From: an uncultured Desulfatitalea sp.
GTDB taxonomy: Bacteria > Desulfobacterota > Desulfobacteria > Desulfobacterales > Desulfosarcinaceae
Direction of reading: 5' to 3'
Length of the DNA stretch: 64,000 nucleotides
NCBI GenBank assembly: GCA_937868765.1
Contig: CALMNL010000003.1
Coordinates: forward strand, 124,001 to 188,000
Every line of letters starts with the position of its first letter. Position 1 is the stretch's first letter. Positions 1 to 64,000 of the stretch are shown here, one piece after another. A program made the position numbers and the translations under genes. The notes beneath the pieces are model-generated. The model worked only from the letters and a program-made list of their open reading frames with translations, had not been told where the DNA came from and searched no databases.

Positions 1-941
1 TGGAGCAGCTCGCAGGTGTCGCGGATATCCTGCTCGGTGGGCATGAAGATCAACACATCCCCCTGGCGGCGCTCGCGGTGGAGCAGATCCATGGCCTTGG
101 CCGCCTGCTCGATGTGGGTACTCTCCTCCCCATTGTCGGCCAGGTTCGCCAGGTATCGTGTCTCCACCGGATACATGCGCCCCGAGACCTCGATGATCGG
201 TGCGCCGTCGAACGCCCGGGCGAACTTCTCCGTATCGATGGTGGCCGAGGTGATAATCACCTTCAGGTCCCGGCGGTGGCGCAACAACTGCCTGAGCAGC
301 CCCAGGATGAAATCGATATTGAGGCTGCGTTCATGCGCTTCGTCGACGATCAGGGTATCGTACTGGTTGAGCTGGCGGTCCGAATGGGCTTCGGCCAGCA
401 GGATGCCGTCGGTCATCAGCTTGATGCGCGTATCGGGCCCGGTGGACTCCTGGAAGCGGATCTTGACCCCCACAGTCCGCCCCACCGTTTCGCCCAACTC
501 TTCGGCGATGCGCCGTCCCACGGTCAGGGCTGCAATGCGCCGCGGCTGGGTCACCCCCACGGTGCCATCTATACCCCGGCCGGCGGCCAGGCACAGTTTG
601 GGCAGTTGGGTGGTCTTACCCGAGCCGGTTTCACCGGCCACCAACACCACCGGGTGGGCCTGGATGGCCGCGATGATCTCCTCGGCTTTGGCGCTGATGG
701 GCAGAGCGGTGTCGACGGCCAGGGGCAGCCCCTGGGACTGGCGCGCCTCGCGCCGGGCAATGGATTGCGAGAGGCGGCGGGCCAGACGTTCGCAGCGGGT
801 GTTCAACCTGGCTGGCGCCAGTCCCTGTCTGGCCGCCAGACGGATGTCCTGTATCTCGCGCAAAGCCGCTACGCGGTCCACGGTCAGCGCATTGGGCATT
901 TGTTCCGTAAGGGCTTTGATATGTTCGCTTATTGACGTCAC
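1..941 (-). CDS. hrpA: ATP-dependent RNA helicase HrpA, N-terminal part (cut by window edge)
   Basis: DEAH-box helicase of the HrpA/Prp22 type, expected to remodel RNA or ribosome-bound mRNA in the cytoplasm. About 313 residues are visible. The translation holds a Walker A motif (GETGSGKT), the following TQPRRIAA motif Ia, the DEAH box (VDEAHERS) and the SAT motif (ITSATI), in the right order. The gene runs leftwards off base 1, so the C-terminal helicase half and the HrpA-specific tail are not seen. I place the start at a GTG (bases 939-941) because an AGGA sits about 5 bases before it; the first in-frame ATG lies further inside, within EQMPN. It is divergent from the selenoprotein candidate, with a 141-base shared upstream region. 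HrpB would be the main alternative, but the N-terminal residues before the motor fit HrpA better. Confidence 0.88.
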   Translation of the reverse strand, partial: MTSISEHIKALTEQMPNALTVDRVAALREIQDIRLAARQGLAPARLNTRCERLARRLSQSIARREARQSQGLPLAVDTALPISAKAEEIIAAIQAHPVVLVAGETGSGKTTQLPKLCLAAGRGIDGTVGVTQPRRIAALTVGRRIAEELGETVGRTVGVKIRFQESTGPDTRIKLMTDGILLAEAHSDRQLNQYDTLIVDEAHERSLNIDFILGLLRQLLRHRRDLKVIITSATIDTEKFARAFDGAPIIEVSGRMYPVETRYLANLADNGEESTHIEQAAKAMDLLHRERRQGDVLIFMPTEQDIRDTCELL

Positions 942-972
942 TTGGATCCTGCACTACTTAATCGGCATTTGG

Positions 973-1002
973 TTGCATCTCGATACGGAATGTTCCTATC
1001 AT
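973..1002 (+). promoter_or_regulatory. Candidate sigma70-type promoter for the flavin disulfide reductase gene
   Basis: TTGCAT at 973-978 and TATCAT at 997-1002 are separated by 18 bases and lie about 80 bases before the ATG at 1083, in the divergent intergenic region. Read from consensus only. Confidence 0.4.
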
Positions 1003-1082
1003 ACCTTGTATCGGTTTTGAACCTGAGTACGCCAAAGCGTGGCGCGCAATTAACGATCCCAACCCATTCAAAGGAGACGCCA

Positions 1083-2441
1083 ATGAAATTCGTGATCATC
1101 GGTGGAGACGCAGCCGGCATGAGCGCCGCCAGCCGCGCCAAGCGCCAGGACCCCTCCCTGGAGGTGATCGTTTTCGAACAGACCCAGACCGTTTCTTACA
1201 GCGCCTGAGGGATCCCCTACAATATCTCCGACCCCCGGCGGGCGGTCGACGATTTGGTAGTGCGTACCGCAGAGGCGTTCCGCAAGAAATCAGGAATCGA
1301 TATGCGGCTGGGCCATCGGGCCGAAGCGATCGATATAGCCGGGGGGCATGTCACCGGCAGTGGGCCGGACGGCAAATCGTTCGCCCTGGGCTATGACCGT
1401 CTGCTCATCGCCACGGGCGCGGCCCCCATCGTACCCCGGCGGCCAGGTTTCGACCGCCCCGAAGTGGTGGTGGTCAAAACCCTGGAAGACGCCCAGGCCA
1501 TCAAGGCGCGCCTGCAAAGCGGCAGCGTCAAACGGGCGGTCATCATGGGAATGGGGTACATCGCCATGGAAATGGCCGAGGCGTTGAGCCTGCGGCAGGT
1601 CACGGTGACCATGGTCAAGCCCCGGGCCGAACTGCTTCCCTGGCTGGATGCCGAACTGGCGGCCACCGTGCGCGGGGAACTGGAGCACCATAAGGTCGAA
1701 TTGCGCACCGGCTTCGACGTCGCGCGTATCGAGGCAGGTAAGGGAAGCAATGTGGCGGTGGTCGATGCCAGCGGTGCCTCCCTGGCCGCAGACCTGGTGA
1801 TCGTGGCCGTGGGCGTGCAGCCCAACAGCCGCCTGGCCGCCGATGCCGGGCTGCAACTGGGGCCGGCCCGCGCCATCGCCGTGGATCGCCAAATGCGCAC
1901 CTCCAACCCGGCCATCTATGCCGCCGGCGATTGTGCCGACGCCTTCCACGTGGTCACCGGCCAGCGCGCCTGGATTCCCCTGGCTCTGCGGGCCAACCGC
2001 GCCGGATGGGCCGTGGCCGACCATCTCACGGGCAGAGAAGTCGCCCTCCAGGGCATCGCCGGCACCGCCGTGTTCAAGGTGTTCGACCTGCAGGTGGCCC
2101 GCACCGGCCTGAGCGTGGCCGAAGCGGCCCAGGCCGGGTTCGATGCGACCGCCGTTACCATCTCGGCCTCCTCCCGGGCCCACAGCCACCCCGGGGGCAG
2201 CCCCCTTCAGGTGCACCTGGTGGGCGACCGGCGCACCGGCCGCCTGCTGGGGGCGCAGATGGTGGGCCGCGAAGGCGCAGCGCACCGCATCAACGCGCCG
2301 GCCGTGGCCCTGCACGCCACCATGACCGTCGAGCAGTTCGGCCAGTCCGACCTGGCCTACGCGCCGCCCTTCGGCCCCAGCTGGGACCCGCTGCTGGTGG
2401 CGGCCAATCAGTTGATCAAGAAGATGAAAGAAGAAAGCTAA
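1083..2441 (+). CDS. Candidate selenoprotein: CoA-disulfide reductase / NADH oxidase-like flavoprotein with TGA at the active-site Cys codon
   Basis: Pyridine nucleotide-disulfide oxidoreductase of the CoA-disulfide reductase/NADH oxidase/polysulfide reductase group, 452 residues if TGA at 1206-1208 is read through. Before the TGA: FAD-binding [17 protein letters not shown] and VSYSA. After it, in the same frame: GIPYNIS. The family normally has YGACGLPY here, the Cys being the redox residue that cycles through a mixed disulfide or sulfenate, so the TGA (codon 42) replaces exactly that Cys and probably encodes selenocysteine. Downstream are the NAD-binding [16 protein letters not shown], a second FAD motif YAAGDCAD and the family C-terminus [18 protein letters not shown], with no frameshift or other stop. 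AGGAG lies 8 bases before the ATG. Total length fits the family (about 440-460). A simple nonsense mutation is the alternative, but the site and the intact remainder argue against it. YjbQ follows 25 bases later. Confidence 0.82.
1230..1247 (+). promoter_or_regulatory. Candidate bacterial SECIS hairpin
   Basis: GACC (1230-1233) pairs with GGTC (1244-1247), then a C-C mismatch, then CC with GG, closing a GGCG loop at 1237-1240. The loop begins 28 bases after the TGA and starts with G, which fits the spacing (roughly 16-37 bases) and loop preference described for bacterial SECIS elements. It lies inside the coding region, as expected for bacteria. Pairing was judged by eye. Confidence 0.5.
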
Positions 2442-2466
2442 TCAAAGGAAGCAGAGGGAAGCCGAA

Positions 2467-2883
2467 ATGAAAAGCTATCGCCAGGAGCTATATTTCGAAG
2501 TGCCCACCCGCCGGGCGTTCATCAACATCACCCCCCAGGTGGAAGCCTGCCTGCGGTCCAGCGGCATCCAGGAGGGCCTCGTGCTGGTCAATGCCATGCA
2601 CATCACCGCCAGCGTCTTCATCAACGACGACGAGTCTGGCCTGCACCACGACTACGATCAGTGGCTGGAGCGCCTGGCGCCCCACGCCCCCGTCTCCCAG
2701 TACCGCCACAACGTGGGCGAAGACAACGCCGACGCCCACATGAAACGCCAGATCATGGGCCGCGAAGTGGTCGTCGCCGTCACCGCCGGCAAGCTCGACT
2801 TCGGCACCTGGGAGCAGATCTTCTACGGTGAGTTCGATGGCCGGCGGAAGAAGCGGGTACTGGTGAAAATTATTGGTGAGTAA
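2467..2883 (+). CDS. yjbQ: YjbQ family protein (UPF0047)
   Basis: 138 residues, full length for the YjbQ/UPF0047 family, small homotrimeric proteins with a conserved His/Asp/Glu cluster; some members show weak thiamine-phosphate synthase activity, but the physiological role is not settled. Seen here: the characteristic [15 protein letters not shown] segment, [20 protein letters not shown] and the C-terminal [19 protein letters not shown]-rich reading frame with AGAGGGAAGCCGAA ahead of the ATG supports the start. It follows the flavin reductase gene by 25 bases in the same direction and could be co-transcribed. No targeting signal. Confidence 0.88.
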
Positions 2884-2976
2884 GCTCGGCCCAACGCAAA
2901 TCGGCTGGCGGCCTGATCTGACCGTCGGAGGATTGATTCGCAGTGCCGGCGGATGGCGGCAGTAAAGGAGATGTGA

Positions 2977-3261
2977 CAGGCAAAGTTGCTCCATGCGCTC
3001 AAGGCCGAAGGCACGGTTCCGGAATTTGTCGCCACCAAGGTGGCCGAATTGATGAAAAGGCCCTTGGAGGAGATCTGGCGCAAGGGTTGAGACAAGCCTT
3101 TGATAGCCGAAAGCAATATGCTTTGTTTCTATACGGTGCGCAAGCTGGACATCGCAATGACTGATCTGGCGCGCCAGTTTGATATCTCAAGGGTGGCGGT
3201 CAGCAAATCGATCCGGTGGGGAGAAGAAATCAGTCAGCGAGGGGGATATCAACTGATGTAA
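2977..3261 (+). pseudogene. Remnant of a Y1 (IS200/REP-associated) transposase, C-terminal part
   Basis: An open frame with one internal TGA (3088-3090) encodes a segment ending ELMKRPLEEIWRKG, then the stop, then in the same frame SNMLCFYTVRKLDIAM and the helix-turn-helix-like DLARQFDISRVAVSKSI, closing at TAA 3259-3261. This matches the C-terminal region common in REP-associated Y1 transposase-like proteins (a motif such as LLCFWAVRELGxSMTELAxxLxIS). The catalytic HUH and Tyr parts are missing upstream, where a stop (2974-2976) interrupts the frame. I read it as a decayed fragment. The internal TGA has no Sec logic here because the position is not a conserved Cys. Confidence 0.6.
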
Positions 3262-3583
3262 GTTATAAATTTAAGGGCGTCTCCTGAACACTCCAAAGAA
3301 AGTGGGGATTAAACGCGCGCGCTGAATAATAAGCCACGAAGTTCATGGAAGCATTTTAGCGGTCTCTTCCAAGAATGAGAGTCTCTGCCGTGAAGGGCAA
3401 TTTTCTTTGATAGCGTATGCGTTATCATGAGCAGCAGCCGTCTACTATATGGCAGTTTTAATGGTCGATTCCTCACAAAAGCAGTATTCGTGCCTGCAAT
3501 ATTGTGTGGTTCTTCACAGATAACAAAAAAAGCGAAATATCTGCCAATACAAGCCCTCAAACCGGGAAGCTCCATTTAAAATC
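3262..3583. other. AT-richer intergenic stretch without a supported gene
   Basis: Base composition is visibly richer in A/T than the neighbouring genes. An 88-codon minus-strand frame (3309-3575) exists but has no ribosome binding site and no recognisable family, so it is not called. Together with the transposase remnant to the left and the lipoprotein to the right it may mark an acquired segment. Confidence 0.4.
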
Positions 3584-3628
3584 GAAAAAACAAGGCACTG
3601 GAAATGATGAGCTGGCGCTCCCAGTGCC
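3584..3628 (-). terminator. Rho-independent terminator of the FG-GAP lipoprotein gene
   Basis: An 8-bp stem GGCACTGG (3594-3601) / CCAGTGCC (3621-3628), with an inner GAGC/GCTC stem in the loop, is followed on the minus strand by TTGTTTTTT (plus bases 3584-3592). It lies just beyond the stop codon of the minus-strand gene. Confidence 0.7.
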
Positions 3629-3658
3629 CTTGGATCACTTGCCGGAAATTGATTTGCC

Positions 3659-6600
3659 CTATTCGAAATGATAGAGTGCCAGGGCGGAACCGATCACTAT
3701 CTCCCTATCCCCATCGCCGTTTATATCTTTCGATACGAGCTGATTGTATCGACCCAGATAGCCGCCGAGTCTTCCCGAGGACCATTCGAGCCGATCTGCC
3801 GTATCATCGTAGACCATCAGCCCGTCATCGCCGGCAATGATGATATTAAGCGATCCATCGTGATCGAGGTCGTCGACCCCAATGGCATTGATGGATTGGC
3901 CCACGGAAGGATAGAGCGTCGTTATTAAAGAAAACACGGCGTCATTGCGGCTATACACAGCGATATCTCCGGTGCTCTTGCCTATCAATATTTCCGGGCG
4001 GTCATCCCTATTCAGGTCGTGAACTGCCAAAGCGGTCGATTGGATTTGTTGTATCCAATCCATTTGATGGGTAATGCCGTCAAATGCATAGACGAGACCT
4101 TCGCTGACCGAAGAGATGATTTCTATATGCCCATCCTCGTCGATGTCGCTCAAGATAATGTCCGTGATTTCACCCCACGAGTTACTTAAGCTCGTGCTTT
4201 GCCACTCTTGTTGGGCGGTTGCTCCGTTGAATACCACGATATGCATGCCTGTTGCGCCGGTGGTCAGAACATTCTGCCCCACTACGATCTCCACCTGCCC
4301 ATCGCTGTCGATATCGCCCAATGCCAATTTCGTGAAGCTCGTACCCGTATATTCAATGCTGCTGCGCTCCAGCGTGTGCGTTGGACCATCGTAAATCTGA
4401 ATCAGCGCATCGTAAGTATCTGCTGTTGCAATGACGAACTCAGTTACTCCGTCTCCGTCCACATCACCGATCTTGACGGCGTTGACCCCCGACCAGGCAA
4501 TGATATTGGGCAGATCCGTAGAACGCCACTCGAGCGCATGGGTCTGGGCATCGAAGATATGGACGATCCCATCGGCGTAATGGCTGTTACTTTCGAATGA
4601 AACCATCACGAGCTCATCGCGCCCATCGTCATCGACATCGCCGACATCCACGGCACTTAACGGCCCATCGATGTGGATGCTCTGCCATTCGATGGTTCTG
4701 CTTTGGACGCCGGCGATATACAAATGGTCTTCTCCAGTGGAACTGCCGCCCGCTCCCCAGAGGATTTCCATGGCACCGTCATGGTCAACGTCCCCTATCG
4801 CCATTCCGTCCACACCGTGCTCCGGATTCGAAATCAACCACAACTCGGAAAGCGTGACGGCGTCATGGCAATGAATTTGGCCCCACTGGCCATCACCGTA
4901 CAAGATTTCCGGCCTATAATCTCCATTGACATCCGAAAGAAGCAGTGTGTTGATATCGAGGTCCGTTGCGATTTCACTCTGGGGCGTTTTGATATCCGCA
5001 TCCAGGATGGTGATGAGGTACCACGCATTCGCCCCCACAATTTCTTCCATGCCATCCCCATCGACGTCGCCGAGGTCCACCAAGTTCCCAAAACCGTTGA
5101 GATAATCCCAGTCCAGGGAATGGGTGGCGCCATCGATGACATAGCCATGCCCATTTCCGCTCGTGGAAACGATCTCCGGAGACGCGTCGTGGTCCACATT
5201 CCCAATGGCGATCGACGTGCCGCCCCAGGTGGTGGTGGACCACAATAAACTATGGTCTCGGCCCGTGAAAACGCTCAAATTGGCTCCGTTGCTAGTGATG
5301 ATTTCCAGATCTCCGTCTCCGTCCGTGTCGTCGATGGCCATCGTGGAAAGTGAAGCGCCGGTGCTGAAGCTATCGATTTGGGAGTAGTTCGCCCCATCGA
5401 AGATTAAGATGGTCCCATTTTCCAAGGCTATATAGATTTCGAAGAGATCATTTCCATCCATGTCCGCGGGAATGATTCGCCTGATGGACGCTGCCAGAGG
5501 GCTGCTCGACCAGATTTGATCGTATTGCCCCGAAGTATTCTCCCGGAGGATATACCAAAAGTTATTCGCGGCAAAGCCTTCCGTTGACGCGCCAACAACA
5601 ATTTCGACGGTGCCGTCGTTATCGATATCTAGTGCGCTCAAACCGGTATCACCGATATTGGTCCCAAAAATGCCGTACTTCCACCGCAGATTCAACAATT
5701 CCGGGTCGGCCGGGGCCCCTGCCGTCGCCGTTATGACAATGGTGTCCGGGGAACTATTCAACGCGCCATCATCCACAACAAGCTGGAGTCGATACTGTCC
5801 GATGCGGTTTGGTGTAAAACCGGGTGTCGAAGAATATGGATCATCGAGCGTCGGACAATCTCCGCCTGCCGGACAGTAGGTAAAAGACCAAACATAGGAA
5901 ATGGGATCATTGTCCGGATCATAACTCGTTCCACCATTCAAGACCACGGTGGTATTGACCTGGACGGTTCTGTCGTTGCCGGCATAGGCGATAGGGGCCA
6001 TATTGTCGTCTGAAGGAGTAGTAAACCAATAATCATAGACCCAATCGATTGAATCGTTCGCTTCGAGATCTGCTTCGAGTCGGCAATAACCGGTTTCATT
6101 GAATGACATGCGCACCCAGCTATTGTTACGGCCGCTGACCATCAAGATGCCTTGATAGGGCCAATCATCGAATCGGGTGCACAGAGCAAGTTCCGTGCGA
6201 ATCTCGACATATCCGTGATCGGGATCATAATACCGCCCGCTCATGGTCGACTCTGCTTCGCCGGCATGCTGGCCGGAAACGATCGTGTAATCGTTGGCCC
6301 AATATACTTTGCCGGTAGCATCGTCGCGCATCAAGAGGTCCAATTGGTCCGTTTCTGATGCATCGGCATTCAAACGGGCATCGATCCATCCAGACATGAC
6401 GTAAGAGACTTCCGGCTCAGTTAAGGCCAAGGAACTGAATGACATTCTGAATTGCTGAATTGCTCCCCCCGAGTTGGCTCGACCGGCTATGCGGCCATTT
6501 CCATCAATGAAGATGTCGTCCTCGCAAAAATTGGTGTAATCAAAAGAGCCCGTGAAATCCCCGGTGGACTCATCGACATCCATTGTGACGGATAAAGAGC

Positions 6601-6997
6601 CGCCGCAACTTCCATAGACTGTGTTGCGGGTGTTTGCGAGTGGCCGTTTTTGACTCGTATTGAAATCCACAGCCACATTCAGCCTGAGAGTGGAACCTCT
6701 AACCGAGCGCAGCATGCGCTGCCGGTAGGGATTAGAGAATTGGCTTGACGCATTGGCGCCTTGTGAGGACGGACCTTCCAACGTGACCGAACCGAACCCA
6801 CCGGCGGAATAGCTTCCGATGGATAGATCCATGGCGTTTTCTTCAGTAAGCACCGCCTGGGTCGTAACGCCAGTGTAATTCAAGGATGATGGGGAAATAG
6901 TATCGCCTGAACCACCTGACCCACCCCCGCCGCAGGCGATTAGGGTGATGCTTATCAATAGCAATAAAAGCGTGGTTTTGTTCTTTCCTGGTATCAT
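3659..6997 (-). CDS. Large FG-GAP/VCBS-repeat lipoprotein with a PKD-like domain
   Basis: 1112 residues. The start at 6997 is chosen over an upstream ATG because AGGAGGAG directly precedes it and because the protein then begins with a clean lipoprotein signal: basic MIPGKNK, a hydrophobic run, and the lipobox LIAC followed by GGGGSGGSGD, so it should be lipidated and surface or periplasm exposed. Residues about 330-430 form a PKD/Ig-like domain (AYAGNDRTVQVN, LNGGTSYDPDNDPISYVWSF). Residues about 440-1110 are roughly a dozen FG-GAP/VCBS-type beta-propeller repeats with calcium-loop-like motifs (DTDGDGDLEI, DVDGDGMEEI, DINGDGDREI). The N-terminal part is unassigned. Function is probably binding or adhesion; the ligand is unknown. 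It is less GC-rich than neighbours and sits beside a transposase remnant, suggesting transfer. Confidence 0.85.
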   Translation of the reverse strand: MIPGKNKTTLLLLLISITLIACGGGGSGGSGDTISPSSLNYTGVTTQAVLTEENAMDLSIGSYSAGGFGSVTLEGPSSQGANASSQFSNPYRQRMLRSVRGSTLRLNVAVDFNTSQKRPLANTRNTVYGSCGGSLSVTMDVDESTGDFTGSFDYTNFCEDDIFIDGNGRIAGRANSGGAIQQFRMSFSSLALTEPEVSYVMSGWIDARLNADASETDQLDLLMRDDATGKVYWANDYTIVSGQHAGEAESTMSGRYYDPDHGYVEIRTELALCTRFDDWPYQGILMVSGRNNSWVRMSFNETGYCRLEADLEANDSIDWVYDYWFTTPSDDNMAPIAYAGNDRTVQVNTTVVLNGGTSYDPDNDPISYVWSFTYCPAGGDCPTLDDPYSSTPGFTPNRIGQYRLQLVVDDGALNSSPDTIVITATAGAPADPELLNLRWKYGIFGTNIGDTGLSALDIDNDGTVEIVVGASTEGFAANNFWYILRENTSGQYDQIWSSSPLAASIRRIIPADMDGNDLFEIYIALENGTILIFDGANYSQIDSFSTGASLSTMAIDDTDGDGDLEIITSNGANLSVFTGRDHSLLWSTTTWGGTSIAIGNVDHDASPEIVSTSGNGHGYVIDGATHSLDWDYLNGFGNLVDLGDVDGDGMEEIVGANAWYLITILDADIKTPQSEIATDLDINTLLLSDVNGDYRPEILYGDGQWGQIHCHDAVTLSELWLISNPEHGVDGMAIGDVDHDGAMEILWGAGGSSTGEDHLYIAGVQSRTIEWQSIHIDGPLSAVDVGDVDDDGRDELVMVSFESNSHYADGIVHIFDAQTHALEWRSTDLPNIIAWSGVNAVKIGDVDGDGVTEFVIATADTYDALIQIYDGPTHTLERSSIEYTGTSFTKLALGDIDSDGQVEIVVGQNVLTTGATGMHIVVFNGATAQQEWQSTSLSNSWGEITDIILSDIDEDGHIEIISSVSEGLVYAFDGITHQMDWIQQIQSTALAVHDLNRDDRPEILIGKSTGDIAVYSRNDAVFSLITTLYPSVGQSINAIGVDDLDHDGSLNIIIAGDDGLMVYDDTADRLEWSSGRLGGYLGRYNQLVSKDINGDGDREIVIGSALALYHFE

Positions 6998-7380
6998 GCT
7001 CCTCCTCCCTAGAATCCTTTGTGCAGTGTCCATAGCGCGCATGCAAAACCACGGCGCAGCATTGCCCCCTGTTTTTGATCCATCGATTGAAATAAGGATG
7101 CTTTTGAAGCCTTTGGGTGTGCAAAACTAGTATCGAACGATCGGGCAAAAGTCAAATCAATACAGCGTGAGCGATATGAGCAGCAGTTGGGCAAACGAAG
7201 ATACGGAAAAAGAATCGCAATCGAAGGCTCGGGGTGGGCTTGGGCTACAAATGCCTAAAGGGTTGTTCAAAGAACAAGCGTGTTATATGTATGGCCTGCC
7301 CATCGCGCGCCCGACTTGTTCCCGGGAGCGTTTTTGTTTCTTGGCTATGTGATTTGGATTTGGGGTTTTAGAAGGAAAAG
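6998..7380. other. Divergent intergenic region between the lipoprotein and the FAD/Fe-S oxidoreductase
   Basis: Holds the upstream regions of two divergent genes. A 61-codon plus frame (7167-7352) lacks a ribosome binding site and any recognisable motif, so it is not called. No tRNA or riboswitch pattern seen. Confidence 0.4.
7127..7155 (-). promoter_or_regulatory. Candidate promoter for the FG-GAP lipoprotein gene
   Basis: On the minus strand TTGACT (plus 7150-7155) is followed after 17 bases by TACTAG (plus 7127-7132), about 130 bases before the ATG at 6997. The -35 is good, the -10 weak. Confidence 0.3.
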
Positions 7381-10300
7381 ATGAGCGGCAACACCTCTCG
7401 GGAGATACCTTATAATTATACCTCGGCCGACGACCGGCGCATCCTCGCCATGCTGCTGGGGCAGGAGGTGCTGGCGCCCCTGGAGCGGTTGGTGTTCCGG
7501 CGAAAGACCGGGCGTTCCTGGCGCCTGCTGATGCGCTTCGTGGGGGATCTGTTCATCCACCGCCGCAACCCGTTCCTGTACCAGGAACTGGTAGAGGACG
7601 AGCAACGGCGCCGGGGGTTTCTCGATGCCGCCCGGAAAGAGCTGGCCTGGATCGCTGAAAGGGGGCAGCAGGAACCGGACCTGAGCCTGGTCCTGGAGAG
7701 GTGTCGCCAAAAGCTGGACGATCTGGCCGAGGAACTGGCCGGCGTGCTCGCCTTGCGCCAACGCATGCGCCAGAAGTTGGGCGCCGTCGTGGGCGAAGCA
7801 AATGTGCTCTTCGACCCTTTCAGCCTGTCGGCCCACGCCACCGACGCCACCGACTGGCGCCTGCACCTGCCCGTGGCGGTGGTCTACCCAGCCCAGGAGG
7901 ATCAGGTGCCACGGCTGCTCCAGGCCATCGCGGCCTTGGGACTCAAGGCCATCCCCCGTGGCGGCGGCACCGGGCTGACCGGCGGGGCCGTGCCCGTGGC
8001 ACCCGACTGCGTCATCATCAATACCGAAAAACTCAACCGCATCGGCGCCATCCGGAATGAACGCTTCGAGCAACCGGACGGCCGGTTCTTGACCCTCCCT
8101 GCCATCGGCCTGGAAGCCGGCGTGATCACCGAGGAGGCCATGCAGGCCGCCGAAGCGGCCGGGCTGGTCTTCGCCACCGATCCCACCTCGGCCTGGGCCT
8201 GCACCATCGGTGGCAACATCGCCGAAAACGCCGGCGGAAAGCGGGCCGTTTTATGGGGCACCGCTGTCGACAACCTGCTCGGCTTCCGCATGGCGGTGCC
8301 GGGCGGCAGAACCATCGAAGTGCGGCGGCTGGCTCCCAACGGCCGGCGCATCGATCCCCGCGAAACCATCCGCTTTAGCGTGACGGATAGCGATACCGGA
8401 GAGATGCTCAAGGAGGTTTCCCTCCATGGCCTGCAGCTGCGCAAGCCGGGTCTCGGCAAGGATATCACCAACAAGTGCCTCGAAGGACTGCCGGGCCTGC
8501 AGAAAGAGGGTACCGACGGCATCATCACCTCCGCGGTGTTCCTCCTGCACCAGGCTTATCCCCACCAGGCCACGGTGTGCCTGGAATTCTTCGGCGACGA
8601 CATGGAAGAGGCCGCCGAGGTCATCGAGCAGATCGTGGCGGCCTTCCCCAACGAGGGGCGCGAGGCGCTCATGGCCCTGGAACATTTCGACGAGGAGTAC
8701 GTGCGCGCCATTCAGTACAAGGCCAAAGCGCCGCGCAGCGAGAGCCCCAAGGCAGTACTGCTCATCGATATCGTAGGCCACGGCCCGGATCAGGTCGAAG
8801 CCGGCCTGGGACGGCTGCAGGCACTGCTGGAAGCCTATCCCAACACCTGCATGGCCGTGGCCCAGAGCCCCCAGGAGGCCCAGCGCTTCTGGCGCGACCG
8901 CAAGCGCTTGGGCGCCATCGCCGCCCGCACCAACGCCTTCAAGCTCAACGAGGATATCGTTCTGCCGCTCAGGGCCCTGGCCGAGTTTGCGGCCTTCGTG
9001 GACGCCCTCAACGTGGAAGAGGAGCGGGCCAACCAGCAGGAGGTGATCTGGCAGCTGCGCACCTACCTGGAAAAGGCGGTGCCCATCGAGGACCCCGAGT
9101 GGCTGACGGCCAAGCTGCCCCGGGCCCAGCAACTGCTCAAGGAGCGCCTGGACCAGATCGAACTGGCCGGCCGCGATCACCTGCGCAGTGAGACCCATCT
9201 GCGGCACATTCAGGAGGCCCTGGCCGAACTGCTGCGCGGCTACAGCAAGGTCAACGCGGAGATTCAGCGCGACATCGCCGAGATCCGCGGCCGTCGCATC
9301 GTGGTCGCCACCCACATGCACGCCGGCGACGGCAACGTGCACGTCAACATCCCGGTTTTCTCCAACGACCGCGAGATGATGCTGCGGGCCGCCGAGGTGG
9401 CCGACATCATCATGGAAAAAGCTGTGGAACTGGACGGTGTGGTGAGCGGCGAGCACGGCATCGGCTTCACCAAGATCAAGCACCTGGATGCCGACCTCCT
9501 GGCCGACTTCAAAACCTATCTGGAAACGGCCGACCCGGAGAACCTGGTCAACCCGGGCAAGCTCACCGACCGCAGCGTGGTCGAGCGGGTCTTCACCCCC
9601 TCGTTCAACCTCATCGAGCTGGAGGCCCGCATCCTGCGCTACGGCCACCTGGAGCGGCTGGCCGAGAAGATCTCCCAATGCGTGCGCTGCGGCCGCTGCA
9701 AGACCGCCTGCTGCACCTTCTTTCCGGCGGGCAATCTCTTCTATCACCCGCGCAACAAGAACATGGCCCTGTCCGCCATCATCGAAGCCCTGCTCTACGA
9801 TGCCCAGCGCTCCCGGGCCGTGGGCCTGAGGCCCTTGCGCTGGCTCAAGGAGATCGCCGACCATTGCACACTGTGCCACAAATGCCTGGCGCCGTGTCCG
9901 GTGAACATCGACACCGCCGAGGTGTCGGTTCTCGAGCGCGAAGTGCTCATCGCCCGGGGTGTGCGTCAGACCGCCTGGCCCACGCGCATCGTGCTGGGCT
10001 ATCTGGGTGCCCGCGCCCAAACGGCCAACGCCCTGATGCGTCGCGGCATCCTGCAATGGGGGGGCGGCCTGCAGCGCCTCGGCGCCCGGCTGATCGGCAA
10101 TGGATGGCGGCATTCCAAGCAGCTGGCCGCCTTGTACGCGCCGGCGCCGCCGATCTCGGCGCGTCCGGTCACGGCGCACTATCCGCGGCCCCACGATGTG
10201 AACCAGGCCCTGCTGGTGACGCCGGAGAAGCCCCCGGCGGGCACCGTCTTCTACTTCCCGGGGTGCGGGTCGGAAAGACTGCACGGCGATATCGCTCTGG

Positions 10301-10980
10301 CCGCCGTCTTTTTGCTGTTGCAAGCCGGCATGCGCGTGGTGCTGCCGCCCAAGCATCTGTGCTGCGGATACCCGGCCCACGCCAACGCCAAGCGGGACCT
10401 CACCCACAGCCAGGAGCTGCGCAACACCATCATTTTCAACCAGATCCAATCCATGTTGGGCGATCTTTCCTTCGACGCATGCCTCGTCAGCTGCGGCACC
10501 TGCCGCGAAGCCCTGCAGCACATCAACGTCACCGGCATCTTCGACGCGCCGATCTTCGATGTGGCAGCCTTCGTCCTGGAGCGAGGATTGGAAGTATCTC
10601 TGGCGGGAAAATGCTTCTACCATCCGCCTTGCCACGATTCCCTGGAGGGCAGGGGCCCAGCATTGCTGGGTGGTATTGCACCCCAGGGGGTTGAGACGAT
10701 CCCCCACTGCTGCTCCGAGGCCGGCACCCTGGCCCTGAGCCGTCCGGACATCGCCGCCGCCATGCTGGCGCGCAAGCGTTCCGCCTTGTTGCCCCGGCTG
10801 GCCGAAAACCCCCGGCACCTGCTGTTGACCAACTGCCCGGCCTGCCTCAACGGCCTGGGCAGACAGGCGCTCACGCCGCCCCGGCACCTGGTCGTGGCCC
10901 TGGCCGAGGCTTGCGGCGGCGAAGGTTGGCGCCGTGCGGCGGCAGGGCAATTGGCCGCTTCGGAAACGATCGGATTTTAG
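7381..10980 (+). CDS. Giant FAD-linked oxidase / Fe-S oxidoreductase (DUF3683-GlcD-GlpC type)
   Basis: 1199 residues. The order is: N-terminal DUF3683-like region (IPYNYTSADDR, residues 10-20); FAD-binding PCMH domain near 150-300 (PRGGGTGLTGGAVPV, TIGGNIAENAGG); FAD-oxidase C domain with THMHAGDGNVHVNIP and SGEHGIGFTK; a two-cluster ferredoxin region with CVRCGRCKTAC (about 766) and CTLCHKCLAPCPV (about 829); and two cysteine-rich CCG modules (PGCGSERLHG about 961 to CCGYP about 994, then CHDS about 1083 to NCPACL about 1151), as in GlpC, LutA and HdrD. It is expected to oxidise a 2-hydroxy acid such as lactate or glycolate and pass electrons through Fe-S clusters to a quinone or other carrier; the substrate cannot be read from sequence. 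AAGGA sits 5 bases before the ATG. It appears monocistronic. Confidence 0.88.
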   Translation: MSGNTSREIPYNYTSADDRRILAMLLGQEVLAPLERLVFRRKTGRSWRLLMRFVGDLFIHRRNPFLYQELVEDEQRRRGFLDAARKELAWIAERGQQEPDLSLVLERCRQKLDDLAEELAGVLALRQRMRQKLGAVVGEANVLFDPFSLSAHATDATDWRLHLPVAVVYPAQEDQVPRLLQAIAALGLKAIPRGGGTGLTGGAVPVAPDCVIINTEKLNRIGAIRNERFEQPDGRFLTLPAIGLEAGVITEEAMQAAEAAGLVFATDPTSAWACTIGGNIAENAGGKRAVLWGTAVDNLLGFRMAVPGGRTIEVRRLAPNGRRIDPRETIRFSVTDSDTGEMLKEVSLHGLQLRKPGLGKDITNKCLEGLPGLQKEGTDGIITSAVFLLHQAYPHQATVCLEFFGDDMEEAAEVIEQIVAAFPNEGREALMALEHFDEEYVRAIQYKAKAPRSESPKAVLLIDIVGHGPDQVEAGLGRLQALLEAYPNTCMAVAQSPQEAQRFWRDRKRLGAIAARTNAFKLNEDIVLPLRALAEFAAFVDALNVEEERANQQEVIWQLRTYLEKAVPIEDPEWLTAKLPRAQQLLKERLDQIELAGRDHLRSETHLRHIQEALAELLRGYSKVNAEIQRDIAEIRGRRIVVATHMHAGDGNVHVNIPVFSNDREMMLRAAEVADIIMEKAVELDGVVSGEHGIGFTKIKHLDADLLADFKTYLETADPENLVNPGKLTDRSVVERVFTPSFNLIELEARILRYGHLERLAEKISQCVRCGRCKTACCTFFPAGNLFYHPRNKNMALSAIIEALLYDAQRSRAVGLRPLRWLKEIADHCTLCHKCLAPCPVNIDTAEVSVLEREVLIARGVRQTAWPTRIVLGYLGARAQTANALMRRGILQWGGGLQRLGARLIGNGWRHSKQLAALYAPAPPISARPVTAHYPRPHDVNQALLVTPEKPPAGTVFYFPGCGSERLHGDIALAAVFLLLQAGMRVVLPPKHLCCGYPAHANAKRDLTHSQELRNTIIFNQIQSMLGDLSFDACLVSCGTCREALQHINVTGIFDAPIFDVAAFVLERGLEVSLAGKCFYHPPCHDSLEGRGPALLGGIAPQGVETIPHCCSEAGTLALSRPDIAAAMLARKRSALLPRLAENPRHLLLTNCPACLNGLGRQALTPPRHLVVALAEACGGEGWRRAAAGQLAASETIGF

Positions 10981-11022
10981 AAAATCAATTCCGCAGACTT
11001 CGCAACCTTTTCCACCGCCTGC

Positions 11023-11061
11023 AAAAAAAGGAGCGGACTTGCAGGTTCGCAAGACCGCTCC
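11023..11061 (-). terminator. Strong rho-independent terminator for the acyl-CoA dehydrogenase gene
   Basis: On the minus strand GGAGCGG-T-CTTGC, a 6-base loop and GCAAG-T-CCGCTCC form a near-perfect 13-bp stem (plus 11030-11061) followed by seven T (plus 11023-11029). It may also end the convergent plus-strand gene, although no T-run follows in that direction. Confidence 0.88.
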
Positions 11062-11087
11062 GGCATGGATGCGCGCCGCTGTTTGGG

Positions 11088-12782
11088 TCAGGGATTCATC
11101 TCATAGGCGCCGTTTAAGGGATAGACATAAGCTTCCCAGATGTGGTTGAAGCGCTCGGGATTGACCGTCGCCTTGCGGATCATCTTCTGGCAAAGCGCCA
11201 TCTGCCGCTCGGTGCTGCTGGTCTTGGAATAGAGCTGCAGGGCGAATTTGGAGAAATCGCGAATCATGAAATCGAAGATTTGATCCAGCAGGCGATCGTC
11301 GATCTTCTGGATCTTCGCATTCTCGATGACCAGCTGTCCGTAGACCACCAGGGTGAAGAGCTCGCCCAGAATCAGGAGAAAATCGATATCCTTCTGCTGT
11401 TCTTTGCTGGGCGGGGCCGTCATCAACAGCTCCTTGAGTACTTCGATCTGGGCCTTGAAGATGGCGAGGTTGGGCAGCTCGATGCTGTTGTAGGCGATAT
11501 TGAAGTCGTGGAACTGGATCTTGCCCAGGCCCTTGGTGGGCCCCTGGGTGAACAGGAATTGGTCGTCGGCCGGATCGCTGCGCTTGCCGATTTCCGGGTA
11601 GGGGGCCGGGTTGAAGAAGTAGTTGGCCATGAATTTGATGATCAGGGCCATGTTGACATGCACCGTGCCCTCCAGCTTCGGCAGCGAGCGGATGTCGTGG
11701 GCGGCCATTTCGAAATAAGTGTCTTTTTCGAACCCCCGCGCCGCGATCACATCCCAGAGCAGGTTGATCACTTCTTCGCCCTGGGTGGTCACCTTCATCT
11801 TGGTGATGGGGTTGTAGAGCAGGTAGCGCCGGTCGGCGGCCGAAGCGGAACGAAGGTAGTCGGCATTCCGGAGGGCGAAGAGCTTCATGGCCGTCAAGCG
11901 CGTGTAGGCATCGACGAAGAGCTGCCGGATGTGGGGGAAATCGGTGACCCATTTCCCGTACAGGTTGCGGTTGGCGGCATGGGTGATGGCTTCATAGAAG
12001 CTATGGGTCGCAATTCCGATGGAGGCCCATCCCAGGTTGTACTTGCCCACGTTGATCGTGTTGAGGGCCGAATCCCAGGCCTCTTCGCCGGTGGAGAGGA
12101 TCTGCGCGTCGGTGATGGGGTAGCTGTGCAGCGCGTATTCGGAGACGTACATCTGGGAGCTGACCACATTCTGGACGCATTCATAATTGGGGTGCCGGGT
12201 CTCGACCACGAAGAAGACGTATTCGTCGGTCTCCGAATTCTTGGCAAAAGTGGAAAGCAGGGCGGCCTCGTTACCGTTGCCGATGTAGTATTTGCCGCCG
12301 TCGGCCACATATTTCCCATCGCCGAGCGGAGTGAGTGCCATTTCGCTCGAATAGAGATCCGCGCCGTGGGTCTTTTCCGAGAGGCCGAACCCGAAAATGC
12401 CGCCCTGGTCGAGCAGGCGGGCCGTCTGGCGCTTGACCTCCTCGTTGTTACCCATCCAGATGGGGCCCAGGCCCAGGATGGTCACCTGCCAGGCGTACCA
12501 ATAGGGGATCCCATAGAAACCCAGGATTTCATTGAAGTCGCAGTTGCGATAGGTGTCCCAGCGGCAATTCTCATCGCCATAATGTGATGGGGTCAGCAGA
12601 TGGGCGAATATCTTCTCCTTTTTCAGGAAGTCCAGGAAATCCCGGTACCAAATGCGTTTTTCATAGTCTTCTTTGAGGCTGACCTTGCCCTTGGTCTCGA
12701 AGAACTCGATGGTTTTGAGCATGATCTGCCTGGAGCGTTCATCCAGGTGCCCATAAGTGTTTTTTTTCGGATTCAATAACAT
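11088..12782 (-). CDS. Acyl-CoA dehydrogenase family flavoprotein
   Basis: 564 residues, longer than the usual ~380-residue acyl-CoA dehydrogenase, as in the extended subfamily common in anaerobic fatty- or aromatic-acid degraders. Seen: an all-helical N-terminal domain; the mid beta-domain with FGFGLSEKTHGADLYSS (FAD/substrate loop normally LTEPxxGSD) and KYYIGNGNEA; the helical C-terminal domain with LPKLEGTVHVNMAL, where the Glu of EGT is in the position of the catalytic base of several family members. A C-terminal helical extension of about 150 residues follows. GGAGG lies 8 bases before the ATG. It should introduce an alpha,beta double bond into an acyl-CoA, passing electrons to an ETF; the chain specificity is unknown. 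The only regulator nearby is the PAS-LuxR gene upstream on the same strand. Confidence 0.82.
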   Translation of the reverse strand: MLLNPKKNTYGHLDERSRQIMLKTIEFFETKGKVSLKEDYEKRIWYRDFLDFLKKEKIFAHLLTPSHYGDENCRWDTYRNCDFNEILGFYGIPYWYAWQVTILGLGPIWMGNNEEVKRQTARLLDQGGIFGFGLSEKTHGADLYSSEMALTPLGDGKYVADGGKYYIGNGNEAALLSTFAKNSETDEYVFFVVETRHPNYECVQNVVSSQMYVSEYALHSYPITDAQILSTGEEAWDSALNTINVGKYNLGWASIGIATHSFYEAITHAANRNLYGKWVTDFPHIRQLFVDAYTRLTAMKLFALRNADYLRSASAADRRYLLYNPITKMKVTTQGEEVINLLWDVIAARGFEKDTYFEMAAHDIRSLPKLEGTVHVNMALIIKFMANYFFNPAPYPEIGKRSDPADDQFLFTQGPTKGLGKIQFHDFNIAYNSIELPNLAIFKAQIEVLKELLMTAPPSKEQQKDIDFLLILGELFTLVVYGQLVIENAKIQKIDDRLLDQIFDFMIRDFSKFALQLYSKTSSTERQMALCQKMIRKATVNPERFNHIWEAYVYPLNGAYEMNP

Positions 12783-12849
12783 GTGTGCCCCCTCCTGTTT
12801 TCCGTGGTGAAATCTGTTCCTGGACCGGTGACCGCGCGCGCCACGGCCC

Positions 12850-13785
12850 CTATTGAATCGACTGCAAATGGGTCCTCAGGTTGACCTTCCGCTTTCTGAT
12901 ATTGATCTTGCGGCGGATATTACGGCGATGGGTTTCGACCGTTTTGGCCGAAAGCGTGAGCAGCAGCGCAATTTCCTTGGTCGACTTGCCCTGTTTGACC
13001 AGGTTGGCGATCTGGATCTCCATGGGTGTCAGATTGAAATACCGATACGAAAGCGCATGAGCGAATGGTGAGATGATATCGTTCAGGTTGCTCTCCATTA
13101 CGCCGGCATAGGCTTTCTGACGCTGGTCCAGGCCGCTCATCCTGAGTTTGTCCAGGACCGGTATCACCAGTTCCTGGACGCTGAAAAGCAGATTCTGCTC
13201 GAGCTCCGCTTTGTTTTCGTCTTTCTTCTTCAAGAGTATATTCAGCGCGATATTGGCTTCCTCCAGTTTGATACGCTTGGCTTCGAGCGCTTCGTTGATG
13301 CGGGCCAGTTCCGCCGTGCGCTGCGCCACGCGCTGCTCCAGCTCGTCACGCGCCTGCCGCAGTTCCGCCTCGGCTTTTTTCCGATCGGTAATATCCCGTA
13401 CGATGCTCCGGAATCCGATGGGTTTGCCATCGTCTCCCTGGATCAATGAGGCGGAGACTTCGATCTGGCGCCGGGTGGCGTCTTTGCAGATGATCTCGTA
13501 GTCGAATTTTCGGGACGGCCTGCCGGTCTTGTAAATGTCGCGAAAGGATCGAAACACCTCTTTCGCGGTTTCTGCGTCCATGATCTTCCGGCTTTCCATT
13601 CCCAGGAGCTCAGCGGCCGGATATCCCATGATGCCGGTGAAATAGTGGTTGAAGAAGGTGAACTTGCCGGATAGATCGGTCTCGCAATAGCCGTCCTGGA
13701 TGCTTTCCAGAATGGTCCGGTAATCCTCCGCCGGTTTGAGCTCCGGCCACCTATCCGCCTTGCCTGGGGACTTTGTTTCAGCCAT
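12850..13785 (-). CDS. PAS domain - coiled coil - LuxR-type DNA-binding regulator
   Basis: 311 residues. A PAS domain covers about 25-140 (TILESIQDGYCETDLSGKF, then GFRSIVRDITDRKKAEAEL, the usual PAC ending). Residues 140-200 form a long charged coiled coil (RDELEQRVAQRTAELARI). The C-terminal 65 residues carry a LuxR/FixJ helix-turn-helix (LTPMEIQIANLVKQGKSTKEI followed after a short gap by SAKTVETHRRNIRRK). No histidine kinase or receiver part is present, so it is a one-component sensor-regulator, with ligand or redox cofactor unknown. It ends 67 bases before the acyl-CoA dehydrogenase ATG on the same strand and may regulate it. The start lacks a strong ribosome binding site and could be misplaced by a few codons. 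Confidence 0.83.
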   Translation of the reverse strand: MAETKSPGKADRWPELKPAEDYRTILESIQDGYCETDLSGKFTFFNHYFTGIMGYPAAELLGMESRKIMDAETAKEVFRSFRDIYKTGRPSRKFDYEIICKDATRRQIEVSASLIQGDDGKPIGFRSIVRDITDRKKAEAELRQARDELEQRVAQRTAELARINEALEAKRIKLEEANIALNILLKKKDENKAELEQNLLFSVQELVIPVLDKLRMSGLDQRQKAYAGVMESNLNDIISPFAHALSYRYFNLTPMEIQIANLVKQGKSTKEIALLLTLSAKTVETHRRNIRRKINIRKRKVNLRTHLQSIQ

Positions 13786-14113
13786 TGAGCGTTTGTCCGT
13801 TCCGACCCGCTGCGCGAAACTTCTGCCATGCTGGACCCGAGGCGGCTCCGGAGAGGGTTGCTTTGAGGTTAGTAATGCATCGGCCGCAACGATAGCAACA
13901 CTGAAAAAATGAGTACAAAATGAGTATTAAATATACTCAATAGTGCCGAGGCGCAATCGGTTTCCAATGGTTTTAGCGCGCAGCAGTGGCCTTGGTGTGA
14001 TTGCGGCCAAATCCAGCGCGCGGCAGCGACCGGCCGTCCTGCGCCACCGGATCTTGCGAGGTTCTTCTTTGGACCGGATTAATATCGAACGCGTCTCTTC
14101 GATAGCCGGCATC
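13786..14113. other. Intergenic region upstream of the PAS-LuxR gene
   Basis: Contains the TGAGTAT palindrome described separately and otherwise no supported gene. A 61-codon minus frame (13927-14112) overlaps this palindrome and has no ribosome binding site or recognisable motif, so it is not called. Confidence 0.4.
13910..13939. promoter_or_regulatory. Palindrome plus half-site, candidate operator of the PAS-LuxR gene
   Basis: TGAGTAT (13921-13927), a 5-base spacer and ATACTCA (13933-13939) form a perfect interrupted palindrome. Another TGAGTA at 13910-13915 lies 11 bases upstream of the first arm, one helical turn. It is about 125-155 bases before the PAS-LuxR start on the minus strand. 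Confidence 0.45.
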
Positions 14114-14635
14114 TCAAAGCGAGCCGTCCAATTGATCAGCCACGGGCCGCTTGCAGGCCCGGCAGCGCTGGGCGCCCCTGAAAAGAGGATAGCCGCAGGT
14201 GGGACAGTGGTACCGTTCGCACTCGGCCCGGGCCCAGGCCACGCTGCCTTCTGCGTCCCCGAGTTCAGCGACCTTGGCCCGCCAGAGGGGAATGGCCCTC
14301 TGCATCACCCGGCGCCCGGTGGCCAGGCCGAAATCCCTTATCATGGCGCAGGGCCAGTCGGCGCACTGGTGGCAGGCGTAGAGCGCTTTCGACCGCACAC
14401 ACTCCCTGATCTTGCAGGATTTGCAGAAGCCGTAGAGCTTTTGCGGCGGATCAGTCTGCATGCATCCAAGGCACTCGGTCTCCTCGGGCCTGGTGCCGTA
14501 CAGATTGCCCATGACGGATTTGAATTTCTCGTTCCGGTCCCGGGTGGCGATATAGACGCCGCAGGCACCGCAGTAGAGGCCGCAGGGCGCCATCAGGTCC
14601 CGGTTGCTGAACTCTTCTTCGCGCCATCCTTCCAT
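14114..14635 (-). CDS. DUF3795-type cysteine-rich protein
   Basis: 173 residues, cytoplasmic. The N-terminus has the family signature MAPCGLYCGACGVYIATRD, followed by further Cys pairs (CLGCMQ, FCKSCKIRECV, CHQCADWPC). A C-terminal zinc-ribbon-like pair YHCPTCGYPL and QRCRACKR is added after the DUF3795 core. The cysteines suggest metal binding (zinc or Fe-S). DUF3795 proteins are frequent in anaerobes and have no settled function. It is isolated: 328 bases from the PAS-LuxR gene and 130 from the next gene. Confidence 0.8.
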   Translation of the reverse strand: MEGWREEEFSNRDLMAPCGLYCGACGVYIATRDRNEKFKSVMGNLYGTRPEETECLGCMQTDPPQKLYGFCKSCKIRECVRSKALYACHQCADWPCAMIRDFGLATGRRVMQRAIPLWRAKVAELGDAEGSVAWARAECERYHCPTCGYPLFRGAQRCRACKRPVADQLDGSL

Positions 14636-14765
14636 GACAAGTCTCCCCGGTAAGCTGCATTGACTTCAGGTCGGCTGTATCGGCATGATCTTGCCGCCAA
14701 GTATGGCAAGATGGCGATGCGCTGTCAATCGACCGGCGCAGTCCTTACGTCGTCATCCCAGCCAA

Positions 14766-15773
14766 TCAGACGGAATGATCTTCGGGCACCGGTTCGGTCG
14801 GCGCGCAGGTGTCGGCCGGTACCTGTGTCGACGTCCGCAAGGGCGGCAGGTGGCGTTCGATATCCGCGCGCATCGGCTCATATGATTGCGGCAGCTTCAA
14901 GCTCGCGCCCAAAACGGCTTCATCCTCGTCGACGCTGAATCCCGGCCCATCCGTGGCGATTTCCAGCAGCAGGCGCTGGGGCGCATGGAAATAGATCGAG
15001 CGAAAATATTTGCGATCGCGGACCTCGGTCACTGAAATGTTTGCGGCGCGCAAGCGGGATTGCCATTCCAGTTGGGCCGCATCGCTTGCTGCGCGAAAAG
15101 CGATATGGTGCACCGTGCCGCCGCCCTGTTGCCCCAGGGGAGCCTGGGGATCGATCACCACATCCCAGAAATGGCCGGCGGCCCTGGTATCACCCGAGGC
15201 AAACCGATAGCGGTTGCCGGCCTGTTTGAACAGGGTCATCCCCAAAAGGGACGAAAACAGCGCCCTGTTTTCCGGCCAATGATGCAGGGTGGCGGTTGCC
15301 GAATGAAATCCGGAGATGGCGTTTTCGGCTGGGACGGGCCCCGCGCGCCAGTGGGGGGTAACCGGTGGTTCGGATTGCCCGATCAGCTCCAGAGGCAGGC
15401 CATGGGGGTCGGCAAAATGCAAGACCGGATCGCCGAAGCGCTCGCCGGTTTTTACATCGCAGGTCATGCGCTCCAGTCGCCGTCGCCAGAAATCGAAAGC
15501 CCGCAGGGGGGCGGCGAAGGCGATGGCCGTGACCATGCCGGCGCCGGGTACGCCCTGGGGCAGGTTTTCCCAGGGGAAAAAAGTCAGAATGGTGCCCGGC
15601 GTCCCCCGGTTATCCCCGTAATACAAATGATAGGTGTAAGGGTCGTCGAAATTGACGGTCTGTTTGACCAGCCGCAGCCCCAGCACATTTTCGTAAAAGG
15701 CCAGGTTTTCCGCGGCCGATGGGGTGATGGCGGTAATATGGTGAATTGCAGATATGGTGATCTTTGGGCTCAT
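14766..15773 (-). CDS. VOC-superfamily ring-cleaving dioxygenase-like protein (MhqO/MhqE type)
   Basis: 335 residues made of two glyoxalase-like (vicinal oxygen chelate) modules. The first begins ISAIHHITAITPSAAENLAFY and ends LEL; the second begins FHSATATLHHWPENRALF, and later has GGGTVHHIAFRA and LLLEIATDGPGF. The metal-ligand pattern His (IHHIT), His (VHHIAF) and Glu (LLEIATD) is kept, consistent with an Fe(II)- or Mn(II)-dependent extradiol dioxygenase-like enzyme such as the hydroquinone/catechol-2,3-type MhqO family. An oxygen-dependent ring cleavage is unexpected in a strict anaerobe, so a detoxification or other VOC chemistry role is possible. Followed on the same strand by nothing obviously linked. 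Confidence 0.8.
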   Translation of the reverse strand: MSPKITISAIHHITAITPSAAENLAFYENVLGLRLVKQTVNFDDPYTYHLYYGDNRGTPGTILTFFPWENLPQGVPGAGMVTAIAFAAPLRAFDFWRRRLERMTCDVKTGERFGDPVLHFADPHGLPLELIGQSEPPVTPHWRAGPVPAENAISGFHSATATLHHWPENRALFSSLLGMTLFKQAGNRYRFASGDTRAAGHFWDVVIDPQAPLGQQGGGTVHHIAFRAASDAAQLEWQSRLRAANISVTEVRDRKYFRSIYFHAPQRLLLEIATDGPGFSVDEDEAVLGASLKLPQSYEPMRADIERHLPPLRTSTQVPADTCAPTEPVPEDHSV

Positions 15774-15844
15774 GGCGTACCTCGTCTCTCATTTTTCGAA
15801 CGACAACAAGGTAACGCCATTCGCGCCCGGCGCAAGCGCTCCGT

Positions 15845-16213
15845 TCAGCCTCCGGCCAGTTTCACCGTATATCCTTTTTTTACAAGGGCTTCCTGGATTC
15901 GCCGGCGGTGGTCTCCCTGGATGACGATGGCGCCGCCCTGGACCGTGCCGCCGCTGCCGCAGTTTTGTTTCAGCAGCCGGGCCAACTCTTCCAGTGCGCT
16001 CTGCGCTAACGTCAGCCCTTGGATGACGGTGACGGTTTTGCCTTTGCGCCCCTGGGTTTCGCGCCGGATGCGCACGATCCCGTCGGCCGGAAACGCGCGG
16101 GGCGGGGTCCCTCTGGGCGGCCGCATGCGGCAACTGCACTGTGCCGTCGGACGAGCGCAATCTGGGCAGATGCGGCCCGATTCCGTGGAATAGACGAGGC
16201 GATGATCAGGCAT
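15845..16213 (-). CDS. yciH: SUI1/eIF1-like translation factor YciH
   Basis: 122 residues, typical for bacterial YciH/SUI1 proteins, which share the eIF1 fold and bind near the ribosomal P site, affecting start-codon fidelity. Seen: an N-terminal CPDC/CSC cysteine cluster (ICPDCARPTAQCSC), then the SUI1 core VRIRRETQGRKGKTVTVIQG, LLKQNCGSGGTVQGGAIVIQG and the C-terminal DHRRRIQEALVKKGYTVKLAGG. The N-terminal cysteines resemble the zinc site of longer homologues. It is divergent from the zinc-ribbon membrane protein at 16305. Confidence 0.9.
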   Translation of the reverse strand: MPDHRLVYSTESGRICPDCARPTAQCSCRMRPPRGTPPRAFPADGIVRIRRETQGRKGKTVTVIQGLTLAQSALEELARLLKQNCGSGGTVQGGAIVIQGDHRRRIQEALVKKGYTVKLAGG

Positions 16214-16304
16214 GGACAGGCTATACCATCAGGCGCGTCGGGATTCAAACGGTGCATTTCGGGACTGCTCAAGCATCGTCGCCGGAAGGGCGATAAAGGC
16301 TATC

Positions 16305-17042
16305 ATGAAGTGTCCGAAATGCCACTTTGAACAGGATGCCGGCCGCGCGGAATGTGTGCGCTGCGGGGTCGTTTTCGCCAAACTGCGTGAGCTTCATGCC
16401 AGGCAAGCTAGGCCTTCGCCCCCGGTTATCGAAATGCAGGACGAGCCGGGGCTGTCCTGGAAAGAGATTTTCTTGCCGGCACCGATGGATCCAAATCCCT
16501 TGGTCATGGCAGGCAAGGCCGTCTTGCTCGTCCTGCTCACGGCATGGGGAGCCACCTTCATATTTGCCTCGATCCAATCCAATCGGGTGGGCGACAGTTT
16601 CTTGCACCTGGTGAACCTGCCATTCCATGAAGCCGGACATATTATTTTCAGTTTCATGGGCCGATTCCTCCAGGTGCTGGGCGGTACCCTGGGGCAACTG
16701 CTGATGCCGGCCGTCTGCCTGGGCGTCCTTTTGCTTCGCACCCGGGATGCCTTTGGGGCCGCAGTGGCGCAGTGGTGGCTGGGCGAGAGCTTCATGGACA
16801 TCGCCCCCTATATCAATGACGCCCGCGCCCTGGACCTGGTCTTGCTCGGCGGCGTGACCGGCAAGGATGTCGAAGATTACCACGATTGGGAATACCTGCT
16901 CCGAACCCTCGGCATGCTCAGGATGGACCATGCCCTGGCCTATCTGGCGCATGGCCTCGGCATTATCTTGATGATTGCGGCGCTGCTTTGGGCTGCAGCT
17001 AACTTGTGGTTGGAATACAATGCCCTGAAAAACGGCAGTTGA
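16305..17042 (+). CDS. Zinc-ribbon membrane protein with HEAGH (M50-peptidase-like) motif
   Basis: 245 residues. The start is taken at MKCPKCHF (16305), where the conserved zinc ribbon CPKC...CVRC begins; an AAGG lies about 6 bases before. After a linker come about five membrane segments: AVLLVLLTAWGATFIF (about 65-80), LPFHEAGHIIFSFMG, LLMPAVCLGVLLL, and a final ILMIAALLWAAANLWL. HEAGH is the HExxH zinc-binding motif of M50 site-2 proteases, placed at the edge of a membrane helix as in that family, but no clear second NxxPxxxLDG motif is visible. So it could be an M50-like protease or a family that lost activity. Expected in the inner membrane. No partner gene is evident. Confidence 0.72.
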   Translation: MKCPKCHFEQDAGRAECVRCGVVFAKLRELHARQARPSPPVIEMQDEPGLSWKEIFLPAPMDPNPLVMAGKAVLLVLLTAWGATFIFASIQSNRVGDSFLHLVNLPFHEAGHIIFSFMGRFLQVLGGTLGQLLMPAVCLGVLLLRTRDAFGAAVAQWWLGESFMDIAPYINDARALDLVLLGGVTGKDVEDYHDWEYLLRTLGMLRMDHALAYLAHGLGIILMIAALLWAAANLWLEYNALKNGS

Positions 17043-17065
17043 TATGTTGTACGACTGCCCCACAT

Positions 17066-17092
17066 AAAAAGAGGAGGGCGGCTGCCCTCCTC
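17066..17092 (-). terminator. Rho-independent terminator of the 64-aa small protein gene
   Basis: GAGGAGGGC and GCCCTCCTC form a 9-bp stem with a 4-base loop (17071-17092), followed on the minus strand by five T (plus 17066-17070). It lies 30 bases past the stop of the small gene at 17122. Confidence 0.75.
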
Positions 17093-17121
17093 CATTCACT
17101 CGTCATGGCCTATCTGTGCAA

Positions 17122-17316
17122 TCAAATGCGGCCGCCCAGGCTCCCCGGCGGATCGTTGCGTTTGCGGGTCCACTCCGGGCTTTTTTCAGCCGGTGTGCTG
17201 TAACTCATCTTCGACTTGTCGATGGCGCTCTGGCGGTCCCTTTCGCCTTCCAGCACCCGATCCCGGCACTCGCCGACACATTTACCTGCCGTATCTCGCT
17301 TTGGCATCTTTTTCAT
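17122..17316 (-). CDS. Small basic hypothetical protein (64 aa)
   Basis: I do not recognise the family. Support for a real gene: AGGAGG lies 8 bases before the ATG and a strong terminator begins about 30 bases after the stop, so the frame is a self-contained transcription and translation unit. The product is charged and hydrophilic (MKKMPKRDTAGKCVGECRDR, later ERDRQSAIDKSKMSYSTPAE) with two Cys spaced by three residues (CVGEC). There is no signal peptide or membrane segment. It sits alone between the M50-like gene and the BKACE gene. Confidence 0.65.
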   Translation of the reverse strand: MKKMPKRDTAGKCVGECRDRVLEGERDRQSAIDKSKMSYSTPAEKSPEWTRKRNDPPGSLGGRI

Positions 17317-17539
17317 GGCGTGGTCCTCCTATTACGTATTAGGTCGCGCACCAGCATTTTCGAATCCTTCGGTGCGAAACCCTGCAGGAGGTTAGTGGCC
17401 TGTCGTGATTTGTCAAGCTGGCAGTGGCGGCGCTCCGAAAGGATTGTCATCTTCAATCACTTCGGTTAATTTCGATAGGAACGTCAAATCACTTTTCTTT
17501 CGGATCATTGGCACCCTGATCCCGAAACAAGGAGCAAAT

Positions 17540-18460
17540 ATGCGTAAAGTCATCATCACCGCGGCCATCACCGGTTCCGTCCACACTCCCAGCATGTCTC
17601 CGCACCTGCCGGTTACCGAAAGGCAGATCATCGACGAAATCCTGGCCGTGCACGCGGCCGGTGGAACCGTAGCCCACGTGCATGTGCGCGAGGAGGCCGA
17701 TGGGATGCCCTGTGCCGACCAGGAGAGCTTCCGGCGCATCGCCACGGCGGTCAAATCCCGTTGCGACATCATCCTGTGTACCACCACCGGAGGTCGGTTG
17801 GGAGAACCGGTGAGCAAAAGGGTGCAGGTGGCCAGTACCCTGCGGCCCGAGTTGGCTTCGCTCAACGCCGGATCGCTCAATTTTGCGCTGTACCAGACCC
17901 TGGGCAAATTCAAAGAGTTCAAATATGATTGGGAAGAGACCTACCTGCGCGCCACCGAAGATTTTATTTTCCCCAACACCTTCAAAACCATGCGCGAATT
18001 TCTGGAAATCTTCAATACTACGGGCACCAAACCGGAGTTTGAAATTTACGATACCGGGATGATCAACAACCTGGCTTTCCTCATCGGGCAAGGGATTGTG
18101 CGGACGCCGGTCTATTTGCAGTTTGTCATGGGGATTCTGGGGGGGATTCCGGCCACGCCGGAGAACCTGGTTTTTCTGGTGGAGACGGCCCGCAGGCAGA
18201 TCGGCCGTTTCGAATTTTCGGTTTGCGCTGCCGGAAACGCCCAATTCCCCATGTGCACCCAGTCGCTGATCATGGGCGGACACGCCCGCGTGGGGCTGGA
18301 GGATAACCTGTATCTGGAGAAGGGGGTTCTGGCCAAAAGCAACGCCGAGCAGGTAGCGAAAATCATCCGCATCGCGCGTGAATTGGGCGTCGAGCCGGCA
18401 ACACCCCAGGAGGCCCGGCACCTGCTCGGCCTCAAGGGGTTGGAGCAAGTCGCCTATTGA
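17540..18460 (+). CDS. Beta-keto acid cleavage enzyme (BKACE/Kce, DUF849)
   Basis: 306 residues, normal family length. BKACE enzymes use zinc and acetyl-CoA to convert a beta-keto acid to acetoacetate and a new acyl-CoA; the founding member is 3-keto-5-aminohexanoate cleavage enzyme of lysine fermentation. Seen: VIITAAITGSVHTPSMSP at the start, the zinc ligands in VAHVHVREEADG, TTTGGRLGEPVSKRVQV, YDTGMINNLAFLIGQG, and the family C-terminal LIMGGHARVGLEDNLYLEKG. The start at 17540 has AAGGAG 6 bases ahead, and the family N-terminus MRKVIITAA begins there. No lysine-fermentation genes lie nearby, so the substrate is open (carnitine- or other beta-keto-acid type possible). Confidence 0.9.
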   Translation: MRKVIITAAITGSVHTPSMSPHLPVTERQIIDEILAVHAAGGTVAHVHVREEADGMPCADQESFRRIATAVKSRCDIILCTTTGGRLGEPVSKRVQVASTLRPELASLNAGSLNFALYQTLGKFKEFKYDWEETYLRATEDFIFPNTFKTMREFLEIFNTTGTKPEFEIYDTGMINNLAFLIGQGIVRTPVYLQFVMGILGGIPATPENLVFLVETARRQIGRFEFSVCAAGNAQFPMCTQSLIMGGHARVGLEDNLYLEKGVLAKSNAEQVAKIIRIARELGVEPATPQEARHLLGLKGLEQVAY

Positions 18461-18477
18461 TCGAGCAATTCTTCAGC

Positions 18478-18512
18478 AAAAAGGCATCATGCGCCTCGAC
18501 AAGCATGATGCC
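18478..18512 (-). terminator. Rho-independent terminator of the cold-shock gene
   Basis: GGCATCATGC (minus strand) pairs perfectly with GCATGATGCC over 10 bp (plus 18483-18492 and 18503-18512) and is followed by TTTTT (plus 18478-18482). Confidence 0.85.
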
Positions 18513-18532
18513 TTCCCTTCAGTTTTGAAGCA

Positions 18533-18733
18533 TTAAGCTTTACGAACGTTCTTGGCTTCCGGGCCGCGGGCGCTTTCCTCAATTTCGAAGGTTACCTGGT
18601 CCCCTTCGTTGAGCGTTTTGTAACCATCCATGCTGATTGATGAGAAGTGCACGAAAATGTCCCGACCGTTCTCTTCGTTGATGAAGCCATACCCCTTTTT
18701 GTTGTTGAACCACTTTACAGTACCATTTGCCAA
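18533..18733 (-). CDS. Cold-shock domain protein (CspA family), TTG start
   Basis: 66 residues, exactly the usual CspA length. Seen: [17 protein letters not shown] (RNP1), IFVHFSSI (RNP2) and the C-terminal [10 protein letters not shown]. It should bind single-stranded RNA or DNA as an RNA chaperone. The start is a TTG (plus 18731-18733): AGGAGG is 8 bases before it, and the family N-terminus begins right there; an ATG six bases upstream of the TTG is in another frame. It has its own terminator, and a candidate promoter about 125-160 bases upstream gives a long leader, as often seen for cold-shock genes. Confidence 0.93.
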
Positions 18734-18861
18734 AGCATTGTCCTCCTGTCTTGATACGTTCGCACTCCAGCGATGCAACCCGCCCTGGAACGATATCCCG
18801 CTGGTGGCCGGCCCGTTTTCATAAACATTACAGAGCCATTTACTGAATATCGTTCATAATC

Positions 18862-18891
18862 ACAATAAGCGAACCTCCGATGGTTGGTCAA
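18862..18891 (-). promoter_or_regulatory. Candidate promoter of the cold-shock gene with a long leader
   Basis: On the minus strand TTGACC (plus 18886-18891), 18-base spacer, TATTGT (plus 18862-18867). Transcription would start near 18855 and give a leader of roughly 120 bases before the TTG start codon. Confidence 0.4.
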
Positions 18892-18950
18892 GAAAAAAAC
18901 TTGCTTCATTTTGTTACCGATTCTTCATCCCGGCTTCGATGCGGAAAGTC

Positions 18951-19940
18951 TCAAAGTGGTGCCCTCAGAAGTTCGATGGCAGCCTTCTTTTTCAGGGATG
19001 CCACGTAGTTATTTATGATGACGGTTTCTTTTTCGCGGCGCAGAATGCGGGCGATTTCCCCCTGGGCCTCCCAGAAGTTGGGCGGATCGGCCGGGATACG
19101 TTCCAGAAGCTTGATCAGGTGATAGCCGAAGCGTGTTTCCACCACGCCGCTGACCTGGCCCGGTGCCAGGGCGAAAGCAGCATCGGCAAACGGAGCCACC
19201 AGCTCATCACGGGTCAGGTAGCCGATGTCGCCTGCATAGGCCCGGCTTGGACCATCCGAATACATCAGGGCCAGGGTAGCGAAATCTTCGCCTTCCTCGA
19301 TCCGCTTTTGCAGGGCCTGAATTTTTTGCAACGCTTCTTCCCGGGCGGCCTCGGTCGCGCCTCTGGGGGCGATAAGGATTTGGCGTGCGCGGATACGGTC
19401 CCCGACGGCAAAAAGCCCCGGGTGATCTCGGTAAAAGGCCCGCATCTCTGCTTCGCTGACCTCGATGGTGCGAACGATCTCCTGCCGCAACAGGCGTTCC
19501 ACGACCACGCCTTTGGCCAGGCGCGATTTCAACTGGGGCAAGGTCATACCGCTGTCGGCCAGGTATTTTTGCAGGGAACTGACCCGCTCAAGTTGACCTT
19601 TGAGATCCGCCAAGGCGGCATCCACCCATTTGTCCGAGGCTCTGATTTTGCGTTGCCGGGCATCCTGGAAGAGCAGCTCCCGCTCGATCAAGTTTTCCAT
19701 TAGCTGCGGTTGCAGGGCCGAAAGTTGCGTATCCGTCAGGGGGGTGTTGCGCCTGATCATTTCAGCTTTGAGCTGACCGGTTTCCCAGGCCAGGTCCTCG
19801 TCGCTGATGGACGTTCCATTGACCCTGGCCAAAACTTGCCCGGACGTCGATGCCGGCTGGGCGACCAGCGAGGACGGATGGAGCCAAAGGATCAATAAAG
19901 AAATTGCCGCGGCCCATTGAAACCCCGGATTTTTCTTCAT
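18951..19940 (-). CDS. Periplasmic peptidyl-prolyl isomerase/chaperone (SurA/PrsA-like parvulin)
   Basis: 329 residues from the ATG at 19940, chosen because GGAGGAGG lies two bases before it and a signal peptide begins there (MKKNPGFQWAAAISLLILWL, cleavage likely after SSLVA). The N-terminal SurA-like helical domain (GQVLARVNGTSISDEDLAWE, ELLFQDARQRKIRASDKWVD) is followed near residues 185-290 by one parvulin domain (RIRARQILIA, DFATLALMYSDGPSRAYAGD, FGYHLIKLLE). It should assist folding of exported or outer-membrane proteins. The LUD gene lies 30 bases upstream on the same strand, so the two could be co-transcribed. Confidence 0.9.
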   Translation of the reverse strand: MKKNPGFQWAAAISLLILWLHPSSLVAQPASTSGQVLARVNGTSISDEDLAWETGQLKAEMIRRNTPLTDTQLSALQPQLMENLIERELLFQDARQRKIRASDKWVDAALADLKGQLERVSSLQKYLADSGMTLPQLKSRLAKGVVVERLLRQEIVRTIEVSEAEMRAFYRDHPGLFAVGDRIRARQILIAPRGATEAAREEALQKIQALQKRIEEGEDFATLALMYSDGPSRAYAGDIGYLTRDELVAPFADAAFALAPGQVSGVVETRFGYHLIKLLERIPADPPNFWEAQGEIARILRREKETVIINNYVASLKKKAAIELLRAPL

Positions 19941-19970
19941 GGCCTCCTCCAGTGACCGCACAGATACCAC

Positions 19971-20618
19971 CTAGTACCCCAACGCCTGGTTGATCAAGAA
20001 GACACTGGTGGCCGTCAATACCGGCTGCCGGTGCAAGATCGTGGTGATGCGGCAGATGCGCTGGGGTGAATGGCAGTCGCTGCACAATCCGGTTTCGGCG
20101 CAAGGTGTTTTCATATTCAGACTTTTAGCCCGCAAAGGAGCCGCCACTTCACGCACACGGCGCAATGCGCTGTTCAAATCATCGGCAACTTTGTTCATTC
20201 CGGCCACGATGATCACTTGCGCCGGCCCAAACCCCATGGCGCTGGTACGGTTGCCGGCGCCATCCACATTGACGATTTCGCCGCTGAGGCTGATGGCGTT
20301 GGCGCTGCAGAAAAAGCAGTCGCAGGTCAATTGGGACCGGCGGATGGAGAGGCTTTCCTGGGGCGTAAGATCCTGTTGCCAATGGTCAAAAACGGTCTTG
20401 CCGGACAGCTTCAGGTGTTCGATGATGCCCAACCGGCGAACCGTATCCGAGCCGCCGAAACCGAAGCTGTTGTGGCGGGCAATCATGGATAGAATCTGGT
20501 TGCGCGCAGTCTCGAGATCAGGCGTCCAATGAGCGTCGAACCCGTTCTTGCGCAATTTCTCAGCGCACTGGCGCCCGCGCTGTTCCCACAGCCATTCCTG
20601 TAAAGAGGGTGCTTGCAT
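19971..20618 (-). CDS. LUD-domain protein (LutC/YkgG type, DUF162)
   Basis: 215 residues. LUD proteins such as LutC take part in lactate utilisation complexes; many stand-alone members are uncharacterised. Seen: FGFGGSDTVRRLGIIEHL, the conserved CDCFFCSANAISLSGEIVN and GFGPAQVIIVAGMNK, and a C-terminal Cys group (CAETGLCSDCHS, RICRITTILHRQP) typical of the stand-alone group. I start it at the second ATG (plus 20616-20618) since GGGAG lies 5 bases before it; a first ATG 12 bases upstream has no ribosome binding site. It precedes the parvulin gene by 30 bases. The giant GlcD-type oxidase at 7381 is a possible functional relative but is distant. Confidence 0.85.
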   Translation of the reverse strand: MQAPSLQEWLWEQRGRQCAEKLRKNGFDAHWTPDLETARNQILSMIARHNSFGFGGSDTVRRLGIIEHLKLSGKTVFDHWQQDLTPQESLSIRRSQLTCDCFFCSANAISLSGEIVNVDGAGNRTSAMGFGPAQVIIVAGMNKVADDLNSALRRVREVAAPLRAKSLNMKTPCAETGLCSDCHSPQRICRITTILHRQPVLTATSVFLINQALGY

Positions 20619-20791
20619 ATTTTCTCCCATATTCAGTTGCGTCGATGTGAATTATAGGGGGGAATACCGAATGTGAAAAGTGGAAAGTTGCAATCCGGCA
20701 ATAGGGGGCCGGAACTGAAACCAGCGCCCCAAGACCTTGTTTTGGACTGGAAGTTTTTTGAAACCGTGGGGGGTAAACGGGGAAGGCGGAT

Positions 20792-21268
20792 TCAGGACAT
20801 CAGATAAAACCCGAGGTTGGGATCGTCCCCCTCGTTAAGGGCGAAGGAGGTGCCCACCAGGGTCTGGGCAACGTTGCGCACGATGACCCGTTTTTCGATG
20901 AACGTGCGCCTTTTGTCGTCCAGATGGAACTCCACCCGCAAGATTTCGCCAATTTCAAAGTTGCGTGGCACATTGAGTTTGAGCTTGAGACCGGTACTGG
21001 AGATATCCACGACCCGCATGATGCCTTTGTCCATCTCCCCATTGGGCAGGCGATAGAAATACATGCCGGGCAAATCGGTGGATTTTCGATACTGGCGACG
21101 TTTTTCCAGGGTGACGCTGAAACGATGGCCGCAGCTGCAGTTGCATTTGACGGTGATCTTCCGGTCAATGGCAGCATATTTGGACACGTCGGCCGAGGTC
21201 ACATTGCCGCATTGGGGGCACACAAAAGTGGCCTTGTTGTCGCTGGTGATGAAAACCTTATCTACCAT
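20792..21268 (-). CDS. PilZ-domain protein with N-terminal zinc ribbon
   Basis: 158 residues. A zinc-ribbon pair (FVCPQCGNV and KCNCSCGHRF) occupies residues about 15-50 and is followed by a PilZ domain: the c-di-GMP motif RRQYRKSTDL (RxxxR) and DISSTGLKLKL (D/NxSxxG), so binding of cyclic di-GMP is expected. Architecture of this kind is common in Desulfobacterota and Geobacter-like genomes, where the outputs are unknown. Its start overlaps the end of the RseC-like gene by 11 bases, so the two are translationally coupled. Confidence 0.85.
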   Translation of the reverse strand: MVDKVFITSDNKATFVCPQCGNVTSADVSKYAAIDRKITVKCNCSCGHRFSVTLEKRRQYRKSTDLPGMYFYRLPNGEMDKGIMRVVDISSTGLKLKLNVPRNFEIGEILRVEFHLDDKRRTFIEKRVIVRNVAQTLVGTSFALNEGDDPNLGFYLMS

Positions 21269-21794
21269 TTTGGCTTCCTATTCCTGCCTCAATTTCTGAA
21301 CGGGTGCAGGAGAGCGCGGTATTGTCCGCCGCGAGACGTTCCGGCTCGTGCGATATAATCCGTATGATTTTGGGGCGATATTCATCGCTGCCGCCCATGC
21401 GTTGCCCCCTGATGCGAACGATGATCAACGCGGCGCCCAGGCAAATGAAGGCCCCCGCAACAGATAGGACGGATGGATTGGCATCCCAGCGGGAAGCCAT
21501 CGCATCGCCGGCGATACCTCCGGCCAGCATGCACAGGATCGGGAAAAGGTAGAGCAGAAAGATCGCCTTGAGCATGGTACTCGTCCGAATGGAGAGTTGA
21601 ATGCGATCGCCCACCCGAGCCCCGGCGGTATTGATGGCCTCCACCTCCTGCTCCTGTTTGCTGTCGGCTTCATGGCAGTGGTCCCTGGAAGCACAAGACG
21701 CGCAGGCGCTGGTGCGCACGGTTCGGACCCAGGCGGTGGCGGGGCCGCGTCTGGGCGCGCCCATTCGGATGATTATGCCTTGCTCGATGGCCAT
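21258..21794 (-). CDS. rseC: RseC/SoxR-reducing-system-type membrane protein
   Basis: 178 residues. RseC-family proteins sit in the inner membrane and accompany Rnf/Rsx-type complexes or sigma-E systems. Seen: EQGIIIRMGAPRRGPATAWV, the conserved Cys cluster CASCASRDHCHE, DRIQLSIRTSTMLKA and two transmembrane helices (AIFLLYLFPILCMLAGGIAG, and VAGAFICLGAALIIVRIRG). It lies 56 bases after the RnfB fusion on the same strand and overlaps the PilZ gene, suggesting an RnfB-RseC-PilZ operon. Rnf genes other than the RnfB module are not in the window. Confidence 0.86.
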   Translation of the reverse strand: MAIEQGIIIRMGAPRRGPATAWVRTVRTSACASCASRDHCHEADSKQEQEVEAINTAGARVGDRIQLSIRTSTMLKAIFLLYLFPILCMLAGGIAGDAMASRWDANPSVLSVAGAFICLGAALIIVRIRGQRMGGSDEYRPKIIRIISHEPERLAADNTALSCTRSEIEAGIGSQNGR

Positions 21795-21850
21795 TGATCG
21801 GGTTTGCCTATGCTTTCAGACAAGGATTGTCCGCATTCAGGTGCATGTCA

Positions 21851-23899
21851 TCAACCGGAAACCGCGACTTTTTGCATTGCACCTTCCTGCTCGCGGCGAT
21901 AACAGATCAGGCCGCAGCGCAGGCAACGTTCCGCTTCGGTTTTGGCTGCGGTGGCGCTGAACCCCCGTTCCAATTCATGCCCCTGGGCAATCATCCGTTC
22001 ATCGGACAGCGGCATCAGTTGCCGCGGGCGCATTGGCACCAGTTCCACGCCATGCACGTTCTGGATCACCGTCTCGGGGGCCACCACGTTGTCCGGCAGA
22101 TCCATCGGCAGATTGTAGAGCAGCCGGTGGACCGAGGCCGCTGCCCGGCGTCCTGCGGCGATGGCTTTGATGGCGGCCGAAAAATCGGTGAGTACATCAC
22201 CCTTGGCCATCAGTCCGCCTTCGTGGTGGAAGGCGGGCTGCTTGTAAGGCGGCAGCGCCTCCCAGGCACCGGGCACAGGGGCCGCATCGGGGGCGCCCTC
22301 CTGGGTCGATTCGACCGGCGCCGGAATGAAAATCAGTTCGGGCACGCGGCCGGCGGCAAAGATCACATGCCGCGCGGCGACCTTCTCGGTGGCACCACTG
22401 GCGAGGTCGATCAACTCGGCGGCATTCAATTCGTCTCCCTGCCCATAAAGGCGTCCGATACCGGTATTGGCGCGGACCTGTGCTGGGGAAAGGGGCGCAT
22501 CGACGGCCGCTTCACGAACCAGCAGGGTGATCTTTTCGGCCCCCAGTTCCTGGCAGCGCTGCATCAACTGGGGCGGCAGGTTGGCATTGCCGATGATGAT
22601 GACATGTCCATCCAGTTTGACGGCAGGATATCCCGGGCTGCCGGCCCTGGCGATGTCGATGAGCAGGTGGCAACCGGGCGCCGGACAGAGGTCCTCTTTG
22701 CCGTTGGTGCGGGCCAGACGACTATCCCAGCCGCCCACGGCCAGCAAGACCGCCTGGTATCCCTGGCCCAGCAGATCGACCACCGAAATGTCCCGTCCCA
22801 GCAGTTTTCCGGTTTCGGACTGGACACCCATCTCCTTTATGCCTTCGATGTCCCAATCCAGGATGTCCATGGGCAGGCGGTAGCGGGCGATGGCGCTGCG
22901 CAGCAGGCCGCCCATTTTCTCCTGAGCCTCGAAGACCGTGACGCTGTGCCCGATGCGGGCTGTGAAGAAGGCAGCCGACAGCCCTTCCACCCCGCCGCCG
23001 ACCACCGCCACGCGGCGTCCGGTCTCAGGGGCTTTGAAGGGTTGCACGTGCTTACCGTGAGCCATCTCCTGGTCGGCCGCATAGCGCTTGAGGAAATTGA
23101 TGGCCAGGGGTTCATCCACATACTGGCGCCGGCACTCGCTTTCACAGGGTCTTGGGCAGATGCGGCCGATGACCGTGGGGAAGGGATTGCGTTCCTTGAT
23201 GATCTGGACCGCGCGGTTGTAATCTCCCTCGGCCACGGCGCCGATATAGGCGCTGATGTTGATGCCGGCCGGGCAGGCGCGCTGGCAGGGGGTGGTGCAC
23301 TCTTCGGTGGTGTACTCCTTGAGGATGCGACGGGTCACCGAGGAGAGGGTGATGATATGCTTGGGGCAGACCCGTTCGCAAGTGCCGCACCCGGTGCAGC
23401 GCTTCTCATCGACCACCGGCAGGCCTTTGGGCCCCATGACGATGGCGCCGAAGGGGCACATCCGGGCGCAGGTGCCCAATCCCAGGCAGCCGATGGTGCA
23501 CACTTTCATGCCGCCGTTGAGCAGCGCCACCGCGCGGCAATCGTTCAAGCCGTCGTAGACGAATTTGGTATCGGCATCGGCCACGCCATAGGTACAGCCG
23601 GGCAGGGCGATATCCGGTTCCTTGGCCTCCAGGCTCATCCCCATGATGACCGCGATGGCCTGGGCCACTTCTTCGCCGGCCGCCACGCAGGAATTGGCCG
23701 GCGACTTGCCGGCCACGATGGCTTCGGCGTTGGCCGAGCAGCCTGCGAAGCCGCAACCGCCGCAGTTGGCGCCGGGCAGGGCACCCTCGACTTCGAGAAT
23801 TTTGGGGTCTACATACACATAGAAGACCTTGGAGGCGATTGCCAGACCAACACCCACCACTACTCCCAAAGCGCCCATCACCCAAATCGCTGTCACCAT
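21851..23899 (-). CDS. rnfB: RnfB-type ferredoxin fused to a glutamate-synthase-small-subunit-like flavin module
   Basis: 682 residues. Residues 1-30 form the membrane anchor (IWVMGALGVVVGVGLAI). A 4-Cys cluster domain follows (GANCGGCGFAGCSANAEA, then PGCTYG) and two ferredoxin sites (CTIGCLGLGTCARMCPF, CTGCGTCERVCPK), the RnfB layout. After about residue 210 comes the N-terminal Fe-S region of GltD/NfnB-type proteins (CTTPCQRACPAGINISAYIG, GRICPRPCESECRR), an FAD-binding VAVVGGGVEGLSAAFF near 300 and a C-terminal Cys pair ERCLRCGLIC. So electrons could pass between NAD(P)H-type flavin chemistry and ferredoxin at the Rnf site. Plain RnfB is about 180-300 residues, so this is an extended fusion. 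The upstream DRTGG gene lies 110 bases before it on the same strand. Confidence 0.85.
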   Translation of the reverse strand: MVTAIWVMGALGVVVGVGLAIASKVFYVYVDPKILEVEGALPGANCGGCGFAGCSANAEAIVAGKSPANSCVAAGEEVAQAIAVIMGMSLEAKEPDIALPGCTYGVADADTKFVYDGLNDCRAVALLNGGMKVCTIGCLGLGTCARMCPFGAIVMGPKGLPVVDEKRCTGCGTCERVCPKHIITLSSVTRRILKEYTTEECTTPCQRACPAGINISAYIGAVAEGDYNRAVQIIKERNPFPTVIGRICPRPCESECRRQYVDEPLAINFLKRYAADQEMAHGKHVQPFKAPETGRRVAVVGGGVEGLSAAFFTARIGHSVTVFEAQEKMGGLLRSAIARYRLPMDILDWDIEGIKEMGVQSETGKLLGRDISVVDLLGQGYQAVLLAVGGWDSRLARTNGKEDLCPAPGCHLLIDIARAGSPGYPAVKLDGHVIIIGNANLPPQLMQRCQELGAEKITLLVREAAVDAPLSPAQVRANTGIGRLYGQGDELNAAELIDLASGATEKVAARHVIFAAGRVPELIFIPAPVESTQEGAPDAAPVPGAWEALPPYKQPAFHHEGGLMAKGDVLTDFSAAIKAIAAGRRAAASVHRLLYNLPMDLPDNVVAPETVIQNVHGVELVPMRPRQLMPLSDERMIAQGHELERGFSATAAKTEAERCLRCGLICYRREQEGAMQKVAVSG

Positions 23900-24009
23900 T
23901 GTTTCAAATCTCCCCGGAAAAGATTAGCAAATATCGACTTCGGCCTATGGTTTGCGCGGACGGTCGGGATCATGCCCGGACCACGCCGAAATATTTTGGG
24001 CACCATCGG

Positions 24010-24363
24010 CTACCACGATCCGTCCAAGCCGCGGATGCCGTTCATGTACAGCCTGCCACACGCCACAAAGAGCGAATAATCGGTCAGCAGCAAGGGGATG
24101 CCGTAAGTGCGCGCCAATTGAATTACCTCTTCCGATGGCTTTTTACCGCGTACGATCACCACGGCTCCCACCTGGGCGATGCGGGCGGTCTGGATGACAT
24201 GGGTGGTGGTAACGCCGGTGAGCAATGCGCAGCCTTTGGCTGCCGCTGCCAATACGTCATCCATCAAGTCTGCGGCTCCGCCCCCTGTGATCACTTGCTC
24301 CAGTTTATCATCCCCCACAAGGATTTCGGCTTTAAGGATCTCTTTCAGTTCTGCAATTTTCAT
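24010..24363 (-). CDS. DRTGG-domain protein
   Basis: 117 residues, one DRTGG-like domain. Seen: MKIAELKEILKAEILVGD, VITGGGAADLMDDVLAAA, LLTGVTTTHVIQTARIAQ and VVIVRGKKPSEEVIQLA. Such small stand-alone proteins are frequent beside [FeFe]-hydrogenase and Rnf-linked genes in anaerobes and resemble the regulatory domain of phosphotransacetylase-like proteins and CBS-linked pyrophosphatases; the ligand is unknown. No signal or membrane segment. It is 110 bases upstream of the RnfB fusion and points the same way, so it may be the first gene of that operon. Confidence 0.8.
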   Translation of the reverse strand: MKIAELKEILKAEILVGDDKLEQVITGGGAADLMDDVLAAAAKGCALLTGVTTTHVIQTARIAQVGAVVIVRGKKPSEEVIQLARTYGIPLLLTDYSLFVACGRLYMNGIRGLDGSW

Positions 24364-24710
24364 GTGTTATGTAGAATTCTCCAAAAAGGTGATGACACTG
24401 TCAAAGGTCCCGCATCTGGACCGCGTGGTCAGGATTTCCGCGTGCGTCGAAACGCTCGGATCGGATGTGATTCGTGCCAGGTCGGCACATGCCGTCGGTT
24501 CCACCCGAAGATACGGACCTTCTAATGGTCAAAAATTAGAGGGCGAACATCTCATAAACCCTGACTAAAGTCAATCAGTTCGCCTTGATAATCGGCATTC
24601 CGACAGATATCGCATCAGCTCCGGCCCCGGGTTGACGCTGGTGCGGCCGTGATCTATAAGCCTTCAGATTCTCATCGCATCCGGTTTCACAAGTCGTGGA
24701 GAGAAGAACG
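24364..24710. other. Intergenic region between DRTGG gene and the purine/methylthio salvage island
   Basis: Divergent upstream region. No gene supported: plus-strand frames here lack a ribosome binding site. It contains the hairpins described at 24522-24584. I looked for SAM, SAH and purine riboswitch consensus and did not see one. Confidence 0.4.
24522..24584 (+). promoter_or_regulatory. Possible leader structure before the phosphorylase gene
   Basis: CTAAT (24522-24526) pairs with ATTAG (24535-24539). Next, GGCGAAC (24542-24548) pairs with GTTCGCC (24578-24584) around an inner TGAC-TAAA-GTCA hairpin (24562-24573). No T-run follows, so it is not an obvious terminator. It ends about 125 bases before the ATG. 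It matches no riboswitch I know; significance uncertain. Confidence 0.3.
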
Positions 24711-25556
24711 ATGTCTGAACAAGAAACCATGTACGATAGCTCCGCGGTCGCCGCCGCGGCCGATTTTTTGAGGGGACACTACCGCCGTCCACCGCGGGTG
24801 GCCGTGATGGCCGGCACCGGCCTGGGGGACATGGCCGGCGCCTTGGCCGCCGAGGCCGTGGTGGCCTATGGCGATATCCCAAACTTCCCGGTTTCCACGG
24901 TACCATCCCACGCCGGCCGCTGGATTTTCGGCCGCTGGGCCGGACAGCCGGTGGCGCTCCTGCAGGGGCGGCTGCACCTTTATGAAGGCTATTCGCCACA
25001 GGCCGTCACTTTCCCCATTCGGGTCCTGCAGGCCCTGGGGGTGCAGACCCTCGTGCTCACCAATGCCTCGGGCGGCCTGAACCCGGCCTTCAGCTGCGGT
25101 GACATCATGGTGCTGGCCGACCACATCAACCTCACCGGCGCCAACCCGCTCATCGGCCCCAATGAAGATGGCTGGGGGCCGCGCTTTCCGGACATGACGG
25201 CAGCGTATCATCCCACCCTGCGGGCCTCGGCCCAGGCCGAAGCCGGGAGCCTGGGGATCAACTTGCAAACCGGCGTCTATGCAGGGCTCAAAGGACCGAG
25301 CCTGGAGACCCCGGCCGAGATGCGCTTCCTGCGCACCATCGGCGCCGATGCCGTGGGCTTTTCCACGGTGATGGAGACCATCGCGGCCGTACATGGCGGC
25401 ATGCAGATTCTGGCCTTTGCCACCATTACCAACATGTGCACCCCCGACGCGGCCCAGCCGGCCGATGTCGATGCCATCATCGCCGTGGCCCAATCCGCTG
25501 CCCCGCGCCTGGCGGCCCTCATCGGTGGTGTGCTTCAGCGGATGGCGAATCGGTAG
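24711..25556 (+). CDS. Trimeric-type purine nucleoside phosphorylase, probably methylthioinosine phosphorylase
   Basis: 281 residues, PNP/MTAP family. Seen: VAVMAGTGLGDMAGAL, VPSHAGRWIFGRWAG, GRLHLYEGYSP (phosphate loop), LVLTNASGGLNPAF, GPSLETPAEM and VGFSTVMETIAAVHGG. The base-recognition residue in ATITNM (residue 241) is Asn, as in 6-oxopurine PNPs, where adenine-specific MTAPs have Asp. By eye the position of the 5-prime-OH-binding His of mammalian PNP aligns with Val253 (PADVDA), as a methylthio-nucleoside enzyme would prefer. With two MTA deaminases and MtnA downstream, methylthioinosine phosphorolysis is the best guess. GGAGA lies upstream of the ATG; an in-frame GTG 15 bases earlier is rejected because its spacing is poor. 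Confidence 0.8.
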   Translation: MSEQETMYDSSAVAAAADFLRGHYRRPPRVAVMAGTGLGDMAGALAAEAVVAYGDIPNFPVSTVPSHAGRWIFGRWAGQPVALLQGRLHLYEGYSPQAVTFPIRVLQALGVQTLVLTNASGGLNPAFSCGDIMVLADHINLTGANPLIGPNEDGWGPRFPDMTAAYHPTLRASAQAEAGSLGINLQTGVYAGLKGPSLETPAEMRFLRTIGADAVGFSTVMETIAAVHGGMQILAFATITNMCTPDAAQPADVDAIIAVAQSAAPRLAALIGGVLQRMANR

Positions 25557-25649
25557 GTCGGAAAAGCGAGGTTGCGCGCAATAAAGCGGGCGACCACTGC
25601 GGTTTGCAAGCGCACAAAGCGGGGGCCTCGGCCCAGGGAGGATGACACC

Positions 25650-26030
25650 ATGGAAGAAAATGATCGTTACCAGAAAGGCTGGGAAAAACTCAAAGAGATC
25701 GATGGCGAAGCCGGTGAACGGGTCATCGAAAGCCTCAAGGACATCGCACCGGATTTCGCACGACTCCTGATCGAATTTCCTTTCGGAGACATCTATTCAA
25801 GGCCGGGGTTGGACTTGAAATCCAGGGAAATCGCCGTCATTGCGGCCCTGACCGCCCTGGGGAATGCAGCCCCTCAATTGAAAGTGCATTTGAATGCCGC
25901 CTTGAACGTCGGCTGCACCGAACGCGAAATCGTGGAGGTGATCATGCAAATGGCGGTTTATGCCGGTTTTCCGGCAGCCTTGAATGGGCTCTTCGCGGCC
26001 AAGGAGGTGTTCGCCCAGCGTGAAAAATAA
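25650..26030 (+). CDS. Carboxymuconolactone decarboxylase/AhpD-like protein
   Basis: 126 residues. CMD-family fold: [40 protein letters not shown] and [20 protein letters not shown]. It lacks the CxxC of AhpD peroxidoreductases (only one Cys, in NVGCTE), so it resembles the gamma-carboxymuconolactone decarboxylase-like branch whose functions are mostly unknown. GGAGG lies 8 bases before the ATG. It is the second gene of the salvage island, 93 bases after the phosphorylase. A role in methylthio or purine metabolism is not established. Confidence 0.83.
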
Positions 26031-26118
26031 CTTCCTGTTGGAGCGATCGCGATGGGTCGCTGAGTCCTGAGGCGGAAGGGCCCTTCTTGTCCGTGTTATT
26101 TTCCATGGAGCGTTTGCC

Positions 26119-26472
26119 ATGTTTTGCCCTCAGTGCCGATCTGAGTTTATCGAAGGCATCTTCAGGTGCCCTGAGTGCCGTGTCCAGCTGGTGAAAAGAC
26201 TGCCGGAGGTTTCCAGGCCCGCATTTGTGGATTACAAAGAAGTGCTTTCGACTTTCAATCCGGCGGATATCGCCTTTCTGAAATCCTTGCTCGACAGCGA
26301 GGGCATCCAGTATTTCTTCAAAGGCGAGCAGTTCATGTACATCCGGCCCTTTGCCGACCCGGCGAGATTGATGATCCGAGTGGATCAAGCGCAAGAGGCG
26401 ATGGAATTGATTAAAGACGTCAAGCTATCCTTCACAGGGATAAATCCCGACGATAAGCGCAAGGATGAATAG
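26119..26472 (+). CDS. Zinc-ribbon DUF2007-like signal-type protein
   Basis: 117 residues. An N-terminal zinc ribbon (MFCPQCRSEFIEGIFRCPEC) is followed by a DUF2007-like domain (EVLSTFNPADIAFLKSLLDS, EGIQYFFKGEQF, ARLMIRVDQAQEAMELI). DUF2007 is described as a putative signal-transducing fold of the GlnB-like ferredoxin-type shape; function unknown. No membrane segment. It lies between the CMD-like and deaminase genes, 88 and 107 bases from them, in the same direction. Confidence 0.75.
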   Translation: MFCPQCRSEFIEGIFRCPECRVQLVKRLPEVSRPAFVDYKEVLSTFNPADIAFLKSLLDSEGIQYFFKGEQFMYIRPFADPARLMIRVDQAQEAMELIKDVKLSFTGINPDDKRKDE

Positions 26473-26579
26473 AGAACCGGACCGGGTGAGTCCATCACGT
26501 GCTGATCCTTGCCGACCATCATCTGCAATCTACAAGTACGGGGCCATGTGGTAGCCATTGCAAAGTATCTGGAGAACTC

Positions 26580-27923
26580 ATGTACAAGACATCCCACCCT
26601 TCATCTGCTCCGGAAGAAACGCAGATAGATCTGCTGATTCGCAACGGCACGGTGTTGACCCTGGACACCGCCGGCCGCCGCATCACAGACGGCGCCGTGG
26701 CCGTTACGGGCGAACGGATCGCGGCCGTGGGCACCGCCGCCGATTTCAACGGCTGGCAAGCGGCCCGAACCCTGGACGCCCGGGGCGGACTGATCCTGCC
26801 GGGCCTGATCAATACCCACACCCATGCAGCCATGGCCTTGTTCCGAGGGTTGGCCGACGACCTGCCCTTGATGACCTGGCTCAACGATCACATCTTCCCG
26901 GCCGAAGCCAAGCTGACACCGGAGATGGTACGTGTGGGCACGCGCCTGGCCTGCGCCGAGTTGATCCGTTCGGGCACCACCTGCTTCTGCGATATGTACC
27001 TGTTCGAAGGGGCCGTGGCCGAGGCCGCCAAGCAATGCGGCATGCGCGCCGTTGTGGGGGAAGTCTTCTTCGATTTTCCCTCGCCCAACTATGGCCCCAT
27101 CGACCAGGGCTACGCCTATGCGCAGGATTTGATGGAACAGTGGCGCAATGACCCGTTGATCCGCATCGCCATCGAACCGCATTCGCCCTACCTCTGCGCG
27201 CCGGAGGTGTTGACCCGTTCCGCGCGCCTGGCTGAAGATCATGGCGCCCTGCTGGTGATCCACCTTTCGGAGACCCGGGCCGAGGTGGCCCAGATCAAAG
27301 AGAAGTACAACCGTACCCCCACCGCTCACCTGGCCGATCTGGGCCTTCTGTCGCCGCGTCTGGTGGCCTGCCACGCGGTGGTGCTCACCGCAGAAGACAT
27401 TGACCTGCTGGCCCGCCATGGCGTGAAGGTCTCTCACAACCCCGAAAGCAACATGAAGCTGGCTTCTGGGGTGGCGCCCATTCCGGACCTTTTGGCGGCC
27501 GGGGTCTGTGTGGGGGTGGGCACCGATGGCTGCGCCAGCAATAACAACCTGGATCTCTTCACCGAGATGGATACCGCCGCCAAGCTGCACAAGGTGCATC
27601 GCCTGGACCCCACGGTGATGGACGCGGCCACGGTTTTGGCCATGGCCACGGGCAACGCGGCCCGGGTATTGGGATTGGAGCGGGAGATCGGCAGTCTACA
27701 AGCCGGCAAGCGCGCCGATGTGATTGTGGTGGACACCAACCAGCCCCACCTGACCCCGATGTACGATCCGGTCTCCCATCTGGTCTACGCGGCCCGGGGC
27801 GGCGATGTGCTGCATTCTGTGATCAACGGCCGGGTGGTGATGGAAGATCGGCGGCTGCTGACCCTGGACGAGGCCCGGGTGCTGGCCGATGCCCGTCAGG
27901 CGGCGGCCCTCATTCGTTCGTGA
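26580..27923 (+). CDS. mtaD: 5-methylthioadenosine/S-adenosylhomocysteine deaminase, copy 1
   Basis: 447 residues, amidohydrolase superfamily. MtaD deaminates MTA (and SAH or adenosine) to the inosine form. Metal and catalytic motifs: INTHTHAAMALFRGLADDLP, LLVIHLSETRAE, LVACHAVVLTAED and GTDGCASNNNLDLFTEM. The start at 26580 has GGAGA 5 bases ahead; the N-terminal DLLIRNGTVLTLD begins there. Followed 22 bases later by a paralogue of the same family. With the PNP-type gene upstream, the product methylthioinosine would be the phosphorylase substrate. Confidence 0.92.
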   Translation: MYKTSHPSSAPEETQIDLLIRNGTVLTLDTAGRRITDGAVAVTGERIAAVGTAADFNGWQAARTLDARGGLILPGLINTHTHAAMALFRGLADDLPLMTWLNDHIFPAEAKLTPEMVRVGTRLACAELIRSGTTCFCDMYLFEGAVAEAAKQCGMRAVVGEVFFDFPSPNYGPIDQGYAYAQDLMEQWRNDPLIRIAIEPHSPYLCAPEVLTRSARLAEDHGALLVIHLSETRAEVAQIKEKYNRTPTAHLADLGLLSPRLVACHAVVLTAEDIDLLARHGVKVSHNPESNMKLASGVAPIPDLLAAGVCVGVGTDGCASNNNLDLFTEMDTAAKLHKVHRLDPTVMDAATVLAMATGNAARVLGLEREIGSLQAGKRADVIVVDTNQPHLTPMYDPVSHLVYAARGGDVLHSVINGRVVMEDRRLLTLDEARVLADARQAAALIRS

Positions 27924-27945
27924 AAAATTTGTTTGAGAATCGACC

Positions 27946-29262
27946 ATGCTGGATACCCTGATCCATAACGCCACGGTGGTGACCGTGGATGATGCTTTCA
28001 CCATTCTGGCCAATGGCGCGGTGGGGGTGCGTCAAGGGGTCATCGAGATGGTGGCCGGCCCGCCCGCCGGGCAAGCGTTGCCGCCGGCCCGGGAGATTAT
28101 CGACGCCGGTGGGGACATTGTCATGCCCGGTCTGGTCAACGCCCACACCCATCTGCCCATGACGCTCTTCCGGGGTCTGGCCGACGACCTGCCCCTGATG
28201 AGCTGGCTTCATGATCACATCTTCCCGGTCGAGGCGCGTTTCGTCACCCCCGAGACGGTGGGGGCCGGCGCCCGCCTGGCCTGCGCCGAAATGTTGCTGG
28301 GGGGCACGACCACCTGCTGCGACGGTTACTTCCTCGTGGCCGATTTCGCCGAGACGGTGCTGCGCACCGGCATGCGCGCCGTACTGGGGCAGGGGGTGAT
28401 CGATTTCCCTGCGCCCGGGGTGCCCGATCCCACTCGGAACGTGATCATGGCCCGGGCCTACGTCGAGGCATGGCAGGGCCGGAGTCGGCTGCTCAAGCCT
28501 TCGATCTTCTGTCACTCGCCCTACACCTGCTCGGATGCTACCCTCACCGCCGCCAAGCAGGCGGCCGACGATCTCGGCGTGCGTTTTCAGATTCATGCGG
28601 CCGAAACCCGCGCGGAGCGCGAACAGATGGAGCGGCGCCATGGGTGCGGCCCCATCGAACACCTGGACCGTCTGGGGCTTCTCAATGCCGACACGCTGCT
28701 GGTGCATGCCGTGTGGGTGGATGCGGCCGATATCGAGCGCATCGCCCGCAGCGGGGCATGCATCGCCCACTGCCCGGAGAGCAACATGAAGCTGGCTTCG
28801 GGAGTGGCGCCGCTGCCCGATTTCCTGGCGGCCGGCATCACCGTGGGGCTGGGCACCGACGGTTGCGCCAGCAACAACGACCTGGACCTGTGGGGCGAGA
28901 TGGACATGGCCGCCAAGCTGCACAAGGTCCAGCGCCTGGACCCCACGGCGGTCAAGGCGGAGCAGGTGGTGCGGATGGCCACCCGTCAAGGCGCCGAAGC
29001 CATCGGGCTGGGGCGTCTCGTCGGTTCCCTGGAGCCGGGCAAGCGCGCTGACCTGATCGTGCTCGACACCCGGCAGCCCCGTTGGACCCCCCTTTATCAT
29101 CCGGCCTCCCACCTGGTCTACGTGGCCCGGGCCGGCGACGTGCGCCACGTGATGATCGACGGTCGCTGGGTGGTGCGGGAGCGGCGGCCGGAGACGCTGG
29201 ATCTGGATGAAGCCTTGAGCCAGGTCAGGGCCCTGGCTTTGAAAATCGGGGCGGTGGGCTAG
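27946..29262 (+). CDS. mtaD: 5-methylthioadenosine/S-adenosylhomocysteine deaminase, copy 2
   Basis: 438 residues, paralogue of the preceding gene with the same motifs: VNAHTHLPMTLFRGLADDLP, FQIHAAETRAE, LLVHAVWVDAAD and GTDGCASNNDLDLWGEMD. Differences: the metal-ligand segment IHLSE of copy 1 reads IHAAE here, and the copies diverge in the substrate-facing regions (FEGAVAEAA versus FLVADFAE). It may therefore prefer another substrate (SAH, adenosine or a guanine-like ring). Both copies are full length and look functional. Gene order and direction suggest one operon with copy 1. Confidence 0.92.
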   Translation: MLDTLIHNATVVTVDDAFTILANGAVGVRQGVIEMVAGPPAGQALPPAREIIDAGGDIVMPGLVNAHTHLPMTLFRGLADDLPLMSWLHDHIFPVEARFVTPETVGAGARLACAEMLLGGTTTCCDGYFLVADFAETVLRTGMRAVLGQGVIDFPAPGVPDPTRNVIMARAYVEAWQGRSRLLKPSIFCHSPYTCSDATLTAAKQAADDLGVRFQIHAAETRAEREQMERRHGCGPIEHLDRLGLLNADTLLVHAVWVDAADIERIARSGACIAHCPESNMKLASGVAPLPDFLAAGITVGLGTDGCASNNDLDLWGEMDMAAKLHKVQRLDPTAVKAEQVVRMATRQGAEAIGLGRLVGSLEPGKRADLIVLDTRQPRWTPLYHPASHLVYVARAGDVRHVMIDGRWVVRERRPETLDLDEALSQVRALALKIGAVG

Positions 29263-29377
29263 ACGGTTACCGGCGGCACCGTTTCGATGGTCGCGACGTT
29301 ATCGATGGCTGCAAAGATGGGCTTGCTTTCAATATTGGGGATGTCTATTTCTCCGCTTTGGTATAAAAGGTTCGTTT

Positions 29378-31108
29378 ATGCGCCAGACTTTCATGGAAAA
29401 CCTGATCGAAGCCGCCCGGGGCGACCGGCCCGTGGATCTGCTGCTGCGCAATGTCCGCCTGGTGAATGTGTTCCTGGGGGCCTTGATGGAAACGGATATC
29501 GCGGTCCATCAGGGATGCATCGTCGGTTTCGGCGCTCATGAAGCGCAAAAGACGGTGGACCTGGGCGGCCGTTATGTGGCGCCCGGCTTCATCGACGCCC
29601 ACGTGCACATCGAAAGCGCCCTGGTGGGACCGGCCGAATTCGCCCGGGCCGTGCTGCCCCGGGGTACCATAGCGGTGGTGGCCGACCCCCATGAAATCGC
29701 CAACGTACTGGGCGCCGCCGGCATCGACTACATGCTGGCTGCCAGCGACGGCCTGCCGGTGCATTTTTACTTCACGCTGCCGTCGTGCGTGCCGGCCACC
29801 CACATGGAGAGCGCGGGGGCACGCCTGACGGAAGCGTTGCTGCGCCCCTATCTGGGCCACCCGCGCATCGTGGGCTTGGCCGAGATGATGAACTTCCCGG
29901 GGGTGATCCACGCCGATGCCGAAGTGCTCGCCAAAATCGCGGCCGCCCGCGCCGCGGGCAAGCCGGTGGACGGCCATGCCCCGGGTCTGGGCGGCCAGAC
30001 GCTGCACGCCTATCTTTCGGCGGGCATCGGCAGCGACCACGAGTGCACCACCACCGGGGAGGCCCAGGAGAAACTGGCCGCTGGCATGCGCATCATGGTG
30101 CGCGAAGGCACCGGCGCCCGCAACCTGGACGATCTGCTGCCCATCATCAATGCCCGCACCGCCCGGCGCATGATGTGGTGCACCGACGACCGCCATGCCC
30201 ACGACCTGATGGCCGAGGGACACATCGACCAGATGGTGCGCCGGGCTGTGCGCGGCGGCGTGGACCCGATTACGGCCATCCAGATGGCCACCTTGAACCC
30301 GGCCGAATACTTCCAGTTGCCTGACATCGGCGCGGTGGCCCCCGGCCGCCGCGCCGACCTGGTGGTGCTGGACGATCTCGACGACCTGGTGGTACGCCAG
30401 GTCTACAGCGCCGGGCGCCTGGTGGCTGAAGAGGGCTGCCTGGTGGAGAGCGGCCCCGCGCTGCCGCCGCCGGCCGCGCCCGGGGCCATGCGGGTGCCCC
30501 TGGCCCAGATCGATTTCAGGCTGGCGGCCTGCGGCCGGCGGGTGCGGGTGATCGAAACCGTCCCCCGGCAGATTGTCACCCATGGGAGGGTGTACGACGC
30601 ACGCATCGTGGACGGCCGGGCCGAAGCCGATCCCAGTCGCGACCTGCTCAAGATCGCCGTGGTGGAGCGCTACAGCGGTACCGGCCGCACCGGTATTGGC
30701 TTCATCCGCGGCTTCGGGTTGACCCGGGGCGCCCTGGCGGCCACCGTGGCCCACGACTCCCACAACATCGTGGTGGTGGGTGCCGCGGATGGCGATATGC
30801 ACCGGGCCGTGGCCGCCCTGGTGGAGATGGGCGGCGGTCTGGTGGTGGTGGAGGAGGGCCGGGTGAGGGCGCAACTGCCGCTGCCCATCGCCGGCCTGAT
30901 GTCCGACCGGTCCATGACCACCGTCTGCGCCGGATTGGATCATTTGCTGGCCGCGGCCCGGCGCCTGGGATCGACGCTGGACGACCCCTTCATGACCCTG
31001 AGCTTCATGGCCCTGCCGGTGATACCGGCCCTGAAGCTGACGGACATGGGGCTGGTGGATGTGGCGCAGTTCAAGATTGTCCCCCTGTTCGTGGACGAAG
31101 AATCCTGA
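29378..31108 (+). CDS. adeC: Adenine deaminase AdeC
   Basis: 576 residues, full AdeC length. It converts adenine to hypoxanthine and ammonia. Motifs: PGFIDAHVHIESALVGP (metal site), VVADPHEIANVLGAAG, PGVIHADAEVLAKI, GHAPGLGG, SDHECTTTGEA (metal Asp/His), MMWCTDDRHAHDL and the C-terminal HDSHNIVVVGAADGDM. The start at 29378 has AAGG ahead; a second ATG five codons in is possible. It lies 115 bases after the second MTA deaminase and 11 bases before mtnA. With the PNP-type gene and MtaD, it would gather adenine and MTA purines as hypoxanthine. Confidence 0.95.
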   Translation: MRQTFMENLIEAARGDRPVDLLLRNVRLVNVFLGALMETDIAVHQGCIVGFGAHEAQKTVDLGGRYVAPGFIDAHVHIESALVGPAEFARAVLPRGTIAVVADPHEIANVLGAAGIDYMLAASDGLPVHFYFTLPSCVPATHMESAGARLTEALLRPYLGHPRIVGLAEMMNFPGVIHADAEVLAKIAAARAAGKPVDGHAPGLGGQTLHAYLSAGIGSDHECTTTGEAQEKLAAGMRIMVREGTGARNLDDLLPIINARTARRMMWCTDDRHAHDLMAEGHIDQMVRRAVRGGVDPITAIQMATLNPAEYFQLPDIGAVAPGRRADLVVLDDLDDLVVRQVYSAGRLVAEEGCLVESGPALPPPAAPGAMRVPLAQIDFRLAACGRRVRVIETVPRQIVTHGRVYDARIVDGRAEADPSRDLLKIAVVERYSGTGRTGIGFIRGFGLTRGALAATVAHDSHNIVVVGAADGDMHRAVAALVEMGGGLVVVEEGRVRAQLPLPIAGLMSDRSMTTVCAGLDHLLAAARRLGSTLDDPFMTLSFMALPVIPALKLTDMGLVDVAQFKIVPLFVDEES

Positions 31109-31119
31109 AAGGTTCCGAT

Positions 31120-32211
<1,092 letters not shown>

Positions 32212-32242
32212 TAAACCGAGAGCGGAAGGTCGAAGGAAAAGA

Positions 32243-32722
32243 ATGACGGTGGAACAACTCACGGAACTCGAAAAACAGGTGATCTCGGCCGTTCAGGGCG
32301 ACATGCCGGTGACGGCCCGGCCCTATGAAGAGATCGCGAACCAGTTGGCGATATCGGAAGAAAGGCTGCTGACGATCCTGGAAGACCTGGTGGCGCGGGG
32401 TATCATCCGCCGCTTCGGCGCCACCTTGCGCCACCAGAAATCGGGGTACCAATCCAATGTCATGGTGGCCTGGCAGGTGGACGAGGCGCGCATCGAAGCC
32501 GTGGGCAAGATCATGGCTTCGTTCCGGGCCGTTTCCCACTGCTACCGCCGCGACCCCACCGCCCGATGGCCCTACAACCTCTACACCATGGTCCACGGTA
32601 AAGACGAGGCCGGCTGCCGGGCGACGGCCGCAAAGATGGCCGCCAAGGCGGAAGTAAAGGACTACGCACTGCTCTTCAGCCGCCGCGAACTCAAGAAGAC
32701 TTCCATGCAGTACTTTAAATAG
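32243..32722 (+). CDS. ahbB: Siroheme decarboxylase-type AhbB/NirD-like Lrp-fold protein
   Basis: 159 residues. N-terminal winged helix of Lrp/AsnC type (LTELEKQVISAVQGDMPVTA), RRFGATLRHQKSGYQSNVMV and VSHCYRRDPTARWPYNLYTM, the hallmark of NirD/AhbB siroheme decarboxylase subunits rather than of plain regulators. In sulfate reducers AhbA and AhbB decarboxylate siroheme on the way to heme. Only this one subunit appears here; no AhbA, AhbC or AhbD sits beside it. It lies 32 bases after mtnA. A role as a true Lrp-type regulator is less likely given the YRR/WPYNLY motif. Confidence 0.78.
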   Translation: MTVEQLTELEKQVISAVQGDMPVTARPYEEIANQLAISEERLLTILEDLVARGIIRRFGATLRHQKSGYQSNVMVAWQVDEARIEAVGKIMASFRAVSHCYRRDPTARWPYNLYTMVHGKDEAGCRATAAKMAAKAEVKDYALLFSRRELKKTSMQYFK

Positions 32723-32723
32723 A

Positions 32724-34076
32724 ATGCGTTTTGAAGCCCGCGACAGCCATGTGCCCCATATTCTCCTCGTCAATCCCTGGATTCACGACTTCGCGGCTTA
32801 TGATGTCTGGGCCAAACCCTACGGCCTGTTGAGCCTGACCGCGCAGTTGCGCGCCTGGGGCCTGCGCGTCTCTTACATCGACTGCCTGGACCGCTTCCAT
32901 CCCCGGATGCCGCCGGCCGACCCCGCGGCGCGCCACGGCCGGGGCCCCTATCTGAAGACCCGGATTCCCAATCCCAAAGGCCTGGAAAGTATCGCCAGAA
33001 CTTACAGCCGCTACGGCATTCAGCCCGAATGGCTGCGCGCCGACCTGGCTGCTCTCCCGGCGCCCGACCTGATCCTGGTCACCTCGCTGATGACCTACTG
33101 GTACCCGGGCGTGTTCGAGACCATCCGGGAGTTGAAGGCCGCTTTCCCAAAAGCGCCCCTGGTCTTGGGCGGCATCTACGCCCGCCTGTGCAGCGACCAT
33201 GCGCACCAGCATAGTGGTGCGGACCAGGTGGTGGTCGACCGGGGGGAAAGCCTGGCCGCGCTGGTAAAAACGCACACCGGATGGGAAGACAAGGGCGCGA
33301 CCGATATCGACGACCTGGACCGTCTACCTTATCCGGCCTTCGACCTGCAGCGCCGCATCCCGTATATCCCCCTGCTCTCGGCCCGGGGCTGTCCCTTCGA
33401 CTGCGCCTATTGCGCTTCGCGCCTGCTGGAGCCGGTCCGGCGCCGCCGTTTGCCGGAATCGGTCCTGGCCGAGATTTTATTCTGGCACGAGCGCCACGGC
33501 GTGGCCGACTTCGCCTTCTACGACGACGCCCTGCTGGTGGATGCCCGGCGCCACGCCCTGCCGCTGCTCGAAGAAATTGTCCGGAGCGGACGAAAACTTT
33601 ACTTCCACACCCCCAACGCCCTGCACATCCGGGAGATCACCGCCGAAGCGGCGGAGCTGATGTTCCGGGCCGGGTTCCACACACTGCGCCTGGGATTGGA
33701 GACCACGGCCTTCGAGGCACGCGAGGAATTGGATCACAAAGTGACCGAAGAGGAGTTCCGTCAAGCAGTGGGCTATCTGCGAGCCGCCGGATTCAGCGCC
33801 GACCAGGTGGGTGCCTATCTTTTGGTAGGGTTGCCCGGCCAATCCGTCGCAGCGGTCGAACACTCCATCCGGGTGGTCCAGACGGCCGGCATCGCCCCCA
33901 TTTTGGCCCACTACACCCCCATCCCCGGTACGCGCCTTTGGCCCGCCGCCGTGGCCGCCTCGCGCTACGATCTCGCCGCCGACCCGGTTTTCACCAACAA
34001 CGCCATCTTCCCGTGCAGCCGGGAGGATTTCTCCTGGCCGGCATTGTCGCGCTTAAAGCATATGGCTCGGATATAA
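32724..34076 (+). CDS. B12-binding-like radical SAM protein
   Basis: 450 residues. N-terminal B12-binding-like region (ILLVNPWIHDFAAYDVWAKP) without a clear DxHxxG cobalamin motif, then the radical SAM cluster LSARGCPFDCAYC (CxxxCxxC), LRLGLETTAFEAR and VGAYLLVGLPGQS. It starts 1 base after the AhbB-like stop, so it is coupled to it. Radical SAM proteins with this layout modify varied substrates; I cannot name one. Its place next to AhbB and MtnA may mean tetrapyrrole or methylthio chemistry, but this is only context. The last part shows no extra Fe-S cluster motif. Confidence 0.82.
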   Translation: MRFEARDSHVPHILLVNPWIHDFAAYDVWAKPYGLLSLTAQLRAWGLRVSYIDCLDRFHPRMPPADPAARHGRGPYLKTRIPNPKGLESIARTYSRYGIQPEWLRADLAALPAPDLILVTSLMTYWYPGVFETIRELKAAFPKAPLVLGGIYARLCSDHAHQHSGADQVVVDRGESLAALVKTHTGWEDKGATDIDDLDRLPYPAFDLQRRIPYIPLLSARGCPFDCAYCASRLLEPVRRRRLPESVLAEILFWHERHGVADFAFYDDALLVDARRHALPLLEEIVRSGRKLYFHTPNALHIREITAEAAELMFRAGFHTLRLGLETTAFEAREELDHKVTEEEFRQAVGYLRAAGFSADQVGAYLLVGLPGQSVAAVEHSIRVVQTAGIAPILAHYTPIPGTRLWPAAVAASRYDLAADPVFTNNAIFPCSREDFSWPALSRLKHMARI

Positions 34077-34189
34077 CGCAATCGGGTATGAACCCTGATC
34101 ACCGAGTAGTGCCAGTCATCATGATAGGAAGAATTTTAGTCAATCCATCCAAGGTGCTCGAAGATGAAGATAATTCCTCGGTAAATGGC

Positions 34190-34387
34190 TTAGGCGCTTT
34201 GAATGTGCTTTACTCGGCCAACCTTGCCATCCTCCAAACGTACCTTGATCTCATGGGGGTGGTGGGGCGAACGGGTCAATATGTCTCGAACCACGCCCCG
34301 GGTCAGGCGTCCCGAGCGCTGGTCCTGCTTGAGCACGATGTCGACGGTCAGGCCCGGGCGGATATCGCTGCGGTCATTGGCACCCAT
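34190..34387 (-). CDS. ywbE: YwbE-like protein (DUF2196)
   Basis: 65 residues, normal family length. MGANDRSDIRPGLTVDIVLK, DQRSGRLTRGVVRDIL and SPHHPHEIKVRLEDGKVGRV are the family pattern; it resembles a KOW/SH3-like small fold. Function unknown. Start at 34387 (ATG) with AAAGGA 5 bases ahead, leaving a longer upstream frame unused. It lies 45 bases beyond the next gene's stop on the same strand. Confidence 0.87.
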   Translation of the reverse strand: MGANDRSDIRPGLTVDIVLKQDQRSGRLTRGVVRDILTRSPHHPHEIKVRLEDGKVGRVKHIQSA

Positions 34388-34432
34388 TGAATCCTTTGTT
34401 CCCTTTTGAACGGCGCCGGGCTCGAGCACGGC

Positions 34433-35089
34433 TCATGAATCTTTGGTTTTCAACTGTACCAGACCAATATCCGATGGGGCTGTTGCCTCCGTGTTGGAAT
34501 TGAATCCGGCGTCCAGCAGTGTGCGCTCCAGGGCGGCAAGGCCTTCGGAAAGAGCGTTGAAATAGGCTTGCCGCTGGAGAAGGGGCCGCATCCGCGACGT
34601 TACCGGCGACAGCGCCACGGGTGTCAGACGCTCTAAAAGGGCGCGGTCGGCCAGGAGGACGGCCTGGCTTTCGAAAACGCCGACCATCAGCAGAAGGGCG
34701 TTGCGCCCAGGCGCTTGGTACATTTCGCGATCAAGGAATACGGTTTGGGCAAATCGACTGGTGTTGGCTTCGGCGCGCTGGCGGTTGAGAAAAACCCGGC
34801 CGAAAGCGGGCCAGAAGATGGTCAATAGTGCTACGGCGGCACTCGTGCCGATAAAAAAGCCCATTGTGCGGGGCACGTTCCAGGGGCTGAGCTGTGGCGG
34901 TGGAAAGAGGATCTGAAAAAACTGGACCAGGCCGTTGAGCACGATGGCGGCGGCGAAGGCTTTCCAGGGAATTTCGGGATAGCCGTCGCAACGATCTGTC
35001 ACCACAGCCGTAAGCGGCACACCGGTGCGCCGATGGATGCGCCGGATGAGATCGTTGATTTGGATGGCCTGTTCGTTTTTAAAGAACAT
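34433..35089 (-). CDS. Membrane protein with TPM-like domain
   Basis: 218 residues. The N-terminus (NDLIRRIHRRTGVPLTAVVT) and the middle region resemble part of the TPM fold; two membrane helices follow (AIVLNGLVQFFQIL and MGFFIGTSAAVALLTIFW). The C-terminal half has FLDREMYQAPGRNALLLMVG and LLADRALLERL. Family membership is a soft call: TPM proteins (YgcG/Psb32) share the ADRALL-like segment. Function unknown. It precedes the YwbE-like gene on the same strand, 45 bases away. Confidence 0.6.
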   Translation of the reverse strand: MFFKNEQAIQINDLIRRIHRRTGVPLTAVVTDRCDGYPEIPWKAFAAAIVLNGLVQFFQILFPPPQLSPWNVPRTMGFFIGTSAAVALLTIFWPAFGRVFLNRQRAEANTSRFAQTVFLDREMYQAPGRNALLLMVGVFESQAVLLADRALLERLTPVALSPVTSRMRPLLQRQAYFNALSEGLAALERTLLDAGFNSNTEATAPSDIGLVQLKTKDS

Positions 35090-35176
35090 AGAATGCCCCG
35101 AAACAGTTATGATTGATCTGCGATCCCGTTTCTATAAGTGATCCCGACGCCATTGGCAATCCACTTTAAAATCCTG

Positions 35177-35205
35177 TTGACATGACCGTAGCGATTGGGT
35201 ACAAG
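35177..35205 (+). promoter_or_regulatory. Candidate promoter of the TetR-SulP operon
   Basis: TTGACA at 35177-35182, 17-base spacer, TACAAG at 35200-35205. The operator palindrome begins 12 bases downstream. Confidence 0.5.
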
Positions 35206-35217
35206 CTGGAAAAACTG

Positions 35218-35231
35218 ACTGAGTACTCAGT
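35218..35231. promoter_or_regulatory. Perfect 14-bp palindrome, candidate TetR operator
   Basis: ACTGAGTACTCAGT is its own reverse complement and lies 18 bases before the TetR start, just after the candidate promoter. This is the usual place for an autoregulatory TetR operator. Confidence 0.6.
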
Positions 35232-35248
35232 ATAACAGGCTTCGGACT

Positions 35249-35848
35249 ATGTCGCGTAAAGAGGATATTTTGCAGGTCGCCACCCACCTTTTGGCCGTCA
35301 AGGGGTACAAGGATGCCTCCATGGCGGAACTGGCCAAGATCAGTGGCGTGGCCCAGGGCACCATTTTTTACCATTACACCACCAAGGAGGCGCTGTTCCT
35401 GGCCATTCTTGAGGCTTTCAAGGAAGATATCGTCGCCCAGTTCACCCGTTACCGCAACGAGCACCAGTTTTCCTCAGGTCTGGAGATGGTGGAGCAGGCC
35501 ATCGGCTTTTACTTGCAAATGGCGTCGCAGATGGAGGATCGCTTCATGCTGCTCCACCGTCACGACGCTTATGAACTGGCCCAGGTGAATCCCGAATGCC
35601 GAGACTGCCTGGAGGCAATCTACAATTGTCTCATCGATATTTTCGAGCATGCCATCCAGGCCGGTCAGAAGGACGGCTCGATCCGTGAAGCGCCGGCGCG
35701 CCGCATGGCCATGATTCTGTTTACCATGGTGGATGGTTTGATCCGTTTTCACACCTATCGGTTGTACGATGCAGGTGTGCTGTACGAGGATGTGGTCCAG
35801 TCGTGCCGCGCCCTGTTGAGAAAAAATCCATCAGAGTTCAGGAGTTGA
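35249..35848 (+). CDS. TetR/AcrR-family regulator
   Basis: 199 residues. N-terminal helix-turn-helix: KEDILQVATHLLAVKGYKDA, MAELAKISGVAQGTIFYHY, FYHYTTKEALFLAILEAF. The C-terminal ligand/dimer domain is not assigned. Two bases separate its stop from the SulP start, which therefore lies in the same transcript. With a palindrome in its own promoter it probably represses this operon; the effector is unknown. It reads like an environmental switch for a sulfate or oxyanion uptake module. Confidence 0.9.
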   Translation: MSRKEDILQVATHLLAVKGYKDASMAELAKISGVAQGTIFYHYTTKEALFLAILEAFKEDIVAQFTRYRNEHQFSSGLEMVEQAIGFYLQMASQMEDRFMLLHRHDAYELAQVNPECRDCLEAIYNCLIDIFEHAIQAGQKDGSIREAPARRMAMILFTMVDGLIRFHTYRLYDAGVLYEDVVQSCRALLRKNPSEFRS

Positions 35849-35850
35849 AG

Positions 35851-37983
35851 ATGCTTGGCAAGATTTTTCCCTTCATTAAATGGTTCAAGGGCTACGACCT
35901 CGGCATGTTCAAGGCGGACGCCATCGCCGGGCTGACCGTGGCCCTGGTGCTGATTCCCCAATCCATGGCCTACGCCCAGCTGGCTGGCCTGCCGGCCTAT
36001 TACGGCTTGTACGCCTCGTTTCTTCCACCCATGCTGGCGGCTCTCTTCGGTTCCAGCCGTCAATTGGCGACAGGCCCGGTGGCCGTGGTGTCGTTGATGA
36101 CCGCGGCCTCCCTGGAGCCCCTGGCCACGGCCGGCAGCCAGGGCTACATCGCCTATGCCATTGTCCTGGCCTTGATGGTGGGATTGTTTCAACTCAGTCT
36201 GGGAATCCTGCGACTCGGGCTGGTGGTCAATTTTCTCTCCCATCCGGTGGTCAACGGGTTTACCAACGCGGCGGCGATCATCATCGCCTCGTCCCAGCTC
36301 TCCAAGATGTTCGGGGTAGATGTGGATTCGGCCGCCCACCACTACGAAACCATCTGGCGGGTCATCCAGGAGGCAGCCCACTATATTCACTGGCCGACCC
36401 TGCTCATGGGGATTTTCGCCTTCGGCATCATGTACGGCCTCAAGATGCTGGCCCCCCGCATCCCCAACGTTCTGGTGGCGGTGGTCGTGACCACTTTAAT
36501 ATCATGGACGACGGGGTTCGAGCACAACCAGAAGGCGGCCCTGACGACCATCGTTTCTCCCAGGGTCCATGAACTGGTCGCCCAGTTCAACGAGGCCACC
36601 GAGGGCATCGCGAAACTGGCCCAGGCGCGTACCGAGATCAACCGCGCCCTGGCCGAGGCCGGAGAATCCCATAATGCCGTGGGCGCCATCGACGCCAAGC
36701 ACGATGCCGATGTGGTTCAGGTGCGCATGCAGCGGTTCAAGCAGTTGACCCAGGAGGCGCGCAAAGAGCTGCGTCACATGATTTTCGCGGGGGTGATTCA
36801 GAAAGATGGTTCGCTGGGCTTTTATCCTGAAGAGGAAGTCCCCGCCGGTGCCGAGACCGATGGCCGGCGCTGGCATATCAAAGTGGGCAACAAAGCGCTG
36901 GCCACCGACGGCCTCACCATGATCGGGGGAGGCTCCGTGGTCGGTGATATTCCGAAGGGGTTGCCCGCCTTTTCCGTGCCCAAGCTGGACTGGACCATCA
37001 TCCTTCATCTCTTCCCGTTTGCCGCCATCATCTCATTGCTGGGATTCATGGAAGCGATCTCCATCGCCAAGGCCATGGCCGGCAAGACCGGCCAGCGGCT
37101 CGATCCCAACCAGGAGTTGATCGGGCAGGGGGTGGCCAATCTGATCGGGGCCCTGGGCAAGAGTTATCCCACCTCCGGGTCGTTTTCCAGATCCGCAGTC
37201 AATTTGCAGGCCGGGGCGATCACGGGCCTTTCGAGCGTTTTTACAAGTCTGACGGTCGTGATCGCATTGTTGTTCTTTACCCCGCTGCTCTATCATCTGC
37301 CCCAGTCGGTACTGGCCGCCGTCATCATGATGGCGGTCATCGGTTTGATCAACGTTTCCGGTTTTGTGCATGCCTGGCATGCCAAGTGGTACGACGGCGC
37401 CATTTCCATCATCTCGTTCGTGGCGACTTTGGCCTTCGCGCCCCATCTGGACAAGGGCATCATGATCGGGGTGATATTGTCCCTGGGCGTCTTTTTGTAT
37501 AAGAGCATGCGTCCCAAGGTGGTCTCTCTGGCCCGGGCTGCGGACGAAGCGTTGCGCTGTGTCACCACCCATGGCTTGAAAGAGTGTGAGCATGTGGCTA
37601 TGGTGCGGTTCGATGGCCCGCTCTTCTTCGCCAATTCCAGTTACCTCGAAGACAAGATGATGGAGCTCATGCGCGCCAAGAGCAACCTGAAGCACATTAT
37701 CCTGGTGTCCAACGGCATCAACGACATCGATGCTTCCGGAGAAGAGACGTTGTCGCTGCTGGTGGATCGGATCCGCAGTGCCGGTGTGGACATCTCGTTG
37801 AGCGGGGTGAACGAGGAGGTGATGAAGGTATTCCGCAGGACCCATCTGCCGGAAAAGATCGGAGAAGACCATATCTTCCCGACCATGGAAAAGGCCATCA
37901 CGGCCGTGCATCCCGAATCCCATCGGTTGAGCACCGAGCAGGCCTGTCCCTTGCTCACCGTTTGCCAAATAGTGGAGAACTAA
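35851..37983 (+). CDS. SulP-family anion (sulfate) permease with STAS domain and large hydrophilic insertion
   Basis: 710 residues. SulP transporters move sulfate or other anions by proton or sodium symport or exchange. Seen: IAGLTVALVLIPQSMAYAQL, AGLPAYYGLYASFLPPMLAA, RQLATGPVAVVSLMTAA, VNGFTNAAAIIIASSQLSK and later SYPTSGSFSRSAVNLQAGA. A STAS domain (about 570-690) has NDIDASGEETLSLL. Between residues about 227 and 360, where family members run straight from a membrane helix to VGEIPxGLP, there is about 130 extra hydrophilic residues (LAQARTEINRALAEAGES, RMQRFKQLTQEARKELRH), possibly a helical soluble domain. The start at 35851 has AGGAG upstream; the longer frame to 35803 overlaps TetR. 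Followed by a signalling series. Confidence 0.9.
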   Translation: MLGKIFPFIKWFKGYDLGMFKADAIAGLTVALVLIPQSMAYAQLAGLPAYYGLYASFLPPMLAALFGSSRQLATGPVAVVSLMTAASLEPLATAGSQGYIAYAIVLALMVGLFQLSLGILRLGLVVNFLSHPVVNGFTNAAAIIIASSQLSKMFGVDVDSAAHHYETIWRVIQEAAHYIHWPTLLMGIFAFGIMYGLKMLAPRIPNVLVAVVVTTLISWTTGFEHNQKAALTTIVSPRVHELVAQFNEATEGIAKLAQARTEINRALAEAGESHNAVGAIDAKHDADVVQVRMQRFKQLTQEARKELRHMIFAGVIQKDGSLGFYPEEEVPAGAETDGRRWHIKVGNKALATDGLTMIGGGSVVGDIPKGLPAFSVPKLDWTIILHLFPFAAIISLLGFMEAISIAKAMAGKTGQRLDPNQELIGQGVANLIGALGKSYPTSGSFSRSAVNLQAGAITGLSSVFTSLTVVIALLFFTPLLYHLPQSVLAAVIMMAVIGLINVSGFVHAWHAKWYDGAISIISFVATLAFAPHLDKGIMIGVILSLGVFLYKSMRPKVVSLARAADEALRCVTTHGLKECEHVAMVRFDGPLFFANSSYLEDKMMELMRAKSNLKHIILVSNGINDIDASGEETLSLLVDRIRSAGVDISLSGVNEEVMKVFRRTHLPEKIGEDHIFPTMEKAITAVHPESHRLSTEQACPLLTVCQIVEN

Positions 37984-38005
37984 TTGCCGTTAAAGGGAGA
38001 AGCTT

Positions 38006-39232
38006 ATGTCCGTCATTACGATTTTCAGCGGAACTTTTTGCAATGAAGAAGCAGTGGTGCGCGCACTGGGCGTTCAAACCGGCTACCGACTGGTCGACGA
38101 TGCCGAATTGAGCGCGGCCGCCAGCCAGCTTTCGGGAATTCCCCAGGCCAAGGTCGACCGGGCCTTTTCGGCACGGCCTTCGGTGTTCAATAAATTCACC
38201 CACGAGCGCGAGCGCACCATGGCTTACTTGCGCATGGCGCTGGCCCGCACCCTCGCGGCCGACAACCTGGTGATCCACGGTTTCGCCGGCCATTTGATCC
38301 CCCGGGAGATCACCCACGTGCTGCGGGTCTGTCTGATCGCCGATCTGAAATCGCGCGTGGCCAGGGCGACCAAGGCATTGCAGGTCAAGGAGAACGAGGC
38401 GCTCAAGCTGATCCACAAGCAGGAAGAAGACCGCGCCGCATGGGTCTTCGGGTTGCACAACAGCCAGGACCCCTGGGCTCCGGCACTTTATGACATGGTC
38501 CTGCCCACCGACAAGATGGAGGCCCAGGAGATCGCCGACGCCATCGCCCAGAATGCGGGGTCTTCGGTGGTGCGCACGACCGGCCGCAGCCAGAAAGCTG
38601 TCGAGGATTTCCTGCTGGCGGCCCAGGTCGAAGCAGCCCTGGTGCAGGAAGGACACCAAGTGGGCGTCCAGGCCAGGGAAGGGCGGGTCGAGTTGACCAT
38701 CAACAAGCACGTGCTGATGCTCAATCGGCTGGAGAGCGAACTCAAAACCATCGCCGGCAAGGTGGCCGGCGTGCAGGCGGTGGAAACCAAGGTGGGCCCC
38801 GGTTTCTACCAGGCGGATATTTACCGCAGACAGGATTTCAATATGCCTTCCAAAATACTTCTGGTCGATGACGAAAGAGAGTTCGTGCAAACCTTGTCGG
38901 AGAGATTGTTGATGCGTGACCTGGGGTCTGCGGTGGCGTACGATGGCGAATCGGCTCTCGAGGTGGTGCGCGAAGACGAGCCTGACGTGATGATCCTGGA
39001 CCTCAAGATGCCGGGTATCGACGGTATCGAAGTGCTGCGCCGGGTCAAGGAGAGCCAGCCGGAGATCGAGGTGATCATTCTCACCGGCCACGGATCGGAG
39101 GCCGACCGCACTACCTGCATGAACTTGGGGGCCTTCGCCTATCTGCAAAAACCGGTGGATGTGGAAGAGCTCAGCGCCACCATCCGGCGGGCCAACGAGA
39201 AGATCAGGCAGAAGAATGAGGCCCGCGGGTAA
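38006..39232 (+). CDS. Degenerate cytidylate-kinase-like protein fused to a receiver domain
   Basis: 408 residues. Residues 1-195 match the cytidylate-kinase-like family (PF13189 type): the start ITIFSGTFCNEEAVVRALG is where a P-loop should be, but GxxxxGK is missing, while RERTMAYLRMALARTLAADN and VIHGFAGHLIPREITHVLRV are family-like. Residues about 200-265 resemble a BON-like segment (GRVELTINKHVLMLNRLE). Residues 280-400 form a receiver (ILLVDDEREF, phosphoacceptor in VMILDLKMPG, IILTGHGSE, AYLQKPVDV). It has 22 bases to SulP. It may turn SulP state or nucleotide binding into receiver output; without a P-loop, kinase activity is unlikely. Confidence 0.75.
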   Translation: MSVITIFSGTFCNEEAVVRALGVQTGYRLVDDAELSAAASQLSGIPQAKVDRAFSARPSVFNKFTHERERTMAYLRMALARTLAADNLVIHGFAGHLIPREITHVLRVCLIADLKSRVARATKALQVKENEALKLIHKQEEDRAAWVFGLHNSQDPWAPALYDMVLPTDKMEAQEIADAIAQNAGSSVVRTTGRSQKAVEDFLLAAQVEAALVQEGHQVGVQAREGRVELTINKHVLMLNRLESELKTIAGKVAGVQAVETKVGPGFYQADIYRRQDFNMPSKILLVDDEREFVQTLSERLLMRDLGSAVAYDGESALEVVREDEPDVMILDLKMPGIDGIEVLRRVKESQPEIEVIILTGHGSEADRTTCMNLGAFAYLQKPVDVEELSATIRRANEKIRQKNEARG

Positions 39233-39299
39233 AGGGTGCTTGTCTTAATGGACCAGAAATGAATCCTTTCAGGATTCGGGCGATGCCGAAAGAAACGGT

Positions 39300-41042
39300 A
39301 TGACCTGGTTGTCTCACATAAAACCGGATTTCTGGAGCGTGCGACCGAACTCGCCGGGCGCCTCGCGTTACATGTTCAACTATCGGCGCATCTGGAAGTG
39401 GTCCGTGCTCCTCACCGGGATTGTTTCGCTGATTCCGCTGATTTTCATCACCTTGGTGGACTACAAGGTGACCGAGCAGGCCTTCGAATCGGAGTTTCGC
39501 CTGCGGGCCGCCCGACTGGTTTCCAACACGCGGCGGGTGGTTGGCTTTTTTCTGACGGAACGCCGGGCCGCCTTGGATTTCATTGCGCGGGACAACGACC
39601 CCCAGGCCCTCACCGACCCGGCTCGCCTGGCCCATATCCTGGAGGGATTGCAAAAGAGTTTCGGCGGCGGCTTCATGGACCTGGGCGTCATCGGCGCCGA
39701 TGGTCAGCAAAAGACCTACGTGGGCCCCTTCAGTCTCCAGGACAAGGATTACCACGAGCAGGCCTGGTTCCAGATGGTGGTGGACCGGGGGGTTTACGTC
39801 AGCGACGTCTTCCTGGGGTTCCGTCAGGTGCCCCATCTGATCATCGCTATCCGCCAGAACATGGCCAACGGATCTTTTCAAGTGCTGCGCGCCTCGCTGG
39901 GTATCGGACCCTTCGAGGATCTGCTCTCAAACATGGAGTTGGGGGGGCTCGGGGACGCCTTTATGGTCAACGGCCGCGGCGTCCTGCAGACCAATTCGCG
40001 CTATTTCGGCCGGGTGCTCGAACCCATGAGCCTGCCCGTGCCCGAATATCATCCTTCCACCCAGGTCGTCGACGGCCTCAGTTCGACGGGTGAGAAGCTG
40101 CAGATCGGCTACTGTTTCATCGAAGACACGCCTTTCATCCTGATGATCGTAAAGAAGAATCAGGACCTCATGCGCGCATGGCACCGCACCAGGCTGGAAC
40201 TGATTCTTTTTTTGGTCTTCAGCGTCACCCTGATTCTGGGTGTCATTCTGGGGACCGCCACCTATATGGTGCATAATATCCACCTGGCCGACGAAAAACG
40301 GCTCATGAGCCTGCACCATCTGGAATACAGCAACAAGCTGGCCAGCATCGGCCGTATGGCCGCCAGTGTGGCCCACGAAATCAACAACCCCCTGGCCATC
40401 ATCAACGAAAAGGCGGGGCTCATCAAGGACCTGTTCACCATCAAGCAGTTGTATGCCGGCGATGCCAAGCTCAACAGCCTGGTGGATTCCATCCTGGCTT
40501 CCGTGAAGCGCGCCGGCAAAATCACCAAGCGGCTGCTCACCTTCGCCCGCAACCTGGAGGCCACGGTGGAGGGTGTCCAACTGGATGAATTGGTGCGGGA
40601 GGTGTTCAGCTTTGTGGACAAAGAGGCCCAGGTGCGCGATATTCATATCGAGGTGGATGTTTCTCCCCCTGGCGTCGCCATCCGCAGCGACCGGGGCAAA
40701 CTCCAGCAGATTTTTCTCAACATCGTCAACAACGCTTTCGCAGCCGTAGAGGATGGCGGGCATCTGCGGGTCAAGGTCCGGCATGAAGAAGGCAACGATG
40801 GAGTCGTTCTGAGTTTTTGCGACGATGGTTGCGGCATCCCGCCCGAGGATGTCCATCGCATCTTCGAGCCGTTTTTTTCGACCAAGACCGGAAAAGGGGG
40901 AACGGGCCTTGGGCTTTCCATCACCTACAACCTGGTCCATGAGATCGGCGGTCGTATCGAAGTGGTCAGCGAGGTGGGCAAGGGGACCTGCTTCACGATT
41001 CACTTGCCGAATGATATCGGCCATGAAAGGATGAAAGCATGA
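39300..41042 (+). CDS. Membrane sensor histidine kinase
   Basis: 580 residues. A membrane helix (WSVLLTGIVSLIPLIFITLV, about 40-60) is followed by an extracytoplasmic dCACHE-like sensor, then LILFLVFSVTLILGVILG (about 300-320). The HisKA segment with phosphorylated His (ASVAHEINNPLAIINEK) and HATPase motifs (NIVNNAFAAVEDG, DDGCGIPPEDVHRIFEPFF, GGTGLGLSITYNLV) are complete, so autophosphorylation is expected. It ends by overlapping the next receiver gene. It should be the kinase of the relay that accompanies the SulP transporter; the sensed ligand may be an anion or small acid, unproven. Confidence 0.9.
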   Translation: MTWLSHIKPDFWSVRPNSPGASRYMFNYRRIWKWSVLLTGIVSLIPLIFITLVDYKVTEQAFESEFRLRAARLVSNTRRVVGFFLTERRAALDFIARDNDPQALTDPARLAHILEGLQKSFGGGFMDLGVIGADGQQKTYVGPFSLQDKDYHEQAWFQMVVDRGVYVSDVFLGFRQVPHLIIAIRQNMANGSFQVLRASLGIGPFEDLLSNMELGGLGDAFMVNGRGVLQTNSRYFGRVLEPMSLPVPEYHPSTQVVDGLSSTGEKLQIGYCFIEDTPFILMIVKKNQDLMRAWHRTRLELILFLVFSVTLILGVILGTATYMVHNIHLADEKRLMSLHHLEYSNKLASIGRMAASVAHEINNPLAIINEKAGLIKDLFTIKQLYAGDAKLNSLVDSILASVKRAGKITKRLLTFARNLEATVEGVQLDELVREVFSFVDKEAQVRDIHIEVDVSPPGVAIRSDRGKLQQIFLNIVNNAFAAVEDGGHLRVKVRHEEGNDGVVLSFCDDGCGIPPEDVHRIFEPFFSTKTGKGGTGLGLSITYNLVHEIGGRIEVVSEVGKGTCFTIHLPNDIGHERMKA

Positions 41043-41413
41043 GGGTGCTGCTGGTGGATGATGAATCGGACCTGGCATCGGCCCTGGCCGAAAGACTGGA
41101 TATGCGCGGCATTGAAGCCGACTGGGTCGACTCGGGACAGGAGGCCTTGGAACGCGCCGCGACCGTGCATTACGACCTGGCTGTCCTGGACCTTAAGATG
41201 CCCAAGATCGGCGGGTTGGAACTCAAAGCCCGCATGCAGGCGCGCTATCCCCACATGAAATTCATCTTTCTGACCGGCTATGGGTCGGAAAAGGATTTCG
41301 AGACGGTGGCCAACGATTCAGGTGAGCAGTGTTACCTGGTCAAACCGGTGGAGATCGAAGACTTGATCCGTCTGATGAATATATTGACCCAGGATGCGGG
41401 AGGCCGCCCATGA
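41039..41413 (+). CDS. Single-domain response regulator
   Basis: 124 residues, receiver only. RVLLVDDESDLASALAE, phosphoacceptor in YDLAVLDLKMPKIGG, FIFLTGYGSEKDF and CYLVKPVEIEDLIR. Start overlaps the kinase stop (ATGA) and its stop overlaps the next start (ATGA). No DNA-binding output, so it probably passes phosphate to the following phosphotransfer-like protein. Confidence 0.93.
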   Translation: MRVLLVDDESDLASALAERLDMRGIEADWVDSGQEALERAATVHYDLAVLDLKMPKIGGLELKARMQARYPHMKFIFLTGYGSEKDFETVANDSGEQCYLVKPVEIEDLIRLMNILTQDAGGRP

Positions 41414-42066
41414 GTCCAGGATTGACGCTCGTTGGCCAAAGCGGCCTGACCTATTTCGGTCGCACGACGGCCTCCATCTCCCATGAGCTCAAGAACGCTC
41501 TGGCCATCATCAAGGAGAACGCCGGCCTGCTGGGCGATTACCTGCTCATGATGGAAAAGGGCATGCCCATCGACCCCGCCCGCTTTAAGACCGTGGCCGG
41601 GCGCATCGAGGACCAGATCACCAGGGCTGATGGGATCATCAAAAACCTCAACCGTTTCGCCCACAGCGTCGACGACCCCGTCAAGGCCATCGACCTCAAC
41701 GAAACGGCCGGCCTGCTGGGGGTTCTCTCCCAGCGCGAAGCGGCCATGCGGCAGATAGCGTTGCAGGTGATCCCCCAAGAAGGGACGCTGACGGTGACCA
41801 CAGCCCCCTATCTGCTCCTGAACCTCTTGGGGCGTTGCCTGAGCATTTGCCTGCAGCACATGGGCGCCGGCAAGACCCTGTCCGTAAGGGTCGCAAAGGA
41901 AGGGGACAAGGCCTGTATCGTTTTCGATGCCCTGGATGCCGCGGCGTTGGCGTCCGCTGGAAGTTTTCCCGGAGAGAGCGAATCCGCCCTTTTATCCGCC
42001 GTGGGGGCCGATTGCCGTCTGGATGGAAACCAAGGGCGTTTGATCATAACCCTATCAAACCGCTGA
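41410..42066 (+). CDS. Histidine-phosphotransferase/degenerate-kinase-like protein
   Basis: 218 residues. A HisKA-like helical part with a candidate phospho-His (TTASISHELKNALAIIKEN, residues about 18-36) and a second helix (IEDQITRADGIIKNLNRFAH) would form a dimeric four-helix bundle. The C-terminal part resembles an ATPase fold (PYLLLNLLGRCLSICLQHMG) but lacks the DxGxG and G2 motifs seen in the kinase at 39300. So it is more likely a ChpT/Spo0B-type phosphotransfer protein than an active kinase. The overlap with the preceding receiver (ATGA) and the receiver 49 bases later suggest a kinase-receiver-HPt-receiver phosphorelay. Confidence 0.65.
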   Translation: MSPGLTLVGQSGLTYFGRTTASISHELKNALAIIKENAGLLGDYLLMMEKGMPIDPARFKTVAGRIEDQITRADGIIKNLNRFAHSVDDPVKAIDLNETAGLLGVLSQREAAMRQIALQVIPQEGTLTVTTAPYLLLNLLGRCLSICLQHMGAGKTLSVRVAKEGDKACIVFDALDAAALASAGSFPGESESALLSAVGADCRLDGNQGRLIITLSNR

Positions 42067-42115
42067 CCTTGTGCTGGACAAGGCCGACAGGGGCTCAGTC
42101 GAAAGGAGCATTAAT

Positions 42116-42544
42116 ATGGGTGAAAAAATTTTGTTGGTGGATGACGAAAAGGATTTCCTGACGGTCATGTCCGAACGCATGACGGCCAGGGGTATGGAAG
42201 TGACCACCGCCGACTCGGCCCAGGAGGCCTTGCAGGAGGTGGAAAGCGGCGCCTACGACGCCATCGTATTGGACCTGAAGATGCCCGGCATGGATGGCAT
42301 CGAAACGTTGAAAGCCATCAAGGCCAGGAACCCGACCCTGCAGGTGATCCTCTTGACGGGGCATGCCACCCTTGAAAAAGGCATCGAAGCCATGAAATTG
42401 GGCGCCATGGATTTCGTGGAAAAGCCCGCCGACCTGAATGTGCTCACGGAAAAAATCAAGAAGGCCCAGGCTCGAAAAATGGTCCTGGTAGCTGAACAGA
42501 CCGAACAGAAACTGAAAAGCATCCTGCAAGCCAAGGGCTGGTAG
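42116..42544 (+). CDS. Single-domain response regulator, relay end
   Basis: 142 residues, one receiver domain (ILLVDDEKDFLTVMSERM, phosphoacceptor in DAIVLDLKMPGMDGIE, ILLTGHATLEKGIEAMKLG, DFVEKPADL) with a C-terminal helical tail (KAQARKMVLVAEQTEQKLKS) that lacks a DNA-binding domain. AAGGAG lies 8 bases before the ATG at 42116; the longer frame lacks a ribosome binding site. It closes the transporter-signalling island; a long hairpin follows 20 bases after the stop. Confidence 0.92.
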   Translation: MGEKILLVDDEKDFLTVMSERMTARGMEVTTADSAQEALQEVESGAYDAIVLDLKMPGMDGIETLKAIKARNPTLQVILLTGHATLEKGIEAMKLGAMDFVEKPADLNVLTEKIKKAQARKMVLVAEQTEQKLKSILQAKGW

Positions 42545-42971
42545 CCCTGATACCACACGCCTCGGGATGGGCGGATCGACCGGTTTTTCTCCTTGCATCG
42601 AGGTGGAACCGGTTGGCTCGCCCATCCGTCCGCATCCTTGCACAGAATGAATCAGGGATAATTTCTTGACTTGGGCTTGACAATGGGCCTATGAATTAAA
42701 CTTTCTCACAGGTTGCCTCAGGCCCTGGTCCCTGTTTGGTGTTGCCGGGGTGATGCATCGGCTGCAAAGCCGGGACGTTTCCTCTATCCTGTTACGGCTT
42801 CGATTCTCCCTCAGAGCAAACGCCCCTGCCGGTGTGATGAGACATTTCGGCTTCCATCCTGAACAGGGAGCAGAATCAGTAAAAAGTTGTTTGTCCCAAG
42901 CCATTCGCGGAGGTAAAACGAGCGGCACCGTGCAGTGCCTCCGATTCAGGCCTCCAGAATAGGTGGTTCCA
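42545..42971. other. Long intergenic region between the signalling island and the PilZ gene
   Basis: It holds the hairpin at 42565-42627 and a weak promoter-like pair TTGACT (42666-42671), 18 bases, TATGAA (42690-42695). Codon pattern and stops do not support a gene. I tested by eye for a c-di-GMP (GEMM) riboswitch because of a GCAAAGCC string near 42768; the required GGGACGCAAAGC context and tetraloop are missing. Confidence 0.4.
42565..42627. terminator. Long imperfect hairpin after the response-regulator gene
   Basis: GGATGGGCG (42565-42573) pairs with CGCCCATCC (42619-42627), and inside it ACCGGTT (42579-42585) pairs with AACCGGT (42607-42613); the 5 bases between are partly complementary. 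The loop is 21 bases. No T-run follows, so it is not a standard rho-independent terminator; it could be a decayed one, a repeat element or a transcript-stabilising structure. Confidence 0.45.
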
Positions 42972-43358
42972 ATGAAGAACATGATCACACGTTTGCTCAC
43001 CCTGCGCCTGCGCAAGCGACGGCGCTTCCGCGTTAAAGACGGCATCTATGTGGTTCAGGGACGGTATCTCTCCTCGGGTAAGAACCAGATCAATGACATC
43101 AGCATGGGGGGACTCTCCTTTTACTACATCGAGAGCGCCAACCGGATAAGCCGCGACCAGCAGAGTGTCACCCTGCTCACCGACACTCCGAATTCGGCCA
43201 TGCAAATGCCTTGCAAAGTTGTGTGCGACGACAGCACCGGTGAATTGATTTTTTCCAATCAGTCGGTGAAACGCCGTTGCGTAAAGTTCGGACGCCTGAA
43301 TGCGGAGCAGAAAAAACAATTGAAGGAGTTGATCAAGGGCTTCTGCCTGCGTCCTTGA
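42972..43358 (+). CDS. PilZ-like domain protein
   Basis: 128 residues. RKRRRFRVKDGIYVVQG carries the RxxxR motif and INDISMGGLSFYYIE the D/NxSxxG motif of PilZ, so c-di-GMP binding is likely. No partner domain or membrane segment. ATG at 42972 has AGGTGG 5 bases before it; a GTG nine bases upstream is not chosen. The next plus-strand genes include a glucan-synthase-like protein 1.1 kb away, which makes a c-di-GMP control of polysaccharide output a possible theme. Confidence 0.75.
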   Translation: MKNMITRLLTLRLRKRRRFRVKDGIYVVQGRYLSSGKNQINDISMGGLSFYYIESANRISRDQQSVTLLTDTPNSAMQMPCKVVCDDSTGELIFSNQSVKRRCVKFGRLNAEQKKQLKELIKGFCLRP

Positions 43359-43391
43359 GCCTGCGGATTTTGGGGTTGGATACGAGGCGGA

Positions 43392-43829
43392 TCAGGCGAC
43401 CTTCAGCATTGAAAAGTCTTGTTCGGACGGCATGCTGAACATCAACGGACGGCGCACGCTTTCAAGGTTTTCATGCATGGCTGCGCGTCGATGCTCCCCC
43501 ATGGGAAAACCCTTGGCCACACCTATCAGCATGATCGCCAGCAGCTTGATTCTCTGATAAAAGATGCGATCGTAGTCCGTCCCTGCGGCGGGAGGATTGG
43601 ATGGGGCGGGCGTTTGATCCCTTTCCGCCGCTGAGCTCAGGACGTTGACCGCCCCGGCCATGTATTGGGCATTTTCCAGCATGGCGTGACGACGATGCGC
43701 GCCTAGCGGATAGCCGTCCAGATAAGCATAACCCATTACCAGCATTAATTTCAGACGGGAAAAAAAGATGTCTTCGAGATCCATTTGGCGGATTTGATCA
43801 GATGGAGAGCCGAGTCGAAGCATGCCCAA
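43392..43829 (-). CDS. Protein built of two copies of an unrecognised ~43-residue module
   Basis: 145 residues, family not recognised. Residues 17-59 and 85-127 align: pattern DxxxIF[FY]xR[LI]KLxxxM, six residues, G[YF]P[LM]G, then xHRRxAMxEN. Examples are DGYPLGAHRRHAMLEN and AKGFPMGEHRRAAMHEN. The repeated RLK, HRR and EN positions look like a conserved binding surface. The two copies are separated by a Pro/Ala-rich linker (DQTPAPSNPPAAG). No signal peptide or membrane segment is obvious. Start: a TTG at 43829 has an AGGG 5 bases ahead; the ATG at 43823 is the alternative. Confidence 0.65.
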   Translation of the reverse strand: MGMLRLGSPSDQIRQMDLEDIFFSRLKLMLVMGYAYLDGYPLGAHRRHAMLENAQYMAGAVNVLSSAAERDQTPAPSNPPAAGTDYDRIFYQRIKLLAIMLIGVAKGFPMGEHRRAAMHENLESVRRPLMFSMPSEQDFSMLKVA

Positions 43830-43984
43830 TTCATCCCTCTTGCGATGGCGCGTCCTTGCCTGATTCCGAAGCGATCGGTCTTGTATCCCGACGGGGAGCG
43901 CAAGTCAAGCGCCACAAAGGCAGGGGGAAGTCTGCATCTGTTTAAATAATAAATGATATCAGTGGGTTTAAAAAGACGATGCAA

Positions 43985-44218
43985 TCAGGCGCCATCGATC
44001 TGGCCGGAAATCACTTTGAAAACGAAGCCGGCGTGCTCCACCCCCTTGCGCTGCCCGATGCGATAGGGATGGATGTCCTCGGCGATGGCATCAGCGGGCA
44101 TTTCCCGCCGATCACGGCCCGTGCGTCTTTCGGGAATATGGTTGGAGTATTCGAACGAACGCCTTTCGAAACTCAGGCGGCGCTCCAGCGGACGAGTCTG
44201 AACGGCATGTTTTCTCAT
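43985..44218 (-). CDS. Small ERR/DRR-motif protein (77 aa)
   Basis: 77 residues, family not recognised by name. RRLSFERRSFEYSNH and PERRTGRDRREMPADA resemble arginine-rich small proteins with an ERRxGxDRR motif frequent beside PilZ and signalling genes in Deltaproteobacteria-like genomes. GAGG lies 8 bases before the ATG. No signal or membrane helix. It lies between the two-module protein and the glucan synthase gene, divergent from the latter by about 260 bases. Confidence 0.55.
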   Translation of the reverse strand: MRKHAVQTRPLERRLSFERRSFEYSNHIPERRTGRDRREMPADAIAEDIHPYRIGQRKGVEHAGFVFKVISGQIDGA

Positions 44219-44269
44219 GGTGATAACCTCATTCAGGGTTAACCGGATCCATGCCCTCCGGCAGATCTC

Positions 44270-44313
44270 TTGCTTTTAAAAAATAAGCAAAACATATGCC
44301 TGGTTGCTTTTAA
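44270..44313. repeat. Direct repeats of TTGCTTTTAA with an inverted partner
   Basis: TTGCTTTTAA occurs at 44270-44279 and 44304-44313, 34 bases apart. The first copy can also pair its TTGCTT with AAGCAA at 44285-44290. It lies in the divergent region between the 77-aa protein gene and the glucan synthase gene, so it may be a regulatory site. Confidence 0.35.
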
Positions 44314-44479
44314 GGCGAAAGGGTAATAAAAACGGATCTGTCGACAGGGCGGCTTTTGTATAGGCGCGATCCGGTGACTCAAAATTGCCCTCCGAGGACC
44401 GATTTTTTCACTTCCGGCAAATCTTTGCGCCACGGTACACGCATGAAACACTTCAAACGATGATTTGATCAGGTCACAT

Positions 44480-47113
44480 ATGACGCGTGTGAATTTTGTA
44501 ATTGGAATAGCGGTCGCCATTCTGGCCGTTTGCATCTGGGCATATATGAATCGACCCGGGGACGAGCCACCCTGGCCTGCGCGTATCCAGGGTTTTTCGT
44601 TCCAACCGATGCGCGCCGAAGACAATCCCATCGTCAAACGTTACCCCACCGAAGCCCAAATCGACGAGGACCTGGCGCTGCTGGCTGGCAAGACCTTCGC
44701 TGTGCGCACCTACACGGTGGAGGGTACCATCGCCAAGGTCCCCGAGCTGGCCAAGAAACACGGGATCAATGTGGCGCTGGGCGGTTGGATCGGTGATGAT
44801 GCGGCCCGCAACGAACTGGAAATCCAGACGATGATCGAAGTGGCCCAGGCCAACACCAATGTGGTGCGGGCCATTGTGGGCAACGAGGTCCTGTTGCGCA
44901 ACGACATCCCCATCGAACAGATGATCGGCTACCTGGACAGGGTGCGCAAGGCCCTCTGGGTGCCCGTGAGCACGGCCGAGCCTTGGCATGTGTGGGAAAA
45001 GCACCCGGAATTGGCCGGGCATGTGGACTATCTGGCCGTGCACATGCTGCCTTACTGGGAGGGGGTCGATCTGGACGATGCCGTCGATTACGTGGTGGAC
45101 AAGATCAACCGACTCAAGAAGCTCTTTCCCGACAAGCCCATCGTCATCGCCGAGGTCGGCTGGCCCAGCAACGGCCGCACCCGTTACAGCGCCGTGGCTT
45201 CCACCGCCAACGAGGCGACATTCCTGCGCCGCTTCCTGAAAAGAGCCGAAGCCGAAAAATACACCTATTACGTTATGGAGGCTTTCGACCAGCCCTGGAA
45301 ACGGTTCACCGAGGGGGACGTGGGCGCCTACTGGGGGGTGTACGATGTGGATCGCCGTCCGAAGTTTTCATTCAACGAGCCGATCGTGGCCATTCCCAAC
45401 TGGTATGTGCTGGCCTCGATTTCAGTAGTGGTCGCCATGATCCTTATGGGCCTGCTGCTCAACGACAGTGAAACCCTCAGGCGGCGCGGCCGCAGCTTCC
45501 TTGCCCTGATTGCATATTTTGCGGCCACGGCCGCGGTCCTCATTGTCTATGACTACCTCCACCAGTATCTCACCGTGAGGACCCTGGTGGTGGGGGTGAT
45601 GATGTTTTTCGGCATGATCGGGGTCATCGCCGTGCTGCTCACCGAAGCCCATGAGTGGGCCGAGGCCTTGTGGGTGACCCGGCGGCGGCGCGCCTTCAAT
45701 CCGGTCCGGCTGCCGGACGCGGCGTTACCCATGGTTTCGGTGCATGTGCCGGCCTATAACGAGCCGCCCGAGATGATGATCCAGACGCTCGACGCCCTGG
45801 CCGCCATCGATTACCCGTGCTACGAGGTGGTGGTGGTGGACAACAACACCAAGGACCCCCAGGTATGGCAACCGGTCGAGGCCCATTGCCGCAAACTGGG
45901 AGAACGCTTCAGGTTCTTCCATGTGGATCCCCTCGCCGGATTCAAGGCCGGCGCCCTGAACTTCGCCCTCAGGCACACCGACCCCCGGGCCGTCATCATC
46001 GCCGTAATCGACAGCGACTACCAGGTCGAACCCGACTGGCTCAGGGATCTGGTGCCGCAGTTCGGCAATGAGCGCGTGGCCCTGGTTCAGGCACCCCAGG
46101 ATTATCGAGACGCCGAGGACAATGCCTTCAAAGCCGTCTGTTATTCGGAGTATCAGGGCTTTTTCTACATCGGCATGGTGACCCGCAACGAACGCAACGC
46201 CATCATCCAGCACGGCACCATGACCATGGTGCGGCGCCATGTGCTGGAGGAGCTCGGCGGGTGGAGCGAATGGTGCATCACCGAAGACGCCGAACTGGGA
46301 TTGCGGATTTTCGAGAGCGCCTACGATGCCATCTATATCGCCAAAAGTTACGGCAAAGGGTTGATGCCGGATACCTTCAGCGATTTTCAGAAACAGCGTT
46401 TCCGCTGGGCCTATGGCGCCGTCCAGATTCTGCGCCGGCATATGGGATATCTGCTCGGTCGTAAATCCAACCGGCTGACCACCGGTCAGCGATATCACTT
46501 TATCGCCGGCTGGTTGCCCTGGCTGGCCGACGGGATCAACCTGCTGTTCAATGTCGGCGCCATCATCTGGTCGGTGGCCATGATCGTCGATCCCAAAAAG
46601 ATCGACCCGCCGCTCATGGCCTTGTCGATTCTGCCCCTGGCTCTGTTCGCCTTCAAGGTGAGCAAGATCATTTACCTATACCGCACGCGGGTGCAGGCCG
46701 GTGCAGCCGAGACCATGGCCGCGGTCCTGGCGGGCCTGGCATTGTCCCACACCATCGCCAAGGCGATCCTCTGGGGATTTGTCACCCGCAACAAGCCGTT
46801 CTTTCGCACTCCCAAGATGGCGCCCGGACGCGCCTTGCTCAAGGCGGTGGTCAATACCTACCAGGAAACCCTGGCCTTGCTGCTGCTCGTGGCGGCGGCC
46901 GTGGGGGTGCATTTGCGTCAGGCTTACACCTCGTTCGATCTGCAGGTATGGATCATTGTGCTGGTGGTGCAGTCGATTCCCTATATTGCGGCGCTGCTCA
47001 CCTCCATTATCAGCGGGTTTCCATCCATCTCGGCCAAATGGGTCGGATTGCATCGGATGCGGGTGGAGGGGGAACCGCCGCTTCCTGAGGGGGCCGGCCT
47101 TGAAAATCAATAG
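44480..47113 (+). CDS. GH17-like plus GT2 beta-glucan synthase-type membrane protein
   Basis: 877 residues. N-terminal membrane anchor (FVIGIAVAILAVCIWAYM), then a GH17-like domain (about 40-290): acid Glu in AIVGNEVLLRND, nucleophile Glu in IVIAEVGWPSNGRT, plus YLAVHMLPYWEG. After two or three helices comes a GT2 domain (about 410-640): VSVHVPAYNEPPEMM, DNNTKDPQ, IDSDYQVEPDWLRDL, TEDAELGLRIF and QKQRFRWAYGAVQ (Q..RW). More membrane helices follow. This layout is that of NdvB-like cyclic or linear beta-1,3-glucan synthases. It should make a periplasmic or extracellular glucan from UDP-glucose. The start at 44480 has only a weak AGG; an in-frame TTG at 44465 is not preferred. Confidence 0.85.
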   Translation: MTRVNFVIGIAVAILAVCIWAYMNRPGDEPPWPARIQGFSFQPMRAEDNPIVKRYPTEAQIDEDLALLAGKTFAVRTYTVEGTIAKVPELAKKHGINVALGGWIGDDAARNELEIQTMIEVAQANTNVVRAIVGNEVLLRNDIPIEQMIGYLDRVRKALWVPVSTAEPWHVWEKHPELAGHVDYLAVHMLPYWEGVDLDDAVDYVVDKINRLKKLFPDKPIVIAEVGWPSNGRTRYSAVASTANEATFLRRFLKRAEAEKYTYYVMEAFDQPWKRFTEGDVGAYWGVYDVDRRPKFSFNEPIVAIPNWYVLASISVVVAMILMGLLLNDSETLRRRGRSFLALIAYFAATAAVLIVYDYLHQYLTVRTLVVGVMMFFGMIGVIAVLLTEAHEWAEALWVTRRRRAFNPVRLPDAALPMVSVHVPAYNEPPEMMIQTLDALAAIDYPCYEVVVVDNNTKDPQVWQPVEAHCRKLGERFRFFHVDPLAGFKAGALNFALRHTDPRAVIIAVIDSDYQVEPDWLRDLVPQFGNERVALVQAPQDYRDAEDNAFKAVCYSEYQGFFYIGMVTRNERNAIIQHGTMTMVRRHVLEELGGWSEWCITEDAELGLRIFESAYDAIYIAKSYGKGLMPDTFSDFQKQRFRWAYGAVQILRRHMGYLLGRKSNRLTTGQRYHFIAGWLPWLADGINLLFNVGAIIWSVAMIVDPKKIDPPLMALSILPLALFAFKVSKIIYLYRTRVQAGAAETMAAVLAGLALSHTIAKAILWGFVTRNKPFFRTPKMAPGRALLKAVVNTYQETLALLLLVAAAVGVHLRQAYTSFDLQVWIIVLVVQSIPYIAALLTSIISGFPSISAKWVGLHRMRVEGEPPLPEGAGLENQ

Positions 47114-47144
47114 GTGAACATAGGAATTCGAGGAGAATATACCA

Positions 47145-48695
47145 TTGCAACCTGTTATGAAAAGGTTTCGACCGATCCTCTATGCCATAGGTCTGGCCTG
47201 TCTGCTGGCTGGCTGCGCCGGTGCTCCCTCCGCGGAGAAGCCGGCCGAGCCGATATCCCTGACAGTGCTTTTCTTCAACGACCTCCACGGTCACCTGATG
47301 CCCTTTGAAATCAAAGGGGAGAACGGGGTGGAGGAGGTGGGCGGCATCGCCCGCATCGCCACCCTGGTCCGCAACATCCGCGAGGAAAACAACCGCAGGC
47401 AGGTGCGCACGCTGGTGCTGGTGGCGGGGGATATCCTTCAGGGCACCCCCATGTCCACGGTGTACAAGGGCGAGCCGGACATTCGCTGCCTCAACGCCAT
47501 GGGCGTGGATGCCATGACCGTGGGCAACCATGAATTCGACTTCGGCCTGGAGAACTTTCTCAAGCTCCGGCAGCAGGCATCCTTTCCTTTTCTAAGCGCC
47601 AATATCGTCATAAAGGAGAGCGGCCGGCTGCTATGCCGGCCGATCCTGGCGGTGCCGCTGGAAGGCGGCATGGCCCTTACCATCATCGGTATTACCACCG
47701 GCGAGTTGCTTTCCACCACCAGTCCCGAAAACGTAGCCTCCCTGGGCGTGCTCGATTCGGTGGCGGCTGTGCGGCCGCTTCACGACAGTGCCATCGCGCG
47801 TGGACCGGTGTTGCTGCTTTCGCACAACCGCCAGGAGACCGACCGCCGGATCGCCCGCGCCATGCCGGATCTGGTGGCCGTGGTGGGGGGCCATGACCAG
47901 GTCCTTCTTTCGCCCTATGGCATCGAGGGGCGCGTGCCCTTGCTGCAAGCCTTCGAAAAGGGGCGCTACCTGGGGCGCCTCGACCTGTGCATCGATCCAA
48001 CTTCCAGGCGGGCGAAGTTGATGGACGTTACCTATATCAAAGTGACGCCGGATATCCCGCGGGACCCCCAGGTAGACGCTATCGTGGCCGACTACAACCA
48101 GCGACTGGGGCGTCAATTCAAGGAGGTGATCGGACGTTGCGACACCTTCCTGGACGGCGAGCGCGAGCATATCCGATTCCAGGAGACCACCCTGGGCAAT
48201 TTTGTCACCGATATCATGCGGGAACAGACCGGCGCCCGGATCGCCATGATCAATGCAGGCGCCCTGCGGGCCAGCATCAAGGAGGGGCCGGTCACCGTGG
48301 AAGATGTCTTCAAAGCCATGCCTTACGGCAATGAACTGGTGCGTGTGGAGCTGACCGGTATGGAAATCCGGCAGGCATTGCAGCGAGCGGTTCAAGGGAC
48401 ACGGGAAGATGAAGACGGCGGATTTTTGCATGTATCCGGCATGAGCTTCGCTGTGCGGGGCCGCACGGTGGAAGATGTCCGCATCGGCGCCGACCGTAAC
48501 CCGCTGGAAACGACCGCGGTCTATAGCGTGGTAGTTCCGGATTTCCTCGCCTCAGGGGGCGATGGCCATGTGGTTTTCAAGGGCAAGCCGCAGATCAAAA
48601 CCGGGTCACCCCTGCGGGAGCTGATCGTCGATACCATCCGCCAGCGGGGGGGCGTTCGCGCCATTACCGAGGGGCGCATCCGGCGGCTGGAATAG
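47145..48695 (+). CDS. 5-prime-nucleotidase/cyclic phosphodiesterase (UshA family) lipoprotein
   Basis: 516 residues. The N-terminus is a lipoprotein signal (KRFRPILYAIGLACLLAGCAG; lipobox LLAGC). Metallophosphatase motifs: LFFNDLHGHLMP, VAGDILQGTPMS, TVGNHEFDFG; C-terminal nucleotide-binding domain YGNELVRVELTG and DFLASGGDGH. It likely hydrolyses nucleotides in the periplasm for phosphate or nucleoside uptake. I start it at the TTG (47145) because AGGAG sits 9 bases before it, leaving a later ATG at 47157 with poor spacing. 31 bases after the glucan synthase, same strand. Confidence 0.9.
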   Translation: MQPVMKRFRPILYAIGLACLLAGCAGAPSAEKPAEPISLTVLFFNDLHGHLMPFEIKGENGVEEVGGIARIATLVRNIREENNRRQVRTLVLVAGDILQGTPMSTVYKGEPDIRCLNAMGVDAMTVGNHEFDFGLENFLKLRQQASFPFLSANIVIKESGRLLCRPILAVPLEGGMALTIIGITTGELLSTTSPENVASLGVLDSVAAVRPLHDSAIARGPVLLLSHNRQETDRRIARAMPDLVAVVGGHDQVLLSPYGIEGRVPLLQAFEKGRYLGRLDLCIDPTSRRAKLMDVTYIKVTPDIPRDPQVDAIVADYNQRLGRQFKEVIGRCDTFLDGEREHIRFQETTLGNFVTDIMREQTGARIAMINAGALRASIKEGPVTVEDVFKAMPYGNELVRVELTGMEIRQALQRAVQGTREDEDGGFLHVSGMSFAVRGRTVEDVRIGADRNPLETTAVYSVVVPDFLASGGDGHVVFKGKPQIKTGSPLRELIVDTIRQRGGVRAITEGRIRRLE

Positions 48696-48708
48696 CCACG
48701 GTCGCTGT

Positions 48709-49428
48709 TCATACCACATGCGCGGCAATCCGCTGGCGCACCATCTCGGCCGTCTCCTCGACGCTCAGATGGGCGAATTCGGCGTAGGGGATTTCGCCGA
48801 GCACCTCGATGCGGATGGGATGGCTGCCGTGGAAATTCAGGCTTTCTTTTGGAAGCGCTTCCCTGGTGCCGGTAATGGCGATGGCCAGGATCGGCACTTT
48901 CATGCGGTGGGCCAGGATGAAGGCGCCGGGTTTGAACGGCTTCAAACGACCGGTCTCCGATCGGGTGCCCTCGGGAAACAGAAAGACCGAACTGCCTGCG
49001 GCCAGCGCCTTTTCGGCATCGGCCAGCGCCTGCCGGCCGCTCTCCTTTTCACCCCGCCGCAGCCGTATGTACCGGTTGAGATACATATTCCATCCAATAA
49101 ACGGCACGCGGAACATCTCAACCTTGGAGACCCACTTGAACGGGAAAAAAAGCCGGAAGGCCACCAGGATGTCCAGCCCCGATTGGTGGTTGGAGATGAC
49201 TACATAGGTCCTGTCCTTGCGGATCTTTTCGCGTCCCAGGGCCTTTACCGACCAGGCCGGCATGGTCCACAGGTACAGACAGGCCCAGAACGAGGTGAAC
49301 ATGTGCAGCCATACCAAACGTTTATCGAACGGCACGGTGACCGCCCAAAGGATCAGGGCCACGACAAAAAAAAGGGCCGAAGAGAGCCCTATGAAAGCCA
49401 AAAACAGCCATGCGATGATGCGATTCAT
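48709..49428 (-). CDS. plsC: 1-acyl-sn-glycerol-3-phosphate acyltransferase (PlsC)
   Basis: 239 residues. N-terminal membrane helix (AWLFLAFIGLSSALFFVVAL), the HX4D motif in ISNHQSGLDI, and FPEGTRSETGRLKPFKPG: the acyltransferase sites I and III. It adds a fatty acyl group to lysophosphatidic acid to give phosphatidic acid. Convergent with the UshA-like gene, 13 bases between stops. Its upstream region is shared with the PAP2 gene. Confidence 0.92.
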   Translation of the reverse strand: MNRIIAWLFLAFIGLSSALFFVVALILWAVTVPFDKRLVWLHMFTSFWACLYLWTMPAWSVKALGREKIRKDRTYVVISNHQSGLDILVAFRLFFPFKWVSKVEMFRVPFIGWNMYLNRYIRLRRGEKESGRQALADAEKALAAGSSVFLFPEGTRSETGRLKPFKPGAFILAHRMKVPILAIAITGTREALPKESLNFHGSHPIRIEVLGEIPYAEFAHLSVEETAEMVRQRIAAHVV

Positions 49429-49617
49429 ACTCCTCCTTGGGCGCTCGGTGCAGAAGCGCCAATCCTATTGATATCGATCCGACGGCTATCCTCCATGAGC
49501 CTTTTCTCCTGACGCGGCCGGCACAAACTTCTTGCGTGGCGGTAAAAGGCACAATAAGATCCCCCCGTCAACCGCCAGGATAAGCCATACCATTGACAAC
49601 AAGCTCCAAGAGGTGCC

Positions 49618-50562
49618 ATGGCCTTCGTACTGGATCAAGGGATCGATGTTATTGTGTGGTTGCAGCAGTTCAGTCCGGTGTTGGATGGATTTTTCCGCTG
49701 CCTGACCTTCCTGGGGGACAAGGAGTTTATCCTTGTCTTTTTGCCTTTGTGTTACTGGAGCCTGGACCGCCGGGTCGGCGCCCGGCTTGCCATCTTCCTC
49801 ATGCTTTCCATCTACCTCAATGCGGCGGTCAAAGTTTGGTTCAGCCAGCCCCGGCCTTTCGAGTACACTGACCGGGTCAGGCGCATCGTGCCGGCCGGCG
49901 GCCATGGATTCCCCAGCGGTCACACCCAGTCCAGCGTGCTGATCTGGGGCTACCTGGCGGCCTGCTATCGCCGGTTCTGGCTCTGGGGGCTGGCCATGCT
50001 GTTGATGATTCTCGTACCCCTGTCGCGCCTCTACCTGGGCGTCCACTTTCCCACCGATCTGGTAGGCGGCTATTTGCTTGGTGCAATGATCCTTTTTGTC
50101 GCCGTAGGACCTGCCCTGCGACTGGAGATGTGGCTCCATCGGGCGGGGGCGGGCTGGCAGGCGGCCGCTGCCGCGGCGGTGCCCCTGGCGCTGGCGGCCT
50201 TGTTTTTGGAGCCGGTGAGCGTCACGGCAATGGGAACCCTGCTGGGGTTCGGCCTCGGTCTGATCGCCGAGTCGCGACGGGTCGGTTTCGCCTGCGACGG
50301 CGGGTGGCGGCGGCGCGGCCTGCGATTCCTGCTGGGCATAACGGTTCTGCTTTTCATATGGGCGGGCCTGCGGTGGATCTTTGCATCTCTGGAACCAGCA
50401 CTACTGTTTCGTTTCATTCGCTATGCCGCGGCAGGCCTTTGGACCGCCTGGGGTGCGCCCTGGGTCTTTGTTCAATTCGGGCTGGCGGGAAAGCGGGCGA
50501 AGGGGCAAGAGGTGGAAGTAAAACGAAAAGGAGACGAGCATGAGCACGTTCGAGGCGTATGA
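49618..50562 (+). CDS. PAP2-superfamily membrane phosphatase
   Basis: 314 residues. KVWFSQPRPF (KxxxxxxRP), GFPSGHTQSS (PSGH) and SRLYLGVHFPTDL (SRxxxxxHxxxD) are the three PAP2 motifs, in order and each near a membrane helix. It should dephosphorylate a lipid phosphate, e.g. phosphatidate or undecaprenyl pyrophosphate. The C-terminal part contains about four further helices beyond the PAP2 core. AGAGGTG sits just upstream of the ATG. It overlaps the amidase start by 23 bases, so the two are coupled. Confidence 0.9.
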   Translation: MAFVLDQGIDVIVWLQQFSPVLDGFFRCLTFLGDKEFILVFLPLCYWSLDRRVGARLAIFLMLSIYLNAAVKVWFSQPRPFEYTDRVRRIVPAGGHGFPSGHTQSSVLIWGYLAACYRRFWLWGLAMLLMILVPLSRLYLGVHFPTDLVGGYLLGAMILFVAVGPALRLEMWLHRAGAGWQAAAAAAVPLALAALFLEPVSVTAMGTLLGFGLGLIAESRRVGFACDGGWRRRGLRFLLGITVLLFIWAGLRWIFASLEPALLFRFIRYAAAGLWTAWGAPWVFVQFGLAGKRAKGQEVEVKRKGDEHEHVRGV

Positions 50563-51979
50563 ATCCTATGATGCCCTGGGCCTGGCCGAACTGGTGCGCC
50601 GGGGCGAGGTGACCCCCATGGAACTTCTGGATGCGGCCATCGAGCGGGTGGAGGCCCGCAATCCGGACTTGAATGCGGTGGTGATGCCCATGTACACGGA
50701 GGCCCGCAGCCGCATCCGCTCGGGGCTGCCGCTGGGTCCATTGCGGGGGGTGCCCTTTCTGATCAAGGACCTGGGGCTTTTCTACAAAGGGTTTGCCACC
50801 ACCTTCGGCAGCCGGATCTATGCCGACGCCGCGGCCGAACATGACAGCACACTGGTGAAGCGCTACCTGCAGGCCGGGATGGTGATCTTCGGTAAGACCA
50901 ATACGCCTGAGTTCGGGCTCACCGTCACGACCGAACCCCAGCTCTACGGTCCTTGCCGCAATCCATGGGACCGGACCCGCACCTCGGGCGGCTCCAGCGG
51001 CGGTGCCGCCGTGGCCGTAGCGGCGGGCATGGTGCCGGCGGCCCATGCATCCGACGGAGGCGGGTCGATCCGCATCCCGGCCTCTTGCTGTGGCCTGTTC
51101 GGCCTGAAGCCCACCCGGGGTCGGATTCCGGCGGGCCCGCCCCATGGTGAAGAATGGAACGGCTTGAGCGCCAACCATGTCATCACCCGCACCGTACGGG
51201 ACAGCGCGGCCCTGCTGGATGCCGCCGCCGGCCCCTCCGCGGGCGATCCCTACTGGGCCCCGCCGGTCGATGGCTCTTTCCTGGAGGAGGTGGGACGACC
51301 GCCGGGCCGGCTGCGCATCGCCTTTACCACCACGCCCCCCAGCGGACTGCCGGTGGATCCCCAATGTGTGGCGGCGGTGCATGCGACGGCCCGGTTGTGC
51401 GAGGAACTTGGGCACATCGTGGAGGAAGCCGCGCCGGCCTTCGATTTCGAGACCTACCAGAAGGCCACGGTCACCATCATCGATTCCAACACCGGCGCCA
51501 TGCTCAGTGCCCGGGAGGCCGCCCTGGGCCGTGAGATTACGGCCGGCGAGGTGGAGTATATCACTTGGCGCTCGGCCGAATCGGGCAAAAGAAAGAGCGC
51601 TGTGGAGTTCGTCCAGGCGTTGCAGACGCTTCATCATACCAGTCGCCAGGTCGCGCCCTTCTTCGAAGAGCACGATATGCTGCTCAGCCCGGTGCTCCTG
51701 CAACCGCCGGTACCGCTGGGTTTTCTCGATACCCAAAGCAGGGAGGTGCGCACCTATGTGCAGCGGCTGATGAGCTTCTTCGGTTTCACTGGCCTGTTCA
51801 ACGCCACCGGCCAGCCCTCCATGTCGGTGCCGTTGCACTGGACGCCGGACAACCTGCCCGTGGGCCTTTTGTTTTCGGCGGGTTTCGGTCAGGAAGCGCT
51901 GCTGCTGCGACTGGCATCCCAGTTGGAAGAGGCCCGGCCCTGGAAGAACCGCCGACCGAATTTAAGCGAGAAAGGATAA
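50540..51979 (+). CDS. Amidase-signature-family amidase
   Basis: 479 residues. Amidase signature Ser/cis-Ser/Lys triad: Lys in [31 protein letters not shown] and [18 protein letters not shown], with [10 protein letters not shown] after it. Substrate is an amide, not determined; it is not GatA (no GatB/C nearby and the C-terminus differs). It overlaps the PAP2 gene and is followed 4 bases after its stop by the QueG-like gene, suggesting one transcript. AAGGAG lies before the ATG. Confidence 0.9.
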
Positions 51980-51983
51980 TATC

Positions 51984-52844
51984 GTGACCGCCATCGACGC
52001 CGCTTGGGTCCGAAGCCTCATCGAAACCTTCATCCAGGACTCTCCGGAAAACAACCTGGGCGACGGCACCGGCGAAAAAGGCTTTGCCGCGCCCCTGGTC
52101 GGCTTTTCCCGGGGAGACGACCCGCTCTATGAGGCGTACAAGGAGCACGTAGGGCCTTTTTTCATCACCCCCTGGGAGCTTTTCGCGCTGACTTTCGGTA
52201 ATTCCGATCTTCAAGCCGGCCAACTGACCGTCATCACTTATATCCTGCCCCAGACCGAAGCCACCAAGCGAGACAACCGCAAGGAGAAGTTCAACCCCTC
52301 GGAACGCTGGGCACGGGCGCGCATCTTCGGCGAAGCGGTCAACGTGCGGTTGCGTGAACACCTGGTGATCGCTCTTACCAAGGCCGGGCACCGGGCCGTG
52401 GCCCCGCTGCTCGCGCCCCAGTTCAGCATGCGCATCTCCCCCAAATACGGCCTCTCTTCCACCTGGTCCGAGCGTCATGCCGCCTATGCGGCCGGTCTGG
52501 GGACCTTCGGCCTGTGCGACGGCCTGATCACCCCGGTGGGCAAGGCCATGCGCGTGGGATCGGTGGTGACCGACGTCCAAATCCCACCCACCCCTCGACC
52601 GTACGACGATCATCACGCCTATTGCCTTTTCTACAGCCAAGGGACCTGTAAAAAGTGCATCGATCGCTGCCCGGTGGGCGCCATCAGCGAGGCCGGCAAG
52701 GACAAAAAGCGCTGCGCCACCCATGTGCGCCGAACCCGTGCCCATGTAAAATCCACCTACGGATTCGACGGATACGGCTGCGGCCTGTGCCAGACCGGCG
52801 TGCCGTGCGAATCGGGAGTGCCGGGGGAGAAACATGGGAAGTGA
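51984..52844 (+). CDS. QueG-like 4Fe-4S protein
   Basis: 286 residues. Resembles short epoxyqueuosine-reductase-like proteins, in which a cobalamin domain precedes ferredoxin clusters. Seen: WSERHAAYAAGLGTFGLCDG (QueG-type A-A-x-AGLG), CLFYSQGTCKKCIDRCPVG (CxxCxxxCP) and a second, C-terminal cysteine group CGLCQTGVPCES. The N-terminal part is shorter and different from true QueG, so the function may differ from epoxyqueuosine reduction. The start lies 4 bases after the amidase stop. Confidence 0.8.
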   Translation: MTAIDAAWVRSLIETFIQDSPENNLGDGTGEKGFAAPLVGFSRGDDPLYEAYKEHVGPFFITPWELFALTFGNSDLQAGQLTVITYILPQTEATKRDNRKEKFNPSERWARARIFGEAVNVRLREHLVIALTKAGHRAVAPLLAPQFSMRISPKYGLSSTWSERHAAYAAGLGTFGLCDGLITPVGKAMRVGSVVTDVQIPPTPRPYDDHHAYCLFYSQGTCKKCIDRCPVGAISEAGKDKKRCATHVRRTRAHVKSTYGFDGYGCGLCQTGVPCESGVPGEKHGK

Positions 52845-52902
52845 AAGAACCCCGGTTGATCAAGTAGAATTCTGCCAAATATAAAAAGCGAAGGTGGAAT
52901 GA

Positions 52903-53478
52903 GTGACGAGAAAATGGGGATCACTGCTTGCCTTTTGCCTGATATGGAGCTCTGCCTGCCTGGCCGCGGAGCCGGCGAAAAGGCCGGCTTCCTGGGCGAC
53001 GCCCACGGCGATCCCGGGGCTTAAGAACTTTTACAAGGTGGACGATCGACTGTACCGTGGCGCGCAGCCCGATACGGCCGGTATGCAGGCGCTCGCTGCG
53101 TTGGGGATTCGAAACATCTTGAGCCTGCGCGAATTCCATACCGACGTTCAGGCGGCGGCCGTCAGCCAGCTGGTACTTTATCAGGTCACCATGAACGCGG
53201 GGCGCATCAGGGACGACGACGTGGTCGCCGCTCTGAGAATCATCCGGGACGCCCAGGGACCGATTTACGTGCACTGCTGGCACGGCTCGGACCGCACCGG
53301 TACGGTGGTGGCCATGTACCGGATGATCTTCCAGGGGTGGAGCCGGGAGGCGGCCATCGACGAATTGGTCAATGGCGGCTATGGCTACCATGCGGTCTAC
53401 GCTAATATCGTCGAGTATCTTAAAAAGGTCGATGTGCAAGCCATTCGGCGACGGCTGGAAGCGACGCCCCGTCCCTGA
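52903..53478 (+). CDS. Exported dual-specificity/tyrosine-like phosphatase
   Basis: 191 residues. A signal peptide (KWGSLLAFCLIWSSACLAAE) precedes a phosphatase domain with FYKVDDRLYRGAQPD and the P-loop IYVHCWHGSDRTGTVVAM (CX5R). GTG start at 52903 with AGGTGG before it; no better ATG is near. It may dephosphorylate a periplasmic protein or other phosphoester. Convergent with the D-amino acid transaminase gene, 6 bases between stops. Confidence 0.87.
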   Translation: MTRKWGSLLAFCLIWSSACLAAEPAKRPASWATPTAIPGLKNFYKVDDRLYRGAQPDTAGMQALAALGIRNILSLREFHTDVQAAAVSQLVLYQVTMNAGRIRDDDVVAALRIIRDAQGPIYVHCWHGSDRTGTVVAMYRMIFQGWSREAAIDELVNGGYGYHAVYANIVEYLKKVDVQAIRRRLEATPRP

Positions 53479-53484
53479 CCGGCA

Positions 53485-54336
53485 CTATTTAAGATGCGCG
53501 CCGGCGCGTGACTCCAGTTCGCTGCGCAGCTTCGCAGCGATGAGGCCCGGTTTGCCGGCGCTGATGGTTTGATTGTCGATCTGGCGCACGGAAAGGACTT
53601 CGGTCACCGTGCCGGTCAGAAAGACCTCCTCGGCGGCCAGCAGTGCTGCCTTGTCGAAGAAGAGTTCCTCCACATCCAGGTTGATCTTACGGCAGATATC
53701 GATGAGCACGGCGCGGGTGATGCCCGGCAGGATGTGGTGAGTCAACGGATGTGTTTTGAGACGACCATTGCTGTAAATGAAGAGGTTGGAGGATGTGCCT
53801 TCACGTACGATCCCCTCGGGGCTGACGAAAATGGCATCCTGGACCCCGGCGGCCAGGGCCTGCTGCTTGGCGAGCACGTTGGGCAGCAATTGCACGGTTT
53901 TGATGTCGCAGCGGCCCCAACGGATGTCGGTGACGGTGATGGCCGCGATGCCTTTCTCCAGGTATTCTTTGGGCGTATCGGGTACATGGCGCACCGTCAG
54001 CACGATCTGGGGTTTGGCCTCCTTGGGAAAGGCATGATTGCGCGGGGCCACGCCACGAGAGATCTGCAGATAAACCCCTGCGCGTTCGATGCCTGCCTTC
54101 TGAAAGGTTCCCAGGACGGCGTCGCGCAACACTTCCCGGGAAATCGGTGGAAAGGACAGGGCGCGCAAGGATTTTTCCAGGCGGTCCAGATGTTCCTTGA
54201 CCGCGAAGAGTCGGCCTTTATAGCTGGCGAAATATTCGTACACGGCATCGGCGAATTGATAGCCCCGGTCCTCGATGGGAACCCGGGCTTCTTCGATGGG
54301 CATGATTTTTCCGTTCAGATAGGCGAGTTCGGGCAT
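53485..54336 (-). CDS. dat: D-alanine/D-amino acid transaminase (class IV PLP)
   Basis: 283 residues, class IV aminotransferase length. EDRGYQFADAVYEYFASYKG, RWGRCDIKTVQLLPNVLAKQ (the PLP Lys in CDIK, D-amino acid type), VREGTSSNLFIYSNG and LPGITRAVLIDI. The CDIKTVQLLPN context is that of D-alanine transaminases rather than branched-chain ones. It should make D-alanine or D-glutamate for the cell wall. Start at 54336 has GGAGG about 8 bases ahead; a longer frame to 54468 lacks support. Confidence 0.88.
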   Translation of the reverse strand: MPELAYLNGKIMPIEEARVPIEDRGYQFADAVYEYFASYKGRLFAVKEHLDRLEKSLRALSFPPISREVLRDAVLGTFQKAGIERAGVYLQISRGVAPRNHAFPKEAKPQIVLTVRHVPDTPKEYLEKGIAAITVTDIRWGRCDIKTVQLLPNVLAKQQALAAGVQDAIFVSPEGIVREGTSSNLFIYSNGRLKTHPLTHHILPGITRAVLIDICRKINLDVEELFFDKAALLAAEEVFLTGTVTEVLSVRQIDNQTISAGKPGLIAAKLRSELESRAGAHLK

Positions 54337-54507
54337 GCTGAATCCTCCTCCATAGGGTCGGCACCCAGGCCGTCCCCCCCTGCTTACAGGATGCCTTCTC
54401 AAAGCGCAAGTTCTGTGCGTACTGGTTGACATCGGCTCGGGCTTTCCGTTATAGCAGAGATTTTTCAAGGCGCCTCAATTCAGCCCAAAGGAATTTTTCG
54501 ACCTGCC

Positions 54508-55869
54508 GTGAAACCCGTCGTCGCTATTATCGGCCGTCCCAATGTGGGCAAATCGACCCTATTCAACCGCATGACCCGGCGGCGGGATGCCATTGTGGAC
54601 GATATGCCGGGCGTGACCCGGGACCGTCATTACGGCGATGTGCGATGGGATGAACATGAGTTCATCGCAGTGGACACCGGCGGATTCGTCACCGGCGATG
54701 ACGACGCTTTCGCCGCCCACATCCGCCTGCAGGTGGAGCGGGCGGTGGACGAGGCCGATGCCGTGGTGCTGGTGCTCGACGGCAAACATGGCCTGTCCCC
54801 CTTTGACTGCGACCTGATCCAAAAACTGCGCGGCGTGAAAAAGCCGGTGTTCCATGTGGTCAACAAGATCGACGACGCGCACCAGGAACCGGCGCTGTAT
54901 GAATTTTACGACCTGGGCATCGAGACGCTTTACTCCCTTTCGGCTGAGCATGGTTACGGAGTTCCGGATTTCATGGACGCCCTGGTGGCCGTGTTGCCGA
55001 AGAACGAGGCCCCGCCAGCCGAAGGTGAGATCCGTATAGCGGTGGTGGGCCGGCCCAACGCCGGCAAATCCTCGCTGATCAACCGCCTGTTGGGCCAGGA
55101 GCGATTGCTGGTCAGCCCGGAACCGGGCACCACCCGGGATTCGGTGGATACGGTGCTCCAACGCAAGGGCCGCACCTACCGCTTCATCGACACGGCCGGC
55201 ATCCGGCGTAAATCCAAGGTGGATCTGAAGCTGGAGAAGTTCTCGATCATCAAGGCCCTCAAAAGCCTGGACGAGTGCGACGTGGCCTTGATCGTGCTCG
55301 ATGCCGAAAAGGGCATCACCGATCAGGACATCAAAGTGGCCGGTTATGCCTTTGAGCGCGGTTGCGGCGCCATTTTCGTGGCCAACAAGTGGGATCTCGT
55401 GGACGAAAAGCGTCTGACGCCGCACAAATTCGCTCAGCAGTTGCAGGATGCCGCCCGCTACCTGCACCATGCGCCGGTGATGACCGTCTCAGCCCTTACC
55501 GGATTGCGCGTGGCCAAACTCTTCGCCTTGATCGATCAGGTCTACCGGCAATTTACCACGCGGGTCGGCACTGGGGTGGTCAACCGTATCGTCAGCGAAG
55601 CCACCGAACGCACCGAACCACCGCTGCACAAAGGGCGGCGGCTCAAGTTCTACTATACCACCCAGGTGGCCGAGCGTCCGCCCACCTTCGTCAGCTTCGT
55701 CAACTTCCCGGACGCGGTCCACTTCTCCTACCAACGCTACTTGCTCAACCAGATCCGCAGCGAAACCGGCCTGGACAAGACCCCCCTGCGTCTGCTTTTC
55801 CGTCAGCGTACCGGCAAGATCGATTTCGCCGCCAGGAAGAAGAAGCGAAGCCGTGCAGACCGGCGATAG
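54508..55869 (+). CDS. der: Ribosome-assembly GTPase Der (EngA)
   Basis: 453 residues, with two GTPase domains and a KH-like C-terminus. G1 motifs [15 protein letters not shown] and [16 protein letters not shown]3 DTGGF and DTAGI, G4 NKID and NKWD. The C-terminal KH-like part has [20 protein letters not shown]. It assists 50S subunit assembly. Length and motif order are canonical, and it lies alone between the D-transaminase and a membrane-protein operon. Confidence 0.97.
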
Positions 55870-56039
55870 GCGAGGTGCCGTCTTTACTTTTCGCTTGCCC
55901 ATCCGTCGTTTCCTTTGGTATGGTTCTTTAAATTTTCATTCTTTTTTCAGAATTTTAGCACATCCTTGGGGAGGCCGGTACGGTCGGGCCGCTGAACAAG
56001 CGCCAGCCGTTCACAACCAAAGCAAGCAGGAGACATTTC

Positions 56040-56900
56040 ATGGCCTGGTACTACAAAGATGGGGAGCAGGAGATCGGTCCACTCAACAAGGAGCAGTTGC
56101 AGGCGCTGATCCACGCCAAACGGATCAGCGCCAAAACGCTGGTCCGCAATGAATCCGCCAACGACTGGCGTCCACTAGGAGAAATGGTCCGCCGCAGCGC
56201 CTCCGCTTCTCCGCCCGCCGCAACCGCTCCTCCCTTGCCGCCGCCGGCCCCTGCAGCTGCCGCCGACCCTTCGCCTGAGCCGCCGCCCCCTGCCGCAGCG
56301 GAACCGCCCAGCCTGGAAAGCGCCGTCTGCTCCCAGTGCGGTCGCTCTTTCCCCAAGTCCCAGGTGGTCGAATTCGACAACCAGGTGATCTGCGCAGCCT
56401 GTAAGCCGATCTTCGTGCAGCGACTCCGGGAAGGCGTCAGCACGCCGGGCATCTTCAAATACGCCGGTTTCTGGATCCGTTTCGGCGCCAAATTCATTGA
56501 CGGCATGATCCTGGCGGGGCTGCAGTATGCCATCCTCATCCCCATGACGTTCCTGTTTTTCTCTTCCGGCACAGGCGGTTCCGAAAATCCCGAAGAGATG
56601 CTCACCTCCGGATCTCTGGCCCTGATAGGGTTTCAGCAGCTGGTCGGCATCCTGATACCGGCGGCCTATAATACCTTTTTCATAGGGCGCTACAGTGCCA
56701 CGCTGGGGAAAATGGCCTGCCGGATCAAAGTGGTGACCCCCGAAGGCGGCCGCATCAGCTACGCCAGAGCCCTGGGGCGTTACTTTGCCGAGATCCTGAG
56801 CGCCATCGTCTTGCTCATCGGTTACATCATGGCGGCCTTCGATAGCGAAAAGCGCGCTCTGCATGACCGTGTCTGCAGCACCCGCGTGGTCTACAAGTAA
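56040..56900 (+). CDS. GYF_2 plus RDD-family membrane protein
   Basis: 286 residues. N-terminal GYF_2-like domain (MAWYYKDGEQEIGPLNKEQL, ISAKTLVRNESANDW), a Pro/Ala-rich linker (about 58-93), a zinc pair (CSQCGRSFP, ICAACKP), then an RDD domain with helices (FGAKFIDGMILAGLQYAIL, SAIVLLIGYIMAAF). Likely an inner-membrane protein; RDD proteins lack a general function. AGGAG lies upstream of the ATG. First gene of the MoxR operon. Confidence 0.87.
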   Translation: MAWYYKDGEQEIGPLNKEQLQALIHAKRISAKTLVRNESANDWRPLGEMVRRSASASPPAATAPPLPPPAPAAAADPSPEPPPPAAAEPPSLESAVCSQCGRSFPKSQVVEFDNQVICAACKPIFVQRLREGVSTPGIFKYAGFWIRFGAKFIDGMILAGLQYAILIPMTFLFFSSGTGGSENPEEMLTSGSLALIGFQQLVGILIPAAYNTFFIGRYSATLGKMACRIKVVTPEGGRISYARALGRYFAEILSAIVLLIGYIMAAFDSEKRALHDRVCSTRVVYK

Positions 56901-56918
56901 AAGGGAGAAGCGTTTCGC

Positions 56919-57485
56919 GTGATCGCCTGTCCCAATTGCCATGCAATTCAAGATGCCGGCGCCATCAACACAGGCCACCTGTCCCCGTGTGTCGCGTGCG
57001 GCAAGATCCTGCGCATCGATGTGTTCAACGCTTTCCTGCGCAGGGACGAGCCCGATGCCGCTGCGCTCGGCAGCCTTGCCCAGGGCCAGGCTGAATGCTT
57101 TTATCACCCCGGCCAACTGGCAGTGGTGCCCTGCGCCGCCTGCGGTCGACTGCTATGTGCCGTTTGCCAGGTAGAACTGGAAGGCCGCAGCCTCTGCATG
57201 CCCTGCCTGCAGACCGGGCGGGACAAGCAGAAGATCACGGCGATGCAGAACCGCTATGTGCGCTATGACGAGATCGCCCTGGCCCTGTCCATCTGGGGGC
57301 TGTTAATTGGGATCTTTCCCAGCGTGGTGACGGCGCCGGCGGCCCTCTATTATGCCGTGCGCCACATCCGGACAGCGTCACCGGTGCTGCCCAAGGCTCG
57401 CTTCCAGAACATCCTGGCCATGCTGCTGGCCGGGGCCCAGGTCATCGGCTGGCTTTACATCCTGGGCCGCAGCGTGCGAGGATGA
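56919..57485 (+). CDS. Zinc-ribbon/B-box-type membrane protein
   Basis: 188 residues. Zinc ribbons (IACPNCHAIQDAGA, CVACGK), a B-box-like zinc segment ECFYHPGQLAVVPCAACGRL, CAVCQVELEGRSLCMPCLQ and two helices (LSIWGLLIGIFPSVVTAPAA, NILAMLLAGAQVIGWLY). GTG start at 56919 with GGGAG upstream. It is 18 bases after the GYF-RDD gene; its B-box segment is repeated in the protein at 58541. Confidence 0.78.
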   Translation: MIACPNCHAIQDAGAINTGHLSPCVACGKILRIDVFNAFLRRDEPDAAALGSLAQGQAECFYHPGQLAVVPCAACGRLLCAVCQVELEGRSLCMPCLQTGRDKQKITAMQNRYVRYDEIALALSIWGLLIGIFPSVVTAPAALYYAVRHIRTASPVLPKARFQNILAMLLAGAQVIGWLYILGRSVRG

Positions 57486-57489
57486 CCCC

Positions 57490-58512
57490 ATGGGCCGCAC
57501 CTCTTCCCCATATAAGAGACTGCCGGGACGCTGGCGGTCCGCATTCAGCCGCAAGACCCTCTGGCAGGGGCCGGACCACCTGCTGTGGGTTGAGAAAACC
57601 ATGATGCAGGAGCATTACCGGCGCTTCTACTTCAAGGACATCCAGGCCATCATCGTGTGTCGCAACCGCCGTCATCACCTGTGGTCGCTTTTCTGGGCCA
57701 TGCTGATGGTCGTGACCGGCAGCCTGGCCCTGGTGGCCAGCGATACGCCGGACCTGCCGGCTTTCTTCGTGCCGGCCGCATTCACCCTGATCTGGGGCAT
57801 CGGCTTGCTCGTCAACCTTCTCAAGGGGCCTTGCTGCGATTTTTATCTTCAGACGGCAGTGCAACTCGAGCGATTGACCAACATGGCGCGGGAACGCAAA
57901 GTGTTGAAAATGGCCGACCGGATCAAGGCGCTCGCCGAAAAGGCCCAGGGCCCGTTTCGCGGGGCGGCCGAGGTCCGGATGCCTGCCGCCACCGGTGTCG
58001 CGACCACTGGCTATCGGGGAAGTACTGCGACGGCGCTTTCATCGAGCCCAAACGAAGGGCCGTTCCGGCCCAACCTGCATGTGGCCCTGTTCGCCGCACT
58101 GTTGGGCCAGGGAACCTTCGGGGGGCTGCAGCTGTGGCTGCGGGAGCCTTGGTTGGTTGCGCTGGGACTATTCACATTGATGACCACCGTCGTGTTGACG
58201 ATCATTGCCCTGGTGCGGCGGCACCGCCTGATCAAAGGCACCTCTCTTTCACTCGTTACGTGGCTGACACTGGCGCTGGCCGCGTTCGACTGCATGTACA
58301 GCTATGGCCTGTTTATCTTCACCTCCATGCGCAACCCCGAATATGCCTATAACCATGCCGCCCTGTTGAAGATCTTTCTGGAGATGCACCTGGAAGACAA
58401 CGCTTTCATCATGGCCATGGGGATGGGCTTTGCCGTTGCTGCATTGGCATTGGGCATCATCGGCCTGGCGGCCGTCGCTTTGCATGGCGGCCTGCGGGGC
58501 CGTCGTTTATGA
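57490..58512 (+). CDS. Multi-pass membrane protein of the MoxR operon
   Basis: 340 residues, family not recognised. A region with aromatic residues (KTLWQGPDHLLWVEKTMM, YRRFYFKDIQAIIVCRN) reminiscent of a PH-like/photosystem-assembly-like domain precedes helices such as LWSLFWAMLMVVTGSLALV, ALLGQGTFGGLQLWL, LTLALAAFDCMYSYGLFIF and VAALALGIIGLAAVAL. It starts 4 bases after the preceding stop. Membrane-embedded; role unknown. Confidence 0.65.
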   Translation: MGRTSSPYKRLPGRWRSAFSRKTLWQGPDHLLWVEKTMMQEHYRRFYFKDIQAIIVCRNRRHHLWSLFWAMLMVVTGSLALVASDTPDLPAFFVPAAFTLIWGIGLLVNLLKGPCCDFYLQTAVQLERLTNMARERKVLKMADRIKALAEKAQGPFRGAAEVRMPAATGVATTGYRGSTATALSSSPNEGPFRPNLHVALFAALLGQGTFGGLQLWLREPWLVALGLFTLMTTVVLTIIALVRRHRLIKGTSLSLVTWLTLALAAFDCMYSYGLFIFTSMRNPEYAYNHAALLKIFLEMHLEDNAFIMAMGMGFAVAALALGIIGLAAVALHGGLRGRRL

Positions 58513-58540
58513 AGCTAATGAAAGTAAAGCCGCTATCCCG

Positions 58541-58870
58541 ATGGAAGCCCTGAGTCAACAACGCTGTTTTCATCATCCCGGCCGCGAGGCGGTGGTTCGT
58601 TGCCCGGCGTGCGGGCGCTTTTTCTGCCGCGAGTGCGTGACCGAGCACGACGACCGCATGCTGTGCAGCGGTTGCCTGGCCCAGGCGACCGGCGGCAGTG
58701 ACAAGCAGGCCGGACGCTGGCGGATGCAACTGGCCCTTTGGATGCAGGGTGCCGGCGGTTTTTTGATGATCTGGTATCTCTTCTATATCGCCGGACAAAT
58801 GTTGCTGGCCATCCCCCATGCGTTCCACGAGGGGACCATCTGGCAAGCCGACTGGTGGCGCAAACCATGA
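58541..58870 (+). CDS. B-box-type zinc protein with one membrane helix
   Basis: 109 residues. RCFHHPGREAVVRCPACGRF, CRECVTEHDDRMLCSGCLA is a B-box zinc-finger-like segment nearly the same in layout as the one at 56919; a membrane helix (GAGGFLMIWYLFYIAGQML) follows. The start is uncertain: ATG at 58541 lacks a good ribosome binding site. It ends by overlapping the DUF4129 gene by 4 bases. Confidence 0.72.
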   Translation: MEALSQQRCFHHPGREAVVRCPACGRFFCRECVTEHDDRMLCSGCLAQATGGSDKQAGRWRMQLALWMQGAGGFLMIWYLFYIAGQMLLAIPHAFHEGTIWQADWWRKP

Positions 58871-60525
58871 AACCCAAGGATGCAGCCTTTGTGCCCGACG
58901 CCCTGGCCCTGGCAGAGCAGGCCGTTCACCTTCTGCGAAAAGAGGGCTTGGCCCTGGCCGAATACTACATCGGTACTCTGCCATTCATTCTGGCGCTGCT
59001 TTTCTTCTGGTCGGACATGAGCCGTAATCCCTACGCCGATCGCTACTGCGCGCCGGCCGCCGGCGGATTGGCCTTGCTCTTTGTCTGGATGAAGCTGTGG
59101 CAGGTGCGTTTCTGCCGCCGGTTATGGGCCTCCTTGAACCATACGGCTCCCGAAGCCTGGCCCTGGCGGCGTTGCTGGCAGACCGCGTTGCGGCAGACGG
59201 CTTTGCAGGCCACGGGGCTGGTGGTGCTGCCGATCGCCGGCGTCATCGTCTTTCCCCTGGCCTGGGCCTACGCCTTTTATCAAAACGTAAGTGTATTGGA
59301 TGGACCGGTGACGGCTACCTCCAAAGGCCTTTACAAGGAGGCCTCCCGGCAAACCATCCCGTGGCCGGGACAGAACCACCTGCTGCTGACGATCATCAGT
59401 GGGTTCGGACTGTTGGTGATGTTGAACGTGGCCATCGGCCTGATGCTGCTGCCCCACCTGTTCAAATGGCTGCTGGGCGTGGAGACCGCCTTTACCTTCG
59501 GCGGCCTGCGGGCCATGGCCAATACCACCTTTCTGACCATCACCTGCGCCCTGACCTATCTGTGCATCGATCCGGTGATCAAGGCCGTCTATACCCTGCG
59601 ATGCTTTTACGGGCAGTCGCGGCACACCGGGGACGATCTGCGCGCGGCGCTCAAGCCTTTCCTGAAAGGAGTGGCCCTGCTCCTTGTGGCGGCTGGGACC
59701 TTTTTAATCCTGCCCCCGTTGCCCGGCGCTGCGGCCGATGCCCCCGCCATAGAGACCCGGGCCGATGGCGCTGTGCGTCGACTGGATGAAACCATCGACC
59801 GTGTGTTGCAGGAGCGGCGTTTCGCCTGGCGCCTGCCCCGGGAGAAAACGCAGACCACGGACGAAGCGCAAGCGAAGAACTGGCTGGAGCGCGCCTTCGA
59901 CTGGCTTGTGGAGCAGATCGAGGCCTTTTTGGCCGCCGTCGATCGCTGGATGGAGGCCTTGGCCGAGTGGCTGCGCAAGCGCATTCCAGAACCCGAAGGC
60001 AGCCCTGCGGCGGGACGGGACTGGCGCGGGATGATTCGTAAGATCTTCTATGGCCTCGGCGTCTTGCTGCTGATGGTGCTGCTGGTCATGCTGCGGCGCT
60101 GGTGGCTGGCCCGCCGAGCGGGGCTCTCCAGGGCAGATGCACGGCCGGTGGCGCCCCAGGTCGATATCCGCGATGAAACCCTCACGGCCGCCGATCTGCC
60201 GCGTGACCGCTGGCTGGCGATGGCCCGGGAGCTGATGGCGAAGCAGGATTTCCGCCACGCCCTGCGTGCCTTGTACCTCGCCGTGCTCTCCCAGTTGGGC
60301 GACAACGGCCGGGTGGCCATCGCACGCTACAAATCCAACCGGGACTATCTCAACGAACTGACCCGCCGAGCCCATGCCGAGCCGGAACTGCTCGATCTGT
60401 TCAATCGCTGCATGCAGGCGTTCGAGCGCGCCTGGTACGGGATGCACCCCGTGGCCGAGTCCCAATTGACCCATTTCATGCAGGACCAGGAAAGGATCGC
60501 CAGCCTTGTTCAACACGCCGCGTAG
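58867..60525 (+). CDS. DUF4129-domain multi-pass membrane protein
   Basis: 552 residues. Multiple membrane helices (about 30-240), then a charged region, a membrane helix LGVLLLMVLLVMLRRWWLA and a C-terminal DUF4129 domain (DFRHALRALYLAVLSQLG, ARYKSNRDYLNELTRR, FERAWYGMHPVAES). DUF4129 proteins accompany MoxR and DUF58 in many bacteria. Start overlaps the preceding stop (ATGA), and the DUF4350 gene overlaps its end by 20 bases. Confidence 0.85.
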   Translation: MKPKDAAFVPDALALAEQAVHLLRKEGLALAEYYIGTLPFILALLFFWSDMSRNPYADRYCAPAAGGLALLFVWMKLWQVRFCRRLWASLNHTAPEAWPWRRCWQTALRQTALQATGLVVLPIAGVIVFPLAWAYAFYQNVSVLDGPVTATSKGLYKEASRQTIPWPGQNHLLLTIISGFGLLVMLNVAIGLMLLPHLFKWLLGVETAFTFGGLRAMANTTFLTITCALTYLCIDPVIKAVYTLRCFYGQSRHTGDDLRAALKPFLKGVALLLVAAGTFLILPPLPGAAADAPAIETRADGAVRRLDETIDRVLQERRFAWRLPREKTQTTDEAQAKNWLERAFDWLVEQIEAFLAAVDRWMEALAEWLRKRIPEPEGSPAAGRDWRGMIRKIFYGLGVLLLMVLLVMLRRWWLARRAGLSRADARPVAPQVDIRDETLTAADLPRDRWLAMARELMAKQDFRHALRALYLAVLSQLGDNGRVAIARYKSNRDYLNELTRRAHAEPELLDLFNRCMQAFERAWYGMHPVAESQLTHFMQDQERIASLVQHAA

Positions 60526-61819
60526 AGCCGCAGTGGCCGTTTTGCTCTGCTGCCTGGTATTCTCCCTGGGGCTTGGCTGGCTCTTCTGGCTGCGCTTCCA
60601 GGCCGGCGATCTATACCCGCCATACTCTTCCCTGCGGGGCGATCCGCTGGGCACCCAGGTTTTCTACGAGAGTATCCAGGCCGTTGATGAAGGCGGCGTG
60701 CGGCGCAACTTCCGCCCGCCGGATCAGGTGGCGATAAACGCCACCACCACGTTCCTGGTATGTGGCGTGGGCGATGGCGGGCCTTTCTTCACGGATCGCG
60801 CCTGGACGCAGTTGCTGGAGAGATTGGCGAACCAGGGGGGACGCCTCGTGATCACTTTTCGGCCCACTCGCCATAGGGCTCAGATCAAACGCGACACTTC
60901 GGACGAGGCCCGGGATGACCAGGGGCAGGAGCCGCCGGAGGGTAATCAGGACCGCATCGCGCCGGATGACGGCGCTGCCCCCACGCCCGCGGAAGAACCC
61001 GGTACGGAAGAACACAATGAAAATAGTACTTCTTCCGAAAAAGAGAAGTCAATGGCGTCGGCGGACGAAGGCTTCGATCTGCTCGAGCGCCTGGGTTTGG
61101 CCGTGGAGAAGATGCACGACGAAGCGTATGATGATTTTGCGCTCATCAGCAGCGATTGGACCGAGCCGCTGCCGGAAATGATTCCCTGGCGGGCGCGGGT
61201 CGCCTTCGACTTGCAGGCCCCGGAGTGGGCGGTGGTCTACTGGTGGCAGGATGCCCCGGTGGTGGTGCAACGCACCTGGGGCGGCGGCACGGTGGTACTG
61301 GTCGGTGACAGCTACCTCTTCAGCAACGAGGCCCTGCGCGCCGACCGGGTCACGGAGCTGTTGGCCTGGTCGGTGCACCTGCCCAATCAGTTGATCGTGG
61401 ATGAATTCCATCATGGCCTGGTCAAGCAGCCGGGTATCGCCGACCTGGTGCGCAAGTACCGGCTCCAGGGGGCTGCGGCCAGCCTGCTGATCGTGGTGGT
61501 GCTGCTGTTGTGGCGCCAGGCGGCACCGTTTGCGCCGGCATCCACCGAGACCCGGGTCGAGGCCGAAGAGAGCGCCGTGGGCCGCGGCGCCCAGGAGGGC
61601 TGGGTGGGCTTGATACAGCAGCACATCCGTTCTGATGACCTGATGGGGGTCTGCCATGAAGCCTGGCGCACCAGTCCGGCCATCAACCGGGTGGCGGACG
61701 AGCGTGTGGCCCGGGTGGCGGCGCTCATGCGCACCGCTGCTGAAGCGCCCCGCCGTCCCCAGCCTGTAACGCTTTACCGGCAGATCTGCCAACTGCTTAA
61801 AGAAGGAAAACACCCATGA
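60506..61819 (+). CDS. DUF4350-like membrane-anchored protein
   Basis: 437 residues. One N-terminal membrane helix (AVAVLLCCLVFSLGLGWLFW), FYESIQAVDEGGVRRNFRPP, GGRLVITFRPTRH, a long acidic low-complexity insert (about 130-190, rich in E/D/S), VVQRTWGGGTVVLVGDSYLFSNEAL and a second helix (AAASLLIVVVLLLW). The layout, a sugar-isomerase-like domain between two helices, matches DUF4350. Start: TTG at 60506, inside the preceding gene; a GTG at 60533 is an alternative. Confidence 0.82.
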   Translation: MFNTPRRAAVAVLLCCLVFSLGLGWLFWLRFQAGDLYPPYSSLRGDPLGTQVFYESIQAVDEGGVRRNFRPPDQVAINATTTFLVCGVGDGGPFFTDRAWTQLLERLANQGGRLVITFRPTRHRAQIKRDTSDEARDDQGQEPPEGNQDRIAPDDGAAPTPAEEPGTEEHNENSTSSEKEKSMASADEGFDLLERLGLAVEKMHDEAYDDFALISSDWTEPLPEMIPWRARVAFDLQAPEWAVVYWWQDAPVVVQRTWGGGTVVLVGDSYLFSNEALRADRVTELLAWSVHLPNQLIVDEFHHGLVKQPGIADLVRKYRLQGAAASLLIVVVLLLWRQAAPFAPASTETRVEAEESAVGRGAQEGWVGLIQQHIRSDDLMGVCHEAWRTSPAINRVADERVARVAALMRTAAEAPRRPQPVTLYRQICQLLKEGKHP

Positions 61820-62781
61820 CCATTGCCATCGATGCATTGACCGGCGCACTGGCCGAGGCCAAGCAGGAGATCGCCAAGGTGATCATCGGCCAGGACAAAG
61901 TGATCGACAGTGCCCTGATCGCCATCTTCACCAACAATCATGCCTTGATCGAGGGGGTGCCCGGTGTGGCCAAGACGCTGCTGGTGCGCACCCTGGCCCA
62001 TGTGTTGGGTTGCGATTTCGGCCGCATCCAGTTCACCCCCGACCTGATGCCGGCCGATATCATCGGCACGCACGTATTTAACATGCAGAAGCAGAATTTC
62101 GCACTGGTCAAGGGGCCCGTCTTCACCACTTTCCTGCTGGCCGACGAAATCAATCGGGCACCGGCCAAGACTCAGTCGGCCCTGCTGCAGTGCATGCAGG
62201 AGCGCACCGTGACCATCGACCGCTACACCCATCCGCTGCCCGACAACTTCACGGTGTTCGCCACCCAGAACCCCATCGAGCAGCAGGGGACCTATCCGCT
62301 TCCCGAGGCCCAGGTAGACCGCTTCATGCTCAAGATTCCCATGTTCCACCCCGACCGGGACGAGGAGATGCAACTGGCCCAGCGCATGTTGGGGGATCAG
62401 GCACCTGAGGCCGTGCTCAAGAGTGGCGCCGTGCGGGCGGTGCTCAACGCCCAGACCCTGGTGGAGCTGCGACGGCAGCTGACCGCCATCCACATCAAGG
62501 ATGAACTGGTGGCCTACCTGGTGGATATTGTGCGCCAGACCCGTCGCCACCAGGGAGTGCTGGTGGGGGCCGGGCCCCGGGCCACCCAGGCGCTGTTGCT
62601 CAGCAGCCGGGCCGCGGCGGCCCTGGCCGGTCGCGATTTCGTGACCCCCGACGACATCAAGGGGCTGGCCGTGCCGGTGCTGGGCCACCGCATCATCCTG
62701 CGGCCCGAATATGAAATCGAAGGCCTGGCCATCGACGAGGTGATTACCCAGATTCTGCAGGAAGTGACCGTGCCGCGATGA
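61816..62781 (+). CDS. moxR: MoxR-family AAA+ ATPase
   Basis: 321 residues. Walker A-like HALIEGVPGVAKTLLVRTL, Walker B LADEINRAPAKTQ and sensor motifs (TVFATQNPIEQQGTYPLPEAQVDRF in pieces). MoxR ATPases act as chaperones activating VWA/DUF58-associated proteins. The start overlaps the DUF4350 stop by 4 bases (ATGA) and the stop overlaps the DUF58 start, so all are translationally coupled. Confidence 0.95.
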   Translation: MTIAIDALTGALAEAKQEIAKVIIGQDKVIDSALIAIFTNNHALIEGVPGVAKTLLVRTLAHVLGCDFGRIQFTPDLMPADIIGTHVFNMQKQNFALVKGPVFTTFLLADEINRAPAKTQSALLQCMQERTVTIDRYTHPLPDNFTVFATQNPIEQQGTYPLPEAQVDRFMLKIPMFHPDRDEEMQLAQRMLGDQAPEAVLKSGAVRAVLNAQTLVELRRQLTAIHIKDELVAYLVDIVRQTRRHQGVLVGAGPRATQALLLSSRAAAALAGRDFVTPDDIKGLAVPVLGHRIILRPEYEIEGLAIDEVITQILQEVTVPR

Positions 62782-64000
62782 TGGTGCCCCGACCGCGACT
62801 GATCGTGCTCACCGCGCTGGTGCTGCTGCCGGCCACGCTGGCCGCCGCTCTCGCCGCGCCCCTGACGCCGGTGGCATGGGCCGCGGCGGTAGCGTTGCTG
62901 CTGGCCGCCGGCCTGGATGCAGCCTCCGGAGGTCGTCGTTTCGCCGGCCTGGAGGTCACGGCGCCCGAGATCGTGCGGCTCACGGTGGATCAGCCGGCCC
63001 GGGTACAGCTATATCTGCGCAAGCCCGGTCCCCTCGATCTGGAACTGCAAGTGGGATTGGCCCTGCCCGAGGCACTGGTCAGCGAGGCGCCGGTTCAGCG
63101 ATTGCATCTTTCGGCCGGACAAGAACGGCTGGCCCTGGGATGGCCTTGTCGGGCCCTGCGACGGGGACGATATTCCCTGACGGCCTGCCACATCGAACTG
63201 CCCTCGCGCTGGGGTCTGTGGGGTGTGCGCCGCCGTTTCGCCTTGGGCAGCGAAGTGCGGGCTTATCCCAATCTGGTGGCCGGCCAGCAGAGCATACTGG
63301 GGTTGTTCAGCCGCCGGGAGTGGGGCTGGCGCACCATGCGCAAGGTGGGCAAGGGCAGAGAGTTCGAACAGCTGCGGGAATATCTGCCGGGCGACAGCTA
63401 CGAAGATGTGGACTGGAAGGCCACTGCCCGGCGGAACGCGCCCGTGACGCGGGTCTACCAGGTGGAGCAGTCCCAGGAGATTTACGTGGTGCTGGACGCC
63501 TCGCGCTTGAGCACGCGCAGCGCCGAGTTCGGTCGGGACCGCCGCCGGCGCGACCGATCGGGTGCCCGGCCCGAATTCCAAACCGGCCCGACGGCGCTGG
63601 AAAGCACCATCTTCGAACGGTACGTTACGGCAGCCCTGGTCATGGCCCTGGCCGCCGACCGGGCCGGAGACCGTTTCGGACTGGTGATTTTCGGCGCCCG
63701 GCCCGACTGCGTGCTCAAGGCGGGGCGGGGCAGGGCGCATTACAATGCCTGCCGCGAGGCGCTTTACAACCGCATGCCCCAGATGGTGTCCCCGGATTTC
63801 GACGAACTTTTCAGCTTCCTCGGCACCCATCTGCGCAAGCGGGCCCTGCTTCTGTTTCTGACAAACCTGGACGATCCCCTGATGGCCGAGGGGTTCGTGA
63901 ATGCCCTGCGCGCCTGCGCCCGCCAGCACGTGGTGCGGGTCAACATGTTCCGACCGGCCGGGGCCTACCCCCTGTTTTCGTCGCCGGACGTGCACTCGGC
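62778..64000 (+). CDS. DUF58-domain protein (cut by window edge)
   Basis: 407 codons visible. Two N-terminal membrane helices (LIVLTALVLLPATLAAALAA, WAAAVALLLAAGLD), then the DUF58 core: GKGREFEQLREYLPGDSYED, DWKATARRNAPVTRVYQVEQ, EIYVVLDASRLS (MIDAS-like Asp), DRAGDRFGLVIFGARPD. Partner of MoxR in the classical pair. The C-terminus lies outside the window. Confidence 0.92.
   Translation, partial: MMVPRPRLIVLTALVLLPATLAAALAAPLTPVAWAAAVALLLAAGLDAASGGRRFAGLEVTAPEIVRLTVDQPARVQLYLRKPGPLDLELQVGLALPEALVSEAPVQRLHLSAGQERLALGWPCRALRRGRYSLTACHIELPSRWGLWGVRRRFALGSEVRAYPNLVAGQQSILGLFSRREWGWRTMRKVGKGREFEQLREYLPGDSYEDVDWKATARRNAPVTRVYQVEQSQEIYVVLDASRLSTRSAEFGRDRRRRDRSGARPEFQTGPTALESTIFERYVTAALVMALAADRAGDRFGLVIFGARPDCVLKAGRGRAHYNACREALYNRMPQMVSPDFDELFSFLGTHLRKRALLLFLTNLDDPLMAEGFVNALRACARQHVVRVNMFRPAGAYPLFSSPDVHS

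Follow-up and report, generated by a model that had tools for sequence, protein, structure and literature searches.

A duplicated helical-hairpin protein of Desulfobacterales as the probable partner of a distinctive subfamily of single-domain receivers

The 64,000-nt stretch of DNA from an uncultured Desulfatitalea sp. analysed here (the window) carries a gene, designated T, whose product is probably, as judged from sequence, the dedicated binding partner of a distinctive 'NR' subfamily of single-domain receivers and is in some lineages also tied to PilZ. The partnership between T and the NR receiver is well supported. What is new is the identification of this receiver as the partner of T, together with the evolutionary evidence for the pair; no description of a T–receiver–PilZ module was found in the literature. 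The main partner of T is not visible from the window, because the receiver sits elsewhere in the genome.

The first-pass annotation had proposed a two-copy module in the T frame, with a spurious frame as the outcome should homologues be lacking. Homologues at 28-72% identity occur in dozens of genomes, which rules out a spurious frame. Translation probably starts at the ATG at 43823, with a TTG at 43829 as the alternative, the former being preferred because the family consensus begins MLRLG. The duplication itself is real: the two 43-residue stretches align without gaps with 17 identities (40%), the best ungapped self-match scores 92 as compared to 22.5 +/- 3.8 (maximum 48) in 2000 shuffles, and the two halves, compared as profiles built from 41 homologues, match with 99.1% probability (hhalign, E 7.6e-19). 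The initial estimate that about half of the positions match thus holds only when similar residues are counted, but not for identities.

Across the family, the signature reads RLKLLxxM...GxPxGxxR[RK]xAxxEN plus a near-invariant C-terminal LKVA. Conserved positions comprise R25, L26, L28, M32, P41, G43, R46 and N53 in hairpin 1, their counterparts F90, Q92, R93, L96, L97, M100, A117 and N121 in hairpin 2, and L142, V144 and A145 at the C-terminus, each hairpin having an Asn that is nearly invariant (N53, N121). Of the originally proposed HRRxAMxEN signature, R and N are kept among relatives, but the H is conserved in neither copy; Y, R, Q, V, C and F are among the residues found in its place. 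Most members that do not end exactly in FLKVA end in [x]LxVA.

Table 1 Features of the window around gene T.
Feature	Position	Strand	Basis or remark
Gene T (143-145 aa, duplicated helical-hairpin protein without family match)	43392..43829	-	homologues; Pfam, NCBIfam and PDB searches
Hairpin 1, T residues 17-59, IFFSRLKLMLVM...GYPLGAHRRHAMLEN	43653..43781	-	repeat statistics; AlphaFold2 helices 18-37 and 43-70
Hairpin 2, T residues 85-127, IFYQRIKLLAIM...GFPMGEHRRAAMHEN	43449..43577	-	repeat statistics; AlphaFold2 helices 82-105 and 112-132
Conserved C-terminal tail of T, LKVA-COOH	43395..43406	-	37/67 members end exactly in FLKVA
PilZ-domain protein, convergent neighbour of T	42963..43358	+	PF07238, E 7.1e-5, above cut-off; RxxxR, DxSxxG
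Small [DE]RR-rich protein, 77 aa, ~155 bp upstream of T	43985..44218	-	same kind upstream in relatives
Cache sensor kinase, receiver, short kinase and receiver genes (context)	39300..42544	+	conserved next to T only in the window's genus

Structure prediction with AlphaFold2 indicated T to form two helical hairpins, mostly with block confidences >90; the linker between them is poorly predicted, and confidence is again low in the tail. Both predicted models were helical (pLDDT about 79-80). The designation of T as an unrecognised family was borne out. Window T matched nothing in Pfam or NCBIfam, and searching the same libraries with 41 homologues returned scattered, sub-significant matches, each confined to at most three members (best E 3e-4). 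The T profile matched no chain among PDB sequences, and Foldseek returned nothing below E 0.5 for the T model against PDB structures and viral predictions. A viral origin was considered and dismissed, since searches of viral contigs and of viral folds both came back without a relative or match. T is most likely a small cytoplasmic scaffold or adaptor, with its two tandem homologous hairpins in a pseudo-symmetric four-helix arrangement.

Among the 45 named genome_contigs loci with readable downstream DNA, 27 carry a single-domain receiver directly 3' of T on the same strand, at a distance of -8 to +54 nt (mostly -4 to +13) and often with a 4-nt ATGA or GTGA overlap; the remaining 18 lack an adjacent receiver. 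The partner genes encode receivers of ~125-153 aa (PF00072, E 3e-8 to 1e-19) without an output domain, as expected of single-domain response regulators, and form the distinctive NR subfamily, in which N and R are each present in 56 of 60 members. A profile of this subfamily singled out one ortholog in the window's genome (160 bits), the next of its 138 receivers scoring 66.

In a draw of 389 genomes of the window's order (Desulfobacterales), searched for both genes under the same genome handles, T was found in 79, the NR receiver in 80 and both in 75 (Fisher p 1e-68, uncorrected for relatedness, with shared ancestry inflating the co-occurrence statistic). The four genomes with T only are 66-88% complete. 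Of the five with the receiver only, three reflect weak matches (~77 bits) within larger proteins, leaving two real exceptions, G031 (L158) and G458 (L159), which encode an NR-type receiver and no detectable T; here, T may be too divergent to detect or the receiver may have a different partner. A better test of co-inheritance than the whole-draw value is genus g4, because T and receiver are unlinked there: five of its 13 genomes have both genes and eight have neither (p 8e-4). Outside the order, an evenly drawn sample of the phylum contained T in two genomes (G331, G368), with the NR receiver adjoining T in one and, in the other, located ~1.4 kb 3' of it on the same strand. The 48 named T loci belong to Desulfobacterales, Desulfatitalea and Desulfosarcina included, or to unclassified deltaproteobacterial or proteobacterial MAGs. 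Members of family f22 (L041, L042, L048, L051, L054-L056), the names of whose genomes include sediment and seep MAGs, carry extra T copies without an adjacent receiver besides a T–receiver pair.

The history of the pair in the window's genus bears further on this partnership. Relatives can carry two paralogous pairs: pair A, comprising T, receiver and then, in several of them, a convergent PilZ gene, and pair B, comprising T, receiver, AHCY and MetK. Window T falls into clade A together with its two nearest relatives (tree support 99), and in all three genomes no receiver lies between T and the convergent PilZ gene. Loss of the receiver from the window's genome is nonetheless ruled out by the one ortholog, located on contig C4. 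Indeed, the sole NR receiver of each of these three genomes belongs to clade B (support 98) and sits at the AHCY/MetK locus without a T, while relatives keep both T-B and receiver-B at this position. The window's genome thus combines T from one paralogous pair with the receiver from the other, and that a single copy of each gene survives in these genomes, though of different pair origin, is as expected if both proteins work together. Genome G004 represents an intermediate: a 33-aa remnant of T-B precedes receiver B, which is intact, and receiver A (L029, around 8422-8745) is missing a middle stretch that seems to take in the phospho-acceptor region, as in a decaying copy. Fragmentary, truncated or split T copies were seen elsewhere (L105 4211-4570; L103 6161-6295; L160 1265-1363), and such broken copies in several genomes suggest that surplus paralogues are still decaying. 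A search for adaptation to the clade-B receiver in window T gave nothing, none of six columns carrying clade-B-like changes in the window trio.

Many NR receivers have lost the residue through which a receiver is phosphorylated. Of 60 receivers, 32 still have the phospho-acceptor Asp and 28 carry another residue in its place, namely E in 15, A in four, G in three, Q in two and otherwise S, N, C or R; the receiver of the window's genome has Glu. The state of this position changed at least four times on the tree, and T is retained beside receivers both with and without the Asp. Because receivers repeatedly lost the Asp while T was kept, the partnership, as read from these sequences, cannot depend on phosphorylation at the Asp site in Asp-less lineages, the window's genome included.

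The first-pass annotation had also named PilZ, ERR/DRR and glucan-synthase genes as neighbours of T, and these fared differently. In genus g10, two natural PilZ–T fusions of ~280 aa (G033, G485) end in FLKVA and are directly followed by the receiver, and a PilZ gene closely adjoins T in the window and at L022, L023, L027, L030, L079 and L037/L098. With ~12 PilZ genes in 5.4 Mb, such neighbours would rarely arise by chance. The window neighbour and the fusions, putative c-di-GMP binders, match the PilZ profile and carry the RxxxR and [DN]xSxxG motifs; RxxxR is present in T-neighbour PilZs, and the strict DxSxxG in all but one of them (L079, DIGMGG). The PilZ link thus stands by its fusions and recurrent neighbours, but PilZ does not track the presence and absence of T: the window-type protein also occurs in the T-less genomes G014, G015, G020 and G024. 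For this reason PilZ is an associate of T, and its status as an obligate partner is unsupported. The ERR/DRR neighbour proved recurrent upstream of T on the same strand (L022-L026, L028, L029, L041, L079). Its core reads SNHIPERRSGxDRR, and [DE]RR-rich proteins of this kind are noted at 43985-44218 (-) of the window and at L166 4792-4887 (+). It is essentially single-copy in the window's genome, where the only other copy, a weaker match, lies on contig C12 upstream of polysaccharide chain-length/export-type genes. The glucan-synthase gene is not a recurrent neighbour, clustering with T only in the window and its two closest relatives. Finally, the two receivers within the window (41039 and 42071) are excluded as partners of T, since they score as ordinary receivers outside the NR subfamily (43-45 versus 136-142 for the general model).

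On balance, we think it rather probable that T is a scaffold dedicated to NR receivers, a reading for which duplication, operon, co-inheritance and fusion were computed and in which we infer direct binding and the output. T would bind the NR receiver directly, its conserved R and N positions and its LKVA tail being candidates for contact or recognition, and in some lineages at least it would couple the receiver to a PilZ domain. Its output would be protein–protein control, with the state of the receiver and, where PilZ is present, c-di-GMP as inputs. A more specific version, in which T forms the bridge between a PilZ domain sensing c-di-GMP and a single-domain receiver, in many cases a pseudo-receiver that cannot be phosphorylated, in a so far undescribed Desulfobacterales module, is possible and we put it forward tentatively.

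By analogy, we rate the T–receiver system as likely to belong with receiver-plus-adaptor signalling, which is already known in kind. In Myxococcus, the single-domain response regulator EpsW acts on EpsZ by direct contact (PMC12802240). The NR receiver is likewise a receiver-only protein with a presumed direct protein–protein output; unlike EpsW, whose partner is a phosphoglycosyl transferase and for which phosphorylation matters, its candidate partner is a small helical protein and many of its members lack the usual Asp. The pseudo-receiver of ShkA binds c-di-GMP (PMC7010744) and resembles the NR receiver/PilZ combination in joining a degenerate receiver to c-di-GMP signalling, but it is a domain of a hybrid kinase, whereas the NR receiver is a stand-alone protein encoded beside T. 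As for the PilZ effectors themselves (PF07238), T is connected to them by the two fusions and several neighbours but is not itself a PilZ protein. The best functional analogy is CpdR–RcdA–PopA of Caulobacter, where a scaffolding adaptor acts jointly with a single-domain receiver and with a c-di-GMP effector (PMC8973945). The T module would have the same three kinds of component; it differs in that no sequence or fold relation was detected, its effector is PilZ and present in some lineages only, and any link to a protease is hypothetical.

This analogy can be pressed into a reading of its own, namely a ClpXP-type adaptor hierarchy with the receiver priming the protease, T serving as helical scaffold, PilZ supplying the c-di-GMP input and LKVA acting as the protease-recognition tag, a role that the conserved tail would fit. 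The set of parts is the same (PMC8973945), the conserved tail of T is modelled with low confidence or as exposed, and the tmRNA tag of the genome ends in AVAA, loosely like KVA. Yet no known adaptor matched T in sequence or fold, with RcdA absent among the Foldseek matches listed for T and adaptor families absent among the Pfam matches of the 41 members; PilZ is not universal, and nothing in the T loci points to ClpX. The T tail moreover differs from the tmRNA tag (ADDYNYAVAA), which rules out LKVA being that tag. We therefore regard the ClpXP hierarchy as unlikely.

Two further readings involve the phosphorylation of the receiver. That T modulates receiver phosphorylation, as a phosphatase like CheZ or Spo0E or by blocking access of a kinase, would agree with its helical nature, its operon with the receiver and the near-invariant Asn in each hairpin, amide residues being used by known receiver phosphatases. 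We consider this quite unlikely, given the persistence of T beside the 28 of 60 receivers that have lost the phospho-Asp, with at least four changes of state. A histidine phosphotransfer protein (Hpt or DHp-like) feeding the receiver is suggested by the paired hairpins, which resemble a single-chain DHp dimer, and by the HRR in both window copies; with no conserved His column in T, and no Hpt or HisKA match in Pfam for the 41 members, this reading is largely refuted by the lack of an invariant phospho-accepting His and is extremely improbable. Alternatively, T and the receiver could be co-inherited passengers with separate jobs, sharing only an operon and a lineage history. The clades to which the two genes are restricted largely coincide, and unlinked copies exist, but unlinked genes are jointly present or absent within one genus and reciprocal paralogue loss leaves one T plus one receiver, which makes this very unlikely.

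For an orphan family and for a subfamily of stand-alone receivers without known output, the pairing of T with NR receivers provides both with a testable partner and context. The pairs also form a natural series for studying directly how pseudo-receivers signal, since T stays in place as the phosphorylation site of the receiver is lost time and again. The window's genus adds a clean example of reciprocal paralogue loss, which predicts cross-pairing between two duplicated protein pairs. If true, the bridging module would represent a switch built on a receiver yet freed from the need for phosphorylation.
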